This document shows, piece by piece, positions 1-64,000 of a DNA stretch of 64,000 bases. Positions within the stretch are counted from its first letter, which is position 1, and each line of letters starts with the position of its first letter. The notes under the pieces are model-generated. The model was not told the origin of the DNA, did no database searches, and worked only from the letters and a program-made list of their open reading frames with translations. Source of the stretch: Psococerastis gibbosa (Eukaryota > Arthropoda > Insecta > Psocodea > Psocidae); assembly GCA_963971405.1 (NCBI GenBank), contig OZ020489.1, positions 34,691,047 to 34,755,046 on the forward strand, read 5' to 3'. A program made the position numbers and the translations under genes.

Positions 1-343
1 ATTTTATCGTAAGATGGACACCGGGTGCATTTAAAAGTGTTAATGTTGATGGGACAACACTAGTTCCGGCTCCCAGAGTGCTCCCGGTTTTTTGCAATAA
101 ACTTTTCTCCTTTGCCCCCATAGAACAATTTTCACGGCTTGAGTTGGTTTCTGTGAATTAATAATTTGTATTCCCTCACAATAATTGAAATCCTTAGTTT
201 TATGGGTTTTCCATTTATATTGTTTAGCTGCAGCTGGTATACAGGTGATCGTTCTGGGAGTTCGTCATCACTAATCGAAGTGAACCTTTTCCTCCCGTTA
301 GGTGCCATTAGTCATAGTCATCAAATTATGCTTAATGACAGAC
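1..343. other. No gene recognised
   Basis: I see no exon, RNA gene or known repeat here. It lies downstream of the last exon I could place for the minus-strand ankyrin gene, so it is probably intron or 3' region of that gene. Confidence 0.4.
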
Positions 344-412
344 ATGTAGAGTAGTGGTACGGACTCCAACTTTCACCCGAAAGGTTGTTGGTTCGAGTCC
401 TACACTATTACA
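344..412 (+). repeat. tRNA-derived SINE head (family B)
   Basis: A box A-like stretch (TAGTGGTACGGA) is followed by a box B-like GGTTCGAGTCC. Similar heads lie on the minus strand near 11490-11560 and 13490-13550. The acceptor stem does not pair and the T stem has a mismatch, so this is a tRNA-derived repeat and not a working tRNA. Confidence 0.5.
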
Positions 413-476
413 AACGAATTGCAATTTCATGGGTCTAAGTCGGGCCAGTCTATCAAAATTTGTTTTACTTACGCAC

Positions 477-628
477 CTCAAACGCTGGGACGGACTTGAG
501 AAAAGCTAATGTTCTGGTCTCCTCCTTCCCACCGGCAATATCAAGAATGTTCTGATCGTTTTCATCTTCTATATCGAGGAGATGGTCATAACCTTCTAGA
601 AGTAGTTCTATAAGACGTTCAGTTTCCC
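477..628 (-). CDS. Ankyrin gene exon 18
   Basis: Codons 1700-1750. It encodes GETERLIELLLEGYDH and ends with FLKSVPAFE, which matches the FLKQVPNYM and FLDGVPYIM signatures that close the linker of earlier ankyrin modules. The acceptor at 629-630 has a strong pyrimidine tract (cctctttctctatttgcag) and the donor reads GAG/gtgcgt. A start at the upstream ATG near 650 is possible but the splice reading keeps phase with exon 17. Confidence 0.7.
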
Positions 629-3600
629 CTGCAAATAGAGAAAGAGGTTCAACCATTAATGCTAACCCTCATCGCATACTATAGTAGTTAGTTAGTTAGC
701 AGTAATGTCCAGAAGGGCCAGGCCTACTTGTAGTGACTAAGTGACCCATAGGTGCAATGCCAACGACCCCATGGATTTTGGACATTATTTTTAATAACTG
801 AAATTAGAGGATAAATAAAAACGACTTGGCGGGATTCGAGCTCACGATCTACGCCTAACCGGGGCGTCGTCTTAACCGCTCGATCACAAGCCCGCACAAG
901 AACAGTAAATGAATATCCTCTATATATAGATCGTGGGTTCGAATCCCGCCAAGTCCAGTTTTATTTATCCTCTAATTTCAGTAATAACGTGGAGGTTGCC
1001 TCTTCAACCAAAAGTTAATTTAAAAGTCAGTGTTATATACTCCATATAATACTGCAATAATGTGATTATTTTTAATGTTTCCGTATGAATTGTTGGCCAT
1101 TGGCAGATTGGCATACGTCCTCGATTTCAACCTACACCGGCTACAAGCGATAATGGACAAGCTGAGATAAGCTTACCATTGACGCAATGAAACAGGCGAA
1201 AGCATGACTTAACCAAGTACAGATACGAATCCATACTGTAGTAAGTCCACCTTTAAAGAAGTGAGAGTACAACTCGTATTTATTGAATCCGTTGTAGTTC
1301 CTGTGCTTGTCAACAAAATTTCAATGGTAAAGCAACCAGCCGTCAGTTAAATCTAGAAACTACCCTTTGATTTCTTGGCCTTTTGAGGCTATTTTTGTGC
1401 ATGAATGCATTACAGTTTTAAATTAATTCAAGTCAAAACACCTACAATAGTACCTACCTACAGTAGAAAGCCAATGTCGCGGGTTTTAATCCCATTTTAC
1501 TGTACGTGGCCTAATTTGCTACCAACCTCTTGCTGCCAGACTTAAGACGTACTTGTCGATCTCCCTGACATTGTTGGGCAGGTTCGCTTGCACAGCCACG
1601 TCTCTCGCCGTACGATAAAGCTCGTCTCTGTAGCCTATGTTAACCCCGGAGTCATTAATCAGCTGAAATAAACTGTTTCGCCCTTGCGCTCGTGCCGCAG
1701 CGAAGTGAAGCAAACTCTGACCATATTCGTCCTACAAACACAAAGAGAGTTAAAAACTTACCGGTGCTATTCAAAGCAGCATCAAATCACGGCCCTCCAA
1801 TATTAATACTGCATTAGCCTTGTTTAGGCGGGGATCCCACCGACCGGCTAGGGCTAAATACAAAAACGGTGACGTGGTAGCAGACATTCAAGACTTAGGC
1901 GGGGTTTCCACCGACCTCGCATTGCAGAATGCAAATGACATTGACGGAAATGTTTGTTTTTCTCTATGCCATAGTTTAAATTGATCAATGATCATATAGT
2001 AAAATCACAAACAAACAAACTAAAATTAAAAAATGGCGTCATGGGATATGTTATGGGATATGATATGTACAAACATTTTAATAGATTTCTATAAAAAGAA
2101 AAATTCTAATTTCCGTCAAATGCGAGGTCGGTGGAAACCCCGCCTAATTCTTGAATGTCTGCTACCACGTCACCATTTTTTTATAAAGGCGGGGCTTCCA
2201 CATACGTCAATCGTCAATGAGAAATATGAAATTGAAGGTTTAGCAGACATTAAAGACATCCTACTAAAAATTCTGCTACCACGTCAAAACCATATTTCTC
2301 ATTGACGATTGACGTATGTGGAAACACCGCCTTAGCCCTAGCCGGTCGGTGGAATCCCCGCCTTATTATTAGTGTTAAAACCATAAAGATACATTAACTG
2401 GAGCGGCGGGAGCCATAATATACCTTACGAGGCACCCGTTAACCATAAGCCAACTATCAGAGATAAGTACCAACGCAAGAAATATCAAAGTCTTACACAT
2501 TGCAGCATAGCAGAACAGATACCTGGACCCGGTCAAAAACTCTGTACTTAGCTTGTGCAGGCTACACTTATCACTGGTATCCCCCCCCAAATTGCGTACT
2601 TATCTTGTGCAGGCTACACTAGCAGCCATATTGATAACGGTCTCCAACCACGGGATGGTTAAAACACACGAACGTTCGACGCCAGTGAGAATTGTCTGAA
2701 TAGACTCTGGGGTTTTGTACCAAACCACTTGCCCCCCAAAAAAATACAAAATAAAGTCATACCCTATTGGTAGCACTGAACGCAGACTCAGGTTTCTCGC
2801 CATCCCTACTTCCTCCCGGCTTTGGCGAATCCCTTCTTACTGGAGCTTGCTGAAGAGGCATGGGCGGGGGAGCTTCATTGTCCTGAAACGGAGGGGAGTC
2901 TGCGCGTACTGTCGGCTCTGTTACAGGCGTGCTCACTCCATGTCGGCGACTGGCGAAATCATGAAGAAATTGTGCTAAATGAGCAATCGGATCTTTTGGT
3001 CGTTTTGAAGCTACTTCCGTTAGTCCCTGTGTCAGAGGTTCCCCCAATGCTACAAATCAAACATACATCAAACCGGCACTCACGGTAAGTCTTGCGAAGT
3101 TAATAAGGAGACTATGTCACTATGATGTATATACTATACATCCGGCACATGAGTATGTGAAAATTATAATAATGAATTACGTACTATAGACTAATATTGT
3201 TTAACTTTACTCGTCTTGGAATGCAGAATATGTCTTAAGAGTGTACAGCCCGTAGGAGATTGGCAGCCTGAAATTTAATACTTTTTATTTGTTATTTAAT
3301 TAACTAAGCATTTAAAAAAAAGGAACAAACCCACTTGCGCAACAACCCGCATGAAGGGTTCCGGAATGAGAACTGTCATGACCACTGCTCTATTCGACAG
3401 CAACACGCCCGGCATCTGTATTTTTTTTCTTACTAATGAAGGCAAGTTCCCATTACGATTGGGTAGACACAGGCAGGGAGGAATGATTTTCCTTTCTTGT
3501 TACTTGACCTCCCGGTTTATAGATATGATATGTATAGAAAATGTATATAGATGTAGATATAAAGAAAGAAGAAAGAAATTGTCTTTATTTTCCATATGGG

Positions 3601-6600
3601 CGAATTATGGGCCTTTTAGATATACATATATTTATATATACATATGTATAGAAATATAGATATGTTCATGTATATTACTGATATAACATTTACTATAATA
3701 ACTTACTGTTGTTTGTTGTTGTTTCCAACGCCTGCTTTCACCATTTCTGCTTTATGCAACCCTGTCGGTCTGGCAGGGGGAGTGAGTCTGCTTGTTAACT
3801 TGAGGCACCCTAAGAGCAGACTCTTTCACCTCGGGGGAAAGGGGGGTTGACTCACAGGGTGGACCTCCTGATTATAGTGGATTCCGAACCACTTGGGAAA
3901 CATGGTAAAGTCACACGATTAAATCGGAGGTGACCAGGACTCGAAACGCACGTAAACTGACTGGCACAGTCTCAGCGAGTTATCACGTCCCACTATGTTC
4001 CCCTGCCAACGCTGTGCACACTACCAAGTTTGCCGCAGTTTGAAACATGTTCTGCTCTCATGGAATCAACATGGTAAGGCCGCTGGCATATATATAATAT
4101 ATTATAATAACTTACTTAAAAATATAAGTATGCTAAATAATGGCAAACAACCACAGACACACATACACACATTTAACGTTACGCTAGCACGAATACCGAA
4201 TTATTGGACTAATACATTCAAGGCCCGGTACACACGGACGATTCGCGCAGTCGCGATTTGCTGACGTCTTTTACATTGTAGCCATAGGGCTAGCAGAAGA
4301 TTTCTTGTCGATTTCGGAAGCTGGCGTGAAACCGACCGCACAAAAGTGCGCGGGTTTCCCCTAGACACGCCAGATCATAGAAATCTTCTGAATTAGACTA
4401 TGTGGTTTTTGCACGATTGAACAAGGAGCAAGAGGGAAAACAATGGGCGAGCTCAAGGCGTTAGCGTCCAACCGGGGCGAGTTCAGGAAATGGGTTTGGG
4501 GCGACCCCACCACGCTGCGAACGCGGCACTAAGGAGGAAGAAGAAGAAGGTTTTGCACCGGCCATTTACCAAGTCCTATCCCAACAATTGACGCGACTGA
4601 GCGAATCGTCTGTGTGTACAAAATGAAGAAGAACTGTTCAAAAACGAAAACTCGAAGCTACTTACCGTTGGCCAAGTATTTTCCTTCCTCGGTACCAAAG
4701 AGGGGAAATTCTGAAAGCAAAGAAAAACACTTCAAACCCATGCATGTACACTATAAAAATCACACTGTCAAAATCTCACACAGTGCTGTAGGTTAGGCCT
4801 ACCTCATAAAATGTTTCATATAGATTTATTAAATCAAAGTATTCCGTTTCTGCTGTAGGAGGACACGATCCGTGTATTTTCTTGGGTATTAGTTGCAGTT
4901 CCGTCCGGTTTTCGTTCTTTCCAATTATCTGGTAACTGCGTACGGACTTAATTGTACTTTGCGGTTCGCAAATTTGATATTCTGGGTGTTTCTTCAACCA
5001 AATGGTTCTAGTGAGCAATATGAGCATGGCAGGAGGCAGGTATAGACTGCAGCTAATGATTGTCAATTGGATTAAGTCAGTAAATTTTCATTGCAGCCAA
5101 AGACAACAAATGATTCTAATTCACTAAAATAGTGCTATTAGTCTATAACAACACGTGGGCAAAATATACTGATAAGTAGTGTATCTTAAACATGAAACTC
5201 ACACAGCAGCCTTAGCAAACGTCTTCGTAAACATATTCTTCAGCATTCCACTAACATGTTTGGACTTTTCCTCAGCTATTGATCTCTCAGCAGCAACCAG
5301 AGACATTACAGTCGACGCAAAATTATCATAAGTATCGTACTCGCTTATACCCAAACACTGCTTGTTTTTTATTCTATATACATGATCCCCAACATTAGTT
5401 TTCAAGAGAACCAAGCTCTTTTCTTCGCACAATGCCTCTACCGTCTCGATGGGCAAACGAGGCAGTCGTATCGTCACCTGAAGTCTGATTGTATTCCCCA
5501 GGCATGCTGGGCGACTTGTTAGGAACCCGAGCATTTCATCTCGCTTGGGTTGCAAATGATTGTCCATTTGAGAAATCAGACATGCCAGCCGGCCGTAGGC
5601 TTCGCCTATATTACCAGGACTGTCTATTCTTGAGCATGATACAATTCTCAGGTGCTCTTGAACGTTTATCCAAGCTGCCATATTTCCATGTGACGACAGA
5701 TAAACTCCTCTATGGCTTGGCCATGAAGTTCCATGAATCATTTTACAATGGACGCTGGCGGGACTATCCGCCAGCGGAATCAACAGGTCATTGGCCGCCA
5801 TTCTAGTTTTAACCCCACCGGGGCCATATAAAATTTCCTGCACAGAATAATATTTGTCCTCACCATGCTTTTTATTACGTTTAAAACCGTCAATCTCTGC
5901 ACCGTTAATCATTATTTTGTCTAGCCCTACCACACTTTGGTATTTCAAGGCACTCTGCAATTTCTTTTCAACTACTTCAAGCTCTTCTTCTCGTAGTGTT
6001 TTAGCAAAATGAAATTTTTCAAGGTTTCTAGAACATTCTACTTTAGCAGCAAGAACGTACTTATTTGACGGATCTAGATCCATAATATCAAGAATTAAAC
6101 CTCCGTCCTCTTCATCATCATCTTTATTACCATCTTTACTGTCTTCTATAACTAAAACATTCACTTCTTTGTCTTTCTTACTAACTCTAAGTTTCTCTTT
6201 TTCTTTCTCAAGTTCCTTAGCTCTCGATGCTTCTTCTTCCTTCTTCAAGCGCAACTCTACTCTTAATTTTTGCGTTCTCGTCGATTTAAATTTGTCTTTA
6301 CTTTGGAACTCTGATTTAGGATGTGGTTTTAGAACTGAATCCGGTGCGATTCCTTGTGCTTCTTTAACGATGGGTTCCACAACTTCTTGATACACTTCGT
6401 AGCTTTCGCCATCGGGGGCAATGATTCCGCCATTTTCATTGTCAGGATCAGCACTCTTTGCCAGTTCTGATAACTCTGATTCAGGATATTTCTTAAAAAA
6501 CATTGACTCAGGATGAAAATTGATTTTTTCACCCAGTCCATGCATGTTCATTACCATAGGCATCATTAAATCTTCGAATACAATGTACGTTTCAAAATCT

Positions 6601-9600
6601 GGTGCCACGATTCCTCCAGACTCTTCCACGTCGCTATCATGTTCGTCGCCCTCCTGTAACGCCCTGATTCCTGGCCAGATTACGTCAATCAAAGTGTGGT
6701 CATGTTTGGTAATCCTGTCTTTCACAATATCGAATCTTTCCCGAGTCATTTGTTTGACTAATGACATTTTCGATCCTTTCTCCCTTGCGTCTTCGACAAT
6801 CTCCATGCATCGATCCATCATAGCAAGAAGTTCTCCGTCTTGAAGGCGCCTTCGGGAGGATACCTTGTCATTTGGAACTGTTACGGATGAAAAGTATGAA
6901 AATAAAATAAGTTAGAGATACCGCCGTAGTTAAAATGACTGATTTTAGCCTATTTAATACTTTACAATTTAATGGTGATTAGCCTATTTTATAATACAGT
7001 AACGCGAACATTGGGTGGTCTTGAGAAAATACAAAATAATTATCAAGCTCAATTCATTAAGCACATAGGCCTAAATATAAAAAATATGAGACTTTACTAT
7101 AAACGGTTTGTTGCATGTTCGCGGCTTTATGACAAATAATCAAGTAAAAAATTCTTACTCTGAGCTACCCAAGTTTTGATTTTGAAAAACGAAATCACGT
7201 ACTACATCATTATTTAGATTTGGTACAGAATTTGCTGTCCAGATTGATGAAGTTATTACGGTTGTGAGTCTCATTTTTATACATTAGAACTGATTAGGTT
7301 AGTCTTGGTATCTTACCTTTGTCACTGAGTATCTCTCTGGCGACTTGAGAAGGCGCGCTTATTTCTTTTAGTAGCTCTTCTTGTGTCAGTTCCCCTTCAT
7401 TTTCCATGTAGTATGAAGGGACGTGGCCAAACTAAAACAGTATTGCAAGCCCCATAACATTAGTGAACCGTATTGTTGACAGGAGTTAGAAGAAACAAGT
7501 TAAATAAATAATAAATAAATTTCTTCATAAATTATACAATCATATATAATATAATCAGATAACATGCATACCGAAAGTATAGAGAAAGATCGTCAAGTAT
7601 TCAGTTTCAGGTTGTTACATACGTCATTGTGTTGGGCAGTTAGGACACTGATCACTGACATCACTGACAGTGTAAGAATGCATTCTCTAAGAAATGGTTT
7701 TAAAGCAATTTTGGGAAGTTATTAAAAAACTTTGCCACTCTCAGTCCAATTAGAATCTCTCCGAAACATGCGAAGCCTTGAAGTGTTGGATTCATTCACT
7801 CTTACTTGGCTGTGCAAGGCGCTGGTCTTACAAGGTCTCCCCGTTGCCTCATGTCAAAGGTGTCTCCATTTTGATTAAAATTATTAATTCGTACAAGAAA
7901 ATTTAATTTGTAATTATATACTTACGTTGTCTTTAATTTTGCGATCAGCCCCTAAGTTTAGTAGGAGATTAAAGTAATGCCCATTATCAGGAATGCACGC
8001 AGCATAGTGAAGTGCTGTTCTGCCATTTTTGTCAGTAGCTGTTAGTGTCTCCGGAAATCTTCCGCCTAAAAATAATAAGTTTAATATTTTATTTTATTAA
8101 AAAATAAATATATTTGGTTTAACTACAGAAAATTTGGGTCTCTAGTATTTCTCTATGCCAACTAAAATACGTATTTCACACATGGTATTTTATCCATAGG
8201 TAGGTACCCTAATTTGGAACGCACGATAATAAGCTGAGTCGAGCGAGCTAGCTAGACTAGTCCAACATCTCTTTAGACAGCTTAGGCTGCATCTCATTTT
8301 TAACTACCAGCAGGTCTAGCGTCTAGCAACGGCACAGGAGGGAAAATTTACCCATAGGTTTATTATGGTTTATTATAGTTAGTTTTAGGTTCAAATATAC
8401 CACACTTGCCAACAAATAAGGCAAGTTATATTTTGTTTCTGCAATGTTACGATGTGATTTGTCCCCTATATATGTTTAACGAATATAACAATGAACGCAA
8501 TAAGATGGGTTAACTGCTAACTGAAATTCAATTATTACCTCTTAAAATATTAATTATCTTAATTAATTTTAGGGTTAATTAGCACTAAATTCCAATGTAA
8601 ATTACCCTTATCTGCTCGTGCTATGTTTACTGAAGATCAGAAGTGGGTAGGTAGCAGTGTGAAAACCCTAGTAGCACTAAACGCAAGAGATGCAATAAGA
8701 ATAAATGATGGTACTCTTACCCAAGTATTTAATAATCTGAGTTTTGCCAAAAAGTGTCGCAACATGTATTGGTGACACTTTCAGTGCAGTAGCTTTAGCT
8801 ACGGCAAATCTGCGACGATCCAGGGCCGCTTGCAGTGAACGAAGTTCCCCTTCCCTCGAAGCTTTATGAACTGAATCAATTTTCCCCTAAAAATAGTACG
8901 TACCGGTACCCAAATTATCATATTGATCTTATGCAAAAAAAATTATAGAAACTAATACAAAGAAACCTGTGCTAAGATAAGTTCCTTAGTATACAATATG
9001 TTTATAGTGATCAATAGAATCCAGAAGCCAGAATCTTACCAATAAGTTGTAGAAACCGTATAAAACTTGTAATCCACACAATCAGGTGGTCCAAAACATT
9101 TAAATTTATCGCACTTTACAGAAGAAAATTGTCAAAATGTTATTAACCGGGATGAAGTAGAAGGCAGTGGTTCAGGACGTTAAAGTTTGGAAAATTCACA
9201 ATGCCTTTGCAATTTGCAACTTTGTGGAAAACTTTCAATTATGGCGTCATTACTAGGTTTATGGCTTATATTGTTCTATGTGAAGTCTTTACTTTCTGCG
9301 TTCTATTTCCCCAGGCATATTACTTCTATTCAAAAGATTCTAGGCAGCGTGGCCACATACACACCAACAAAATTATCGCCCAATGCATTGTACCACAGAA
9401 CAACATAATATTTGCATTATATTAATTATATTTATTATGCATTGAACGATGCTTGTCGTTACTTGTTCACTTATGCGCTATTGGTATTTTTCTATGAAAT
9501 CCACATATTTAACTATTTCCTAGGTAGTTGCACTCAATTTAAAATACATAAAGAAGTTCTGATGTTTGGAAATTATTCATAATATTAGATGACCTTGAGC

Positions 9601-12600
9601 ACCACTCCATACGGCTTTAAAATTTTTACCTTTATTGCATTTATATGGTGCCTAGAAATGGACTATCCTAATAAACAAATACAATGTAACCTAGAAAACA
9701 GATACCATAATAATAATATTATACGAACCATGTATATTGGTACGTTGTCCAAGAAATTTTGAATTTCTGAGTTATTTGATTTCCGCCCAATAAGTCTTCT
9801 TCCCTCTCCATTCAGAACCATATTGGCCAACGCCTCCATATCATTACCACTAACAAGCTGTCCTACTTCGGGATCTTCATCATTTCCGTCCTCTTCGTCA
9901 TACATGTTGTCGTTACTTGTTACAAGTCCTTCGTCTAAAAGCCGCTGTCTCTCTTCAGCCAAATGTCTCTCATCAACTTCATCACTTTTCTGATTTTCGT
10001 CATGCAGATTTTCCTTCTCTTCTTTTTTCTCTATTCTTTCAGCCTCCAACTTCTTTTGTTGTTGTTCTTCCCGCATCATGATCTCCATAGCTTCAGCGGC
10101 TTCTCGCTCTTCAGCTTCTTTCTGCAATTGGTCAAAATTGATTGCAGCTTCTTTTTCTTCTGCTTCCCTGGAATCCATCTCGTCTGCTTCCTTCTCCCGT
10201 TGGTCAGTTACGATTTCAGCTTCAATTGCTTCTTTTTCTTTTAATTCGTTTTGCTCTTGATTAGCTTCAAAAGTAGCAGCTACCATTTCTAGGTTTTCCT
10301 TTTTTCTTTTGGGTTCGTGTCCCTTTTCTGCATCCTGCTTAATGTCCTTCTCATTATCAAGCATACGTTCCGATGCTTTACTACTATTAGTCTTTTCATA
10401 CTGTTGCTTTCGCTTATCAGTAACAACTGTTTTTTCAATAATGGTTAGCTCCTCTTTGCCATTATTCCCATTTGATACATTTTGTTCATAACCGTTTTGC
10501 CATATATCAACGCCATCGCGTTCGCCATTTTCCTTAGGGCCAAGAATATCATCATCCACTTTTTCATGAATAGGTTGTCCCAAAAATTTATTTTCAAATT
10601 GGCTTGAATCTCCTAACCGCAAGACATTCCAATCGAATGATGGCGGGAATGTTAAAGACATTCTTGGTGCATCTGGAATTACTTCTAAGAGTTTTTGTGG
10701 TATTTCGCGAGGATTGGCTTTGTAGTAAGAGGGCATCTTTCCTCCCTAAAAAGGCGGGCGAAACAAATTAACATGCCTACTATTGCACTGGATACGTTAT
10801 TATTAGTACCCACCAGCAGCCCTATTATGGCAATTTGGGATAAACGTAACACGGGGGTTTATTCAATTGTTTTAAACAAATGAGTGCAAAATGGTGAGTT
10901 TTATATTTTTTCTCCCTTAGATTTAGACACATTAACTAAAATTCTGCGTCACATGGTTTCCATTTTTTCTCAATATGGGTGGAAAGACTGGAATCGCTAG
11001 GGTAAATTAGAAGGGTGATCAAGTGTTCTAGACGGAGATTAGATCACTTTTTTTTCTTGTGAGCCTACATACCTGATCAAAAACCATTTCATCGGCTCCA
11101 TGGTCCAGAAGACAATTGTACACCGCCCCAGTACCATCACGGGCGGTTGCAGCATAGTGTAAGGGTGTCCGCCCTTCGTTGTCAGTGATAAAAACCGACT
11201 TTGGAAGTTTCTCCACGATGTCTTCAACCATTCGAATGTGCCCAAGTCCAGCGGCCTGATTTTTTAATAATACACAGTATTAGGCCCGGACTTCATTTTC
11301 TTTACTTTGTTTTGTTTAAAAAAGACTAATTTGATACAAATAATTTAAAAAATAAATAAAAGATAAATAAGGACTTTTGCTCTATTACTAAGCTAACCTA
11401 GCGGAGTTAGGGCTATAAAGTCCTCTCTTACACTCAACTAGGTAGGCCCGGGACCGCCGAAGCATGGCCAGAAAATGTAGGAAGTGTAGGACTCGAACCA
11501 ACAACCTTTCTGGTGAAAGTCAGAGTCCGTACCACAACTCTACATGTCATGAAGAGTCCGTACCACTAATCTACATGTCCTTAATGAATTTAATAATTTA
11601 ATGAATAACCTCTTCTGTCGCATCACTAAGTAACTTATACAGCACTTTTGTTCAGTTAAGACACTTCTCCGATCGCTCGGTGTGTGGAGACTTCCACGCT
11701 ACCACCATGCCATGGACTAAATGTAGTGAGGGAAATTTTAAGTGGCTGCCACAGGTGAAATCGTTCCTGTGGATAAATGCTACCCACAGGTAAGCCCTAC
11801 TGGGTGACAAAAGTTACGGGAACTTATGAGAATGGCGGCAATATTTATTTTTATTTCGAATCAATTGTTTAATTTAAATGATTACATTTATTAGTAGTGT
11901 TAACATAATAGTAAATTTTAAATCAGTTCAATTTGTGGATAGCATTTACCCGCAATAACGATGATTCCTACTTGGTGGAAACTACCTTAAACATTTCGAA
12001 GTACGCAAGGTACCCAACAAAGTCCTATACAGATGTCCTTTAGGCATATATATCAGTCCTAAAGTTTTGTGACTAGTTCATGTAATGTACCTTATGCAAC
12101 GGAGTGAGACCGTTGATGTCTTTGCTTGTAAGAATGTCCACTGGAATGGGATCAGAAGTTTTCTTAGTAAACTGTGAGTAATCGTTATGAATTACTGCGG
12201 AGTGAACATCCTTAATAACATTCATTATGTATGGAACTCCATCAAGGAATCTGAAATAAAAATTGGATGTATGTAAAGTCGGTTTACGGACGATAGTTTA
12301 ACGTGACGTCAAAACAAAAAATTATAATTTAAAAACATTTAAAACTAATAAAAATGTTAAAAGAAAAAAAAAGAAAAAAAATTAAAAATAAATAAATAAA
12401 TTGTTGTTGTAATAAGCAATGAAAACCACATTAACTGCGGCGTAACGGATTAGTGTCACGCATCGGCGTTACCCTTTTTCGTGCATGCACCCAGTGTTCC
12501 AGCCAGCGCTCATCGATTTATTAGACGTTGCCACGTCAAAAGGAACCAGTTATTACACGTAGGAAATATAAGTTTGGTGTTTACTTTGTAGCATTGAGCC

Positions 12601-15600
12601 ATAATGCTCTCAGAGCCAAGGTTACAACACTATAAAATCTTAATTAAATTATGAACAGTTACATTGCACACAGGTAAATCTAAACTATAGATGATTTTTT
12701 ATCAAATCCCCATTACCTCTTAACTCTTGGATTATTGCTGGTTTCAACTCGAAGCTTAGCGCCATGTCCTTGCCAAAGAATTTGCTGCAGTCGTCCAAGA
12801 TCTCTGTCGTGGATCCATATCCTTATGTTGGACGGTTTCACAACAAGTCCTTGAAAAAAAAAAATCATGCATTGACCGAAAAAATAAATAAGTTACTTTA
12901 ACGATTAAACCAACATACAATACATGGCAGAGAATAAACGTCCACAGCGCAAGTTTTCAATGTATTTTTAGAACTAAATTTAACAGGCACACGAGGCATT
13001 AAGCTAACGCAATTGGTCCTATACATAGAATAAATATTTAATTATACCTATAATAATTTTATAATTTTATTTTAATTATAATATATTATACCTTTAACCT
13101 ATAAAATAAATAGGAAATCCTGCGTTTTGGACGGTTTTGTATGTTCAGAAATATTTTTAGTCACAAGATCCTCGAACTCGAAGCCAAGAGTCAATCACAA
13201 TGCTTACCAATATATAAATAAATAGACATAAACAAACAAATAATCTTTTATATATTACTAAACCTAGCTGGGTTAGGGCTACAAAGCCCTGCCTTCACTG
13301 AACTATATATATATATAGCAATGCCTGCCTTACACTCAACAAGGCTAAGGCCCTTATTCCACCGACGTCAATAGTCAAAATATTGCTGATATTGACGTGG
13401 TAGCAGACATTTTTACACTGTCTTTAATGTCTGCTACCACGTCAAACACGTCTATAGTGAACTATTGACGTCGGTGGAAGGAGCGCCTATGGATCTCGAG
13501 CCAACAATTTTTCGGGTGAAAGTCCGTGCCACAATACTACATGTCCTGACAAAATACCAGTAAACGTCCCAATAATAAAAGGCACTTACAAACCATATTG
13601 ACAACCGAACTGTCAGCGATAGCTATCAGCTCCACCCACTCTCTTTTGAAAGGGTAAACAATGGCGTAAATTCGACTGAATCGAGCTGCCCGGGTTGCCG
13701 TCACAACGGTCGGCTGAAATACGGTCAGTGGGAGGCACGCTACACGCTACATCGTGTAAACAAATACAAGGGCTAATGAGAAATCAATGCAAATCGATAG
13801 CAAAAGTTTTGCGACTAATAATTCAGCTGACTCCGCTCTGAACTAGTAATTCTATGTCAATTATTCTAAGGAGGGTAGGTGCGGTGCTTTTAACGAATTT
13901 GTTTATTGAATTAACATATCTGTCGGGCAGTTGGTAACACATAGGCTGCCGGCTATTTTTAAAGGGGGGGGGGGCATAGAATTTTCATGAACGTTAAAAA
14001 TGGAACATGAGAATCTGGGCCGATGGCTCATGGTGTAGAAGTCGACCGCAGCTGTTGACAAACGTTTGAAGATTCAGATCAACTACGTCCCATTTGCTCT
14101 GATTTCCTAGTTTCATTATCTGATCAGGGCCATTCGTCTTCTTCTTCATACGTCATCGTGGCAATGTTTACTTTTACCTAGACTGCTGCTCTGAAAGGGT
14201 AGTGCTCTTCCCAAACCTCAGGTTTTTCAACCAGGATGTTCTTCTTTTGCCGGGTTCCCTTGGATTATAACAAACAAAAGGCGATATGTTTTCTCATCAC
14301 ATGGCCGAAGTATGCTAGTTTACGTTTTTTAAATCATCAGCAGTAAAGCGGCTTCTGTATATCAATGCGCCTTAGGACCTCGGCATTAGGGACACGATCT
14401 CTCCAAGATATGCGCAAAATTCGTCTATATGCACATTTAAAATGCATTGATTCTGTCCTACATAGGTTACTCATGCCTCCATGCCATATAGAACGATTTG
14501 TAATGAAATACGTTAATTTCAGGGTAAAATAAAAATTTGAAAATCGTCACCTTGTTTTCCAGAGGTGAAGCGTTTCATGGCAGGGCTGGGTAGTTTGGGC
14601 TCCGGCAGCTCAATTTCCCCCGTTCTCTCCAGGTAGTAAGCAGCAGCTCTGCCCCGGGCGTCCATAACAGCAGGGTCGGCACCAGCCTGCACTAAAGTGT
14701 TCCACATCTCCTGCGCGTCCCCGCACACTCCCACGTAATGCAACGCTGTCTTCCCATCCCTATCCTTTAAAGACGCCGTCTGCGGATATTTTTTCAACAG
14801 CCACTGCAAAACAAAATGGGAGAAAATCGTAATTTTTAAGTGTAACTACTTGTAGCGGGCTCTTGAAAGGTGGATTGTTGAATTTTTCGAGTGAAGCAAG
14901 AGTAGAGAAACATAATATTAGCCTACATGCATACATAATATCTACCAAATTCAAGCCAAACTTTCTCTTCCAAACAGCGTTAATAAGTCATAATCTCCAT
15001 AAATACCTAGCTTTCTAACATTGCATGTTTAAGGGAAGGTATACTTTTATTTGTGCATATTTCACTAGCTGCCGTCCATGAAGAGACAAATTATTTTCAT
15101 TCCCCTTCATGCATATAATGGCCTTCAATCAAAAATACCTCTTTATGCTATCGACTGGCACTAATGCACGACACAAAGGTTGGGCCATGACTGCTTTTTT
15201 GGCGGATACTATAATTTGGTCTAATACATTAAATAATCCAAGCCAAGCAGATTTGTGGACTATTGGACGTTATCGACTCATGAACAACAACAACATTCTC
15301 TTTAGTAAAGTTTTTAAAAAATGCGGTTGTACGACAGTACGAAAACGATTGCTTGGGTTTTACCATAGAATAATATTTAATATATCCTCCGCCGTCACTT
15401 CTTTATCTCTATGGAGGTATAGCGACGATAGGCCGTTCAAACGCTCTGCGCCCATGATAGCCTGATGCGTGACTGCCGTAGGATGCGTGAAAATCTCGTT
15501 TAAAAAAAAATTGCCCATAGCTGGATCCATAGTGCTGAGGTACAGTATATGTTAATATGTTTAGATAACTGAGGTTCTAACTGGAATGGTTGAGGTAAAA

Positions 15601-18600
15601 AAAATAGAGGAAATTGTGTTACTACTGATTTTTCGATTAAATAATAGCATTTAAATTAGTCAATAATAAATAATTGAACAGTATCGATAATGTAGCGTAC
15701 ACGTACATATTGGAAATGGATGGGTTTTACTAATTCTAGTTATAGTACTTATAACAAGTATGGATACAATTCTAAGTTTTTGTTTTTGCTTGTTTATTTG
15801 AATGAAATACCACGACGTCACGAGTACCGTAATTTAATTTTTTCTGCCATAGAGGGTTTAAGACTTAGAGGACCCTCTTTTGTTTGTTTTGTTAATCGTC
15901 AGGTCGAGCCCGATCGGGGTTGAACTCATTTAGTGAAGCCCTGGGCTTCTTGTAGCACGGTTCACCTCCTAGTGTAACATCATGAGTAGAGGAAGAAGAA
16001 CGCAACGATCCACAGTAAAATACTTTAATAGTGACCGGTTTCGGATAAAATCCATCACCAGACTAACAACACATGAAAAAACGCCAGCTTATATACTACG
16101 GGAAGGGAGTGGGAGGTGGAGGCGGGGGTTGAGTATATAAATCGAGAAGTGGGGATACAGTTTGAAACATTATATCGTTCGTGAGAACCTCGTTATTCCT
16201 AATAGCCTTTCTAATCTCTAAGCTTTCTAACCTGTCTAATAGCCTACCTTTATTACAACAATGTAGAATTTTAAAATCTTCAAAATTACATGAGTGCGAG
16301 TTACTTGAGAGGTGGTCCGCAAAAGCTGAGGTACAGTCATTTTTACCGATCGCATTTTTATGCTCACGTAAGCGAAACTTAAAATTGCGTCCACTCAACC
16401 CCCGCCTCCACCTCCCACTCCCTTCCCGTAGTATATTAGCTGGCGTTTTTTCATGTGTTGTTAGTCTGATGATGGATTTTATCCGAAACCGGTCACTATT
16501 AAAGTATTTTACTGTGGATCATTGCGTTCTTCTTCCTCTACTCATGATGTTCTCCTAGTTCCACGAAGTCACCAAGGAAACTCTCACAAGGATCCTAGTG
16601 TAACTTAGTTTCACATTGTGTCCCTTTGGTTACGCCCTTTCTTTAGCTTAAGTTGCTTGGTCAGCCCCTCAACTAACTCGTTTTATAGTCTGGGTATATG
16701 GGCGGAAAAATAGTATTACACCATTGCCATTAACCTTTTACCAATAGATTAAGAAGCACTGTGTTTCCACAAACTATGACGATGGCTCACTTCTCACCTC
16801 TAAGAATTTTGCATTTTATGTAGACTTTCCAAAATACGTAGTCAGGATATAGTCCAGTTCTCTACCATCTGGAGCTGACTTAGGACAGTATACGCTGCAT
16901 AAAAAGGGAAAGGACTTACTTGCCAATCTCTTTTGGGTTGGTATACGCTACATTTATTTTAATGAAAAAAGGTGGCAAGCGTAGAATATCAACTCCATGT
17001 GGGGCAGACAGTTGTCATACTATATGAGGATAGCAGAAGATTGGAAGTACATACCTTGACTATTTCAGGTTGATCATTGTAGACGGCCTTGTGCAGCAGG
17101 CAGACACCAGCATGATCCTTGCACATCATGACGTTTTTCATGTACTCCTCATCCTCTCCGGGAGCAAGCAAGGGTAGAGTATCAACTCCATGTGGGACAG
17201 ACAGAACTGTCATATATGAGCATAGCATAAGTTTGCAAGTACACACCTTGACTATTTCAGGTTGATCATTGTAGACGGCCTTGTGCAGCAGGCCGACACC
17301 AGCATGATCCTTGCACATCATGACGTTTTTCATGTACTCCTCATCCTCTCCGGGAGCAAGCAAGGGTAGAGTATCAACTCCATGTGGGACAGACAGAACT
17401 GTCATATATGAGCATAGCATAAGTTTGCAAGTACATACCTTGACTATTTCAGGTTGATCATTGTAGACGGCCTTGTGCAGCAGGCCGACACCAGCATGAT
17501 CCTTGCCCATCATGACGTTTTTCATGTACTCCTCATCCTCTCCGTGAGCAAGCAAGGGTAGAGTATCAACTCCATGTGGGACAGACAGGACTGCCATATA
17601 TGAGCATAGCATAAGTTTGCAAGTACATACCTTGACTATTTCAGGTTGATCATTGTAGACGGCCTTGTGCAGCAGGCCGACACCAGCATGATCCTTGCAC
17701 ATCATGACGTTTTTCATATACTCCTCATCTTCCCCGGGAGCAAGCTTCTGTAACTGCTTGAGACTCCCTTTATTCACCGCATCATTCAGCTCATCTATCC
17801 GAGCCTGCATAAACAACGGAAATCAACATTTAGGCGCTCCCATCAACGGACTAGGTTCACATAGCCTTCGGAATAAGTTACAATTGCTCCAGAATGGGAG
17901 ATAGTGGGCTGTCTTTTTTTTAGCAGTCATAATCTTCAGACACCATTTTTACTGCCTGTCTGCATATAATGTTTTTTTTTTAATAATTATTTCTAGGGCG
18001 ACTGCCTACTTTCTAATTAATTAATCTTGCCCAAAATACAGGACATGTCCTTGTTTACAAAATATTTCGAAACCTATACTCTCTGAAACATAGATACCGT
18101 AATTCATCAAACTAGCCCCAGTTTTGGATAAGTATAAATGTTCCTAATGCCTAATTGTCCCCATGAGAGGCCTAAAGCCTTTTTCTTACCATGTAATTAG
18201 GAACTTGTTTAAGAAATGCTCGGACTTTAGGATCAGGAGCGTATTCCCCGATTAACTTGTGACCTTGACCTTCCAAGACTACTTGTTCCAGCTGGTCCAC
18301 GTCTCCTCCCCGCAGCCACTGTCTGATAACACTCGGGTTCATTTGTAACACTGCAAGGAAAAAAATTGAATTCAGATCGTATTTACTTGTATAGAACTTT
18401 CTTATCTTATCTTACTTTGCTATAGCTCAGACCCAATTTCATTTATAGCCTATTGAAAGGTGGCACTGTAGTGAGAATCGTTATGGGGCATGATCCGCAT
18501 GAAGCATTGGCATAATATTATGAAACTTAACCCTTCATATACGACGAGATTGCCTGCGCAGGCACGGCAGCAGAAGCCTTTCCTGATGACTTAAGAGTTA

Positions 18601-20451
18601 TTTAGCAGATAGCTCAGTGGAGGAGTAAGGTTCAAGGTAGTAGTATGGCTTGACACAGTCCCAGGCCACGGTGTGGGCCCATAAGACTCCAGTGGACCTC
18701 CTGATTATAGTGGATTCCGAACCACTTGGGAAACACAGTGAAGTCACAAGATTAGTTCGGAGGTGACCAGGACAAGTCCTACCATGTTTCCCTACCGGCA
18801 CTGTGCACACGACCAATTTATCTGCAGCTTCGAACCTGCTCTGGTCCCCTGGATTCAACTTGGCATGGCGGCCGGCTAAGGTTCAAGGTAAGGACATATT
18901 CACAGCGAACTATCAACACAATAGGCTAAGAATGCGCCACTGGGTCAATCGATTTTCGTCATAACGGTACTCACTATGGTGCTACCCTTCAACAGACTAC
19001 AGTGCCACTGCCATTAGTGTGAAGTAAGGTAATTGTAGACCTCTTCGGTAGAAGTAAATGCTTACTTTTTAGAGCTCTATACAGGAGAGATGGGTCATTC
19101 GAGCGCGTCAAAAATATAGTTTTAATCCTGGGGCTAATGAATAATGGCATATGCCACGTCTCCAATGACCAGCCATTGAAAAAACGTGGCCCTATGATTT
19201 AAAAAAAAATAGTTTTGGCGCGCTCAAATGTCACATATCTCTTTTAGGCCTAGGCCTATAGAACTCTTCTTGCGACCAATATTGGGTTTCGACGTAATTT
19301 CTTTACGGCAACTAGCATAGCCGGCATTTTACATTTCTTTTAGCACGTAGCGGTAGACCTAAGAAGCCTGTTGCTAAACACATAAATCGCGTCACAACAA
19401 AAGCAGTTCCCAGGAAGGTCATAGGGTATTGGATCCTTCAAAAGGGACGTTCAGAATGCGGCACAGACACAAGTATGGAACAAAAATAATCACAGAACAC
19501 TCATCTTTACATCGAGACATTTCCTGTGGTGAGCCAGTCAGGTGCTATACACCACGAGGATAGCAACATTGACATTTAAACAGATAAAAAGTATACTGCA
19601 AATATTAAAAAAATAAAAAATAAAAAACATCTTAACAATTTTCCACTGCAATAACCTTTCAAGGCAAAGCTTTAAAACTTTTGAAAAACAACATAGATAA
19701 ATCATCAGTCATGAGTTAATAAATTATTTTTCATATTGTATAATTATTACTCGTTTCAAAGTCCAAACATAAATTTATAAGGTCTGGAGGCAAAATTTAA
19801 AAATAAAAAAAGCCTTCTCTATTTTTATTTTATAAGCATACGCACACGTCACATTTTAAACTTGATTTATCTTATTTCATAGAGTAATAATAATAATAAT
19901 AAATCAATCGAGTTAAGAAAAGGTTATATGAAGAAGGCTTGGCATTATTGTTAATTTGACAAATAATTACATACAATGATGCTATGTTTGCTGTTGTGGT
20001 TATCCCAACGCGCCTTTTTGGCACCGGTTCAGTAAAAATTTGTTATGTTTTTTTTTGATAAATACGCGCATTATTATTATTATTATTATTGTTACAATTT
20101 ACATTATTGGACCCCTTTTGTATAGAGTTTCAAAATGTCGGCCATTCACGTAGTATATTGCAGATTATATGGTATATTATACTGACATCTATGCAACAGT
20201 GAGAGATCTCGTGACCTTCCAAATTTTTTATTAGTAAGCCACTTGATCTGATTGGTTGGCCGCAACCGTGTTTCTATACGAAAGATTGTCCACTGTGAAA
20301 CTAATTATTTTCGTTACCATGTTGCGCCATGTTGTTTTAAAAAATTCTGAAACCCTGCCTTAAAAATAATAGTTGCAGCGGTCAATAATTACTAACCTCG
20401 AGGGGGACAGGTGTGGACATAATAAGTTGAATTATCCTCCACATCCGCCAT
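477..20451 (-). CDS. Ankyrin / degenerate guanidino kinase / Dpy-30 protein (3' partial)
   Basis: Gene-level entry. Exons in order of transcription: 20451-20397, 18350-18190, 17804-17631, 14803-14551, 12849-12717, 12250-12091, 11255-11073, 10745-9729, 8886-8721, 8065-7926, 7431-7317, 6877-5203, 5046-4803, 4710-4666, 3415-3331, 3049-2763, 1731-1527, 628-477. Every junction keeps phase; the sum is 5250 nt. Order of parts: N-terminal leader, three ankyrin modules each about 165 residues, an acidic/Lys-rich stretch (about 440-660), a phosphagen kinase-like domain (about 940-1390), a Dpy-30 motif (about 1525-1565), Pro-rich linker, and a fourth ankyrin module. Key kinase residues are lost, so it is probably a scaffold and not an enzyme. 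Dpy-30 motifs dimerise and dock amphipathic helices, for example in radial spokes; an axonemal or sperm role is inference. The exon chain is my own splice reading, without transcripts. The last exon ends in phase 0 with a donor, so more exons follow. Confidence 0.8.
796..1064. mobile_element. Foldback tRNA-like SINE insertion with 12-bp target duplication
   Basis: The 269-bp insert is flanked by ATTATTTTTAAT at 784-795 and 1065-1076. Its two halves are inverted copies of each other: each carries a tRNA-like box B (GGGTTCGAATCCCGCC or its near match) and the tail TTTATTTATCCTCTAATTTC. It splits an older repeat whose two parts lie at about 745-795 and 1077-1216. Confidence 0.65.
1077..1216 (-). 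repeat. Dispersed repeat (family D), fragment
   Basis: This matches, with the part at 745-795, the stretch at 54095-54275 on the same strand and 30390-30580 and 35610-35810 on the other. The family is recognisable by the words CGACCCCATG, GTTTCATTGCG and AAGCTTGTCTCA. It has no clear reading frame and its class is unknown to me. Confidence 0.5.
1527..1731 (-). CDS. Ankyrin gene exon 17
   Basis: Codons 1632-1699. It reads DEYGQSLLHFAAARAQG, a clear ankyrin helix pair, then a second half-repeat ending in YVLSLAAR. The acceptor is tttgtag/GAC and the donor AGAG/gttggt, phase 0 in and 1 out, in keeping with exons 16 and 18. Confidence 0.75.
1827..2362. mobile_element. Nested foldback MITEs (family P, Harbinger-like)
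   Basis: The outer element starts GGCGGGGATCCCACCGACC and ends with its inverse; TTA flanks both sides. Inside it lie two further elements of the same family, at about 1898-2144 and 2188-2331, each with GGCGGGG ends. All carry the core word GACGTGGTAGCAGACATT near the middle of the hairpin. TTA duplications and short GG-starting inverted ends suit the PIF/Harbinger type, but no transposase is present. Confidence 0.7.
2763..3049 (-). CDS. Ankyrin gene exon 16: Dpy-30 motif and Pro-rich linker
   Basis: Codons 1536-1631. The segment LTQGLTEVASKRPKDPIAHL followed by AQFLHDFA fits the Dpy-30 dimerisation helix pair (GL..la..RP.DP...la.fL). After it comes a low-complexity Pro/Ser/Arg linker (APPPMPLQQAP). 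The acceptor is gatttgtag/CA and the donor AGG/gtatga. The last residues of exon 15 (FMRVVAQVG) supply the start of the first Dpy-30 helix. Confidence 0.8.
3239..3315 (+). mobile_element. Single end of a TTAA-flanked foldback MITE (family K)
   Basis: After TTAA the sequence GAGTGTACAGCCCGTAGGAG follows, the same terminus as the full element at 33658-34035. Only one arm is recognisable here. Confidence 0.5.
3331..3415 (-). CDS. Ankyrin gene exon 15 (tentative)
   Basis: Codons 1508-1535, reading MPGVLLSNRAVV, then IPEPFMRVVAQVG. The acceptor is aatacag/ATG and the donor TGG/gtttgt. Phase 0 in and 1 out fits its neighbours, and exon 16 cannot be joined straight to exon 14 in frame. The end of this exon completes the Dpy-30 helix of exon 16. 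Confidence 0.55.
3716..4087 (+). repeat. Dispersed repeat (family C), about 370 bp
   Basis: The family is marked by AACGCCTGCTTTCA, TTTCACCTCGGGG, GGTGGACCTCCTGATTATAG and CCTGCCAACGCTGTGCACAC. Other copies are at about 59890-60212 and 62493-62835 on this strand, with partial copies at 18682-18870 (+) and 35838-36020 (-). There is no coding frame; class unknown. Confidence 0.55.
4222..4622. mobile_element. Foldback element (family G)
   Basis: The left end CGGTACACACGGACGATTCG is mirrored at the right by CGAATCGTCTGTGTGTAC. Related copies are near 24776-24990 and 48710-48962. The interior shares AGCAGAAGATTTCTTGTCGA with both. The right part holds a GAAGAAGAAG run and an unrelated GC-rich insert. 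Confidence 0.5.
4666..4710 (-). CDS. Ankyrin gene exon 14 (tentative, 45 nt)
   Basis: Codons 1493-1507, reading NFPSLVPRKENTWPT. It is supported by a good acceptor (tttgctttcag) and a consensus donor (ACG/gtaagt), phase 0 on both sides. It is short, so similarity gives no help. Confidence 0.5.
4803..5046 (-). CDS. Ankyrin gene exon 13
   Basis: Codons 1411-1492, unrecognised sequence after the kinase-like domain (TRTIWLKKHPEYQICEP, then AETEYFDLINLYETFYE). The acceptor is agctgcag/T and the donor GAG/gtaggc. Its first base completes the Val codon left open by exon 12, which supports splicing there instead of a stop at 5199. Confidence 0.65.
5203..6877 (-). CDS. Ankyrin gene exon 12: degenerate guanidino kinase domain
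   Basis: Codons 853-1410. The C-terminal part aligns by eye with arginine/creatine kinases: DPSNKYVLAAKVECSRN (about 1121-1137) against DPDGKFVISTRVRCGRS, HRGVYLS..WINVQEHLRI (about 1241-1264) against GRGIYH..WCNEEDHLRI, MLGFLTSRPACLGNTIR (about 1301-1317) against LGFLTFCPTNLGTTVR, and GISEYDTYDNF near the end. The reactive Cys is Arg, the catalytic Glu is Gln, and three of five ATP-phosphate Arg residues are changed. Before it, the small-domain motif G-I-[IV]-A-P-D-x-E-[ST]-Y occurs twice (about 941 and 1003). A Lys/Glu-rich insert (about 1051-1111) separates it from the catalytic lobe. The donor GT/gtgagt is strong; reading through gives a stop four bases later. Confidence 0.85.
7317..7431 (-). 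CDS. Ankyrin gene exon 11
   Basis: Codons 815-852: FGHVPSYYMENEGELTQEEL, the module tail that follows an ankyrin pair. It matches GGKMPSYYKANP at the start of exon 8. Acceptor ctgttttag/TTT, donor AAAG/gtaaga. Confidence 0.8.
7612..7880 (-). mobile_element. CR1/Jockey-like LINE 3' end fragment
   Basis: This is the same LINE tail as at about 45170-45665: on the minus strand both carry the end of a reverse transcriptase ORF with the C-terminal YNTRQ-type region and the word AAGCGAGACCTTG-like GGAGACCTTGNAAG. It lies in the intron between exons 10 and 11. It is frame-broken. Confidence 0.55.
7926..8065 (-). CDS. Ankyrin gene exon 10
   Basis: Codons 768-814. It reads DKNGRTALHYAACIPDNGHY then NLLLNLGADRKIKD, a textbook ankyrin repeat (TALHYA, GAD). 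Phase 1 in, 0 out. Acceptor atttttag/GC, donor AAC/gtaagt. Confidence 0.85.
8721..8886 (-). CDS. Ankyrin gene exon 9
   Basis: Codons 713-767. It starts GKIDSVHKASREGELRSLQA, parallel to ARIDELNDAVNKGSLKQLQ of exon 3, and goes on SPIHVATLFGKTQIIKYL, an ankyrin helix pair. Acceptor tatttttag/GGG, donor TTGG/gtaaga. Confidence 0.8.
9729..10745 (-). CDS. Ankyrin gene exon 8: Glu/Lys-rich segment
   Basis: Codons 374-712, the second longest exon. It opens with GGKMPSYYKANPREIPQ (end of module 2) and closes with the module 3 opener MEALANMVLNGEGRRLIG and FLDNVPIYM. Between them is a 220-residue Glu/Lys/Gln-rich stretch likely to form a long charged helix or coiled coil (for example REEQQQKKLEAERIEKKEE), ending in an acidic run (DEEDGNDEDPE). 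This charged insert is the only large interruption of the ankyrin modules. Acceptor tttttag/GGA, donor ATG/gttcgt. Confidence 0.8.
10812..10935 (+). mobile_element. Partial foldback element (family F)
   Basis: It starts CAGCAGCCCTATTATGGC, as does the element at 21219-21607. Only one arm is visible; it lies in the intron between exons 7 and 8. Confidence 0.45.
11073..11255 (-). CDS. Ankyrin gene exon 7
   Basis: Codons 313-373: AAGLGHIRMVEDIVEKLPKS then DNEGRTPLHYAATARDG and CLLDHGADEMVFDQ, two joined ankyrin repeats. Exactly 61 codons, phase 0 on both sides. Donor CAG/gtatgt. Confidence 0.85.
11390..11580 (-). repeat. tRNA-derived SINE (family B)
   Basis: The minus strand has a tRNA-like head with GGTTGTTGGTTCGAGTCCTA preceded by a box A-like stretch. 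The body word TTAGGGCTATAAAG recurs in the copy at 13262-13556. Confidence 0.5.
11583..11715 (-). repeat. SINE family A copy
   Basis: A diverged copy of a 150-bp family: on the minus strand ATGGCATGGTGGTAGCGTGG, then the GGAGACTT..CCGATCG region, then the end TTCATTAAATT. See 43182-43335 for a clearer copy. Confidence 0.5.
12091..12250 (-). CDS. Ankyrin gene exon 6
   Basis: Codons 259-312. It reads FLDGVPYIMNVIKDVHSAVI, the linker signature of module 2, and ends NGLTPLHK, the first half of an ankyrin repeat continued in exon 7. Acceptor atttcag/A, donor AAG/gtacat. Confidence 0.8.
12717..12849 (-). CDS. Ankyrin gene exon 5
   Basis: Codons 215-258: KPSNIRIWIHDRDLGRLQQI then LWQGHGAKL. It repeats the pattern of exon 2 (SVIRQWLRGGDVDQLEQVV, LEGQGHKL). 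Phase 1 in, 2 out. Acceptor tttcaag/GA, donor AGAG/gtaatg. Confidence 0.8.
13262..13556 (-). repeat. SINE family B copy split by a MITE
   Basis: The body (TTAGGGCTACAAAG) and the tRNA-like head (minus-strand complement of CTCGAGCCAACAATTTTTC) belong to one SINE, interrupted by the family P MITE at 13349-13487. Confidence 0.5.
13349..13487. mobile_element. Family P foldback MITE
   Basis: The left end is GGCCCTTATTCCACCGACG and the right end its inverse. The core holds GACGTGGTAGCAGACATT and its reverse. Flanks are TAA and TAT, so the target duplication is imperfect. It sits within a SINE in the intron between exons 4 and 5. Confidence 0.65.
14136..14495 (-). mobile_element. LINE ORF2 C-terminal fragment
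   Basis: On the minus strand broken frames give RISWRDRVPNAEVLRRID and KKRKLAYFGHVMR, the typical C-terminal end of RTE/Jockey-like reverse transcriptase ORFs. Old and broken; in the intron after exon 4. Confidence 0.6.
14551..14803 (-). CDS. Ankyrin gene exon 4
   Basis: Codons 131-214. It reads WLLKKYPQTASLKDRDGKTA then LHYVGVCGDAQEMW, LVQAGADPAVMDARG, completing the ankyrin pair begun in exon 3, and a tail AAAYYLERTGEIELPEP like the PSYY tails of modules 2 and 3. Acceptor tttgcag/TGG, donor CAAG/gtgacg. Confidence 0.85.
14820..15970. other. Intron sequence, nothing recognised
   Basis: Part of the intron between exons 3 and 4. AT-rich, no clear repeat, exon or RNA gene seen. Confidence 0.4.
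15980..16560 (-). mobile_element. Penelope-like element 3' end (GIY-YIG) with inverted flanks
   Basis: The minus strand at 16398-16110 encodes a GIY-YIG endonuclease end (SGRNFKFRLREHKNAI, then FADHLSSNSHSCNFEDF) as found at the C-terminus of Penelope-like retroelements. It is flanked by inverted copies of about 150 bp (about 15985-16135 and 16398-16552), like the terminal repeats of this group. Each flank contains a hammerhead-like core. Most of the element, including the reverse transcriptase, is absent. Confidence 0.7.
16461..16500 (+). ncRNA. Hammerhead ribozyme-like motif in Penelope flank
   Basis: The order is TTAGT, CTGATGA, a small hairpin GGAT-TTT-ATCC, GAAA, CCGGTC, then ACTA. This matches the hammerhead core with stem I TAGT/ACTA and a palindromic CCGG stem III, as known for Penelope-like elements. 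One extra T lies between the core and stem II. The mirrored copy (16028-16066, minus strand) reads CTGGTGA in place of CTGATGA, so it may be inactive. Confidence 0.5.
17055..17630 (-). repeat. Three extra 192-bp copies of exon 3 end plus donor
   Basis: Splice donors GTCAAG/gt recur at 17631, 17439, 17247 and 17055, exactly 192 bp apart. Each copy holds the last 34 or so codons of exon 3 (from GEDEEYMKNVMM to NDQPEIVK) and 80 bp of intron. The unit is a multiple of three and has no stop, so the frame stays open from the acceptor at 17804 to 16989. Extra copies lack the exon's acceptor. Near-identity of the copies implies recent duplication. Confidence 0.85.
17631..17804 (-). CDS. Ankyrin gene exon 3
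   Basis: Codons 73-130. ARIDELNDAVNKGSLKQLQK opens the first ankyrin module, followed by DHAGVGLLHKAVYNDQPEIV. Acceptor tttatgcag/GCT, donor AAG/gtatgt. Phase 0 on both sides. Use of the downstream duplicate donors would add 64, 128 or 192 residues in frame. Confidence 0.8.
18190..18350 (-). CDS. Ankyrin gene exon 2
   Basis: Codons 19-72: MNPSVIRQWLRGGDVDQLEQ, LEGQGHKLIGEYAPD, FLKQVPNYM. This is the module 1 opener. A pyrimidine-rich acceptor (tttccttgcag) precedes it, so the internal ATG is not the start. Donor ATG/gtaaga. Confidence 0.8.
18682..18870 (+). repeat. Family C repeat, partial
   Basis: It shares GTGGACCTCCTGATTATAG, GGAGGTGACCAGGAC and GCACTGTGCACACGACCAA with the family C copies at 3716-4087 and 35838-36020 (reverse). 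In intron 1. Confidence 0.5.
18880..20390. other. Intron 1, nothing recognised
   Basis: AT-rich sequence with TAATAATAAT and TTATTATTATT runs. No exon or known element seen. Confidence 0.4.
20397..20451 (-). CDS. Ankyrin gene exon 1 with start codon
   Basis: Codons 1-18: MADVEDNSTYYVHTCPPR. The start is CTTATGGCG, a fair context, and the donor CGAG/gttagt leaves phase 1, exactly what exon 2 needs. It is chosen for this phase match; the leader has no domain I recognise. Confidence 0.65.
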
Positions 20452-20521
20452 AAGGCGGTAATGACCTACAACCAAACAAAATGTCTCTCAATCAATCAAA
20501 TCAATCAATACATATAATCAA

Positions 20522-20668
20522 TCGGCTTCAGTGGCAAGGTGGTAGCGTGCTTGTACCAGTGGGAGCCTCTATACGCCATGCAATCGGAGACGTGCCGTAA
20601 CTCAACACCGGTGCCAACTTACAGAGGCAACTGAAGAGGTCAATCAGATGCATTCATTCAATTGTTTA
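20522..20668 (+). repeat. SINE family A copy
   Basis: TGGCAAGGTGGTAGCGTGCT (box A-like), ATGCAATCGGAGACGTG, GAGGTCAATCAGATGCATTC and the end CAATTGTTT are shared with other family A copies. It lies 70 bp upstream of the ankyrin gene start codon. Confidence 0.6.
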
Positions 20669-21218
20669 TATTTTGTTTAAAAAAACTATATTCACACGGG
20701 CAAGAAATCCGAGAAGTCTTGAAACATAAAATTATAAATTAACGTAAGGTATCTCGGTATAGGTAGTAATAATTCCGGTACAATTATGGAATGTATAAGA
20801 CATTGTTTTCCTTGTATTTTCCTATCATTCCGTTACCTACATAAAAAATTGAAAACCTATAGGCTACTATTGTAATATGAATAATAGTTCGGAATAAAAT
20901 AGAAATTAGTAGTCATAACAAATTCTAGATTCTAGCGACTTTTAGTTTAACTATTTTTTATAGAGCCTTGAAGGACATTTTTAGGGGCACAACCGCGTTA
21001 GGTATTTGGAAAATTCATTAGAAGGTATGTTGATTACGAATTCGTTCGTTCGAGATCCTAGTTTATTTTCTGTTTTAGGTACTTTTTTTTTAAGGTTAAA
21101 CCGCAGACAAACAATTTAATGAATGTGTCGAGCCTCTATACTCTCTATATCTTTCTATACTTTACACTTAGAACCACCATCTCCAAACCACCAAGACTAA
21201 GTACAACAAACTTCTACC

Positions 21219-21607
21219 AGCAGCCCTATTACGGCGATTTGGGATCAACAAAATAACGGCGATTATTTTTTAATACCCCATTAGTAAGGTGTTACGTGAC
21301 GGAGTTAAAATATACGCGGGAAATTCAAATTAATTAATTATTGGAACGCAAGAGAATGGTTGCATTGTTTTATAATTGAAGGAAATACTAATAAACACTG
21401 AAATGTGCAGTATAATTTTGAAACATAATAAGAATTTTAATTAATGTGTCTGCATCTAAGGGAGAAAAAATTGAAAACTCAACAAAAATATAGCCGAGGA
21501 TTAATTTATCAATTTGAACTTCCCGCGCATTTTGCACTCATTTGTAAAAAAACAATTGAATAAACCCCAGCATTATGTTAATTCCGAATCGCCATTATAA
21601 GGCTGCA
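21219..21607. mobile_element. Foldback element (family F)
   Basis: CAGCAGCCCTATTACGGCG at the left is mirrored by CGCCATTATAAGGCTGC at the right, with matching subterminal arms (TACGCGGGAAATTC and GAACTTCCCGCGCA). Relatives lie at 10812-10935 and 58851-59352. Confidence 0.5.
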
Positions 21608-21699
21608 GCAAAAAAAAGTAATTGAAACCACTAATAGCAGCACAACTAAGCAAGCAACTAAGATAACTGATTGACCAGAAGAAAACCGGAGGGGCGAGA

Positions 21700-22440
21700 T
21701 GAGCGAAAATAATTGAATCATAATACCTTTGGGAGGGCTTGAGTGTATATAAAATCCATTGACTTGCTGAGATCGGGCCCATTGCCCGGTAGGAGAAATC
21801 CGTTTCCGCAAGTTGACCGCGGGCATCTTGAACCGTGTGCAGCCGGAAATCCCTGGGCGAGGGATGTGCTGGGTAGATCGCACCGGACCGGAAACGACGC
21901 AGCTCCCTGGTCGAGGGATGATCTGATACTAGGACACTGTGACACATTTCTTTCGCAGTCGATTTCCGTTGCCACAACATACGCGAAGCCACCAAGGTCT
22001 CTCTATCGTCCTCGTTGTGTGCATGGCAATAAAGACAATTAATGGTCGATTATAGGTTGCATTATTGTAGTAGAAGAGTCGCAGTATCACTAAAATATTA
22101 AGAAAAATTTTTTTTAATTTTTTTTTTTTTTGCTCGGGCTGAGCTGCAGGGGCGGGTAGCGCAAAGCCACCAGATATGGTGCGAATATAACGAATAAGCA
22201 GTTCCAAACCTAGCAGCAGCATAATTGGAGGGTGTGGTGGCAATTCTGGTGGTGCAGGCTTGTCTAGAAAAAGCCACACGAGCCCGAGGATGACTATGTG
22301 ACGGGGCGAATAGTTGCCGCAAGCAACCACTACTAGGGCACTCGTTTGTCCTGAGGTTGGAAAACTGGCCCCGAAGGCGAAGGAACTCAATGAAGAGTCA
22401 ACACTCAACGGCATAAGGATGCGGAAGGCAACGGGAAACC
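21700..22440. repeat. GC-richer unclassified repeat sequence
   Basis: The part at about 22130-22440 matches 46260-46440 in the opposite orientation (CATAGTCATCCTCGGG, CTTTTTCTAGAC, CACCACACCCTCCA). A TATATAAAAT stands at 21746. No convincing frame; class unknown. Confidence 0.4.
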
Positions 22441-23230
22441 CTAGTTACAGTCATCATGACTAAGAACATTCGATACTCTACATAATTGACTTCCTTTTGG
22501 AGAGTCCAAGGTAAGGTATCTACGTGTTTACAATTGCCATGATGATCGCCAATCTTTGATAAAGAGGCATAAGAAGAAGTATTTGGGGGGGGGGGGGATG
22601 TAATGTAGAGTTTGGCCTGCTACTGAAAGGGAGTCCGTAATGATAATAAAGAAATAACTTGAGGGCAGACCGAAGTTTCCCAATCCGAAGGCAGAAATTT
22701 CAAAATATTTTATAAACCAATAAGACGCCCTATTTTTTATCAAAATGAATTAATTCTTCGTTAGACAGTTATGAAAATGGTCATATGAAAAATTCATAAA
22801 ACAAAAACAAGCTTTCTCAAAATGAAGAGTATTCACCCACCTAAATTACTGCATTTGCACTAAATCCGTAGGTATCTGGCCTATAAGTAACTGCCAATAA
22901 TATTTTAAGGAAGCAAATGTAAATTTACAGCAAAAACAACTGTAGGCCGAGATGGTATTTTTATGCTCTTTTTTATTTGACCATTATCATATGATCTTTG
23001 AGGCTGCAGGACGAGGAATTCAAAAATTTCGTCAAACAACCCAATTTGTTATTGTAATTGTTACTAATATCGTTATAGGCCAACCAGTGGTTATTTAGAG
23101 GAAAGACGGGCGCATCTTAGCCATCAAAGTACCACTAGTGACCTTTTCAGTGGCGATTTTAGCTATAGCTATAGCTATAGATTATATTATAGATATATAA
23201 TGTAAATTAGCAAGAATCGAGAATAATTCC
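22440..23230. other. Intergenic, nothing recognised
   Basis: A G run near 22586 and a short AGCTAT tandem at about 23160-23180 are the only features seen. Confidence 0.4.
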
Positions 23231-23239
23231 TCCACGATG

Positions 23240-24090
23240 AAGCAATAACTTAAAAAAATTTTGTTAGCTCAGTTGAAAACTTAATAAGCCAATTACTGAA
23301 ATCGGGGAGAAACCCTATTGATGAAGTGCCTACAAGGCCAACCAGCCTCCTAAACTGGAATGAAGTTACACCAAAAGAGGTAACCAAAATCGTAAAAGGC
23401 TTCAGAAACTCCACGAGCCCCGACATATATGGCTTGTCTCCGAAGTTACTCAAGTCAGTAATAGGACAACTCAGCGAGCCCATGGCTATTGCAATAAATG
23501 CATGCCTTAGGGCTGGAATATTTCCGGAAGAACTGAAAATGGCAAGAACCATTCCAGTCTTTAAGAAAGGAGATCCGACTGTATTGTCAAACTATCGGCC
23601 CATTTCGATAGTGCCTGCCTTAGGTAAAGTGTATGAAACTATAATGAATCGCCAACTAATGGAGTATTTTGAGAGCAATCATTTGTTTAATCCAAACCAA
23701 TATGGGTTCAGGAAAGGCAAATCAACAACTACTGCCCTCCTTTCCTTAGTCAAAAAGATACTTAACACTTTGAAGATGGCCATTCTTTTTCGCTTACCCT
23801 CTGCAACCTTAGTAAAGCATTCGACTGCGTCAGCCACGAAATATTAATACAAAAACTAAAAAAGTACGGGATTGATGGCGTGGTATTGAAGACTTTTATA
23901 TCGTACCTAACAAATAGACTTCAGTGCGTGTCTCTGTTGGGGGCTTTCTCAAAATCCTTGACAGTTACGTACGGAGTCCCGCAGTGATCGGTGTTGGGAC
24001 CGATACTGTTTCTCATCATGATAAACGACTTGGATCTTCCAACTATACTCTTTGCAGTGGGTCACAGATGTAAGAAATAAACTAAACTAA
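23240..24090 (+). mobile_element. Jockey-like LINE, truncated reverse transcriptase
   Basis: Reverse transcriptase motifs are clear: SNYRPISIVPALGKVYETI, NPNQYGFRKGKSTTTALLSL, then in another frame NLSKAFDCVSHEILIQKLKK and VLGPILFLIMINDL. There is a frame change near 23780 and a stop near 23987. The FADD-box region is deleted; sequence jumps to the tail ATGTAAGAAATAAACTAAAC. The 5' end is truncated: no endonuclease part. Different family from the next LINE. Confidence 0.8.
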
Positions 24091-24775
24091 TAGAATCAGT
24101 AGCTACTGAGCCACCGATTTACAATCCTAGACGTCTAAGTAGTGCCACTAATGATGCAATGTGGACGAAACGCATGCAATCGCGTTATCAGATCGACCAT
24201 CAGCCATTCTACTGCTTCATCAACTGAATCCGGTCGTGAAAGCCATTCAGTAATTATATATAAATCCCCCATGGCAAAAAATGTCAATTGCTAGATACAA
24301 ATTGAAACAAGGAACTTTCAATTTGTTTTCAAAGTTTGTTTGGGGTATCATGCTACTATAGGACTGGAAATTTAATCAGACCTATTTAAAATTTAGGTCT
24401 ACACATAGCAAATAACTTTCGATTCCTGGTATTGCGATATGATGGTTATTTCATGTATGGCCGTATCGACACAGCAGATAGCGTGATTCACTGTGAAACA
24501 TTAATGACGACGCGGCGAAATGACGTGACCCAATTTCAGAATCGTTTCAATGGACTGATGAGCGTCTTTTCAGTGATTAATGAAACCACCATCACTCGTC
24601 TAATATTGCAGCAATACGAGGAAAAATTACCTCCATCGACTCAAGGCTTTCTTTTAATAAAACTACATTTCTTTAAATTTTCCATTGTAATATACACGTA
24701 CGGTACTCGATACATGGCACTTTATCATAAATTAACAGCGGCAAAGAGAAGTAATTTTGTAAAGCGCGTCTTTTA

Positions 24776-24990
24776 GGCCGGTACCCACGGACGATTCCCG
24801 TAGTATTTTATCATTGTAGGAATAGGACTTGGCGATTGGTTAGTGCAAACCCGCAGAGTCTATTTCAGAAGGTTTCTATGATCTGGCGTCAGACGTATCT
24901 AGGGGAAAACCTTACACTTTCGCACGGTCGGCTTTACGCCAGCTGCTGAAATCGTCAAGAAATCTTCTGCTAGCCCTATGGCCAAAATGG
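24776..24990. mobile_element. Foldback element (family G)
   Basis: It starts GGCCGGTACCCACGGACGATT, and its interior holds TCAGAAGGTTTCTATGATCT and CAAGAAATCTTCTGCTAGCC in mirrored order to 4222-4622. Confidence 0.5.
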
Positions 24991-25384
24991 AAAACACGCG
25001 TGTCTGGAAGTAGGGCCTATATAGGCCTATTGTATAATGTCCGCATATGCAACTTTACTAAGTGAAATGTATTGTGAAAACGGTTTGAAACCTACAATAA
25101 ATAAATACTGTAAACACATATAGTACCTAATAGTATATCTTAAATTTACAGACATCCAATGCCCTAACAGTATACCTTAAATTTACGGATCTTTCGTAAT
25201 TTGCGGGATTTGCTACAGCCAAATTTAAATGAGTACTGGGATTTAGATTGGGGTGATCACAAAACCCCCATCCCTTGACAGACTACAGCAGTCTCTATAC
25301 CTCCGCTTATAACGATTGCCTTTGGCAAAATTGTTTTATTTAAATTAAGTTAATTATTCCATGTGTAGTACTATTTGTACTTTA

Positions 25385-28320
25385 TGTTGAACGCCGTCTA
25401 TCCCACCTCGGTGGACTGAATTCAAAAGACATCCGTGAAGTGTGGCAAGACATTACAACAGCGAAATATTTCCCTATAGTGCTCGGCTTGGTGGAAACAC
25501 ATTTGGACAAAAGTGTTTCATCTAATGACTATTATCTTAAAGGGTTCAACTCTGTTTTAGTTGAATCTAACTCACAACATACCGGAGGAGTGGTCCTGTA
25601 CATCAATGATGCTATCCCGTATAAAATCCTACAAAAGTTGTCTTATGACTACGAGTTCTGGTCAGTGCTAGTCTCGCTGGAGATAGCACGGAAGAAGTAT
25701 ATCATAGGGTTGTACTATCGTTCTCCGAACTCTCCTGTAGTGCGAAGTCTGTCTTACATGAAGAATTTGATGGCGAAGGCAGAAGAAATGTGTACAAATG
25801 ACCAAATAATTTTAATGGGAGACATGAATATCGACTTATTGAAACCAAATGAATATGAAGCGAGAAAACTGAATGAAGCTCTGAATGAATTTTTGCTCTA
25901 CCAAATAGTGGACAAACCAACGAGAGTTACAGCTACATCGCAAACGCTCATTGACCATGTACTCACTAACAAAGTTCCTTTACCAGTCCAAGTTTTGAAT
26001 GATCTAGTTCTGGCAGACCACAAGGTGGTTACAGTTCATGTACCGCACGAGAGTACGAGCAGAGAAACTTCCCCATGGGTCATTCGCGGGGCGCTGGATC
26101 CTGATGTTCTGGTTGCCATGATTGAAGAAAAGCGTGACGTCATCGAAGAATGTGCTGAAGATTACGACAAATTCTGTGAGGTTATCGGTCAAGTGGTGGA
26201 AGACTCTAGAAAAAATAACACTGTCCTGCGTGAAGATAAATATTGCAAGTATTTCAACTCCAAAGTGATTCATGCAAGAAAAGAAAAAATCCAAAATTAT
26301 CGCTTGTTCATGAGGTTGAAAGAGAGGGTGTCTGCTGGGGAGAGTTCAATAATCAATGAAATGAATGCGGCCTGGATTGACTTCAAAATTAAGAGAAATA
26401 AGTTTGTAGCAGAAATGAGACGTGCCAAAAGAGAATATTTTGAGAAAAGGATCAATACCGCATTCAATGATGGAAAGAAGCTGTGGCGGGTGCTAAAAGA
26501 AGCTCTCAACATTAACAACAGCACCCTTAAAAGAATTAGATCTGACAATAGAGTATTTGATGACAAGGAAGATATGGCCAATGAAATTAATGAATATATT
26601 GTGAAGAGTGTTGTTGAACTAAATGAACGAATACCTACTGTTGATGAAATTGAGATCAGAGAGAGTAGAGGTCCCTACTTAGAAGACTTTACGTTACCCA
26701 GTGAAGATGAACTGTACAGCATTGTTAAGGAGCTCAAGGGTAAAGACCAGACACAACCCAGCGTCGAAGTCCTGAAGCTGTGCTGGGATAAGATTGGACC
26801 TAGCATCCTGAAAATAGTGCATCTGTCGTTGAGCAGTGCGACTGTTCCCAACCTTCTGAAAGTTGCTGCTGTCACACCTATACCAAAAGTCGCCGGTTCA
26901 ATTGAGGTTGCAGATATACGTCCCATCAATGTGCTACCTACCATGGAAAAATTGCTTGAAAAAGTTGTGCATAAACAAATTCTACAATTTATTGAAGAAA
27001 AGAACATTCTTAGCAGCTGTCAATCGGGCTTTCGTCAACGCCATTCCACGGAATCTGCCTTACAGTTAGTCATTGAAGATTGGAGAAGTGCAGTCGTCGA
27101 CCAGGACCACGTGATGGCAGTTTTCATCGATCTTTTGAAACAATAGATCGTACAGTGCTCCTAAATAAGCTTTGGCGAATGGGATTCAGAGGTGATGTTC
27201 ACAAATGGCTAACTAACTACCTCAACAACAGACAGCAATTTGTTAAAGTTGGTGAAAAAAAGTCAAGGTGCTTAAATGTCGATATAGGTGTGGCCCAAGG
27301 CAGCTGTATTGGTCCATTGTTGTTTGTTCTTTTTATCAATGACCTGCCAGATGTCCTACAGCACTGCAGCATACATATGTTCGCTGATGACACGTTGCTG
27401 TATTGTCGAGGAGCTGACGTCACACAGTTATCAAGAAAAATGAATGAAGAGCTCCAAGTAGTTGTAAAGTGGTTAGCTGCAAATAAGTTGAGTGTGAATG
27501 CTAAAAAGTCTAAAGTTATGATTGTCAGCAAATCTCAGACATCAATACCACCACCTACAATCACTATGAACGGCGAAGCCCGTGAAATTGTCGACGAATT
27601 TAAATACTTGGGAGCCGTCATCGACAAGAAATTCACGTTCGACATGCATTTCAAAAGAATTGTCAGCAAGTTGAGGCAAAAACTGGGGCTCCTTAGACGT
27701 GTACGGTACGCCCTACCCCGTAAGACCAAAGAGCTGATCTATAAGGCACTTATTAAACCACACATAAACTACTGCAGCACACTGTTGAGCTATGCCCCTT
27801 CAAGTGCAATCCAAGAGATGCAAGTCGTTCTTAACACGGGCTTGCGAGCTATACTAAATGCACCACAGGACACTCGTGTCACTGACATGTTAAGTGAGCT
27901 CAAACTGACGTCAGTACAAGACCAGGTCATATTGGATACTTTGTCGTTCATACACAAAATTCTGATCGGTCATCTCCCAGAGTATCTACGAGACAAAGTT
28001 CAATTCTTCGGAGGCGTGAATGCATACAACACCAGACAGCATAATAGCATCTACCTGGAGCGGGCTATGTCAGAATTCCAAAGGCGCGGAATCTTCTATT
28101 CGTGGTTATCGAGATATAATAATCTACGCCGTGAAATTAAAGACAGTGCGACCGTCAAACAATTTCGCAAAAGACTAGAATGCTCCCTCCGGCAACATTA
28201 GAACTAAGTGCTAGTTTGAAGTGAATCTATCAAGAACAACCATTAGCATTCGTGCTACTACCCATACAACAACAACAACAACAACATATGTAAGAAATAA
28301 ACGAAACTAAACTAACCAAT
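25385..28320 (+). mobile_element. CR1/L2-Jockey-like LINE, 5'-truncated, nearly intact ORF2
   Basis: The ORF runs from about 25386 to 27146 and continues in another frame to 28201. APE endonuclease motifs: GLVETHLD, GGVVLYIND, ILMGDMNIDLL, TLIDHVLTN, LADHKVV. Reverse transcriptase motifs: ADIRPINVLPTMEKLLEKVV, SGFRQRHSTESALQ, GVAQGSCIGPLLFVLFINDL, IHMFADDTLLYC, then a LINE-type C-terminus (INYCSTLLSYAPSS, YNTRQ). One small deletion near 27140, at the AFETIDR box, shifts the frame and removes about three residues. The first endonuclease motif and any ORF1 are missing. After the stop come 120 bp with a CAACAACAACAAC run and the tail ATGTAAGAAATAAACGAAAC. One break in 2.8 kb suggests a young copy. 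Confidence 0.85.
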
Positions 28321-28329
28321 ATTTCACGC

Positions 28330-28809
28330 GGAGAAACATGCACCAATATGATGTATTGTAAATGCATATTATCGTATTATGTGTATGCACATTAATTTGG
28401 TACGGTATTGAAATTTTCTAGTTGGCCAAAGAACGGCTTAATTCAAAACAACATAGAAAATTTTCGCATGTAAGTTGCCTCTTCGTTGCAGGTAGGCTGC
28501 TGCCTATATATAAACCCCCATTCCACAATGAAATTCAAATAATTGCAGTATATTTTATTATTTTCTTTATACTTATACGATTTATATTATAAAAATGTAA
28601 ATTAAAATCATACCTCTAATAACACTACATACATTACGTCCATATTGTTTATTTTTAATTTTACTTTGCGACACGTTTTCTATTTCCACGACAAGTTGTC
28701 ATGACAACAAGCCACGACTTTTCTAAATTATCAACATAAACAGCTGGTTAATTATAATAATAGTTAGCGTTCTTTTCAATTATTAAATAAGTATTCTTAT
28801 CCTATAAAA
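28330..28809 (+). promoter_or_regulatory. METTL18 upstream region with X-box-like palindrome
   Basis: The perfect palindrome GTTGTCATGACAAC at 28695-28708 resembles the RFX X-box (two GTTGYC half sites). It lies 102 bp before the METTL18 start. The rest is AT-rich, with no clear TATA box chosen. Confidence 0.35.
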
Positions 28810-28867
28810 ATGTTTAAATTTGGATTTTCCGAAGAAAACCGGATGGAAAATTATTGTCCCCCTGGAG
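28810..28867 (+). CDS. METTL18: METTL18 exon 1
   Basis: Starts ATGTTTAAATTTGG, reading MFKFGFSEENRMENYCPPG, which matches the vertebrate N-terminus (F-x-F-x-x-E-x-x-x-E-N). Donor GGAG/gtatgc, phase 1. Confidence 0.8.
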
Positions 28868-31800
28868 GTATGCATCTGGGTCCTGGGTATAGAACGTTGA
28901 CTGCATTAGTACCGTACATTTATAAGCTACAGTATTCATCAAAGAATTTAGAAGTTAACTGGTTATAGCCAGTGACGTCTTATATTGTAGAATACATAGA
29001 TGCTCTTAAGAAATACTTAAGGAACCATGATAAATATCGCAAGGTAATAAATTCTAAAATTAACACTCGGGAAAGACGATTCAATTAGCCTTTCACGGTC
29101 GTATCCATGGCTACTCTACGCAGATACCTGCATCCCTCTGGAGGTACAGAACACATTTCAATAAATAAATGACTGAGTAACTCATGTGTGTAGGCCTAAA
29201 ATTAAACTTTTGGGCTCATTTGAAATTCGAAAATTGTACAGCCATGTTTCTATATCTAAAACTAGGGTCACTTTTTATTTTTCAGTTGCCAAAAATGACG
29301 ATATAACTTGGTTTGATTGCAAAGAGCTGAAATTAGAGGTGCTAAAGGAATCCTTGTCTTTCCAAGAAGTTGCCAACAGTGTGAGAGGTTTTGAAAATGA
29401 GTGCAGTTATTTGTGTGGGTCTCACAGAATTCTGCAAGTTCCATATTCTGTTGCTGTTGGAGTTGCCGTCAGAATGGGTTCCGGTTAGTAGAGATACATA
29501 GACGCCATTTGTGGGGCAACATTAGGGGGTTTCAATCCAAGGCTAGTTTCTTCATTGATATGAGAAGTAGAAAGTAATTTTATTGTTAGTTGGTATTGAG
29601 TGCAACTCTCGCACGCCGCTGGCATGAGGGGGCACTTCACTTTTGTCACATAATATAAAAAAATAACTAAAAATATACGATAATTATTATTATACTAGTA
29701 TAATGCAACTAATATCTAGAGGCAGGTTCCATAAATTTAAAGTAGACCTATTGTTTAGAACTGTAACCATTCTATAGGCCTCAAAAAGACAAAATTTGGT
29801 AGGATACAGTTGCTGACAACTGCATATCTAATTTAAAGTTGTATTAATGAGTTTTTGTTTTAGAGAACATTAAAAAGGCTGAAATAGAGCACTCAGATTT
29901 AGTGCCTGGCAAGTACGAAGGAGGCATGAAAGTTTGGGAATGTACAAGAGATATTGCGGATTATATAGTAAACGCCAGTGACTTGAACTTACGTGATAAG
30001 ACTGTTTTAGATGCCGGCTGTGGAGCTGGAATGCTTGGTATTTTGGCGTTACTACATGGTGCCAAAGTTGTGTTCCAGGATTATGTAAGTTGATGTACAT
30101 TGTATTGTACTTACTTACTTTACTTTTTCGTGTCCAAGCGCGTCCAAAACTGGGCAAAATTCATAGCCGCCACATTGGCCTCCCACAGATCTTCAGGTGT
30201 GCAGCGGTGGGGGCAAAGGCTGCACAGGAACAGATGTTCTAAATCTTGGCGCTGGCCGCATGCGCAGAGGGTGTCATTTTCGTCGGCGTCCCCTGGGCAA
30301 CGTACAAAGTACGGCTAATTCTTCCACTACCAAGCGACCAAAGAAATATTGTATTGTGGCAGTGCTAGCTGTAGTGTTTTCTATGAATGGGGCGGACTGG
30401 TATCTGTACTTGGTTAAGTCTTTCGCCTGTTTCATTGCGTCAATGGTAAGCTTGTCTCAGCTGTTCATTATCGCTTGTAGTCGGTGTAGGTTGACATCGA
30501 GAACGTCTTCCAGCTTGCCAATGGCCAAAAATTCATGCGGAAATAATACAAATAATGTCCGTAATCCATGGGGTCGTTTTAGATAGTTTTTTTCATTGTA
30601 ATATTGTAAGATGGTTATGTTAGCAAAATTTCAACATTACTTTCAGAATCATGAAGTTTTAGAACTTCTGACGGGCCCTAACATTCTCCTCAACGTTCCT
30701 AATGCGGATACTTCTCATATAAAACTGTATAGTGGGGATTGGGCTGACTTTATCAAACACTATCTAGAGGAGCATAAAGGTACGTACGTCACTTAGGGAG
30801 CATCCATAAATTACGTAACGCTTCTGGGGGGGAGGGGGAGAAGGAGGGGTTCCCTTCAGCGTTACGCTTCGTTCGATAGGGGAGGGAGGGGTATAGACCG
30901 GCGTTGCGTAACGTAGAAATTCAATTTTAATTTTATAAAGTTAACAATAGATTAAATAATTTTTTCAAAGTAGGAGGATGAAGAAAGGGGGGGGGGTTGA
31001 GGTAGCGTTACGTAATTATTAGGAGGGCTGGCTACTATCGTTACGGTCCCGTTACAAGGGGGAAGGGAGTGGTTTAAAATCCCCAATTTTTGCGTTACGT
31101 AATTTATGGATGGCCCCTTATATGTACGTCATGAAACCCTATCCACGGGCGCCACATATTCTAGAGGCTGAGCTATTTTGTTCAAAATTCGTTTATCTAC
31201 GTTGAAATTTTTTTTTGTTTTACGGCGTTGAAAGACGAGTGACCCTTCAATGGAAGCTAAAACAGGCGGGTGAGATGAGCAGCTGAGTCAATCAGCGATT
31301 CGGAAGTTGTGACCGAGCGTAGCTGATGGGTCTCGCCATAAGCCAAATACAGGCAACTTCGGGCTGTTAAGATCCCCAGGGATCTAATGTCAACTGCGCA
31401 GAACTTCTGGGTCTGCGATTCTGTTGTTAGCTCTGCCTATTGAATTGTTAATTTTTTTTTTTTCATTATTTTCTTTTTGATGTTGCAACCGTACAACTTG
31501 GACACATTTCTTTTAACTTTTCACCACTATCGGCCATACTTAGCTTATGGTTAGGCACCATCTAGTCTATTTCATTATCGTTGTTACCAATAGCTTCCCC
31601 CAGTTCCCCGATGCTGTAAGGCATTCATGTCTGCACGGCAGTATTTATTTATTTATTATAACAATGCTATGGTAATTGATGACAAAGTGGGGTGTCTGTC
31701 ATGTTACATCATGTTGATTGAAAAAAAGTTTTTTATTTTGGTTAAATAACATGGCAGCCAGGCAACACCATCAATGATATATAGTCCACGCAAAATGAGA

Positions 31801-34111
31801 AAAGTATGGACATGGAATGTTTTGATCCTGTGGAACACTGTAAAAATATTCTTTGCACAATTTTTGTTATGCCTTGCATCCAATGCAACAAGGTACCACA
31901 AAATGGTGCAAGGAATATTTTTATAGTGTTGCACAGGATCAAAACGTTCCATGTTCATACTTCTCATTTTGCGTGGACTATACCAGAAATTGCGTTTAAT
32001 TATTTTCAATCTCACTAGCATTAAATTTTTTTATATATCAGTCAGGTAAAAATTAAAATTCTCAGAACAGTTTTACGTTAAAATAATTGACATCGTCAAG
32101 TAAGGATTGTAGGGGGTATGTATATTTGGCAAACAGGAAGAAATTTCAAAGAAAGAATAGCGGAACACAGACGCGGAGTAGGAAGACAGGATACTGAGTC
32201 ATCCCTGGCCCAACATTTAAACGCCCATAGCCCATTCGACTTTGAGATTTTGTATATTGCCAAGAAGGGTCGACGACTCGATCATTTAGAAACTATGGAG
32301 ATTAAAGAAACTATTGCTAAGATCAAAACTGTACAAAACGAAGTAGCCTTCCTAATTAGTTCTCCTTTGTAGGCGTTACCTTTTTAAATGTTAAATACTA
32401 AAAACTGGATCCTGTTTTATTAGTGCACTGTTAATTGTTTACAAAGTATGAACCGTATGTTGACAACGATTTAATATTTTAACTTGCATACTTTAGTGTT
32501 TTGTTTAGTTTCTTGCACTTGACGATAGCGTGAGCCGAACCGGTCGTGTATTTTACAATTATAACGTAAAATTGTACGAAGAATTTTAATTTTTTACAAA
32601 GATTGACATGGCAGTAAGGCTTACAAATTTAATAATGAGACTATTATGTATATAATTCAGGTATGCTATTTGACGTAATATTGACTTCTGAGACTATCTA
32701 CAACCCCGCCAATTACGGAAAACTTCACGATGTCATTGCCTCTCTTCTCGCTCCCAATGGGGTTTGCATTTTGGGTGCCAAATCTATCTACTTCGGAGTC
32801 GGCGGCTCCATTCACGGATTTATGGAATTTGTGAATGAAAGGGGAAGACTGGTAGCTGAAACTTGTTGGAGCACTTCACAAGGTCAGTGGCGTAAGAGAA
32901 GGTTAGCAAGTTATGCAAGGCAGAAAGGGGGGGGGGGGGAAATACGTTTATTTGGGGTGGTTTTCTGAAATAACATAAAATTAAAAAAAAAAACTATTTT
33001 AGAAAGGAAAACGAAAGTTGGTTACGGCACTGCACAAGGTACCACACTTCTTTTCATCAGTTTGTTCGCTGTTCGTAGTTATTATGATTCAGTTAGTGCA
33101 GCCGAAAGTATGTTCTTTTGGGCCAGGTGTCGGGGAACCCTGGGCTCCAGGGGGAAGGCTGGCTCAGACAGGAAAATTGCTAATAATGTGTTAAAATCAA
33201 AAGCGCATAATTATTTCTAAAAAAAAAGTGCCATAAAACTCACGGAAAGTGGGGGTTCCGAGTAATATATATATGTTAATGAAAAAACTACAATTTTGAA
33301 AATTAAAAATACCTTATTATATGATGCATAAGGTAGTCTACTACAACTTGTAGCCTTGAGCCAAATCTTTAATAACTTGCTTAGTTCATTAAATAAAAAA
33401 TAAAAAGTATTAAATTTTGGACTGCCAATTTCCTACGGGATGCACACTCTTAAAGAACTGTGGCTAAACTGTGTTAGTCCGGCTACATATTATATATTAA
33501 AATGTAGAGAAACATCTCTTAATTGGCATATATCATTTATGGTTGTATGACTGATATTTCATGATAAATTTGACTTTGTGTAAATAACGATTAGTGGAGT
33601 GGCCGATTTGCTCTTAATAGCCGGAACTTGGAACAGAACTACAGAAACCTATCTTAAGAGTGTACAGACCGTAGGAAAGTGGCAGCCCGAAATGTAATAC
33701 TTTTTATTTCATTAACTAAGTATGTTATTAAAGATTTGGCTCATCAAAGTTGTAGAAGACTACTTCATGCATCATATAATAAGGTATTTTTAGTTTTCGA
33801 AATTGTAGTTTTTTTTATAAAATCGTTAATACGTGAAAAGTTATTGTTTATAAAATATTTGCATGTTTCTGAAAAAACTACAATTTCGAAAATTAAAAAT
33901 ATCTTATAATATGATGCATGAAGTAGTCTTATACAACTTTGATGAGCCAAATCTTTAAAAAACATGCTTAGTTAATTAAATAAAAAAAAGAAGTTTTAAA
34001 TTTCGGGCTGCCAATTTCCTACGGGCTGTACACTCTTAATATATTGAACAAATTTAATTTTCAGGAGTTGCGCGAGAAATTTTGAAGATCACTCATAACT
34101 CGTCGAAGTAA
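28810..34111 (+). CDS. METTL18: METTL18, protein-histidine N-methyltransferase
   Basis: Gene-level entry; exons 28810-28867, 29286-29483, 29864-30084, 30647-30779, 32661-32882, 34065-34111, all in phase, 879 nt, 292 residues. METTL18 (yeast Hpm1) methylates a histidine of ribosomal protein uL3/RPL3. Seen here: the N-terminal FGFSEENRMEN, the family entry motif GKYEGGMKVWECT, SAM-binding motif I VLDAGCGAGMLGILAL, the acidic-loop FQDYN, the family signature ILTSETIYNP, and YFGVGGSIHGF near the end. It is shorter than the human protein (372), mainly in the N-terminal half. It is complete and has no breaks. An AATAAA lies at 34330. Introns carry several mobile elements. Confidence 0.9.
29286..29483 (+). 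CDS. METTL18: METTL18 exon 2
   Basis: Acceptor atttttcag/TT. It reads AKNDDITWFDCKELKLEVL, then SYLCGSHRILQVPYSVAVG. Donor TCCG/gttagt, phase 1 in and out. Only the phase and position fix this divergent exon. Confidence 0.75.
29864..30084 (+). CDS. METTL18: METTL18 exon 3: SAM-binding motif I
   Basis: Acceptor gttttag/AG. Contains LVPGKYEGGMKVWECTRDI and LDAGCGAGMLGILALLHGAK, ending FQDY. Donor TAT/gtaagt, phase 0. Confidence 0.9.
30100..30590. repeat. Dispersed repeat (family D) in METTL18 intron 3
   Basis: The part from about 30390 shares AAGTCTTTCGCCTGTTTCAT, GGTAAGCTTGTCTCA and ATGGCCAAAAATTCAT with 35610-35810 and, reversed, 1077-1216 and 54095-54275. Confidence 0.5.
30647..30779 (+). 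CDS. METTL18: METTL18 exon 4
   Basis: Acceptor actttcag/AAT. Reads NHEVLELLTGPNILLNVPNA, then LYSGDWADFIKHYLEEHK. The GDW(A/S) stretch matches the SGEWSEF of vertebrates. Donor AAAG/gtacgt. Confidence 0.85.
30796..31117. mobile_element. TTA-flanked MITE next to METTL18 exon 4 donor
   Basis: Ends GGGAGCATCCATAAATTACG and its inverse; TTA on both sides. The element starts 16 bp after the exon 4 donor. The interior is G-rich (GGGGGAGGGGGAG) on the left. Confidence 0.7.
31781..31982. mobile_element. TA-flanked palindromic MITE (mariner-like)
   Basis: A near-perfect hairpin with arms of about 90 bp: TAGTCCACGCAAAATGAGAA at the left is mirrored at the right, flanked by TA. The size and TA target suit a Tc1/mariner-type MITE. 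In METTL18 intron 4. Confidence 0.65.
32110..32560 (+). mobile_element. Penelope-like element 3' end (GIY-YIG)
   Basis: 32118-32372 encodes the C-terminal endonuclease end: YIWQTGRNFKERIAEHRRG, SLAQHLNAHSPFDFEILYI, RRLDHLETMEIKE. The first Y of GIY-YIG context and the R/E of the core are seen. At 32515-32550 a diverged hammerhead-like tail ends in GAACCGGTC. The element is a short 3' remnant in METTL18 intron 4. Confidence 0.75.
32661..32882 (+). CDS. METTL18: METTL18 exon 5
   Basis: Acceptor aattcag/GT. Contains MLFDVILTSETIYNPANYGK and AKSIYFGVGGSIHGFMEFV, the most conserved blocks of the family. Donor CAAG/gtcagt. Confidence 0.9.
33290..33449 (-). mobile_element. Half copy of family K foldback MITE
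   Basis: It ends CCTACGGGATGCACACTC next to TTAA and holds the arm words ATGATGCATAAGGTAGTCT and CAAATCTTTAATAAC. It lies 200 bp before a full copy. Confidence 0.5.
33658..34035. mobile_element. Family K foldback MITE (TTAA target)
   Basis: TTAA flanks both ends; ends are GAGTGTACAGACCGTAGG and its inverse. Arms of about 170 bp fold almost fully. The TTAA target with such ends suits Kolobok-type or another TTAA-specific transposon; piggyBac is less likely as the ends do not start CCC. The element stops 29 bp before METTL18 exon 6. Confidence 0.7.
34065..34111 (+). CDS. METTL18: METTL18 exon 6, terminal
   Basis: Acceptor taattttcag/GA. Reads VAREILKITHNSSK then TAA. EILKI matches the human RILKI, which supports this small final exon. 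Confidence 0.8.
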
Positions 34112-34329
34112 AACTTTCGTGGATTGGTTTTATTAAGTTCTATATGTGGCTGTGACTGTGAGTACTGCAATAGCTTTGTGACAGCCCGTGTCTTTATCGG
34201 CCAAGGCCACTAGTAATTTTTGATAAAATTTCAAGTTCGCATAATTTGCATAGCACTATTTATAATTTTAGCTTAGATTACCAGTTTAGGTTCTAATCAC
34301 AAAATTGTATCTATAACTTTCCATTTAAA

Positions 34330-34335
34330 AATAAA
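34330..34335 (+). terminator. Possible METTL18 polyadenylation signal
   Basis: AATAAA, about 220 bp after the stop. It is the first such hexamer downstream. Confidence 0.35.
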
Positions 34336-34381
34336 GTTCGAAAGAGCACTCAAATGTTACGGTAATATTTTTGTCAATTTT

Positions 34382-34870
34382 CCAATATGCGAACAATTTA
34401 ATGAATGTGTCCGATTGACCTCTTTAGTCGCCTCTGTAGGTTATTACCCGTGTTGGGTTGCGCCGCGTCTCCGATCAGTGGCGGCTTTATAGATAGGCTG
34501 AAAAGGCTAGAGCCTACTGCGGCAAATGTTTGGGTGGTGACCAACTAACTTTTTTTGAAACCCAAACAATAACTTACTCAAAATGTGATGCTTCCACCAT
34601 GTCTGGGGCTTACAATGGCTCACAGGCAAAAATTAGAAACATGCTCCTTTGGTGGATTATATCATTTTATAACTCATCCGTTGGACACACTTTAATATTT
34701 AGGTTTAAGGTCCCACATAAGTCATCATTACAAGGGGGCGGCAAATTTCTTCAAAAATGCCAAAAATCTCTAAAGCCGCCACTGTCTCCAATCGCATGGC
34801 ATGTAGAGATTCGCACAAGTACAAGGACACTACACCACCTTGCCATCGAAGCCGATGAAGCTCAGTGAAT
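34382..34870 (-). repeat. SINE family A copy split by a hAT-like MITE
   Basis: Parts at about 34382-34475 and 34785-34870 read on as one family A SINE on the minus strand once the insert is set aside: GACCTCTTTAGTCGCCTCTG, then CGCATGGCATGTAGAGATTC. Confidence 0.6.
34476..34784. mobile_element. hAT-like MITE with 8-bp target duplication
   Basis: Ends CAGTGGCGGCTTTA and TAAAGCCGCCACTG. Flanks TCTCCGAT (34468-34475) and TCTCCAAT (34785-34792) match at 7 of 8 bases. hAT elements make 8-bp duplications and have CA-starting ends. Confidence 0.7.
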
Positions 34871-34924
34871 TTCTATCTACGCAGTCTCATTAAATTTTCA
34901 ACCCAAATTTTTAAAGGGTTTATA

Positions 34925-35335
34925 AGTTATTGACGTTGGTCAATACGAGGGTTTCCTCCACAGGTAGAGCCCTTTACGCAATACAACCGAAGCCGGCTTC
35001 AGCAGTACAGTATCGCGGGATAAGCAGAAGCGTTGCATCCTTTGCTGCTAGAGCAAGAACAGGCCACATTACTACCAATGAATACCTACACCGTTTTCAT
35101 CTAATCGAATCTCAAGTATGCCGTGCATGCGGTCTAGCTAATGAAACACTAGAACACATTCTCCTGCAGTGCTCGGCCCCATGCACACTACGGGACAAAC
35201 TACGGGATCAGGTTGGACAAAAGGAGGGCGCACATCAAAAGATCCTGTGCACTCCGAACATGTGGGCACTAGCGTCAAGGGCATTTCTGAGACATCAAGC
35301 AGTCGGCATCACCTGAGCTGGAAGCCCTGTACTAA
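34925..35335 (+). mobile_element. LINE ORF2 C-terminal fragment with zinc knuckle
   Basis: The frame has RGISRSVASFAARARTGHI, then the knuckle CRACGLANETLEHILLQC (CX2CX7HX4C), typical of the end of I/R1-group LINE ORF2. No reverse transcriptase remains. Confidence 0.65.
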
Positions 35336-35609
35336 GAAGTAAGAAGTAAGTTGACGTTGGTCTACTTTATTAAGCATTGCCCTGCCAACGACCACGTCGA
35401 TTTTTGGACGTTATTGGTATTATTTCCGTATTAATTTTGGCCGCTAGAAAACCGGTGCACCCCCTCATACTGGCTGGACAGGCTAAGACATGCTTAGCAA
35501 TAGAAAAATAGAACAAGCGGAGACTTTTACAAGTTCAAGTACGTCTCAGGGCGAGAGACCTTTAGTTAAGGCTGTATTCGACCAGGGTCCCTTTAAAGGT
35601 ACCTTTAGT

Positions 35610-35835
35610 TGACTCGTATCTGTATTTGGTTTAAGTCATGCTTTCGCCTGTTTCATTGCGTTAATGGTAAGCTTGTCTCAGTGTGTCCATTGTCGTTTGT
35701 AGCCGGTGTAGGTTGGCATCGAGAACGTATACCAGTCGTCCAATGGCCAAAAATTCATACAGAAACAATACAAATAATGTCCGAAATCCATGGGGTCGTT
35801 GGCAATGGACAAGAGACCTATGGGCCACTATAAGC
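35610..35835 (+). repeat. Family D repeat copy
   Basis: Shares CTTTCGCCTGTTTCATTGCG and GGTAAGCTTGTCTCA with the copies at 30390 and (reversed) 54095. Runs into a family C fragment. Confidence 0.5.
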
Positions 35836-35837
35836 CG

Positions 35838-36020
35838 GCCGCCATCCCAAGTTGAATCCAGCGGACCAGAGCAGGTTCAAAGCTGCAGATAACTTGGTCG
35901 TGTGCACAGTGCCGGTAGGGAATCATGGTAGGACTTGTCCTGGTCACCTCCGAACTAATCGTGTGACTTCACTGTGTTTCCCAAGCGGTTCGGAATCCAC
36001 TATAATCAGGAGGTCCACTG
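35838..36020 (-). repeat. Family C repeat, partial
   Basis: Reverse of 18682-18870: AGCTGCAGATAACTTGGTCG, GTCCTGGTCACCTCCGAAC, CACTATAATCAGGAGGTCCAC. Confidence 0.5.
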
Positions 36021-36913
36021 TCCTATGGGCTGGCATAGGACAGTCAAGTCGGAGTCGCTCTATGGGCCCAAATATGAGGCCTAAGTCGTTATTAACCCGA
36101 CGAACACTACTACTACATGGGTCATTAAAGTCCTTCAAAAATTACTGCTTACTTACTACCTTTAATTGATCAATAGGTAGCTCGGTTAAATTGCCTGCTA
36201 GATTACTGCTGCTGGTAAGATGGTCGAAAGCAGCCTATGTTTACCTCTATCACGCTTAAATCAGCAGCACATAGTACAAAAATGCATGCAGCGTCAGTAA
36301 AAACAAAACTGTTATTTACACAAATTATAGTTTATTATGGCTAAAAGAGAAGCAGAATAATAACTTAATAAGAAGAAATAAATGCTACTTAGGACTGGTA
36401 GGTAACTGTCCCTTATGAACATCCAATCAACAAACCTCCCATCTTGACAAAGCTAAGACTAGGCTATTACAATCATTATCATGTATTTATTGTAGTAGAT
36501 GGATCAACGCCCAGTTCCCTCACAACCCCCCTTCACCCCCCTCCCCTATTTTGGATTCCATATGTGTAGCGTGAGCACCAAAAGAAAAAAATTACGACCG
36601 CCTGCAGTCTTTACAAACTTATTTTCCGTTCACAATCCTAATTGTGACCACGTGCGACATTTAATTTATTTATTTATTTCAAAAAGTTCCGGCACACAGT
36701 TTTCGGCGATGGAGGCAATCCAAAAATGACAAGAATTAAATTAGTGAATTCAAATACAGCAAATAAAAAATTTGCTCCGCCTAATCCCACACAAATTCCA
36801 ACAATAAACAAACGTGGTCAACATTAAAGATAAATATGTTTTCACAAAATTACTTTACGTAGCCTCTATAAATGTTAAATGCCAACTTCGAATTGGTTTC
36901 AGTCTCAATAATG
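36020..36913. other. Space between converging METTL18 and DRAK genes
   Basis: No gene seen. Minus-strand AATAAATAAATAAAT at about 36661-36677 may supply the polyadenylation signal of the kinase gene, about 240 bp after its stop. Confidence 0.35.
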
Positions 36914-37650
36914 CTAGCAACGAGCTTGCAACTTTTGAATTCGACTTCTAACAGACTCACATTTGACAACGTTAAATCGGGAAATGCGGCCCTCTTTAAT
37001 CTCACGAATCACCACTTCGTTGCCATTTTGCTCCTTAACTAGGCGTAATCCCAACGTTCTGTTATCGGGTATATTATTAAGTGACGGCGTGGACATACAT
37101 AGACTTCGTCTCGAAGCTAACCGGGAATTGGGTGCGACGTTAAATTTCGAGAAGGCTCTTGCTACGGACCCGTTGCACTCTTTGATCCAACCGGGCTCCC
37201 AGTCAAGGGAGTCCTCGGAAGACATAACACTAGAACAGTCACCACTGGAGTCCACGGACATTTCGCTAATGGAATCGGACGTGATGGAACTCGTCTCGGA
37301 GCTTGTTACGCTCGGGAGATCCTCAGTGGCCGGTCTCGGCTGTGCAGGCAGGAAGACTCTCGGTGGTGTCTCAATGAAGACATTACGAGGAGATGGCAGC
37401 TCGACGCGAGGAGGCGGGCTGGTTTCGACAACAGCTGCAGGTCGGGCTTGAACGGTCTCGAATTTGTTTCTCGCAAGGAATATGTGGACGGGAACGGTAT
37501 TACTAGCAGCTGCTTTTTTCACTTCTACTAGGTTATTGTGATCTGCTGAGCGTCGTAAACTTGATTTCCGGACGAGGGCGGCAGCGCGATTGATGTTTTG
37601 CTCGTGGCCAACCATGGTACGGAATGCCCGAAGACTTTTATCCTCCTCAA
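36914..37650 (-). CDS. Drak: DRAK last exon: C-terminal tail
   Basis: Acceptor ttattccag/TT; reads VEEDKSLRAFRTMVGHEQN, a Ser-rich central stretch, and ends RSRIQKLQARC then TAG. No domain; compositional bias suggests a disordered regulatory tail. Confidence 0.8.
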
Positions 37651-40600
37651 CTGGAATAAGGCAACAGAAAAGTATTAGCATATGAAGTTGCGTTGATGAC
37701 TTCTGTCTGAAGACGGATTAACTTTGGTACTCGATCGGTACCAAAACTAGCTTTTGGAAGTCTTGTGAGTCTTGCAATTTCAAACACTAAATAGTGGCTT
37801 CGAAAACTAACAAAACAGAGCAGAATATAACGAGTGGTTATTTATGGGAACAGCCATTGCATTACCAATGAGAACCGTGCCAATTTAATGCCTCATCTTA
37901 TTATGAACTGAGAATTTAAACACTGTACTGACGGGCGTACTCTGTATTTCCAAAATTAAATCACGACTGTTAGTAGAACATTTCTAACTTTAGGGTTAGT
38001 AATTAGTGGGGGCCCTTGTCTTGTGGTTGAGGGGTCCATGGAAACTTATTGTTGGAGTCCCTGGCCAAGGGCATGAAGAATGATCTTTCCACCACTGCAA
38101 TGTTATGAGTTTCTAGGACCTTGGTGCATATTGAAGTGCACCTTAGCACACCTTCGATAGCAAGTTTCAATGCTTAGCTTATACTACAATACGTATACAC
38201 ACAGTACAACACAGGTTGGTATTGTATCTTGGAAAGTTAAAAAAAAAAGTGTCTCAATACCAAACCAGGACTATGGCGGCGTTTCCACCGACCTCGCTTT
38301 TGACCGTGAGCGTGATATTGACGTGGTAGCAGACATTTTTAGACTGTTACCACGTCAATAGCACGCTCACAAACGCCGTCTATGACTTACCTTTGATTTC
38401 CAAGCCTACGTTGATTCGCAAACTGGGTGCTCGTGACAAAGGCTTTCGGTCTTCTACTTCCAATGTCGGGCAGTCTGGTGTTGGGGTAGTTGGCGTTACG
38501 GGGTCTGCGTCAAACCATTCATGTTCTATGCACTCTCTAGCCGTCAGTCTGGTTCTGCAAGTAAAAAGCGATATTTTGTCATAAATATAATGTCATAAAT
38601 AAATTGTGGCCGAAAAGGTACACTTTTCTAACGGCACCATTAAGATTCAAAATATATGACTTGGTGGGAAAGTTATCACTTCTCTCCTATATTACGACTC
38701 TAAACAACTCAACAGAGGCAGCCATTGGCTATAGCTTGTGGAACTGCTCCATGTTGATACTCTTGAGAGCAGCGACATGGCCAGAGACCTGAATTCTGAG
38801 CCTGTGTATATCCGAGTTGGGATTGCCAAGAGTCTGTCAGAACGTGCAAACAATTGCTCGGATCTGATGGAGGTGAGTGGGTTGGTTACTAATTAGCTAC
38901 GATACGGGAAGGAACGTTCCCTTGTAATAAATCCAGGCCTACCAAATAGTAATAATAATATAAAAACAAGACGGAGGAAGATTTACCTTGGATCCTTAAC
39001 CATGAGGCGTCGCATGAGGTCCTTGGCAGTCTCACTGATACCCTCAAAGAGGTCGTCGGGGAATTCTAGGTCTCCTTTGGAGATATTGCAGAAGGTCTCC
39101 TGTTTGGTGTCTCCACCGAAAGGAGAGCAGCCCGTGAGGAGGACATAGAGCAAAACTCCAATCGACCACATGTCAGTCGCTAAGCTGATGGCCTCGTAGT
39201 TCAACACTTCTGGTGCTGAAAAGAAAAATAGAATGAAAAATTGTTTAATCTTGGGTAAAAAATAGAGCAATTATTTTACTTCAAACATTTGTAGGTAGCC
39301 CGGCATTTTTTTTTTTCTGTTTGAAAAAGATTATTCACATGCAAACAATTCAATGAATGTATCGGAATAACCTCTTCGGTCGCCTCTGTAGGTGATAGGG
39401 TTGGGTTACGACAGGTCACCGATCGCATGATGTGTGGGGACTCACACAAGTACGAACGTGCTACCACTATGTCATCGAAGCCGATTTAAAATTAGTTTTC
39501 CACTGCGTTACTCGGGCCTAAATTGTAGTATAATAAGAAAATATCTCAAATAGACCAATATTTGCAACTCCATAAAGAAATTTGGTTTAGAAATTAAAGA
39601 TAAACTCTGAACCTCATACCTGTCGGTTTTTTTTTTTTTTTTTTACAAAAATGACCTTGACTAGTTTATTTTTGTGTTTATATGTTCAGAAGATGTTCAG
39701 CTTCGTATCGACTATCAAACCCTTGCCAAGAGTCCCCCGGGTACTTGCCACTTGCTAGAAATTTGTCTGGTGGCCTTTCTTAGCTAATGTCCCATACTAT
39801 ACTATACATAAGTAAAATGAAGACTTAGTTGCTTACCAACATAATCAGGAGTTCCTAAAATCTCACGAATGTCATCGTTTTCTCCAACGTAGCGAGATAT
39901 TCCAAAATCGCACAGTTTTACATCACAGTCTGGGTATTCTCCCGTCAACACTAGGTTTTGGGGCTGAAAACAAACAAATTAATATATAGAATAGATCGCA
40001 CATAACTATGAGCTATGCATTGCCGATAGTGGGCAAACAGGGGAAATGCCAAAGGAAATTTTAAAATGAAAAACAAATGAACATTTTAACATGCATTCAT
40101 TCAACTAACATCAGAATCGCAGGCGCAGAAAGTTCTGCGCACTTGACCTTGTGACGTAACTACGGGAATCGATAACATACCAGAGTTGGGTGGCATTATT
40201 AATTCTTGATTTTGACAGTATTTGGCGAGATCTAGCAATTCATAGCAAACAATGTAGTACTCGCATAAAAACTATACTGTATGATATATCATTTCTCTAG
40301 TTTAAATTTAACAAAAGCATGGTACTGACAAGCCATAAAGGCCCTTTTTCGCGGTTAGGTGTAAATAATGGAACGCTGTTGTCGCGCCAGATCAAAAGGG
40401 GAGCCCTAGCACGCTAGCAGCACAAAAGTTGTTAAATAGCCAAACAAATAATCACGGAGAATGCATTAAACTGCAGCAGTACGGCAATAATACATGTCAA
40501 AGAGCATTGTCAGTAGGTTGCTGGATAGGGGAGTCTATTTATTTATCATTCATTGAACATATCCGGTGCTATTTTGAGCATGGGGGTGGTGTCATTTGTT

Positions 40601-41546
40601 TAGATGCTGACCGGCTGTCACAACCCCTCCATTTTTCCCCGAGTAAGATCACATGTAGGCTACAGTGAAGGGGGGATCAGCTTTACGTTTTTATAGCCGT
40701 CTGGTGTAATTGCCAATTAGAGAAGCAGCCTGCCTTATTTTTTTTTTTTAATATCACGCCTGTGGGGCCGGCTCTATCTATCTAGTGAGGCCTAGCCATG
40801 GGTCCCTGTCTATCTTTATCTGTAATCGGCATACGAGGCTTCCCTCTTCTCCTCTCACCGTGACCGTGCCATTCAAGGCGCCTTTCACTAGTAGCTAATC
40901 TCAATATCTCATAAGCTATGTCTTCTTCATCTTCGTCGTCCCTACAGCTTGTATTGTATTATATATATATTTATATATTATATATTGCTTGTATTGGGGT
41001 GAGCATCCACCTCTCTTCCGACATCAAGTGTTCCAATGAATTCTTCGGGCTTGGTTTTTTCCATCTTCTTCTATCTCGACGTTTGTTCTCTTTCTACAGA
41101 TCACCCATCAGTTATGTACTATTAATTATACTTAAATGTCGGAAACCCCTGCACTGCGTTCCCTCTACGCAAATCACTGGTTTTGGCAACATACCTTAAT
41201 GTCAAGGTGCGCAACGTTGAGGGAGTGCAGATACTCGATGGCACCCATGATCTCCCGCATGAACCTTCTCGCGGTGACCTCATCCGGTACCTCGTCCCTG
41301 TCCAGCAGGGCCTGCAGCTCGCCCCCCGGCGCCAGTTCCAGCAGTAGGATCATCTCTGTCGCCGTCTCGAACACTTGGTACAAGTTCACTATCCGTCCGC
41401 AAGGGGCGCATGCTTCCAGCACAGCTATCTCATGGAGAATCTCATATCGCAGATCCGTCGATCTTCTCCGCTTCTTCAAGTATTTGGCGGCGAATTGGAG
41501 GCCGTTGACTCGATGCCGACATCTTCGGACGGTAGCATATTTGCCC
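36914..41546 (-). CDS. Drak: DRAK/STK17-type Ser/Thr kinase (5' partial)
   Basis: Gene-level entry; exons 41546-41195, 39963-39837, 39215-38987, 38554-38391, 37650-36914, all in phase, 535 residues plus a missing N-terminus. Death-associated kinases of this group phosphorylate myosin light chain and act in apoptosis and cytoskeletal control; Drosophila Drak is the nearest I recall. Seen: GKYATVRRC (end of Gly loop), FAAKYLKKRRR (catalytic Lys), ILHEIAVLE, LLLELAPGGELQALL, catalytic loop HLDIKPQNLV, CDFGISR, GTPDYVAPEVL, and the telling GDTKQETFCNIS and FPDDLFEGIS. The C-terminal half is Ser/Pro-rich with an acidic Ser run (SSETSSITSDSISEMSVDSS) and a basic end. The exon with the start codon and Gly-loop beginning was not found upstream of 41546. 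Confidence 0.9.
38275..38380. mobile_element. Family P MITE beside DRAK splice donor
   Basis: Ends GGCGGCGTTTCCACCGACC and AAACGCCGTC, flanked on both sides by TAT; the core has GACGTGGTAGCAGACATT. It starts 10 bp inside the intron after the exon at 38554-38391. Confidence 0.7.
38391..38554 (-). CDS. Drak: DRAK exon: end of kinase lobe
   Basis: Acceptor ttacttgcag/A. Reads TRLTARECIEHEWFD (subdomain XI), then TPTTPTPDCPTLEVED. Donor AAAG/gtaagt. Confidence 0.85.
38987..39215 (-). CDS. Drak: DRAK exon: APE to subdomain X
   Basis: Acceptor ttttcag/CA. Reads APEVLNYEAISLATDMWSIG, VLLTGCSPFGGDTKQ and DLMRRLMVKDPR. Donor CAAG/gtaaat. Confidence 0.9.
39330..39490 (-). repeat. SINE family A copy
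   Basis: Minus-strand copy with AATTCAATGAATGTATCGG, CCTCTTCGGTCGCCTCTG, CACCGATCGCATGATGTG and the box A-like end near 39470. In a DRAK intron. Confidence 0.6.
39837..39963 (-). CDS. Drak: DRAK exon: PQN, DFG and activation segment
   Basis: Acceptor gttttcag/CCC. Reads PQNLVLTGEYPDCDVKLCDF, GISRYVGENDDIREILGTPD. Donor GTTG/gtaagc. Confidence 0.9.
41195..41546 (-). CDS. Drak: DRAK first recognised exon: N-lobe
   Basis: Acceptor cgttacag/G, so an upstream exon exists. Holds GKYATVRRCRHRVNG, FAAKYLKKRRRSTDLRYEIL, then HSLNVAHLDIK. Donor AAG/gtatgt. Confidence 0.9.
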
Positions 41547-41854
41547 CTGTAACGAAAGAAAATTTTGATTAGGTGTGGAGGATGAAGGCAGAGAAACTTG
41601 CCAAAGCCACGATGGGAAAAATTTTACGTTGAGACAAATGGGAAACTGAAGTTGATGGCGTCAAAGGGCGGGATAGCGCCTTTAGCCAATCTGATTTTGT
41701 GGATGAAATACCAAATTACGTTGTGTTCAAGACGCAACCTAGAGTTAAGAAGAACCCAGCTGTCCAAGAGGCAGCTTGCGAGACAGGTGAATCCCTCTGC
41801 TTAGAATTTTGATGATATAGGCTCAGTTAAACTGAAGACTTTTTTTTTCTTTAT

Positions 41855-41992
41855 AAAAAGTTTAATCGCACACAAACAATTCAATGAATGTAGGTAATAC
41901 CTGTGTTGAGTTACGACAGATCACCGATCGCATGATGTGTAGAGACTCGCACAAGTACGAACAAGCTACCATTATGCCATCGAAGTTCTTAA
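41855..41992 (-). repeat. SINE family A copy
   Basis: AACAATTCAATGAATGTAGG, CGATCGCATGATGTGTAGAG and GCTACCATTATGCCATCGAA match the family, with one internal loss. Confidence 0.55.
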
Positions 41993-42839
41993 AAGAAGCA
42001 ACAAGATCGGGCCTTCTGATTATTGCAGGCTATTAATTGTCAATTTTATTTATTTTAAACCCGATGAAACATAGGCTACATAATATTGTACTATACGATA
42101 TAGTGCATTCTACATTAACTTTGTCTGAAATAGCCTATGCCATACTTAAATTTGCCCAAGATGTCAACAAAGACTGGCTGCAAGCGACAATGGGGAAATT
42201 CGCCGAATATAGAATAAATTGTATAGCCATTTTTATCGCTGACGAAGATTCATCATTCCCCACTGTAATTAGGGTGGAAATGTCCCGACATACGTCTTCA
42301 AAAGTCATCGGTGGTCAAAGTTCAAATAAGCACGCGAAAACCGCAAAAGTGATTTATTTCAACCTGTCGAATGCCCACTGCTGGACTAAGACCTCCTTCA
42401 ATAATCGCCACTCCACAACAAACGGCGCTGCGCTTATTATATCCATCGATGGCTGGCTTAGTCCCAACAAAATTCACCCGATATTTTGTAACTTTTTCCA
42501 GATTTCCAGTTTTCTAATCTGGCAACCCCAACTGCAATGCAGACTATCTTCCTGGACCGGAGCAAAAAGACCCCTTATAAGTATAGAGTATAGTACATGC
42601 TATCATTTGAAACCTATACCCGCGGCATTCAACCAGTTTCTTATAGCTCTAGGCAATATACGGCCATGGATTGAAGCCAGAATTGCCGATGGTTAGAACA
42701 CTATTAAAACCAAAGGGGAAAGGACAAGGCTGGCCCCTTATAAAAGTCGTACTGGCAATTATAAAGCCTCTTATCTTTGACGTTGAGATCCTGGAGCACA
42801 TTCCTCTGGAACGGGAGGCTGGAAGAACATGTGACAAGG

Positions 42840-42962
42840 CTATGTTGAGCCCAAAGTGCGGCCTTCACACTCGGCGCGGTTGTGGGCGTTCACCACGAGG
42901 TAGTTCATAGGTTCCTTTAAGGTGATGGACACCGTGCCGGACCCCAAGTCAATGTGACATGG
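42840..42962 (-). pseudogene. Possible M1 aminopeptidase exon fragment
   Basis: The minus-strand frame has TVSITLKEPMNYLVVNAHN, which resembles the N-terminal beta-sandwich of M1 aminopeptidases (G-x-V-x-I-x-x-x-x-P-T-x-x-L-V-x-H-A). It runs to a stop within 40 codons, and I see no sure splice sites. It is GC-richer than its surroundings. Confidence 0.3.
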
Positions 42963-42999
42963 TATAGCTAAAATATTTATGCATGAAGCTAACTTCAAT

Positions 43000-43181
43000 C
43001 AAGGGCGGATTTTAGGGGGGTCAGAGGGTCCGGCCCCCCCCCCCCCCCAGTAGATTAACTTACACTAGATAACAATGGGTTTACAGTGGGAATTAAAAAT
43101 AATTATGTTTTTTAATGTTATAATCCACTGAACCTGACCGCTGACCCCCCCCCCCCAAATTGGAGGCAAAATCCGCCCTTG
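43000..43181. mobile_element. hAT-like MITE with exact 8-bp target duplication
   Basis: Ends CAAGGGCGGATTTT and AAAATCCGCCCTTG; flanks ACTTCAAT at 42992-42999 and 43182-43189. The interior has long C runs. It entered the very start of the SINE that follows. Confidence 0.75.
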
Positions 43182-43335
43182 ACTTCAATGGCAAGGTGGT
43201 AGCGTGCTTGTACATGTGCGAATCTCTACACGCCATGCGATCGGAGACGTGTCGTAACTTAACACTAAGCTACAGAGGCGATTGTAGAGGTCAATCAGAT
43301 GCATTCATTAAATTGTTTGCTTTCAATTAACTTCT
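43182..43335 (+). repeat. SINE family A, clear copy
   Basis: TGGCAAGGTGGTAGCGTGCT fits a tRNA box A; GTGCGAATCTC 27 bp on is box B-like. Then CCATGCGATCGGAGACGTG, CTACAGAGGCGATTG, AGGTCAATCAGATGCATTC and the end ATTAAATTGTTTGC. At least seven copies occur in the window. Confidence 0.6.
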
Positions 43336-44007
43336 TCTTTTATTTAATCCATTGCAGCATCAACGTAAAAGAAAAACGGACCGTGTCTGGGAATAAGTGT
43401 AAATTTATCCTGAATAACCCCCAATTAATGTAAATTGACTTTCAAAAGCGAATTTGAAAATAAAATCATAAATTGTCGACCGCCACTTGAAAAGATAACT
43501 GTTATACTATAGCTACCTGCAAAATATCGAATTTTTATTGCACCAAAAATTGTATCCCTTTTGCGCTAAGTGATAGGTATATTTATTTTTAAAATTCAAA
43601 ATTAAACACTAGGGAGAGTTGCAATTATCATTTTTTAACGCAATAAATAAAATAGCAGAAACTTTGAAACGCTCTCCCTAAAAAGTATCATTTTGTCGAT
43701 GTAACACTTGCCCGCTTTTTAAGCGGTGGTTTGTAAATAGAGCTTAATTGCTGTTCATTAAATCATTTAATCCGGATATGAACAGATCGTGAAGATACCT
43801 TTTATATACAGTATATAGTCCTGCTAAAATTTAAAATCAACAAATTATTTCCCATAAAAATGTAGTAAATGAGTAATAAGTATAAATAAAATATAAGACA
43901 ATAATAATAAATAATTGAAAATTAGCCACTCACACTCTAAATATCCGCTGATAAACAATTTAAAAATATAATAAAGTCAAATCATTCGTCGGATATACAA
44001 TAGTACC

Positions 44008-44765
44008 GTAAACTGGGGCTTCTTTGGCAGAATGCATGGGAAAAGGTTGATTTCTACTGGGTTACACCGACTTGTAGTCGTATCAGTCTCAAATAGTGTA
44101 CCGTAGCTAACGTCAGATCATTTGCCTTACACGGACCTACAGTACCGTAAGCTGGGGTTACTTTGGCCCATAGCAATGCCTGGAAAACGTTGATTTCTAA
44201 GTATCAGACAAACTTTAAATGAAGATCTTGCGAGTAGACTTGTAAAGTAAACTGTTAAATTTAAAGTGTGCTGGAGGGGTATTAACTACCCTGTATTTAG
44301 CATGCTAAACCGAGGAGTTTTCCATGGGGTTCTCTAAATCCACCGTAAATGTAAATTTAAACTTGTGTAAACAGCCTAGACGTTAGCTACGGTACACAGT
44401 TTGAGACAGATACGACAAACGAGAACGCGGTGTAACCCAGTAAAAATCAACCTTTCTCCGAGCATTACATTGAGCCAAAGTAACCCCAGTTTACGGTAGT
44501 ATAGGACAAATGATTTGTCGTTTGCTACGGTACACAGTTTGAGACAGATACGACAAACGAGAACGCGGTGTAACCCAATAAAAATCAACCTTTTTCCGAG
44601 CATTACATTGAGCCAAAGTAACCCCAGTTTACGGTAGTATAGGACAAATGATTTGTCGTTTGCTACGGTACACAGTTTGAGACAGATACGACAAACAACG
44701 AGACCGCGGTGTAACCCAGTTGCAGCCGCATTCTTGCAATGTCGTGCATTAACTTTCCCTAGGCT
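44008..44765. repeat. Dispersed and tandem repeat, 138-bp unit
   Basis: The phrase GGTACACAGTTTGAGACAG starts at 44391, 44529 and 44667, a 138-bp period. Units also hold ACCCCAGTTTACGGTAGTAT. Related single units, reversed, stand at 44008-44175 (ACCGTAAACTGGGGCTTCTT). No coding content. Confidence 0.65.
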
Positions 44766-45019
44766 ACCCTTCTCTCGTCCAGGCGACATTTTCCAGTTCC
44801 TAGTACTTGGAAATAAATAATTCTGCGGTCACAGAAAAAGTGCGGTAAGAAATTCAGCCGGGATATTGTTTTGCATTACAAGTAAGCCGCAACGATCATT
44901 GGAATGGGAACGATATCCGAGTATCACCTCCCCCTCCTCATACACAATATCAGGGTGTTATTTATTTATTTTTATTATTATTATTTTTTTTAAATTATTT
45001 AATTAACTTAAGGCCTTAA

Positions 45020-45863
45020 GAGGATATGTCACGTAGAAATTTGGCACCGCAATATTAAATACTTTTCATTTTTTATTTAATTAACTCAGCAAGTTATTAA
45101 AAATTTGGCTGATTGTTGTAGAAGAGTACTTCGTGCATCACATAATTGGGTATTTTAACTTTTCGGTTTACAATACAATACAATATATATTTCCTTTAAA
45201 TTATACAATACAGGTAAAGTATAAGATAAAATCGTCAGTGTCGTCACAATCAGGTAGTTCTGTCATGGTCATTGTGCAAGTACCTCAGTGACAGTGTAGA
45301 AAGCTTTCTCTAAGAGATGGTTTCTAAGCATTTTAGGGAAGTTAGAAGCATTTCTCGCCGCTCTCAGTTCAATCGGGAGTTTTCTAAGGTAGGCGAAACC
45401 TTGTAGTATAGGATCCAGTCGCTCACACTTGGCTGTGCGTGGCGCTGGCCTTGCAAGGTCTCCCCGTTGCCTCGTGTTGTAGGTGTGAGTGTCTCCGTTT
45501 TGTTTAAATGTCCCCCACAACTCAGGCTTTAAGATATGTAAGATGCACCTAAACATGTATAGACTTGGGGCTGTCATGATTTTTAATGATTTGAAGTGAG
45601 AGCGACAACTGTCAATTGTTGTAAATTTAGTTCTTCCAAAAACCCCAGAATACGCGAAATTTTAGTCCTGTCTGTTCTGGTATTTATGGAAGAACTAAGG
45701 TACCAAAAATGTAATATTTCCTATTATATGATGCATGAAGTAGTCTTCTACAACTTCCATGAGCCGAATCATTAATGACTTGTTTTGTTAATTAAATAAA
45801 AAAATAAAAAGTCAATAGAAACAACAAATTTTGGGGTGCTCATTTCCTACGTAGCATGTCCTC
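45020..45863. mobile_element. Family K-like foldback MITE split by a LINE
   Basis: TTAA flanks both ends (45016-45019, 45864-45867). Ends GAGGATATGTCACGTAG and CTACGTAGCATGTCCTC; arms share GTAGAAGAGTACTTCGTGCA with its inverse. About 45170-45690 is a foreign LINE tail. Confidence 0.6.
45170..45665 (-). mobile_element. CR1/Jockey-like LINE 3' end
   Basis: Minus-strand frame 45577-45269: YMFRCILHILKPELWGTF, YNTRQRGDLARPAP, GFAYLRKLPIELRAA, MLRNHLLEKAFY. This is the usual end of a CR1/Jockey ORF2. The 3' tail on the minus strand is TATTGTATTGTATTGTA. Same family as 7612-7880. Confidence 0.7.
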
Positions 45864-46259
45864 TTAACGGAGGACTAAAATTTCATGCATTGTAAAGTCG
45901 ACCACTAAGAACTACCAAAAAGTTGAAATACCCTATGATATTATGTATGAAGTTCAACTTGGATGGACTAAATCTTTATAGCTTAAGTAGTAAATTAAAT
46001 AAAAACTAGAGACTGACTGATTTTTGTGTGATCCAAGAATCTCTACTTTCCATCATATCCCGTTAAATCCTGTAAATTATATTGTAAAATTAAACTGTAA
46101 AATGTGTTGTAGCCTATACCTACATATCCTTTTGTGGGAAAAAATATTTGTAAGTTGCATTTCTCGCTGGTTGATAGAAGTTTAGGGATCCCTTTTTTTA
46201 CGCTTCTCCGCACGCCATCTGGCCTATTGCTAGTATTACTACTAGTCATTTTTCATAAC

Positions 46260-46440
46260 CTATTAATTAATAAACTGTTCGCTCCGTCATATAGTCATCC
46301 TCGGGAGACCGTCGCTTTTTCTAGACGAGGCTGCACCACCAGACTTACCACCACACCCTCCATCTGGTGGCCTGTTCGGTATCCGCCACCTGCGACCCCT
46401 GCTAGTAGCCTACAGCTCAGCCAATGCCCTGTCAATTAAT
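46260..46440 (+). repeat. Unclassified repeat, pair of 22130-22440
   Basis: CATATAGTCATCCTCGGGAG, TTTTTCTAGACGAGG and CACCACACCCTCCATCTGGT match the copy at 22130-22440 on the other strand. Confidence 0.5.
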
Positions 46441-46914
46441 TGTCATATATTGTAATTTTTGTTGTCGGTATTAACATACGTAATTGAAATTAAGTCAATA
46501 TTTCCAACCTGAAGCACTCTGTATCTACAAGCTACGTCAAAGGCCTGGGAACCCTTAGTTTTACGAGGAAGATAAAAGAATTCGATGAAGCCGATAGGTA
46601 GTTGTGTGCGTGGAATTTACAGCTCTGAGATGTAAGTAACCTTAGATTGCGGAGGTACACCTGTACTGTGGATTACAGATAAAATCGCAGGCAGATATGA
46701 CTCATGTACTCCTATATTTGGCCATTTAGCTGGCATTCCTACCAATTGACATCATAGTTGTGTATCTTTAACATTCCTTTGGTTCCTGTTGAAGATTTTC
46801 GTGACTTGGAATAGTAATATGTGTATTTTTCATGTCGCATGTGCGATGTAGTGGGTCACATCACGTGCTTTAGTGACAGTTCGTTTTGTTAAAAAAAAAA
46901 CACGGCGTCTAAGT

Positions 46915-47110
46915 CGTAAGAATGTCAGAGGACTGCATGTTGAACAAAATGTAGAAAGCAAGCCGGACGGGAAGAAGGCTGCAGGGAAGTCCACGAAACC
47001 GCTGGAAGAACGAACTAGAAACCGACCTCCTAGTCCGTAGATGGTAGAGCGTCTTACAAAACCGGGATGATTGGAGGATGGATATTGAGCAGGAGCTGTA
47101 GAGCCAGAAG
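46915..47110 (+). mobile_element. RTE-like LINE C-terminal fragment
   Basis: One frame reads GRRLQGSPRNRWKNELETDL and, in a second frame, NRDDWRMDIEQEL, the GRP..RW..(L)..D...R..W end of RTE-type ORF2. Confidence 0.5.
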
Positions 47111-48050
47111 AAGAATATGAAGACGTACTTAAGTGATGGTCGGTTCGGGACAGAGGACCGACGACCAAACGGTTCGCTCCCACCGATTGTCAGTATTTTC
47201 AATTATGTTCTCGTCCTCGTTTTGAGCCGGTCTTCGGTCGGCATCCGTCACTAAGTCATGCTCACCTGCATGGAATTCTGCCTCTCTAACTATACAAGAC
47301 AGATGGAGGATGGTTGTTCAGCAGGCCAAAGCCCCTCAACAGCAGTAGAGCCAGAAGAAGAATAAGAAGACGTGCTTTAGTGATGGTCGGTTCGGGACGG
47401 AGGACCGACGACCAAACGGTTCGCTCCCACCGATTGTCAGTATTTTCATGTTCTTGTCCTCGTTTTGAGCCGGTCTTCGGTCGGCATCCGTCACTAAGTC
47501 ATGCTCACCTGCATGGAATTCTGCCTCTCTAACTATACAAGACAGATGGAGGATGGTTGTTCAGCAGGGCAAAGTCCCTCAAGAGCTGTAGAGCCAGAAG
47601 AAGTAGAAGAATAAGAAGACGTGCTTTAGTGATGGTCGGTTCGGGACGGAGGACCGACGAAGAAACGGTTCGCTCCCACCGATTTTCTGTGTTTTCTATG
47701 ATGTTCGGCTTGGTCCTCGTTTTGAGCCGGTCTTCTGTCCGAATCCGTCACTAAGTCATGCTCACCTGCATGGAATTCTGCCTCTCCAACTATACAAGAC
47801 AGATGGAGGATGGTTGTTCAGCAGGGCAAAGTCCCTCAAGAGCTGTAGAGCCAGAAGAAGTAGAAGAATAAGAAGACGTGCTTTAGTGATGGTCGGTTCG
47901 GGACGGAGGACCGACGAAGAAACGGTTCGCTCCCACCGATTTTCTGTGTTTTCTATGATGTTCGGCTTGGTCCTCGTTTTGAGCCGGTCTTCTGTCCGAA
48001 TCCGTCACTAAGTCATGCTCACCTGCATGGAATTCTGCCTCTCCAGCTGT
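47040..48050 (+). repeat. Tandem repeat, about 242-258 bp unit, four copies
   Basis: CCTCTCTAACTATACAAG or its variant starts at 47281, 47523, 47781 and 48038. Units share GATGGTCGGTTCGGGACGG and CGTCACTAAGTCATGCTCAC. The first unit runs straight out of the LINE end above, so the array may come from a LINE 3' region. Two middle units are almost identical. Confidence 0.7.
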
Positions 48051-48473
48051 ACAAAACACGGTGCCTTGTTAGCCATCCACTCCAGCAGAATATCTGTCAG
48101 TGCGGACAATAGCTAAGGCGAAATAGCGGAATGCTGGCATGCCGTGCGCACATAGGCTGGAGGCGGGGTTATTGAACCTGCTCATCGCGCCTATGTAGCG
48201 GTAAGGGTCACACCTCAACCGCCCAGGATAATCTGATAAAATTTCTTGAAACTGTGATCTATGGTTTGCACTTGTCTAGGATGTAATCATCTATGCGGAA
48301 TTGACTAGTATATGATGGGGTTCCGAAGATGACCTGTGAATAGCCGCATTCCTTTGTTATCCGATACCATCCAGCATGATTTGGATGGCACGAGAATCCT
48401 GAAGACGGCAGTCGCGTCCCGAAGAAGGAGAGTCGATTCTTTTAATTTGGTGTAAAGGAATATGTCGACTTCG

Positions 48474-48622
48474 ATGGCCAGGTGGTAACGTGCTTGCACT
48501 TGTGCGAGTCTTTACACGCCATGCAATCGGAGACGTGTCGTACTCATCACGGGTAATAACCTACAGAGGCGACTGAAAAGGTCAATCGGATACATTCATT
48601 AAATTGTTTGTATGCGATTAAT
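48474..48622 (+). repeat. SINE family A copy
   Basis: TGGCCAGGTGGTAACGTGCT, GTGCGAGTCTTTACACGCC and ATTCATTAAATTGTTTG match the family. Confidence 0.6.
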
Positions 48623-48709
48623 CTTTAAAAAAAACAACAAATAAATAAATAAATAAAAATGTCTTTTATGTAGCTCTACAGTCATTATTTCTTGTGAAAT
48701 TGGATTTTG

Positions 48710-48962
48710 TTCAAGAAGCTCGCACGCGCGAGATGCCGACGTTTTTTTGTCAGCTTTTCGTAGAGCTAGCAGAGTATTTCTTGTCGATTTCTGAAGCTGG
48801 TGTGAAGCCGATCGCAACGAAAGTGCGCGGTTTCCCCTAGGCACGCAAGCTCATAGAAATTTTCTGAAGTAGACTCCTTGGATTTGCACTAACCATTCAC
48901 CAAGCCAATGGCTGCAATGAAAAAAAAAACGCCGGCAAATTGTCCGTATGTACCTAGCCTAA
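48710..48962. mobile_element. Foldback element (family G)
   Basis: TTTCTTGTCGATTTCTGAAG, GTGCGCGGTTTCCCCTAGGC and the end GTCCGTATGTACC match 4222-4622. Confidence 0.5.
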
Positions 48963-49985
48963 ATATCATTATACTTTTTTTAAAAAAAATTTCTTCGACT
49001 CGTTCAGCAAGCTATTTTTTTCAGGGTTTCTTTCCTACCACTTGCCTAAATGTATTATTCGAAATTACAACATAAGCATTATTTAACGATACCAACAAAC
49101 ATTTCTTTATTTCCTAAAAAAGGCTCATTGAAGTAACCCCCAGAAGCTGAACTAGCAGGTCAATTGAATCGGGGCTGATGAGCCGAGTTTGATCAGGTAG
49201 TACCTACTTTTTCGGATCGACCAACAACCCGGATTCTATTGTGTCATCAACTGACTCTGGACTGGAAAGCCTTTTCCTTATTATATGACTCGATCTTTAA
49301 GGAATTAGATCAGATCACGGTTACTTCAAAATCTTCTTCCTCGCTGTTTCCGCTCGGAGTAAGCTTTGGCACCACCTCTCTCTCCAGACTCTTGATCTTC
49401 CACAATCCTCTGCCAAGCCGCCAGTGATATCTTTAACGGGCCATCGAGGCCAATAACTAAGTTTAATTCCACGGGACAGCAATAATTGTTTTATCTCGCA
49501 CCCCTAAAATTAATCCCTTGCCCTTTGTCTTCAAAGGGAGATCTTCCAGGTCATTAGTCGAGTTCCTTACCACCTGGGCTACAACGGTGCAGAACAGGTA
49601 TGTCGCATGTAAAACAGGGCCCATAATCTCAGGCATTGTAAAGTCCACAAATGACTCATAAAATTCCATGTCTGGCCTTGACTCCGATGAAAACACAGAG
49701 TTAAGACCACGATTTTTGGCACTCAACATCTATTAAAACTGGCTTTTGGCGTGAGTTATTACACTATTCGATTGGAATCCTTCTTCGAGTTGTTCTAAAC
49801 TTTGCATTAGGGACATTCATGAAGTGCGATCAGTAGCATTTAAGCGCAAATTGGACACCCCCACTAAGCTTTTCTTTTTTAGGGAGATTCATCTACCTAT
49901 TGAGACGGCGACCAATGTTCAACTTCCGGAAAATTTCTTCACAACTTTTGATTTCATGACCCCCTCAGCCTAAAACCACTCCGCG
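48962..49985. other. No identified gene; coding-like stretch on minus strand
   Basis: 49729-49463 on the minus strand is open and reads, for example, MEFYESFVDFTMPEIMGPVL, with a further open stretch around 49440-49350. I do not recognise it. Treated as a possible fossil; see findings. Confidence 0.25.
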
Positions 49986-50239
49986 TTCAAAACGTTTTAT
50001 GTATGAATGTATGTATATCGATTTTAGAAAAAACTCTATCTTCCGTAGATATTATCCGATTTTGATGAAACTTGGCACAAAAATTGATCATACAAATGCC
50101 TTGATCGAGTTCGTTAACGAGCGTGATCCGCCATTGTGTTTCAAGATGGCGGCCGATCAAACTCGTAAAAGATGCATATCTCACAGAAACACAACAAATA
50201 TATTCGTATGCTTCTCTGCTTCCTCTTCCCCCTTAGTGC

Positions 50240-50442
50240 CAAACGTGCGCAGCGTGAGGGGGTCACCCCGGACCCATTTCTTATACTCCACCCGGGTCGA
50301 CCCTAACGCCTTGAGCTTTGTTTTCCCTCTTGCTCCGGCGAGTTGTCCAATTCTTTCCTCGAGGGTTGTGACGTGGCCAAACCATCGCAGCTGCTTGTTC
50401 TCCTTTCTTCAATATTCGTATCCAAAATATTTAGTTAGTCCT
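50240..50442 (-). mobile_element. LINE-derived fragment
   Basis: Minus-strand frame: WFGHVTTLEERIGQLAGARG then GSTRVEYKKWVRGDP. W-F-G-H-V is the usual late motif of RTE/Jockey-like ORF2. Confidence 0.4.
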
Positions 50443-50450
50443 TGGCCAAC

Positions 50451-50642
50451 CAGGGACGGATCCTTGGGCGGTCGCCCCCCCCCCCCCCCCCCTCTGAGAA
50501 AAGTAGCTTTATACTAGATAGAATGAATGGACTTTTGAAGGAAACTAAAAAAAAATATTACTCATAAAAGAATCGCGATATTTTTCAGGGCCGCCACCAC
50601 CCCCCCCCCCCCCCTCGAAAGCTTTTTCTGAAACCGTCCCTG
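50451..50642. mobile_element. hAT-like MITE with exact 8-bp target duplication
   Basis: Ends CAGGGACGGAT and CGTCCCTG; flanks TGGCCAAC at 50443-50450 and 50643-50650. Long C runs inside both arms as in 43000-43181, so the two may be one family. Confidence 0.7.
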
Positions 50643-51714
50643 TGGCCAACCCCGAGATTACGATGAATGGGCCGGACTGGGACATATGCGCCCACTCAGG
50701 GCCGTGTAAGGAATGATGGTGACCTTGCATATAACACGGGTTATGGGTGGCATATACACACACCTGTTCTTACAGTCTTATGGGTTGGGTCGAATGACTT
50801 GTACAATTTGCCACTTATGTCAGCCACTAACAGAGCCTACTGTGCTATAATAAATGGTCAGTTACGCTGCATTATTTCAATTATTAATATTATAATATTA
50901 ACTATGATGTTAGACAATTCGCTAAGGTGCTTAATATTAGGGCATATATTTATTAACAGTAGGCCTATATTTCATAAATAAGTAACCTCGCTGTAACTTA
51001 GGAAGAAGAGAGAAAAGGAAATAACAATAGGTATCGTACAACCAATTTAATAAATTGATTGCGGGTGAAGAGGCAGCCTCCTCGTTAACCGATATTTGAG
51101 AATTATGAAAAATCTGGCCTTGATGGGATTTGAACCCACGATATCTATCTTTTAGTTAGCTATTATATAACATGACTTTAAGTCTTTAACACTTTGGACA
51201 CTGTCCAATGGACAGGGCCATGGAATGCGAAATAGACGGGAACCTGGAATATTCATATTTTCGCTCGTTGAACAGCGTTGCCTAATCACGAAACTGCAGG
51301 AGCTATATATGCCAAGATATTCAAATTTACTAGAAAAAAAATACAAATCTCTAATGTTTGTAAAGTTATCAAAAAAAGTGGTAAGGTTTCTATTTCAGTA
51401 GAAAACCTGGAGATGCCGCAGACTTGGAGGGTTGATGTTCACGATCTCTGCCCTCTGTAGCCATGAAAATACGATTTTTTATGTTCGTTTACATTTTATT
51501 CAAATACAATCGTTGAGAAACAAGTACTTGCGTGGCTTTTTTTGCCTTTTTTATATACCCCTCTTCTTGTTTAAGTACAAAGACCTAATTAGCAACAACG
51601 CCTTTCGCCTTCCATCCGTTTTTATAATATTTATAAATATATTATATATACATTATTTATTATAAATATTATATATATAATATTACTTATAATGATATAG
51701 CGAAAACTACACTA

Positions 51715-52160
51715 TACTAGTCTGATTGTTTGTGTCGGAAACTTTTACTTTTACCGCGCCTTATCCTCATGGCGGTTCGGCAGCACGACAGCAGCGTTTC
51801 CACACAGTCCTGTTCCGTGCGTCCTGAGCCCCGGCGATCTTTCTTCTCAATGTAACTTTCGGCCTCCCTGGTGGTCTTCCTTGTATCTCCCGGTTTAATA
51901 CTCTTTTGACTACGAGGTTTTCGCCTCTAAGTAGTACGTGTCCCCACCAGTTCAGCCTCTTTTCCCAAAGTTTCCCTTATACGTCCCTTCCCTTATATTC
52001 TCATCTCCTGTCTCATAACTTGGTTTCTACGTTGGTCTCTCAGTGTTACGCCACAGGATCTTCTTAGCATACGCTCTGCTGCGTGAATCATATATTCCTC
52101 ACATTTTCGTAAGACCCAGCACTCAGACTCATACAGCATGTACACGGGCAAACAACTTGC
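51715..52160 (-). mobile_element. RTE-like LINE C-terminal fragment
   Basis: Minus-strand frames: MLYESECWVLRKCEEYMIHA, AAERMLRRSCGVTLRDQRRN, RLNWWGHVLLRGENLVVKRV, GRPGRPKVTLRRK. This is the typical RTE ORF2 end (SECW, GH-V, GRPR). Broken. Confidence 0.7.
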
Positions 52161-52299
52161 TTATAGACGCGTCCTTTCACTTTTTGTTTGGCAGCATATC
52201 TGACTGAAATCGGGCAGACCAAGTGGAACGTGCATCCGCAGCTTAGAAATGCAGACAGCCCAATAAAGAAAACAATACTAGAGCCATACCAACTACATA

Positions 52300-52925
52300 A
52301 TTATTGACGGAACTATAGTTAGTCTTTGCATATCATCCATCAATCCCTGTCCGACACCTTCTCCACAAGCCAATCACTCTCAGATTGTTGTCCTCGTCAT
52401 CCTCTTCCACGTCGTCCAGCGGCCAGCAAAAGTTTTCTCGGACGGCCTCATCTTAATCCCGACCAGTAATTGAAACTAGCCCCCATGCACCCAAGCCAAC
52501 ACTATCTTTATCACCATAACCAGTTCCGCGTGCAGTTGCAGTACTACATGCGTTCGGATGCTAAGCTTTTAGAGTCTTGAAAAGCGCCCCATAAATGTCC
52601 ATAATCAATTTGTGATGTGCGTGTGGGTGCTGCCCGCACCGGGTAATGGCTATGCCATCTTGACGACCATGATCTGCGTGCCATTTGGCCTTGATTGGCG
52701 CCGCGCCACTCCATACACAACTTCCTTTTGTTGTCCCGTGCTTAAAATAGTGCGACAGTCGTCCACAGTGGCATCTTTTTGCCTGTTAATACCACTATTG
52801 TTAGCAACCAGTTGGTATTCCAGCAGACGCTCCATGTGTGGATACCTCAAGGGCTCTTCGAATCTTGAAGTCCTTGTCAAGAATGTCACTTTTTATATGA
52901 ATTTCCTTTGAAATGCATTAACATG
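52300..52925 (-). other. Unidentified coding-like stretches, minus strand
   Basis: 52889-52650 is open and reads SRFEEPLRYPHMERLLEYQL, then VDDCRTILSTGQQKE; 52460-52340 reads REN-FCWPLDDVEEDDEDNN. I do not recognise the family. They may be remnants of one decayed gene or element. Confidence 0.25.
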
Positions 52926-53250
52926 CGTAGTTTGTTTTCTAATTATAGGCTGGCTCGAATGCTCGAAATATGCGGTGAGCACTCGAAGACATGTTGTTGG
53001 ACGGCCTTTATATGCTCAGAATTAGCCGAAGAACGATTTTTACTTAAATTTGATTCTGAGAAGTCATAAATCTAAACGCAGGTAGCTTCCGAGTTCCGAC
53101 GCACGAATGCAGACGAACGTATGGAAGAACACATGGAAGACTCGTCTACCGAAAAAAGTCAGTCTTTACTCTTTGATCGCTGGTTGATGCAAACCCAACG
53201 CAGCGAGCCAATCCGGGACCAGAATGCCTACGCATAGTACAAACTATTAA

Positions 53251-53518
53251 GGCTATTCACAATGTGAAAGTTATGGAGTTAAAAGCGTTATCCAAGTTAC
53301 CACACATAATGAGTTGACCTTTAGGTGAGTTAATGTGTTAAATCGACATTCCATTCAACTATCGATCACAACGGCACTTTAACCAACTCGATCCGAAGTG
53401 CATTTAGTTAACATACTGGTTAGCTTAGTTATCCGTTTCCGCGAGTGTTAACTTGACTCGACTTCTCATCCTTAACTAGGAATAACTATTTAACACCAAC
53501 AATGTGAATGCACCCTTA
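53251..53518. mobile_element. Possible MITE
   Basis: AAGGCTATTCACAATGTGAA at the left is mirrored by CAATGTGAATGCACCCTT at the right, with TTAA next to each end. The interior is not clearly folded. Confidence 0.4.
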
Positions 53519-54094
53519 ATCTTGGTGCACATCTCCATGCCCCCGCACTCTATTTGTAAATTGAATTCGCAACAGTGTTCATTGGTAGCATGACATGGTC
53601 TTCTTATAAATTTGTTCTGAGGACATCCTGAGGGATTGTCTCTGAGATTAAGCCTAGACTAGGCCTGCATGTAAATCAACCCTATCACAACTCTATCGCA
53701 AATATTCTGCTTTATCAGTAGAAAGCATGTGATAAGATAGCACATGTTTATGAGGTTTCCAACTCTGCAGAGGTCAAACAAAGCACCTCGGTACATGCGA
53801 GACTAAATGTAGGCCCGCAATAGATACCGTGGGCCTACATCAGCTAACGTTGACATTAGAAATTATCTTAGGAATGCAGCTATCGCAGGTGTACAGTGCA
53901 GCCATGTAAACCACACCATGTATTCGAATTTCAACACACCTAGAAAAATATAGGCCTACTTTTAGGGCTTTTATGGGTGTAGGCTGTAGGTCTACTTTAG
54001 AGGCCCGTTGAACCTTGGCAAACCAACGACTATTTTTTGAAATTTGTTAAGGACTTTTTATGGACCTAGGCCTACTAGGCCCATGGGTCCCTTT

Positions 54095-54275
54095 TCCAAT
54101 GCCAACGACCCCATGCATTTCGGGCATTATTTGTATTGTTTCCGTTAGAATTTTTGGCCATTGGTAAACTGGTATACCTTCTCGATGTCAACCAACACCG
54201 GCTGCAAGCGATAATGGACAGGCTGAGACAAGCTTACCATTGACGCAATGAAACAGGCGAAAGCATGACTTAAGT
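54095..54275 (-). repeat. Family D repeat copy
   Basis: AACGACCCCATGCATTTCGG, TTGGCCATTGGTAAACTGG, CGATAATGGACAGGCTGAGA and CAATGAAACAGGCGAAAGCA match 1077-1216, here uninterrupted. Confidence 0.55.
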
Positions 54276-54727
54276 ACAAATACAAGTCGACATTATTATT
54301 ATACACACGACCCCGATATCAACCCAAGCCAGCCACAAGGGACAAGCTGAGACGTGTTTCTCATTGGCACGATGTACCAGGCATAAGCGTACGAGTAAGA
54401 GTTAAAAAAAAAAACATACCATGTGTTAATTTTGTAAGAATGGGTTAATTGTAAGAGTAGGCCGAAAGGCCCAAAATTCGCCCATACGGGAAATAAAGAC
54501 AATTTTCTTTTCTTCTTTACCACTGCTGACTATAAAGGGGTGTACGAGTATAAAGAAGGCATAAAAACAATTAACAAGAACCAAGAAATAACTGAACATA
54601 AGATTGGTTACCCTCCGGTGGTAATATAATTTTAAGTAGTTTTTTATTGTCACAAAAAACTGCACATACCTAATTTATCCTTTTTTTTTCCTCTTTTTCT
54701 CTCCCGTTTTTTTTTTTCTTCTCTTAA

Positions 54728-55098
54728 GGGCAAACCGGAGTCGCCTATATTCCATTTTCTGTTCAAACTTCAATTTATCATGAAATATGGAACGCAGAAC
54801 AATGAAAAAATGCTGAATGGCAAGAAGAATCTTTTCTCCTAATTTTGATGTATGTGGCCTTAACTAGCCCCAATTCGCCACAGTTGATGAACTCCTTCAG
54901 CTTGAACTCCTGAGTGACCGTTATTTTATGCGTATCAAGTTCACTAACTATAGCCGATCGGTATTCATGATTGCAACATACTATGCATCAAAATTAGGAG
55001 AAAAAATTCTTCTTTCCATTCAGCATTTTTTCATTGTTCTGCGTTCCATATTTCATGAGAAATTAAAGTTTGCACAGAAATGTAATATCGGTTTGCCC
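54728..55098. mobile_element. TTAA-flanked foldback MITE
   Basis: Ends GGGCAAACCGGAG and CGGTTTGCCC; TTAA at 54724-54727 and 55099-55102. Arms of about 120 bp share GGAACGCAGAACAATGAAAA with its inverse. Confidence 0.7.
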
Positions 55099-55366
55099 TT
55101 AATAATTTTAAGTACTAAGAATACAATCTTTTTAGGGTTGGCATGAAAACAAGACTTTATAGTCTTAAATTTTGATATGTCATGAAAGTTGTCTTTATTT
55201 AATTTCATTTCATAAGCAGAATGTGTATAAATTAATCTTAAGTTTATAGGGATAACCCAGAATGTATGCAAAGTAGTTCGATCCCCCAATAGTTAAGATA
55301 CGCTGTCAGCGTTTCTAAGAAGTTCAGATGCATTTAAAGTATACCTAACGAGGAAGATGCTCCAAA

Positions 55367-55712
55367 TCAAAACTGCATGTAAAGGAAATGCAATACAATT
55401 ACATTTATAGTCAACAAATAAACGACTTTCCGCTTAAGACAATTCAATGGTACGCGTGCGACACTGAAACCAGTGATTTGCCGCCGCATCAAGTAGGTAG
55501 TCAATAAAGGGGCAACTGTTCGTATAAGGCAGTCTAATTCTGCAGGAAGCTGGGGCAAACAATGTGACCACTCCTTGTATCCCATTCTTCTCAGTATTAC
55601 CAATGACAACTCGGGTCTTCCTGATTGATGGAATAAATCAACGAAAAATTCAAAATATTCCCATAATAGCTGATGAAAATATTCGCAGTCGAACTTGGTG
55701 AAGCCACGCTTA
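55367..55712 (-). other. Unidentified open stretch
   Basis: Open on the minus strand: FDCEYFHQLLWEYFEFFVDL, then SLVILRRMGYKEWSHCLPQL. Its composition looks protein-like, but I do not recognise it; no clear splice sites. Confidence 0.25.
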
Positions 55713-55823
55713 GGCACTTTTTCCACCGACGTCAATAGTGAGGTTTGACGTGGTAGCAGACATTAAAGACAGTGTAAGAATGTCTGCACTATTTTTACTA
55801 TTGACGTCGGTGGAATAACCACC
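55713..55823. mobile_element. Family P MITE
   Basis: Left end GGCACTTTTTCCACCGACG, right end GTCGGTGGAATAACCACC, core GACGTGGTAGCAGACATT. Flanks TTA and TAA. Confidence 0.6.
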
Positions 55824-57043
55824 TAACGTTTGTTACATTTCAGCCCAGTAAAATAAGGGGTCAGCGACGGAACTCGCTGTTTTTTTTCTTACAGAAATGT
55901 TCCCCATGACAATGTAGTTCACCGACACACAAGGCTTGACATCAGTAGATAATTAAATGTATCGGTCAGGTCCTGCATTAGAGTGCATGCACTCGTTGTC
56001 ACTAGAGCATCTAAGTACCGGAAGACGTGAAGAATTAGACGGATTTGGTGCAGTGCTCAGAATAACACCCCGGCAAGGTGGGGACATTTCCATGTCTTCC
56101 TTTCCCCAATTGGTACAACTAGGAATCAACTAGCCTCCCTCTCCTGCGATTCCTCTAGTGTGACGTGAATCTCAAGGTTATAATGAATATTGTATTGTAT
56201 GACAACTGGCGAACAACAAAATGACTGTCAGTGTTAATAATTGCTGCGTACAATACGCCATGCGAGACGATATGGATGCCGAAGTTGATAAGTGGCACGA
56301 AAAACTCACAAAGAGACGGCAAAGTGAGACCAAGAGCACGACCTGAAAAATGCCCGAACCAAATGGACAAAAACATGGTACCTCCGGGCACCAGGCTCCA
56401 ATAATTGCCGTCCTCCGTTTAGAGAATACCAACTCAAGAACATACCTCGACTTTAACAAGTTGTTCCCTTATGATTGGTACATGCTACCTAAACATCAGA
56501 TAACCAAAAGGGCATAAACCTGCGATCAACCTAGAGATTCTTAACTCCTTCATCGCCTTAAGGACTAATTGGTAGCTGCACAGAAAAAGAGATTAAGTAC
56601 ATGGTAATTTGAACTTAAGAAGACCGGTTTTCATTGTGCCTGAGTTTCCATCGTGAGGAAAAGAATGGGCTAAGTGCGGGTCAGGTACATGGGTACTTGT
56701 GTCTGTTCGGTAGGTACTTAGAACGTCCTTGCCAAGGCCGATCCGCCTACCGCTCCATTTGCTACCAAAGAACTCTTTGAACATCCGCCTGGGCATGACT
56801 TTCCCTCGTTTCACCGACTGTCGTTCTTTTCGAGGCGTCCTTCTAACTTTTCGTTTCGGTCATTAGTACGGCTGGTACACTTCCGTTTTTACAGCTCCGT
56901 CATCTTTCAGTCCTTGTCAATTATTTGAGCTCATTAAAAGCATTTAGGAAGCGGGTCCATTCTAATCCGGCAAAACTTTGCATTCCTAAGCGACAGCTAG
57001 ATCCTTCTGGTCGACAGGACCAATCGCACGTGCAACAGTTTTA

Positions 57044-57905
57044 AGCTACAGTTTGTCACCGGATTGATTTGTTATTAGCCACGTCTTTGACGACGGAATC
57101 AATCTACCACACGTACTACAGACCTATGTAAGCAACTGTACGTTTACTTCCATAGCATACCAAGAAAATCGAACAAAACGTTGAACTCGAACCGACAACC
57201 TCTCAGGCGAAGGCCGAAGTCTTTGCAGCTACGCTACAATTTGTCACCGGATTGATTTGATATTAGCCCCGTCTTTGGCGACGGAATCAATCTACCACAC
57301 GTACTACAGACCTACGCAAGCAACTCTACGTTTACTTCCATAGCATACCAAGAAAATCTAACAAGACGTTGAACTCGAACCGACAATCTCTCAGGCGTAG
57401 GACGAAGTCCTTACAGCATATTCTAACAGCTTGTCACCAGATTGATTTGTCATTAGCCAATTATTCTTCTGCAACGGAATCAATCTACCACATGTGCGAC
57501 AGACCTATGTAAGCAGCTTTTCGTTTCCCTCCATAGCATACCAAGAAAATCCAACAAGACGTTGAACTCGAACCGACCACCTCTCAGGCGTAGGCCGATG
57601 TCTTTGCAGCTACGCTACAGTTTGTCACCGGATTGATTTGTTATTAGCCACGTCTTTGGCGACGGAATCAATCTACCACACGTACGACAGACCTATGAAA
57701 GCAGCTCTACGTTTCTTACCATAGCATACCAAGAAAATCCAACAAGAACTCGAACCGACAACCTCCCAGGCGTAGGCCGAAGTCTTAACAGCTACGCTAC
57801 ATATTCTAACAGCTTGTCACCTGATTGATTTGTTATTAGCCAATTATTCTTTTGCGACGGAATCAATCTACCACACGTGCGACAGACCTATGCGAGCAAC
57901 TTTCC
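57044..57905. repeat. Satellite-like tandem array, about 190 bp, 4.5 copies
   Basis: TTGTCACC marks units at 57053, 57241, 57431, 57622 and 57814. Shared words: GATTGATTTG, CGACGGAATCAATCTACCAC, GCATACCAAGAAAATC. Each unit has a tRNA-like part on the minus strand (GGTTGTCGGTTCGAGTTCAA with a box A-like GTAGCGTAGCTG). Copies differ at many sites, so the array is not very recent. Confidence 0.75.
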
Positions 57906-58434
57906 GTCAAACAGTCGTCGGAAATGGCGTGGCTTTGTCAACCAGGTGCAATGTGTCACGCAGCCATCTTTGGGGGCTGTCCTTCTAGGGGCATGTCACG
58001 TGACACGATACCCTATTTTGCTCATTTCCATGAATAATTCATGTACAGTTAGTGACTGTTGAATATAATCACGGATAACATTGTTTGCTTAAGACAGCCA
58101 TTATTTAGCCTACATCCACAATGTATCTTGCTCGCCTTTACCTTCCGTCGGCCTCTTTCACCTCGTAAATACAAGGTGCTGTCCCGACCAGGCTGGCTTG
58201 AACGAAAATGGTAGGCATAACCCTCATTTGGACTTTGTAGATAATTTAACACTTATATTGCAACATAATGATAAATACTGGAGTACCTATGTATTCCGAC
58301 CTACCTATTAACTTAGTAACCTTTAATGGTGAATTGGATAAAGGGCGACATGACAAACTGAACGACATCGAGATTCGAACCAGACCGTCGAACTCAGGTT
58401 TATCTGACACAAACTATTAACTTAGGCGCTTATT

Positions 58435-58565
58435 CAATCTACATCAATAGTCAATAGTAAATGTGGTATTGACGTGGTAGCAGACATTAAAGACATGCTA
58501 AAAATGTCTGCTACAACGTCAATACCACATTTACTATTGACTATTTACGTAGGTGGAATAAGCGC
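58435..58565. mobile_element. Family P MITE with exact TTA duplication
   Basis: Ends GGCGCTTATTCAATCTAC and GTAGGTGGAATAAGCGCC; TTA at 58432-58434 and 58566-58568. Core as in the other copies. Confidence 0.7.
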
Positions 58566-58850
58566 CTTATACGGAAATGCATGCATAAATAATTCACCCC
58601 AATTAATGTAGGGACACTGACTTGACTATAAATTGAATAAAATCGGATAAGAATTCAATGCAAAATTGTTTGTCAACATCAGAGATTAATTGATTTACAT
58701 TGTTGCATATGCTAGAGGAACAATTTTTTTTTTTTTTTTGAACATTTACATAATAAAACAATTGAAAATCTTATACTTTGTTTTTAAATGTGTCATATGT
58801 AGGTTACTTTCAGCAGCGAGTTACATATATAACTCTAGGTTTAACTTTGT

Positions 58851-59352
58851 ACACCTGCAGCTCGATCATGACGATTATAATACCGGTTTAATATAATACT
58901 ATGTCACGTGATGGTATTAATTCAATTTTTTTAAATAAATGAACAGTAAATGTCAGAATTTTTTCATTTTTGATGTTGGAAATCGTCGCAAGAGTGCTAA
59001 GCGCGGTAAATTCAAATTCTGTCTATTTAAACAATTGAATGATCTTCAGGTCTATTTTTGGTGAGTTTCTTAATTTTTTTTTTTTTGCCTTAGATTTAGA
59101 CAAATTATTTATAATTTATAATATAATAATTCAAAATTAAAACGTTTATTTCTAGGGCGATATGTGTTTATTTGCTATTTATATTTGCTACTGCAGCGTC
59201 GCGCCAGTACAGTTCTTCAGTATTGCGAACATCACAATTTAAAAAATTCTGAAATTTACTGTTCATTTAATTTAAACAATTGAATTAATCCCATCACGTG
59301 ACATGGTATTATATTAACCCCGGTATTAAAATCGCCACGATCGGGCTGCTGC
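58851..59352. mobile_element. Foldback element (family F)
   Basis: CTGCAGCTCGATCATGACG and CGCCACGATCGGGCTGCTGC are mirrored ends; arms share GTCACGTGATGGTATTAATT and AAATGAACAGTAAATGTCAG with their inverses. Confidence 0.6.
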
Positions 59353-59889
59353 TGGCATTGGAAACTGTTTGGTTATTCAGAGCATTAAACTACCGGCAAG
59401 ATGGAATGTCTCTCTCATTACATTTTCCATGTCTTCCAGGCTTCCTTTATGATTTTTAAACAGTACCTAGTCATTGGTCAAGTACGGAAACTTAGCTGAT
59501 TCCCGTTAACTGGTTCCTGATTCAGCTACTAAGAGTCAGCATGGGTAATAGTGGTAGTAAATTCTTACCTGAAACAAAAATAGAAAATGAACTGTTAAAA
59601 GTTGCCACCAGAGTAACCGTTATAATTTAAAAGTACAGGGATAGAGGAAAGCGTGGCAGCAGCGTATTTTTTCCGTCGGATTTTAACATTGCAGCATGTG
59701 GTCAGTCTCCAATCACCATACCTTCGAGTCAACCTATTTCGTCGTTCTTAAAAGAACGACGAAATCAAGGAAGGAATAAAACTGAGAACAATACATTTTA
59801 CGATCAGTCGGCAGCATTCGACATACTCGTAGTGCTCCTAAACATCGTATCGATTTGCACTCCAGCCAATCTCATCAACGATGTTTGTT

Positions 59890-60212
59890 TGTTTCTCCAA
59901 TATCTGCTTTCGGTGTTTCTGCTTTAAGCAGCCCTGTCAGCCTGGCGGGGGAGAGAGTCTGCTTTTTAACTTGACCCACCCTAATAAGGGACTCCTTCAC
60001 CTCAGGGAGAAGGTGAGTTGAAGGACAGGGTGGACCTTCCGATTACAGTCATACAGACATAGTCAAGTCACACGATTAGGAGGTGACAAGGACTCGACAA
60101 GTACTTTGACTTATTGACAGTCTCAGTGCGTTATCATCCTCCCCTGCCAACGCTGTGGGCGTTTGCTGCAGTTTTGAACTGGCTCTGTTCTGGTCGATTC
60201 AACTTGATAGCG
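59890..60212 (+). repeat. Family C repeat copy
   Basis: GCCTGGCGGGGGAGAGAGTC, CTTCACCTCAGGGAGAAGG and CCCCTGCCAACGCTGTGGGC match the family; diverged. Confidence 0.5.
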
Positions 60213-60214
60213 TT

Positions 60215-61450
60215 GGTCAATCTCATCAACGTGTTTCACCCACCTTAGCTCATTTGGGTAGCTTAGATCTCATTGGCATATACAACAAACAGTAGGTTGT
60301 TAGGATGCTGGGACATTGTGCAATGCACTCCTCCCAAGTGTCCAAGGCTGCACTAGCCATTAGCATACAAACCGTTCCCTACTTCTAGACATACCTTGCA
60401 CAACCTTGCTCTATACTTATTCTCCTTTCTTTCCAGTTCTCCTCGGCTAGTTGCTACCGTGGCAAATAGTAGAACTAGTAGTATCTATATGAAAAACACA
60501 ACTTATCACTCTTGTATCTCGCAAGCTGTTAATTATTATAGATAAATCCCAACCCAAGGACATTGGAGTAGGTGCAGTCTAAAAAAAACTTCACTCTCTA
60601 AAGTATTTTGTTTACGGGTTTATTCAACAATTTGAATCTGTGTTATATATAGCATTATCTATGTCAGTTTTGCGGACGTGGTAATATTAATAATTTATTT
60701 TGCGGGTCATGTAAAGGACTTAGAAATTGATCAAAGTGTATAGCTTGTAGCCAAAAACCGTTATAATTAAAATTTGTTGTGACGAAGGCGAGTTTAAATC
60801 TTCCCCATCCATTAAAAAATTTTTACATTAGATATTTTGTTTTTTTACATTAAAAATCCTTGAATTGGAGTAGTTGGCAACCTCAGAATATAAAAAAAAT
60901 ACTTTGATAGGGTCTTCCGAGGATGCTTCCGAAGGTTCCTGGGCCAAAAATATATAATAATAATATGCATATAATTAAACTAAATGAAAATAGTTTCGAC
61001 ATTAAAAGTACAAAAAACAACTCAAATATTAAACAAACGAACTGAGGAGTATGTGCTAATACGAAGTCCGCCTGGTCTAACAGTAAGAAATAATTGTGGA
61101 ATTATTTTAAAATTATAGTCCTGGCATCTTTCCTTTGCAATGACCCCCTAAAATATCACAATACTCGCACATTTATACATAGTAAGCATATCTTCTTCAG
61201 TTTGTATACTTAGTTGTAGTTGAGAGTAACCTCCCTAACTACTACTTCGTTCGTAATGGAAAACTCAGCTTCAATTTTATTGCCAAGTTGGCGTCATGAT
61301 AGAAGGTGATGAAATTTATGACTGAGCTTCAACTTATAGTTCAATTATTTTAATCACGTGTACTAGACTCCTTAACTCAATTTTACAACCAATATGGTTA
61401 TGCAGACGCCCGATCTTAACACCAACAGCCTTGGTAAACTGTATTTCATA
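60215..61450. other. Nothing recognised
   Basis: AT-rich sequence with no exon, RNA gene or known repeat that I can support. Confidence 0.4.
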
Positions 61451-62484
61451 AAATAATTCTACTTTGTTACATCTTGTAGATCCCTCTTTATGGATAGTAC
61501 CCAGTAGTTCCAGAAGAAGCTATTTCAACTCAAACTGCTCTCACGAAGGTCATTTCAAATGTAATTCTACACTTATATCCGCTTATTGCCGACTTTAAAT
61601 CGAATACAGCAATAAAGCCTCTAACATCATCATTTGCATGCTCAGTTCAGCTTCTTGTACCATTATCCAACCCACCAACGCATTCAAAACCAGCGATGAA
61701 ACAACCACTGAAGATTTATAGAGTTAATAGCGAGCTTCTGCAAGCATCAATTTGATACTAAATTTAGATACATATGGCCACATGCAACGCACCCACGCAA
61801 TCTCCAGCGAAACAACTCTTGATTCCAAGATTGATATCTGTAGTAGTAATGATGGAATTATTTCGAATATCGTGTCCTTTAATGGTAGCAACCTTGGTAT
61901 TACTACCTCCCTCTGCTAAATCATCATTATTAGATAGGGCACCCAGTGGATTGACACGAGCGGACTAAATCAAAACTTCCGTGTCTTCTACACCCCAAGG
62001 TCCGTCGTGTATCGACGAAATATGTGTCACTCCTCTGTCAAGAGCCGTAATTGTTATTGCCTTGCGGTGGGAGGTTATGATTTGCCGTTGTATAACAAAG
62101 CATTCCGATCCTTTGTGTACAGAGGAGGCATCAACGCGATCAGAATCTTCATGGCCGCAGCCATGGCTTAATTTCCCCCCTTATGATCAAGCTTGTAAAT
62201 GCCGCGTCATGATCGATTTGGTAACATCAGGGCATTGAAAATTTAATAAGTTGACAGTATACGGCCTCCTTCAGGCTCAAGGTTACCAGATTTTGATGTC
62301 TTTGACCACCATATAATATCACCTGTATTTCATCATGGTATACACTGCGAGTTGGCTGTAGACATGAGTGAAGCATTGCCAGTTGAATTGGGTAGAGTAC
62401 TTTGTGCTGCCATTTATTAAACTGCTTCATCACTGCGGACAGTATAGGCTCGCTATCATCCCCAACATTCCCGTAGTGGAACAC
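61450..62484 (-). other. Unidentified decayed coding-like region, minus strand
   Basis: Several open stretches in more than one frame look protein-like, for example GDDSEPILSAVMKQFNKWQH near 62450 and SNTKVATIKGHDIRNNSI near 61890. I do not recognise a family. It is broken, and is treated as a fossil of an unknown gene or element. Confidence 0.25.
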
Positions 62485-62492
62485 TGCTGAAA

Positions 62493-62835
62493 GTTTCTAA
62501 CGCCTGCTTTCAGCCTGGCGGGGGGAGTGAGTCTGTTTGTAAACTTGAGGTACCCTAAGGGCAGACTCTTTCACCTCGGGGAAAGGAGAGTTGACTGACA
62601 GGGTGGACCTCCTGATTATAGAGGGTTCCGAATCAATTGGGGAACGTGGTAAAGTCACACGATTAAATCGGAGGTGACCCGGACTCGACACGCACGTAGA
62701 CCGACTGGTATAGTCTAAGCGCGTTATCATGTCCCACCAAGTCCCCCTGCCAACGCTGTGCACACTACCAAGTTTGCCGCAGTTTGAAACAAACATGCTC
62801 TGCCCCGATGGATTCAACATGCTAAGGCCATTGGC
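62493..62835 (+). repeat. Family C repeat copy
   Basis: TTTCTAACGCCTGCTTTCAG, TTTCACCTCGGGGAAAGG, GGTGGACCTCCTGATTATAG and CCAACGCTGTGCACACTACC: close to 3716-4087. Confidence 0.6.
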
Positions 62836-62839
62836 AAGA

Positions 62840-64000
62840 CTGCTGAAGGTGAAAGACGCCATAGTCCACAAACCAGTGGCGTCATTTCTTTCTTCTTGGG
62901 GGGGGGGGGGGGGCAAGTGCACGTCCCTTTTCCTTCCTTTTCAGAGCAGCAGTCTCCAAGATTCAAATTGCCGTGATGATCGCCAAACGAAGAGGCATAT
63001 AAAGAAGAAGTACAATAGAATACAATATAATACTCATCTTTTCAACACAGCTCGTACGAGAAGGCAATGATCCGTATTTCCTGTCGGCCTTAACCGAGAA
63101 CTTCCTTCAGCTTCACGCACACTGACCCAAGCTAATGTCCATCCTACTGTAATAACTAATAAACTACGGTATATGTCGGTTCGAACAATGTTATTACTCG
63201 GTGAGCTAACCAATTATAGCAGACAACAAATTAATAGCCAGCTAATCGCCAGTTATTATTCCTGATTACAATGGAGCTTCACGGCGGAGCTGTTTATGGA
63301 GATTGCGTAATTCTCAAAAATATGCACCTGAATTTTTTTTATGATCACATAACAAATTAGTCGGTACCTATACGTATAAAGACTAGACGTTCATTGAACT
63401 CATCAAGCTTGGGGGGAAAATGACTGTGCTATATTAAGTTTATCAAAGTACTATCCCTAATAACAATTTAAAATGAACAATTTTTAGCGCGCTAGTGTAA
63501 TTATTACTGCAGAAAATGTGGAACGTAGATATTGGTCACCCCTGAATTATTATTATGCATACAAAATATCATAGGGTACTTTTAATTTTTGGGGGATAAT
63601 TATTTTATGAACTAAACGGAGTATTAAATTTTCACGCATTGTTAAGTTCTTGGGAAAATAGTCGCACCAAAAAGTAAAAATACCCATGATATTGTGATAT
63701 TTAAGGGGTATAAAAAAAATCTACTAATGTATTAAAATGGGTTTAAATAAATAAATAAATTCAAAAATTGTCATCAAGAAGCCATATTGTATAGTATTAG
63801 CATACCATACCCATTATTCTATGCTAGATAGGCACGACGGGTCTGACGAACAGGGTTGGCAACATACTATATTTCAGAGTATTGTACTCTTTTTCGTGCA
63901 TGTGTACTCTACAAACTGAAGGTCATTTAGAGTACGCAAAAATACTCTTTTTCTGAAGAAGAAAAATATTTTTTATGATTTTTATAAATTTAATTAGAAA
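62840..64000. other. Nothing recognised
   Basis: A G run near 62900 and AT-rich sequence. The stretch 63540-63760 has words (CATAGGGTACTTTTAATTTT) loosely like the 45900-46000 region, perhaps an old foldback arm. Confidence 0.35.

Follow-up and report, generated by a model that had tools for sequence, protein, structure and literature searches.

A tandemly repeated exon end carries four predicted, frame-keeping splice donors in a probable ankyrin-repeat gene of Psococerastis gibbosa

Coding tandem repeats are a known system, among them ankyrin repeats that expand by duplication, and internal tandem duplications across an exon-intron border occur in human disease genes. The locus described here, on the minus strand of a 64-kb window (the whole stretch of DNA that was analysed, 64,000 nucleotides), resembles both: as in ankyrin-repeat expansion, a piece coding for ankyrin sequence is multiplied in tandem, and as in the disease genes, an exon end and the start of the intron behind it are repeated side by side. 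It differs from the former in that its unit measures 64 codons, intron sequence included, and not ~33, and in that the unit holds a splice donor, so that how many copies the protein contains would depend on splicing; it differs from the latter in that four copies stand in the reference sequence. Alternative tandem 5' splice sites likewise place several donors before one acceptor and give in-frame length variants, which at this locus are potential ones, but here, unlike there, the four predicted donors are repeated together with their surroundings in 192-nt steps. In intron gain by AGGT tandem duplication, an AG/GT segment is likewise duplicated in tandem and, as described in PMC3443670, the duplicated exonic segment provides a new donor and a new acceptor, whereas the present array copies a boundary between exon and intron that already existed, without giving rise to a good acceptor. 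Duplications in tandem that span an exon border belong to a known kind of event, as does competition between donors; among titles and the opening lines of abstracts, we found no naturally repeated donor array like this four-step, in-frame one.

The array (Table 1) has a period of 192 nt and 4.0 copies with 95% matches (TRF score 1382), and it is not attributable to chance. Each unit takes in 114 nt from the end of the exon 17804-17631, the donor and 79 nt from the start of the intron, the exon and intron parts having one base in common at the junction. The original prediction had placed four donors exactly 192 bp apart, and this spacing was recovered between GTCAAGGT sites on the minus strand, whose last exon bases lie at 17631 (donor A), 17439 (B), 17247 (C) and 17055 (D). 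A 64-codon unit free of stops had also been described, and each of the three full units indeed yields 64 residues; the single good acceptor upstream of the donors was found as well (...tttatgcag/GCTCGG, with the exon starting at 17804).

Table 1. Features of the array and of the exons next to it, in positions of the window.
Feature	Position	Strand	Remarks
Upstream exon, 161 nt	18190..18350	-	LQMNPSVIRQWLRGGD...VPNYM; acceptor ttgcag; donor ATG/gtaaga
Exon with repeated end, up to donor A, 174 nt, whole codons	17631..17804	-	acceptor ttatgcag at 17805-17812
Tandem array, period 192, four copies	16975..17745	-	TRF
Exon-part copy 1, 114 nt	17631..17744	-	donor A, AAG/GTATGT
Inner unit 1: intron part and exon-part copy 2	17439..17630	-	donor B, AAG/GTATGT
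Inner unit 2: intron part and exon-part copy 3	17247..17438	-	donor C, AAG/GTGTGT
Inner unit 3: intron part and exon-part copy 4	17055..17246	-	donor D, AAG/GTATGT
Outer intron part past donor D, 80 nt	16975..17054	-	in-frame stop 16989-16991
Possible weak 99-nt in-frame exons	17439..17537; 17247..17345; 17055..17153	-	acceptor GAGAG/GAT
Next exon, completes ankyrin repeat	14551..14803	-	WLLKKYPQTASLKDRDGKTALHY...

The four donors are near-equal in predicted strength. Pairing with the U1 5' end amounts to -6.3 kcal/mol for A, B and D, where GTATGT follows the exon end, and to -5.7 kcal/mol for C, where GTGTGT does, which makes them the best four among the 54 GT sites of the array. Over the 586 GT sites from 18360 to 7900, they take ranks 19-21 and 29, and better pairing is found elsewhere in the array's intron, e.g., at site 16798 (-9.7). 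By predicted U1 pairing, several donors of usable strength are present before one acceptor, as in alternative 5' splice sites, and every donor choice keeps the frame, a property that is common at such sites and not required of them. The minus-strand frame is stop-free for 277 codons (17822-16992) and ends soon past donor D; the joins of donors A, B, C and D to the next exon contain 0 stops and give, over three exons, 195, 259, 323 and 387 residues, respectively.

Near-equal donors and four open joins both speak for a reading in which all four donors are substantially used, adding 0, 64, 128 or 192 residues that would include translated intron. The open frame is less striking than it appears, because ~7-11% of duplications of this kind would be open by chance, which counts against that reading. 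We obtained this range by multiplying the stop-free share by one third, the chance that a length is a multiple of three; when the 81-nt intron part (27 codons) was dinucleotide-shuffled, 1603 of 5000 sequences lacked a stop in a given frame, as did 467 of 2090 overlapping 81-nt windows from elsewhere in the intron.

The gene that carries the array probably encodes an ankyrin-repeat protein of animal origin, and the gene content suggests an arthropod. Via donor A, an uninterrupted reading runs through nine successive exons from 18350 to 7926, whose boundaries we placed by eye so as to agree with splice signals and frame. At this join, ...HKAVYNDQPEIVK runs into WLLKKYPQTASLKDRDGKTALHY (...PEIVK to WLLKKYPQ...) and forms an intact ankyrin repeat, which resembles ...TQIIKYLGGRFPETLTATDKNGRTALHY in the third module of the gene. 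The donor-A reading scores 37.2 bits against Pfam Ank_2 (residues 60-159), above the curated cut-off of 27.3, and the donor-B reading scores no lower, at 41.9 bits, a result that again favours use of more than the first donor. Donors B to D would add their 64, 128 or 192 residues inside one ankyrin repeat and split its second half, which argues against their substantial use, although one whole repeat would survive, because the last copy again leads into WLLKKYPQ. Nor does size exclude a 750-nt exon ending at D, since the same gene model holds an exon of 1017 nt. The gene seems to have three related modules, judging from tblastn of the first module against the window, which returned pieces at 12847-12719 (E 3.6e-5), 9866-9720 (E 1.9e-7) and 8060-7929 (E 2e-6). 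A weak match to the same module lies at 471-638 on the minus strand (E 0.26) and is possibly a related module or gene beyond the guanido-kinase-like reading described below, or chance. The 271-residue reading matched nothing in a scan of viral contigs, and its single-sequence AlphaFold2 model was uninformative (mean pLDDT 36.3).

We found the choice among donors to be best explained, by a modest preponderance of probability, by a tandemly duplicated exon end whose first donor is dominant and whose remaining copies form a tolerated, fairly ordinary tandem repeat. Under this account, a tandem duplication would have taken in the 3' exon end, the donor and ~79 nt from the start of the intron, and unequal exchange or gene conversion would later have raised the number of copies to four. 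Splicing would occur mostly at donor A (17631), with an ordinary ankyrin repeat as the outcome, and leave the other three copies within the intron as decoy donors. As none of the 64 codons of the unit is a stop, slipping to B, C or D would lengthen the protein rather than truncate it and should hence be tolerable, and this tolerance may explain the persistence of the array.

Donor A is judged dominant because equal tandem donors favoured the first one in reporters: in a large, designed splice-reporter library in human K562 cells, such donors were used on a first-come-first-served basis (PMC6783452). The same study reports that sequence context away from the sites can break the first-donor rule and mentions earlier conflicting evidence; moreover, its result comes from human cells, and the variable regions of its reporters measure 147-162 nt, shorter than one unit here (192 nt). 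Several observations count against dominance of the first donor, namely that U1 pairing is no weaker for B and D than for A, that the donor-B reading has the higher ankyrin score, and that exon-part copy 1 shows 0 amino-acid differences from the common state of copies 2-4, set against 18-19% divergence in the intron part. This last contrast indicates that the copies could have been translated, and it, too, supports a substantial use of all four donors. The claim of a choice among four donors thus stands as regards the anatomy, the in-frame intron part and the open joins; it is weakened by an open frame that is not improbable, by the nature of the differences among the inner units (four of six change an amino acid, so that no constraint is visible at the variable sites) and by the reporters' preference for the first donor. 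Taken together, we consider substantial use of all four donors possible but rather unlikely. More doubtful still is the idea that two things at once determine how many repeats the protein has, namely the unit copy number of the individual and the donor picked, with intron turned into protein in 64-residue steps.

With four near-identical, frame-keeping donors in their native context, the locus offers a natural experiment in spliceosomal choice between equal donors and in the tolerance of tandem duplications that cross an exon border. Use of several donors would reveal a simple route from intron sequence to protein; use of the first alone would make the array an ordinary tandem repeat that begins at an exon end.

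The unit had been said to lack an acceptor, and we indeed found no good one in it, yet the statement was too strong, as each unit contains a weak in-frame candidate, GAGAG/GATGAG. In a listing of AG sites, this candidate stands behind a pyrimidine-rich stretch, with first exon bases at 17537, 17345 and 17153. Each inner copy might then be a 99-nt cassette exon of 33 residues whose acceptor was created at the duplication junction, and the pyrimidine-rich stretch together with exactly 33 in-frame codons in 3/3 inner copies agrees with this, as does the gain in Pfam Ank_2 score upon insertion of one cassette (37.2 bits before, 56.9 bits after). Against it, GAGAG/GAT has a G at -3, which is seen in 0/9 acceptors of the gene model, and a further AG lies 2 nt upstream, use of which, tried for copy 2 only, leads to a stop after five codons. 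In a control that varied the insert length (28, 30-36 and 38 residues, on a shortened stretch), inserts of 30, 31, 32 and 38 residues (73.1, 71.6, 64.6 and 67.6 bits, respectively) outscored that of 33 (58.6 bits), showing that 33 is nothing special; the 33-residue register was accordingly dropped as an argument for cassette exons. Given the weak acceptor and the outcome of this length control, we attach little weight to cassette exons and regard them as very improbable.

The copies could also be read as successive splice points, through recursive splicing at AAG/GT or as 192-nt introns running from one AAG/GT to the next, as every copy contains AG/GT, the motif of intron gain by tandem duplication (PMC3443670). 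The 19 nt before each of the four AAG/GT sites have a pyrimidine fraction of 0.47, with an AG 5 nt upstream, so that the copied AG is not an acceptor made usable by a pyrimidine tract, as such intron gain would entail. We rejected recursive splicing and exact 192-nt introns, no pyrimidine tracts being present before AAG/GT, and give successive splice points virtually no credence.

We found the inside and the edges of the array to differ in divergence. The three pairs of inner units show 4, 6 and 2 differences over 192 nt (1-3%), at variable sites that are few, six in all, with 4 changes of an amino acid and 2 silent ones. Between exon-part copy 1 and copies 2-4 there are 3 fixed differences in 114 sites, every one synonymous and located among the first 9 codons out of 38 (P 0.01, the cut being chosen post hoc). 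The intron part past donor D is separated from its three counterparts by 14-15 differences in 79 sites (18-19%) and one gap. Divergence is hence unequal between exon and intron parts (Fisher P 0.0004), and for copy 2, if it were free to change, ~10 differences would be expected on its branch, three or fewer having a P of 0.007. The array had been called young on account of its near-identical copies; this holds for the inner expansion, where units are 1-3% apart, and does not hold for the outer intron edge with its 18-19% difference and indel. Old edges around a near-identical inside fit an expansion by exchange within an older duplication. Homogenisation of the inside by exchange between copies, with the edges left old, is favoured only modestly, on the grounds that the silent differences of copy 1 cluster in its first 9 codons. 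Alternatively, the copies could have been maintained as protein for a time, with no constraint at present, since exon-part copies 2 and 4 carry later amino-acid changes. All counts of differences among the copies are small, and they decide only weakly between exchange and protein constraint.

Near-identical tandem repeats are prone to assembly error, and the array might for this reason be an artefact or have a copy number other than the true one. Six sites tell the three inner units apart, and both outer edges are unlike the inside, indicating that several distinct copies were seen; we consider an assembly error distinctly unlikely, though less so than cassette exons.

Short tandem arrays are common in the window, as three more were found by TRF besides the 192-nt one: at 44381-44718 (138 nt), 47109-48058 (257 nt) and 57045-57901 (188 nt). 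Two neighbouring copies of the 257-nt array are 98% alike, and the copy before them, 68% alike in ungapped register at a spacing of 243, contains an indel, as that spacing and match imply. The intron of the 192-nt array holds an inverted pair of 166-nt arms at 15969-16558, 96% complementary and 258 nt apart, which is probably a mobile element; the reading inside it (16096-16518) has no Pfam match.

Beyond the ankyrin modules and on the same strand (minus), a 570-codon frame at 6911-5199 matches ATP:guanido phosphotransferase domains in Pfam and arginine kinases in the PDB. The catalytic Glu and Cys of arginine kinase are presumably those in the NEEDH and FCPTNLG stretches. Aligned with arginine kinase 2j1q, the reading has NVQEH for NEEDH and SRPACLG for FCPTNLG, which suggests that this guanido-kinase-like domain lacks both residues and is inactive. 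Among titles and the opening lines of abstracts, no description of a gene combining ankyrin and guanido-kinase domains was found. Two long reading frames occupy 25344-28201 on the plus strand, and the first of them, 25344-27146, with endonuclease and reverse-transcriptase Pfam matches of which some fall under the curated cut-off, is by the look of it a non-LTR retrotransposon. A tRNA-like match at 821-893 on the minus strand (31.3 bits, just over the Rfam cut-off of 29) is possibly part of a SINE, and a reading at 41174-41623, also on the minus strand, contains a protein kinase domain (Pkinase, 91.7 bits) and probably belongs to a separate gene.
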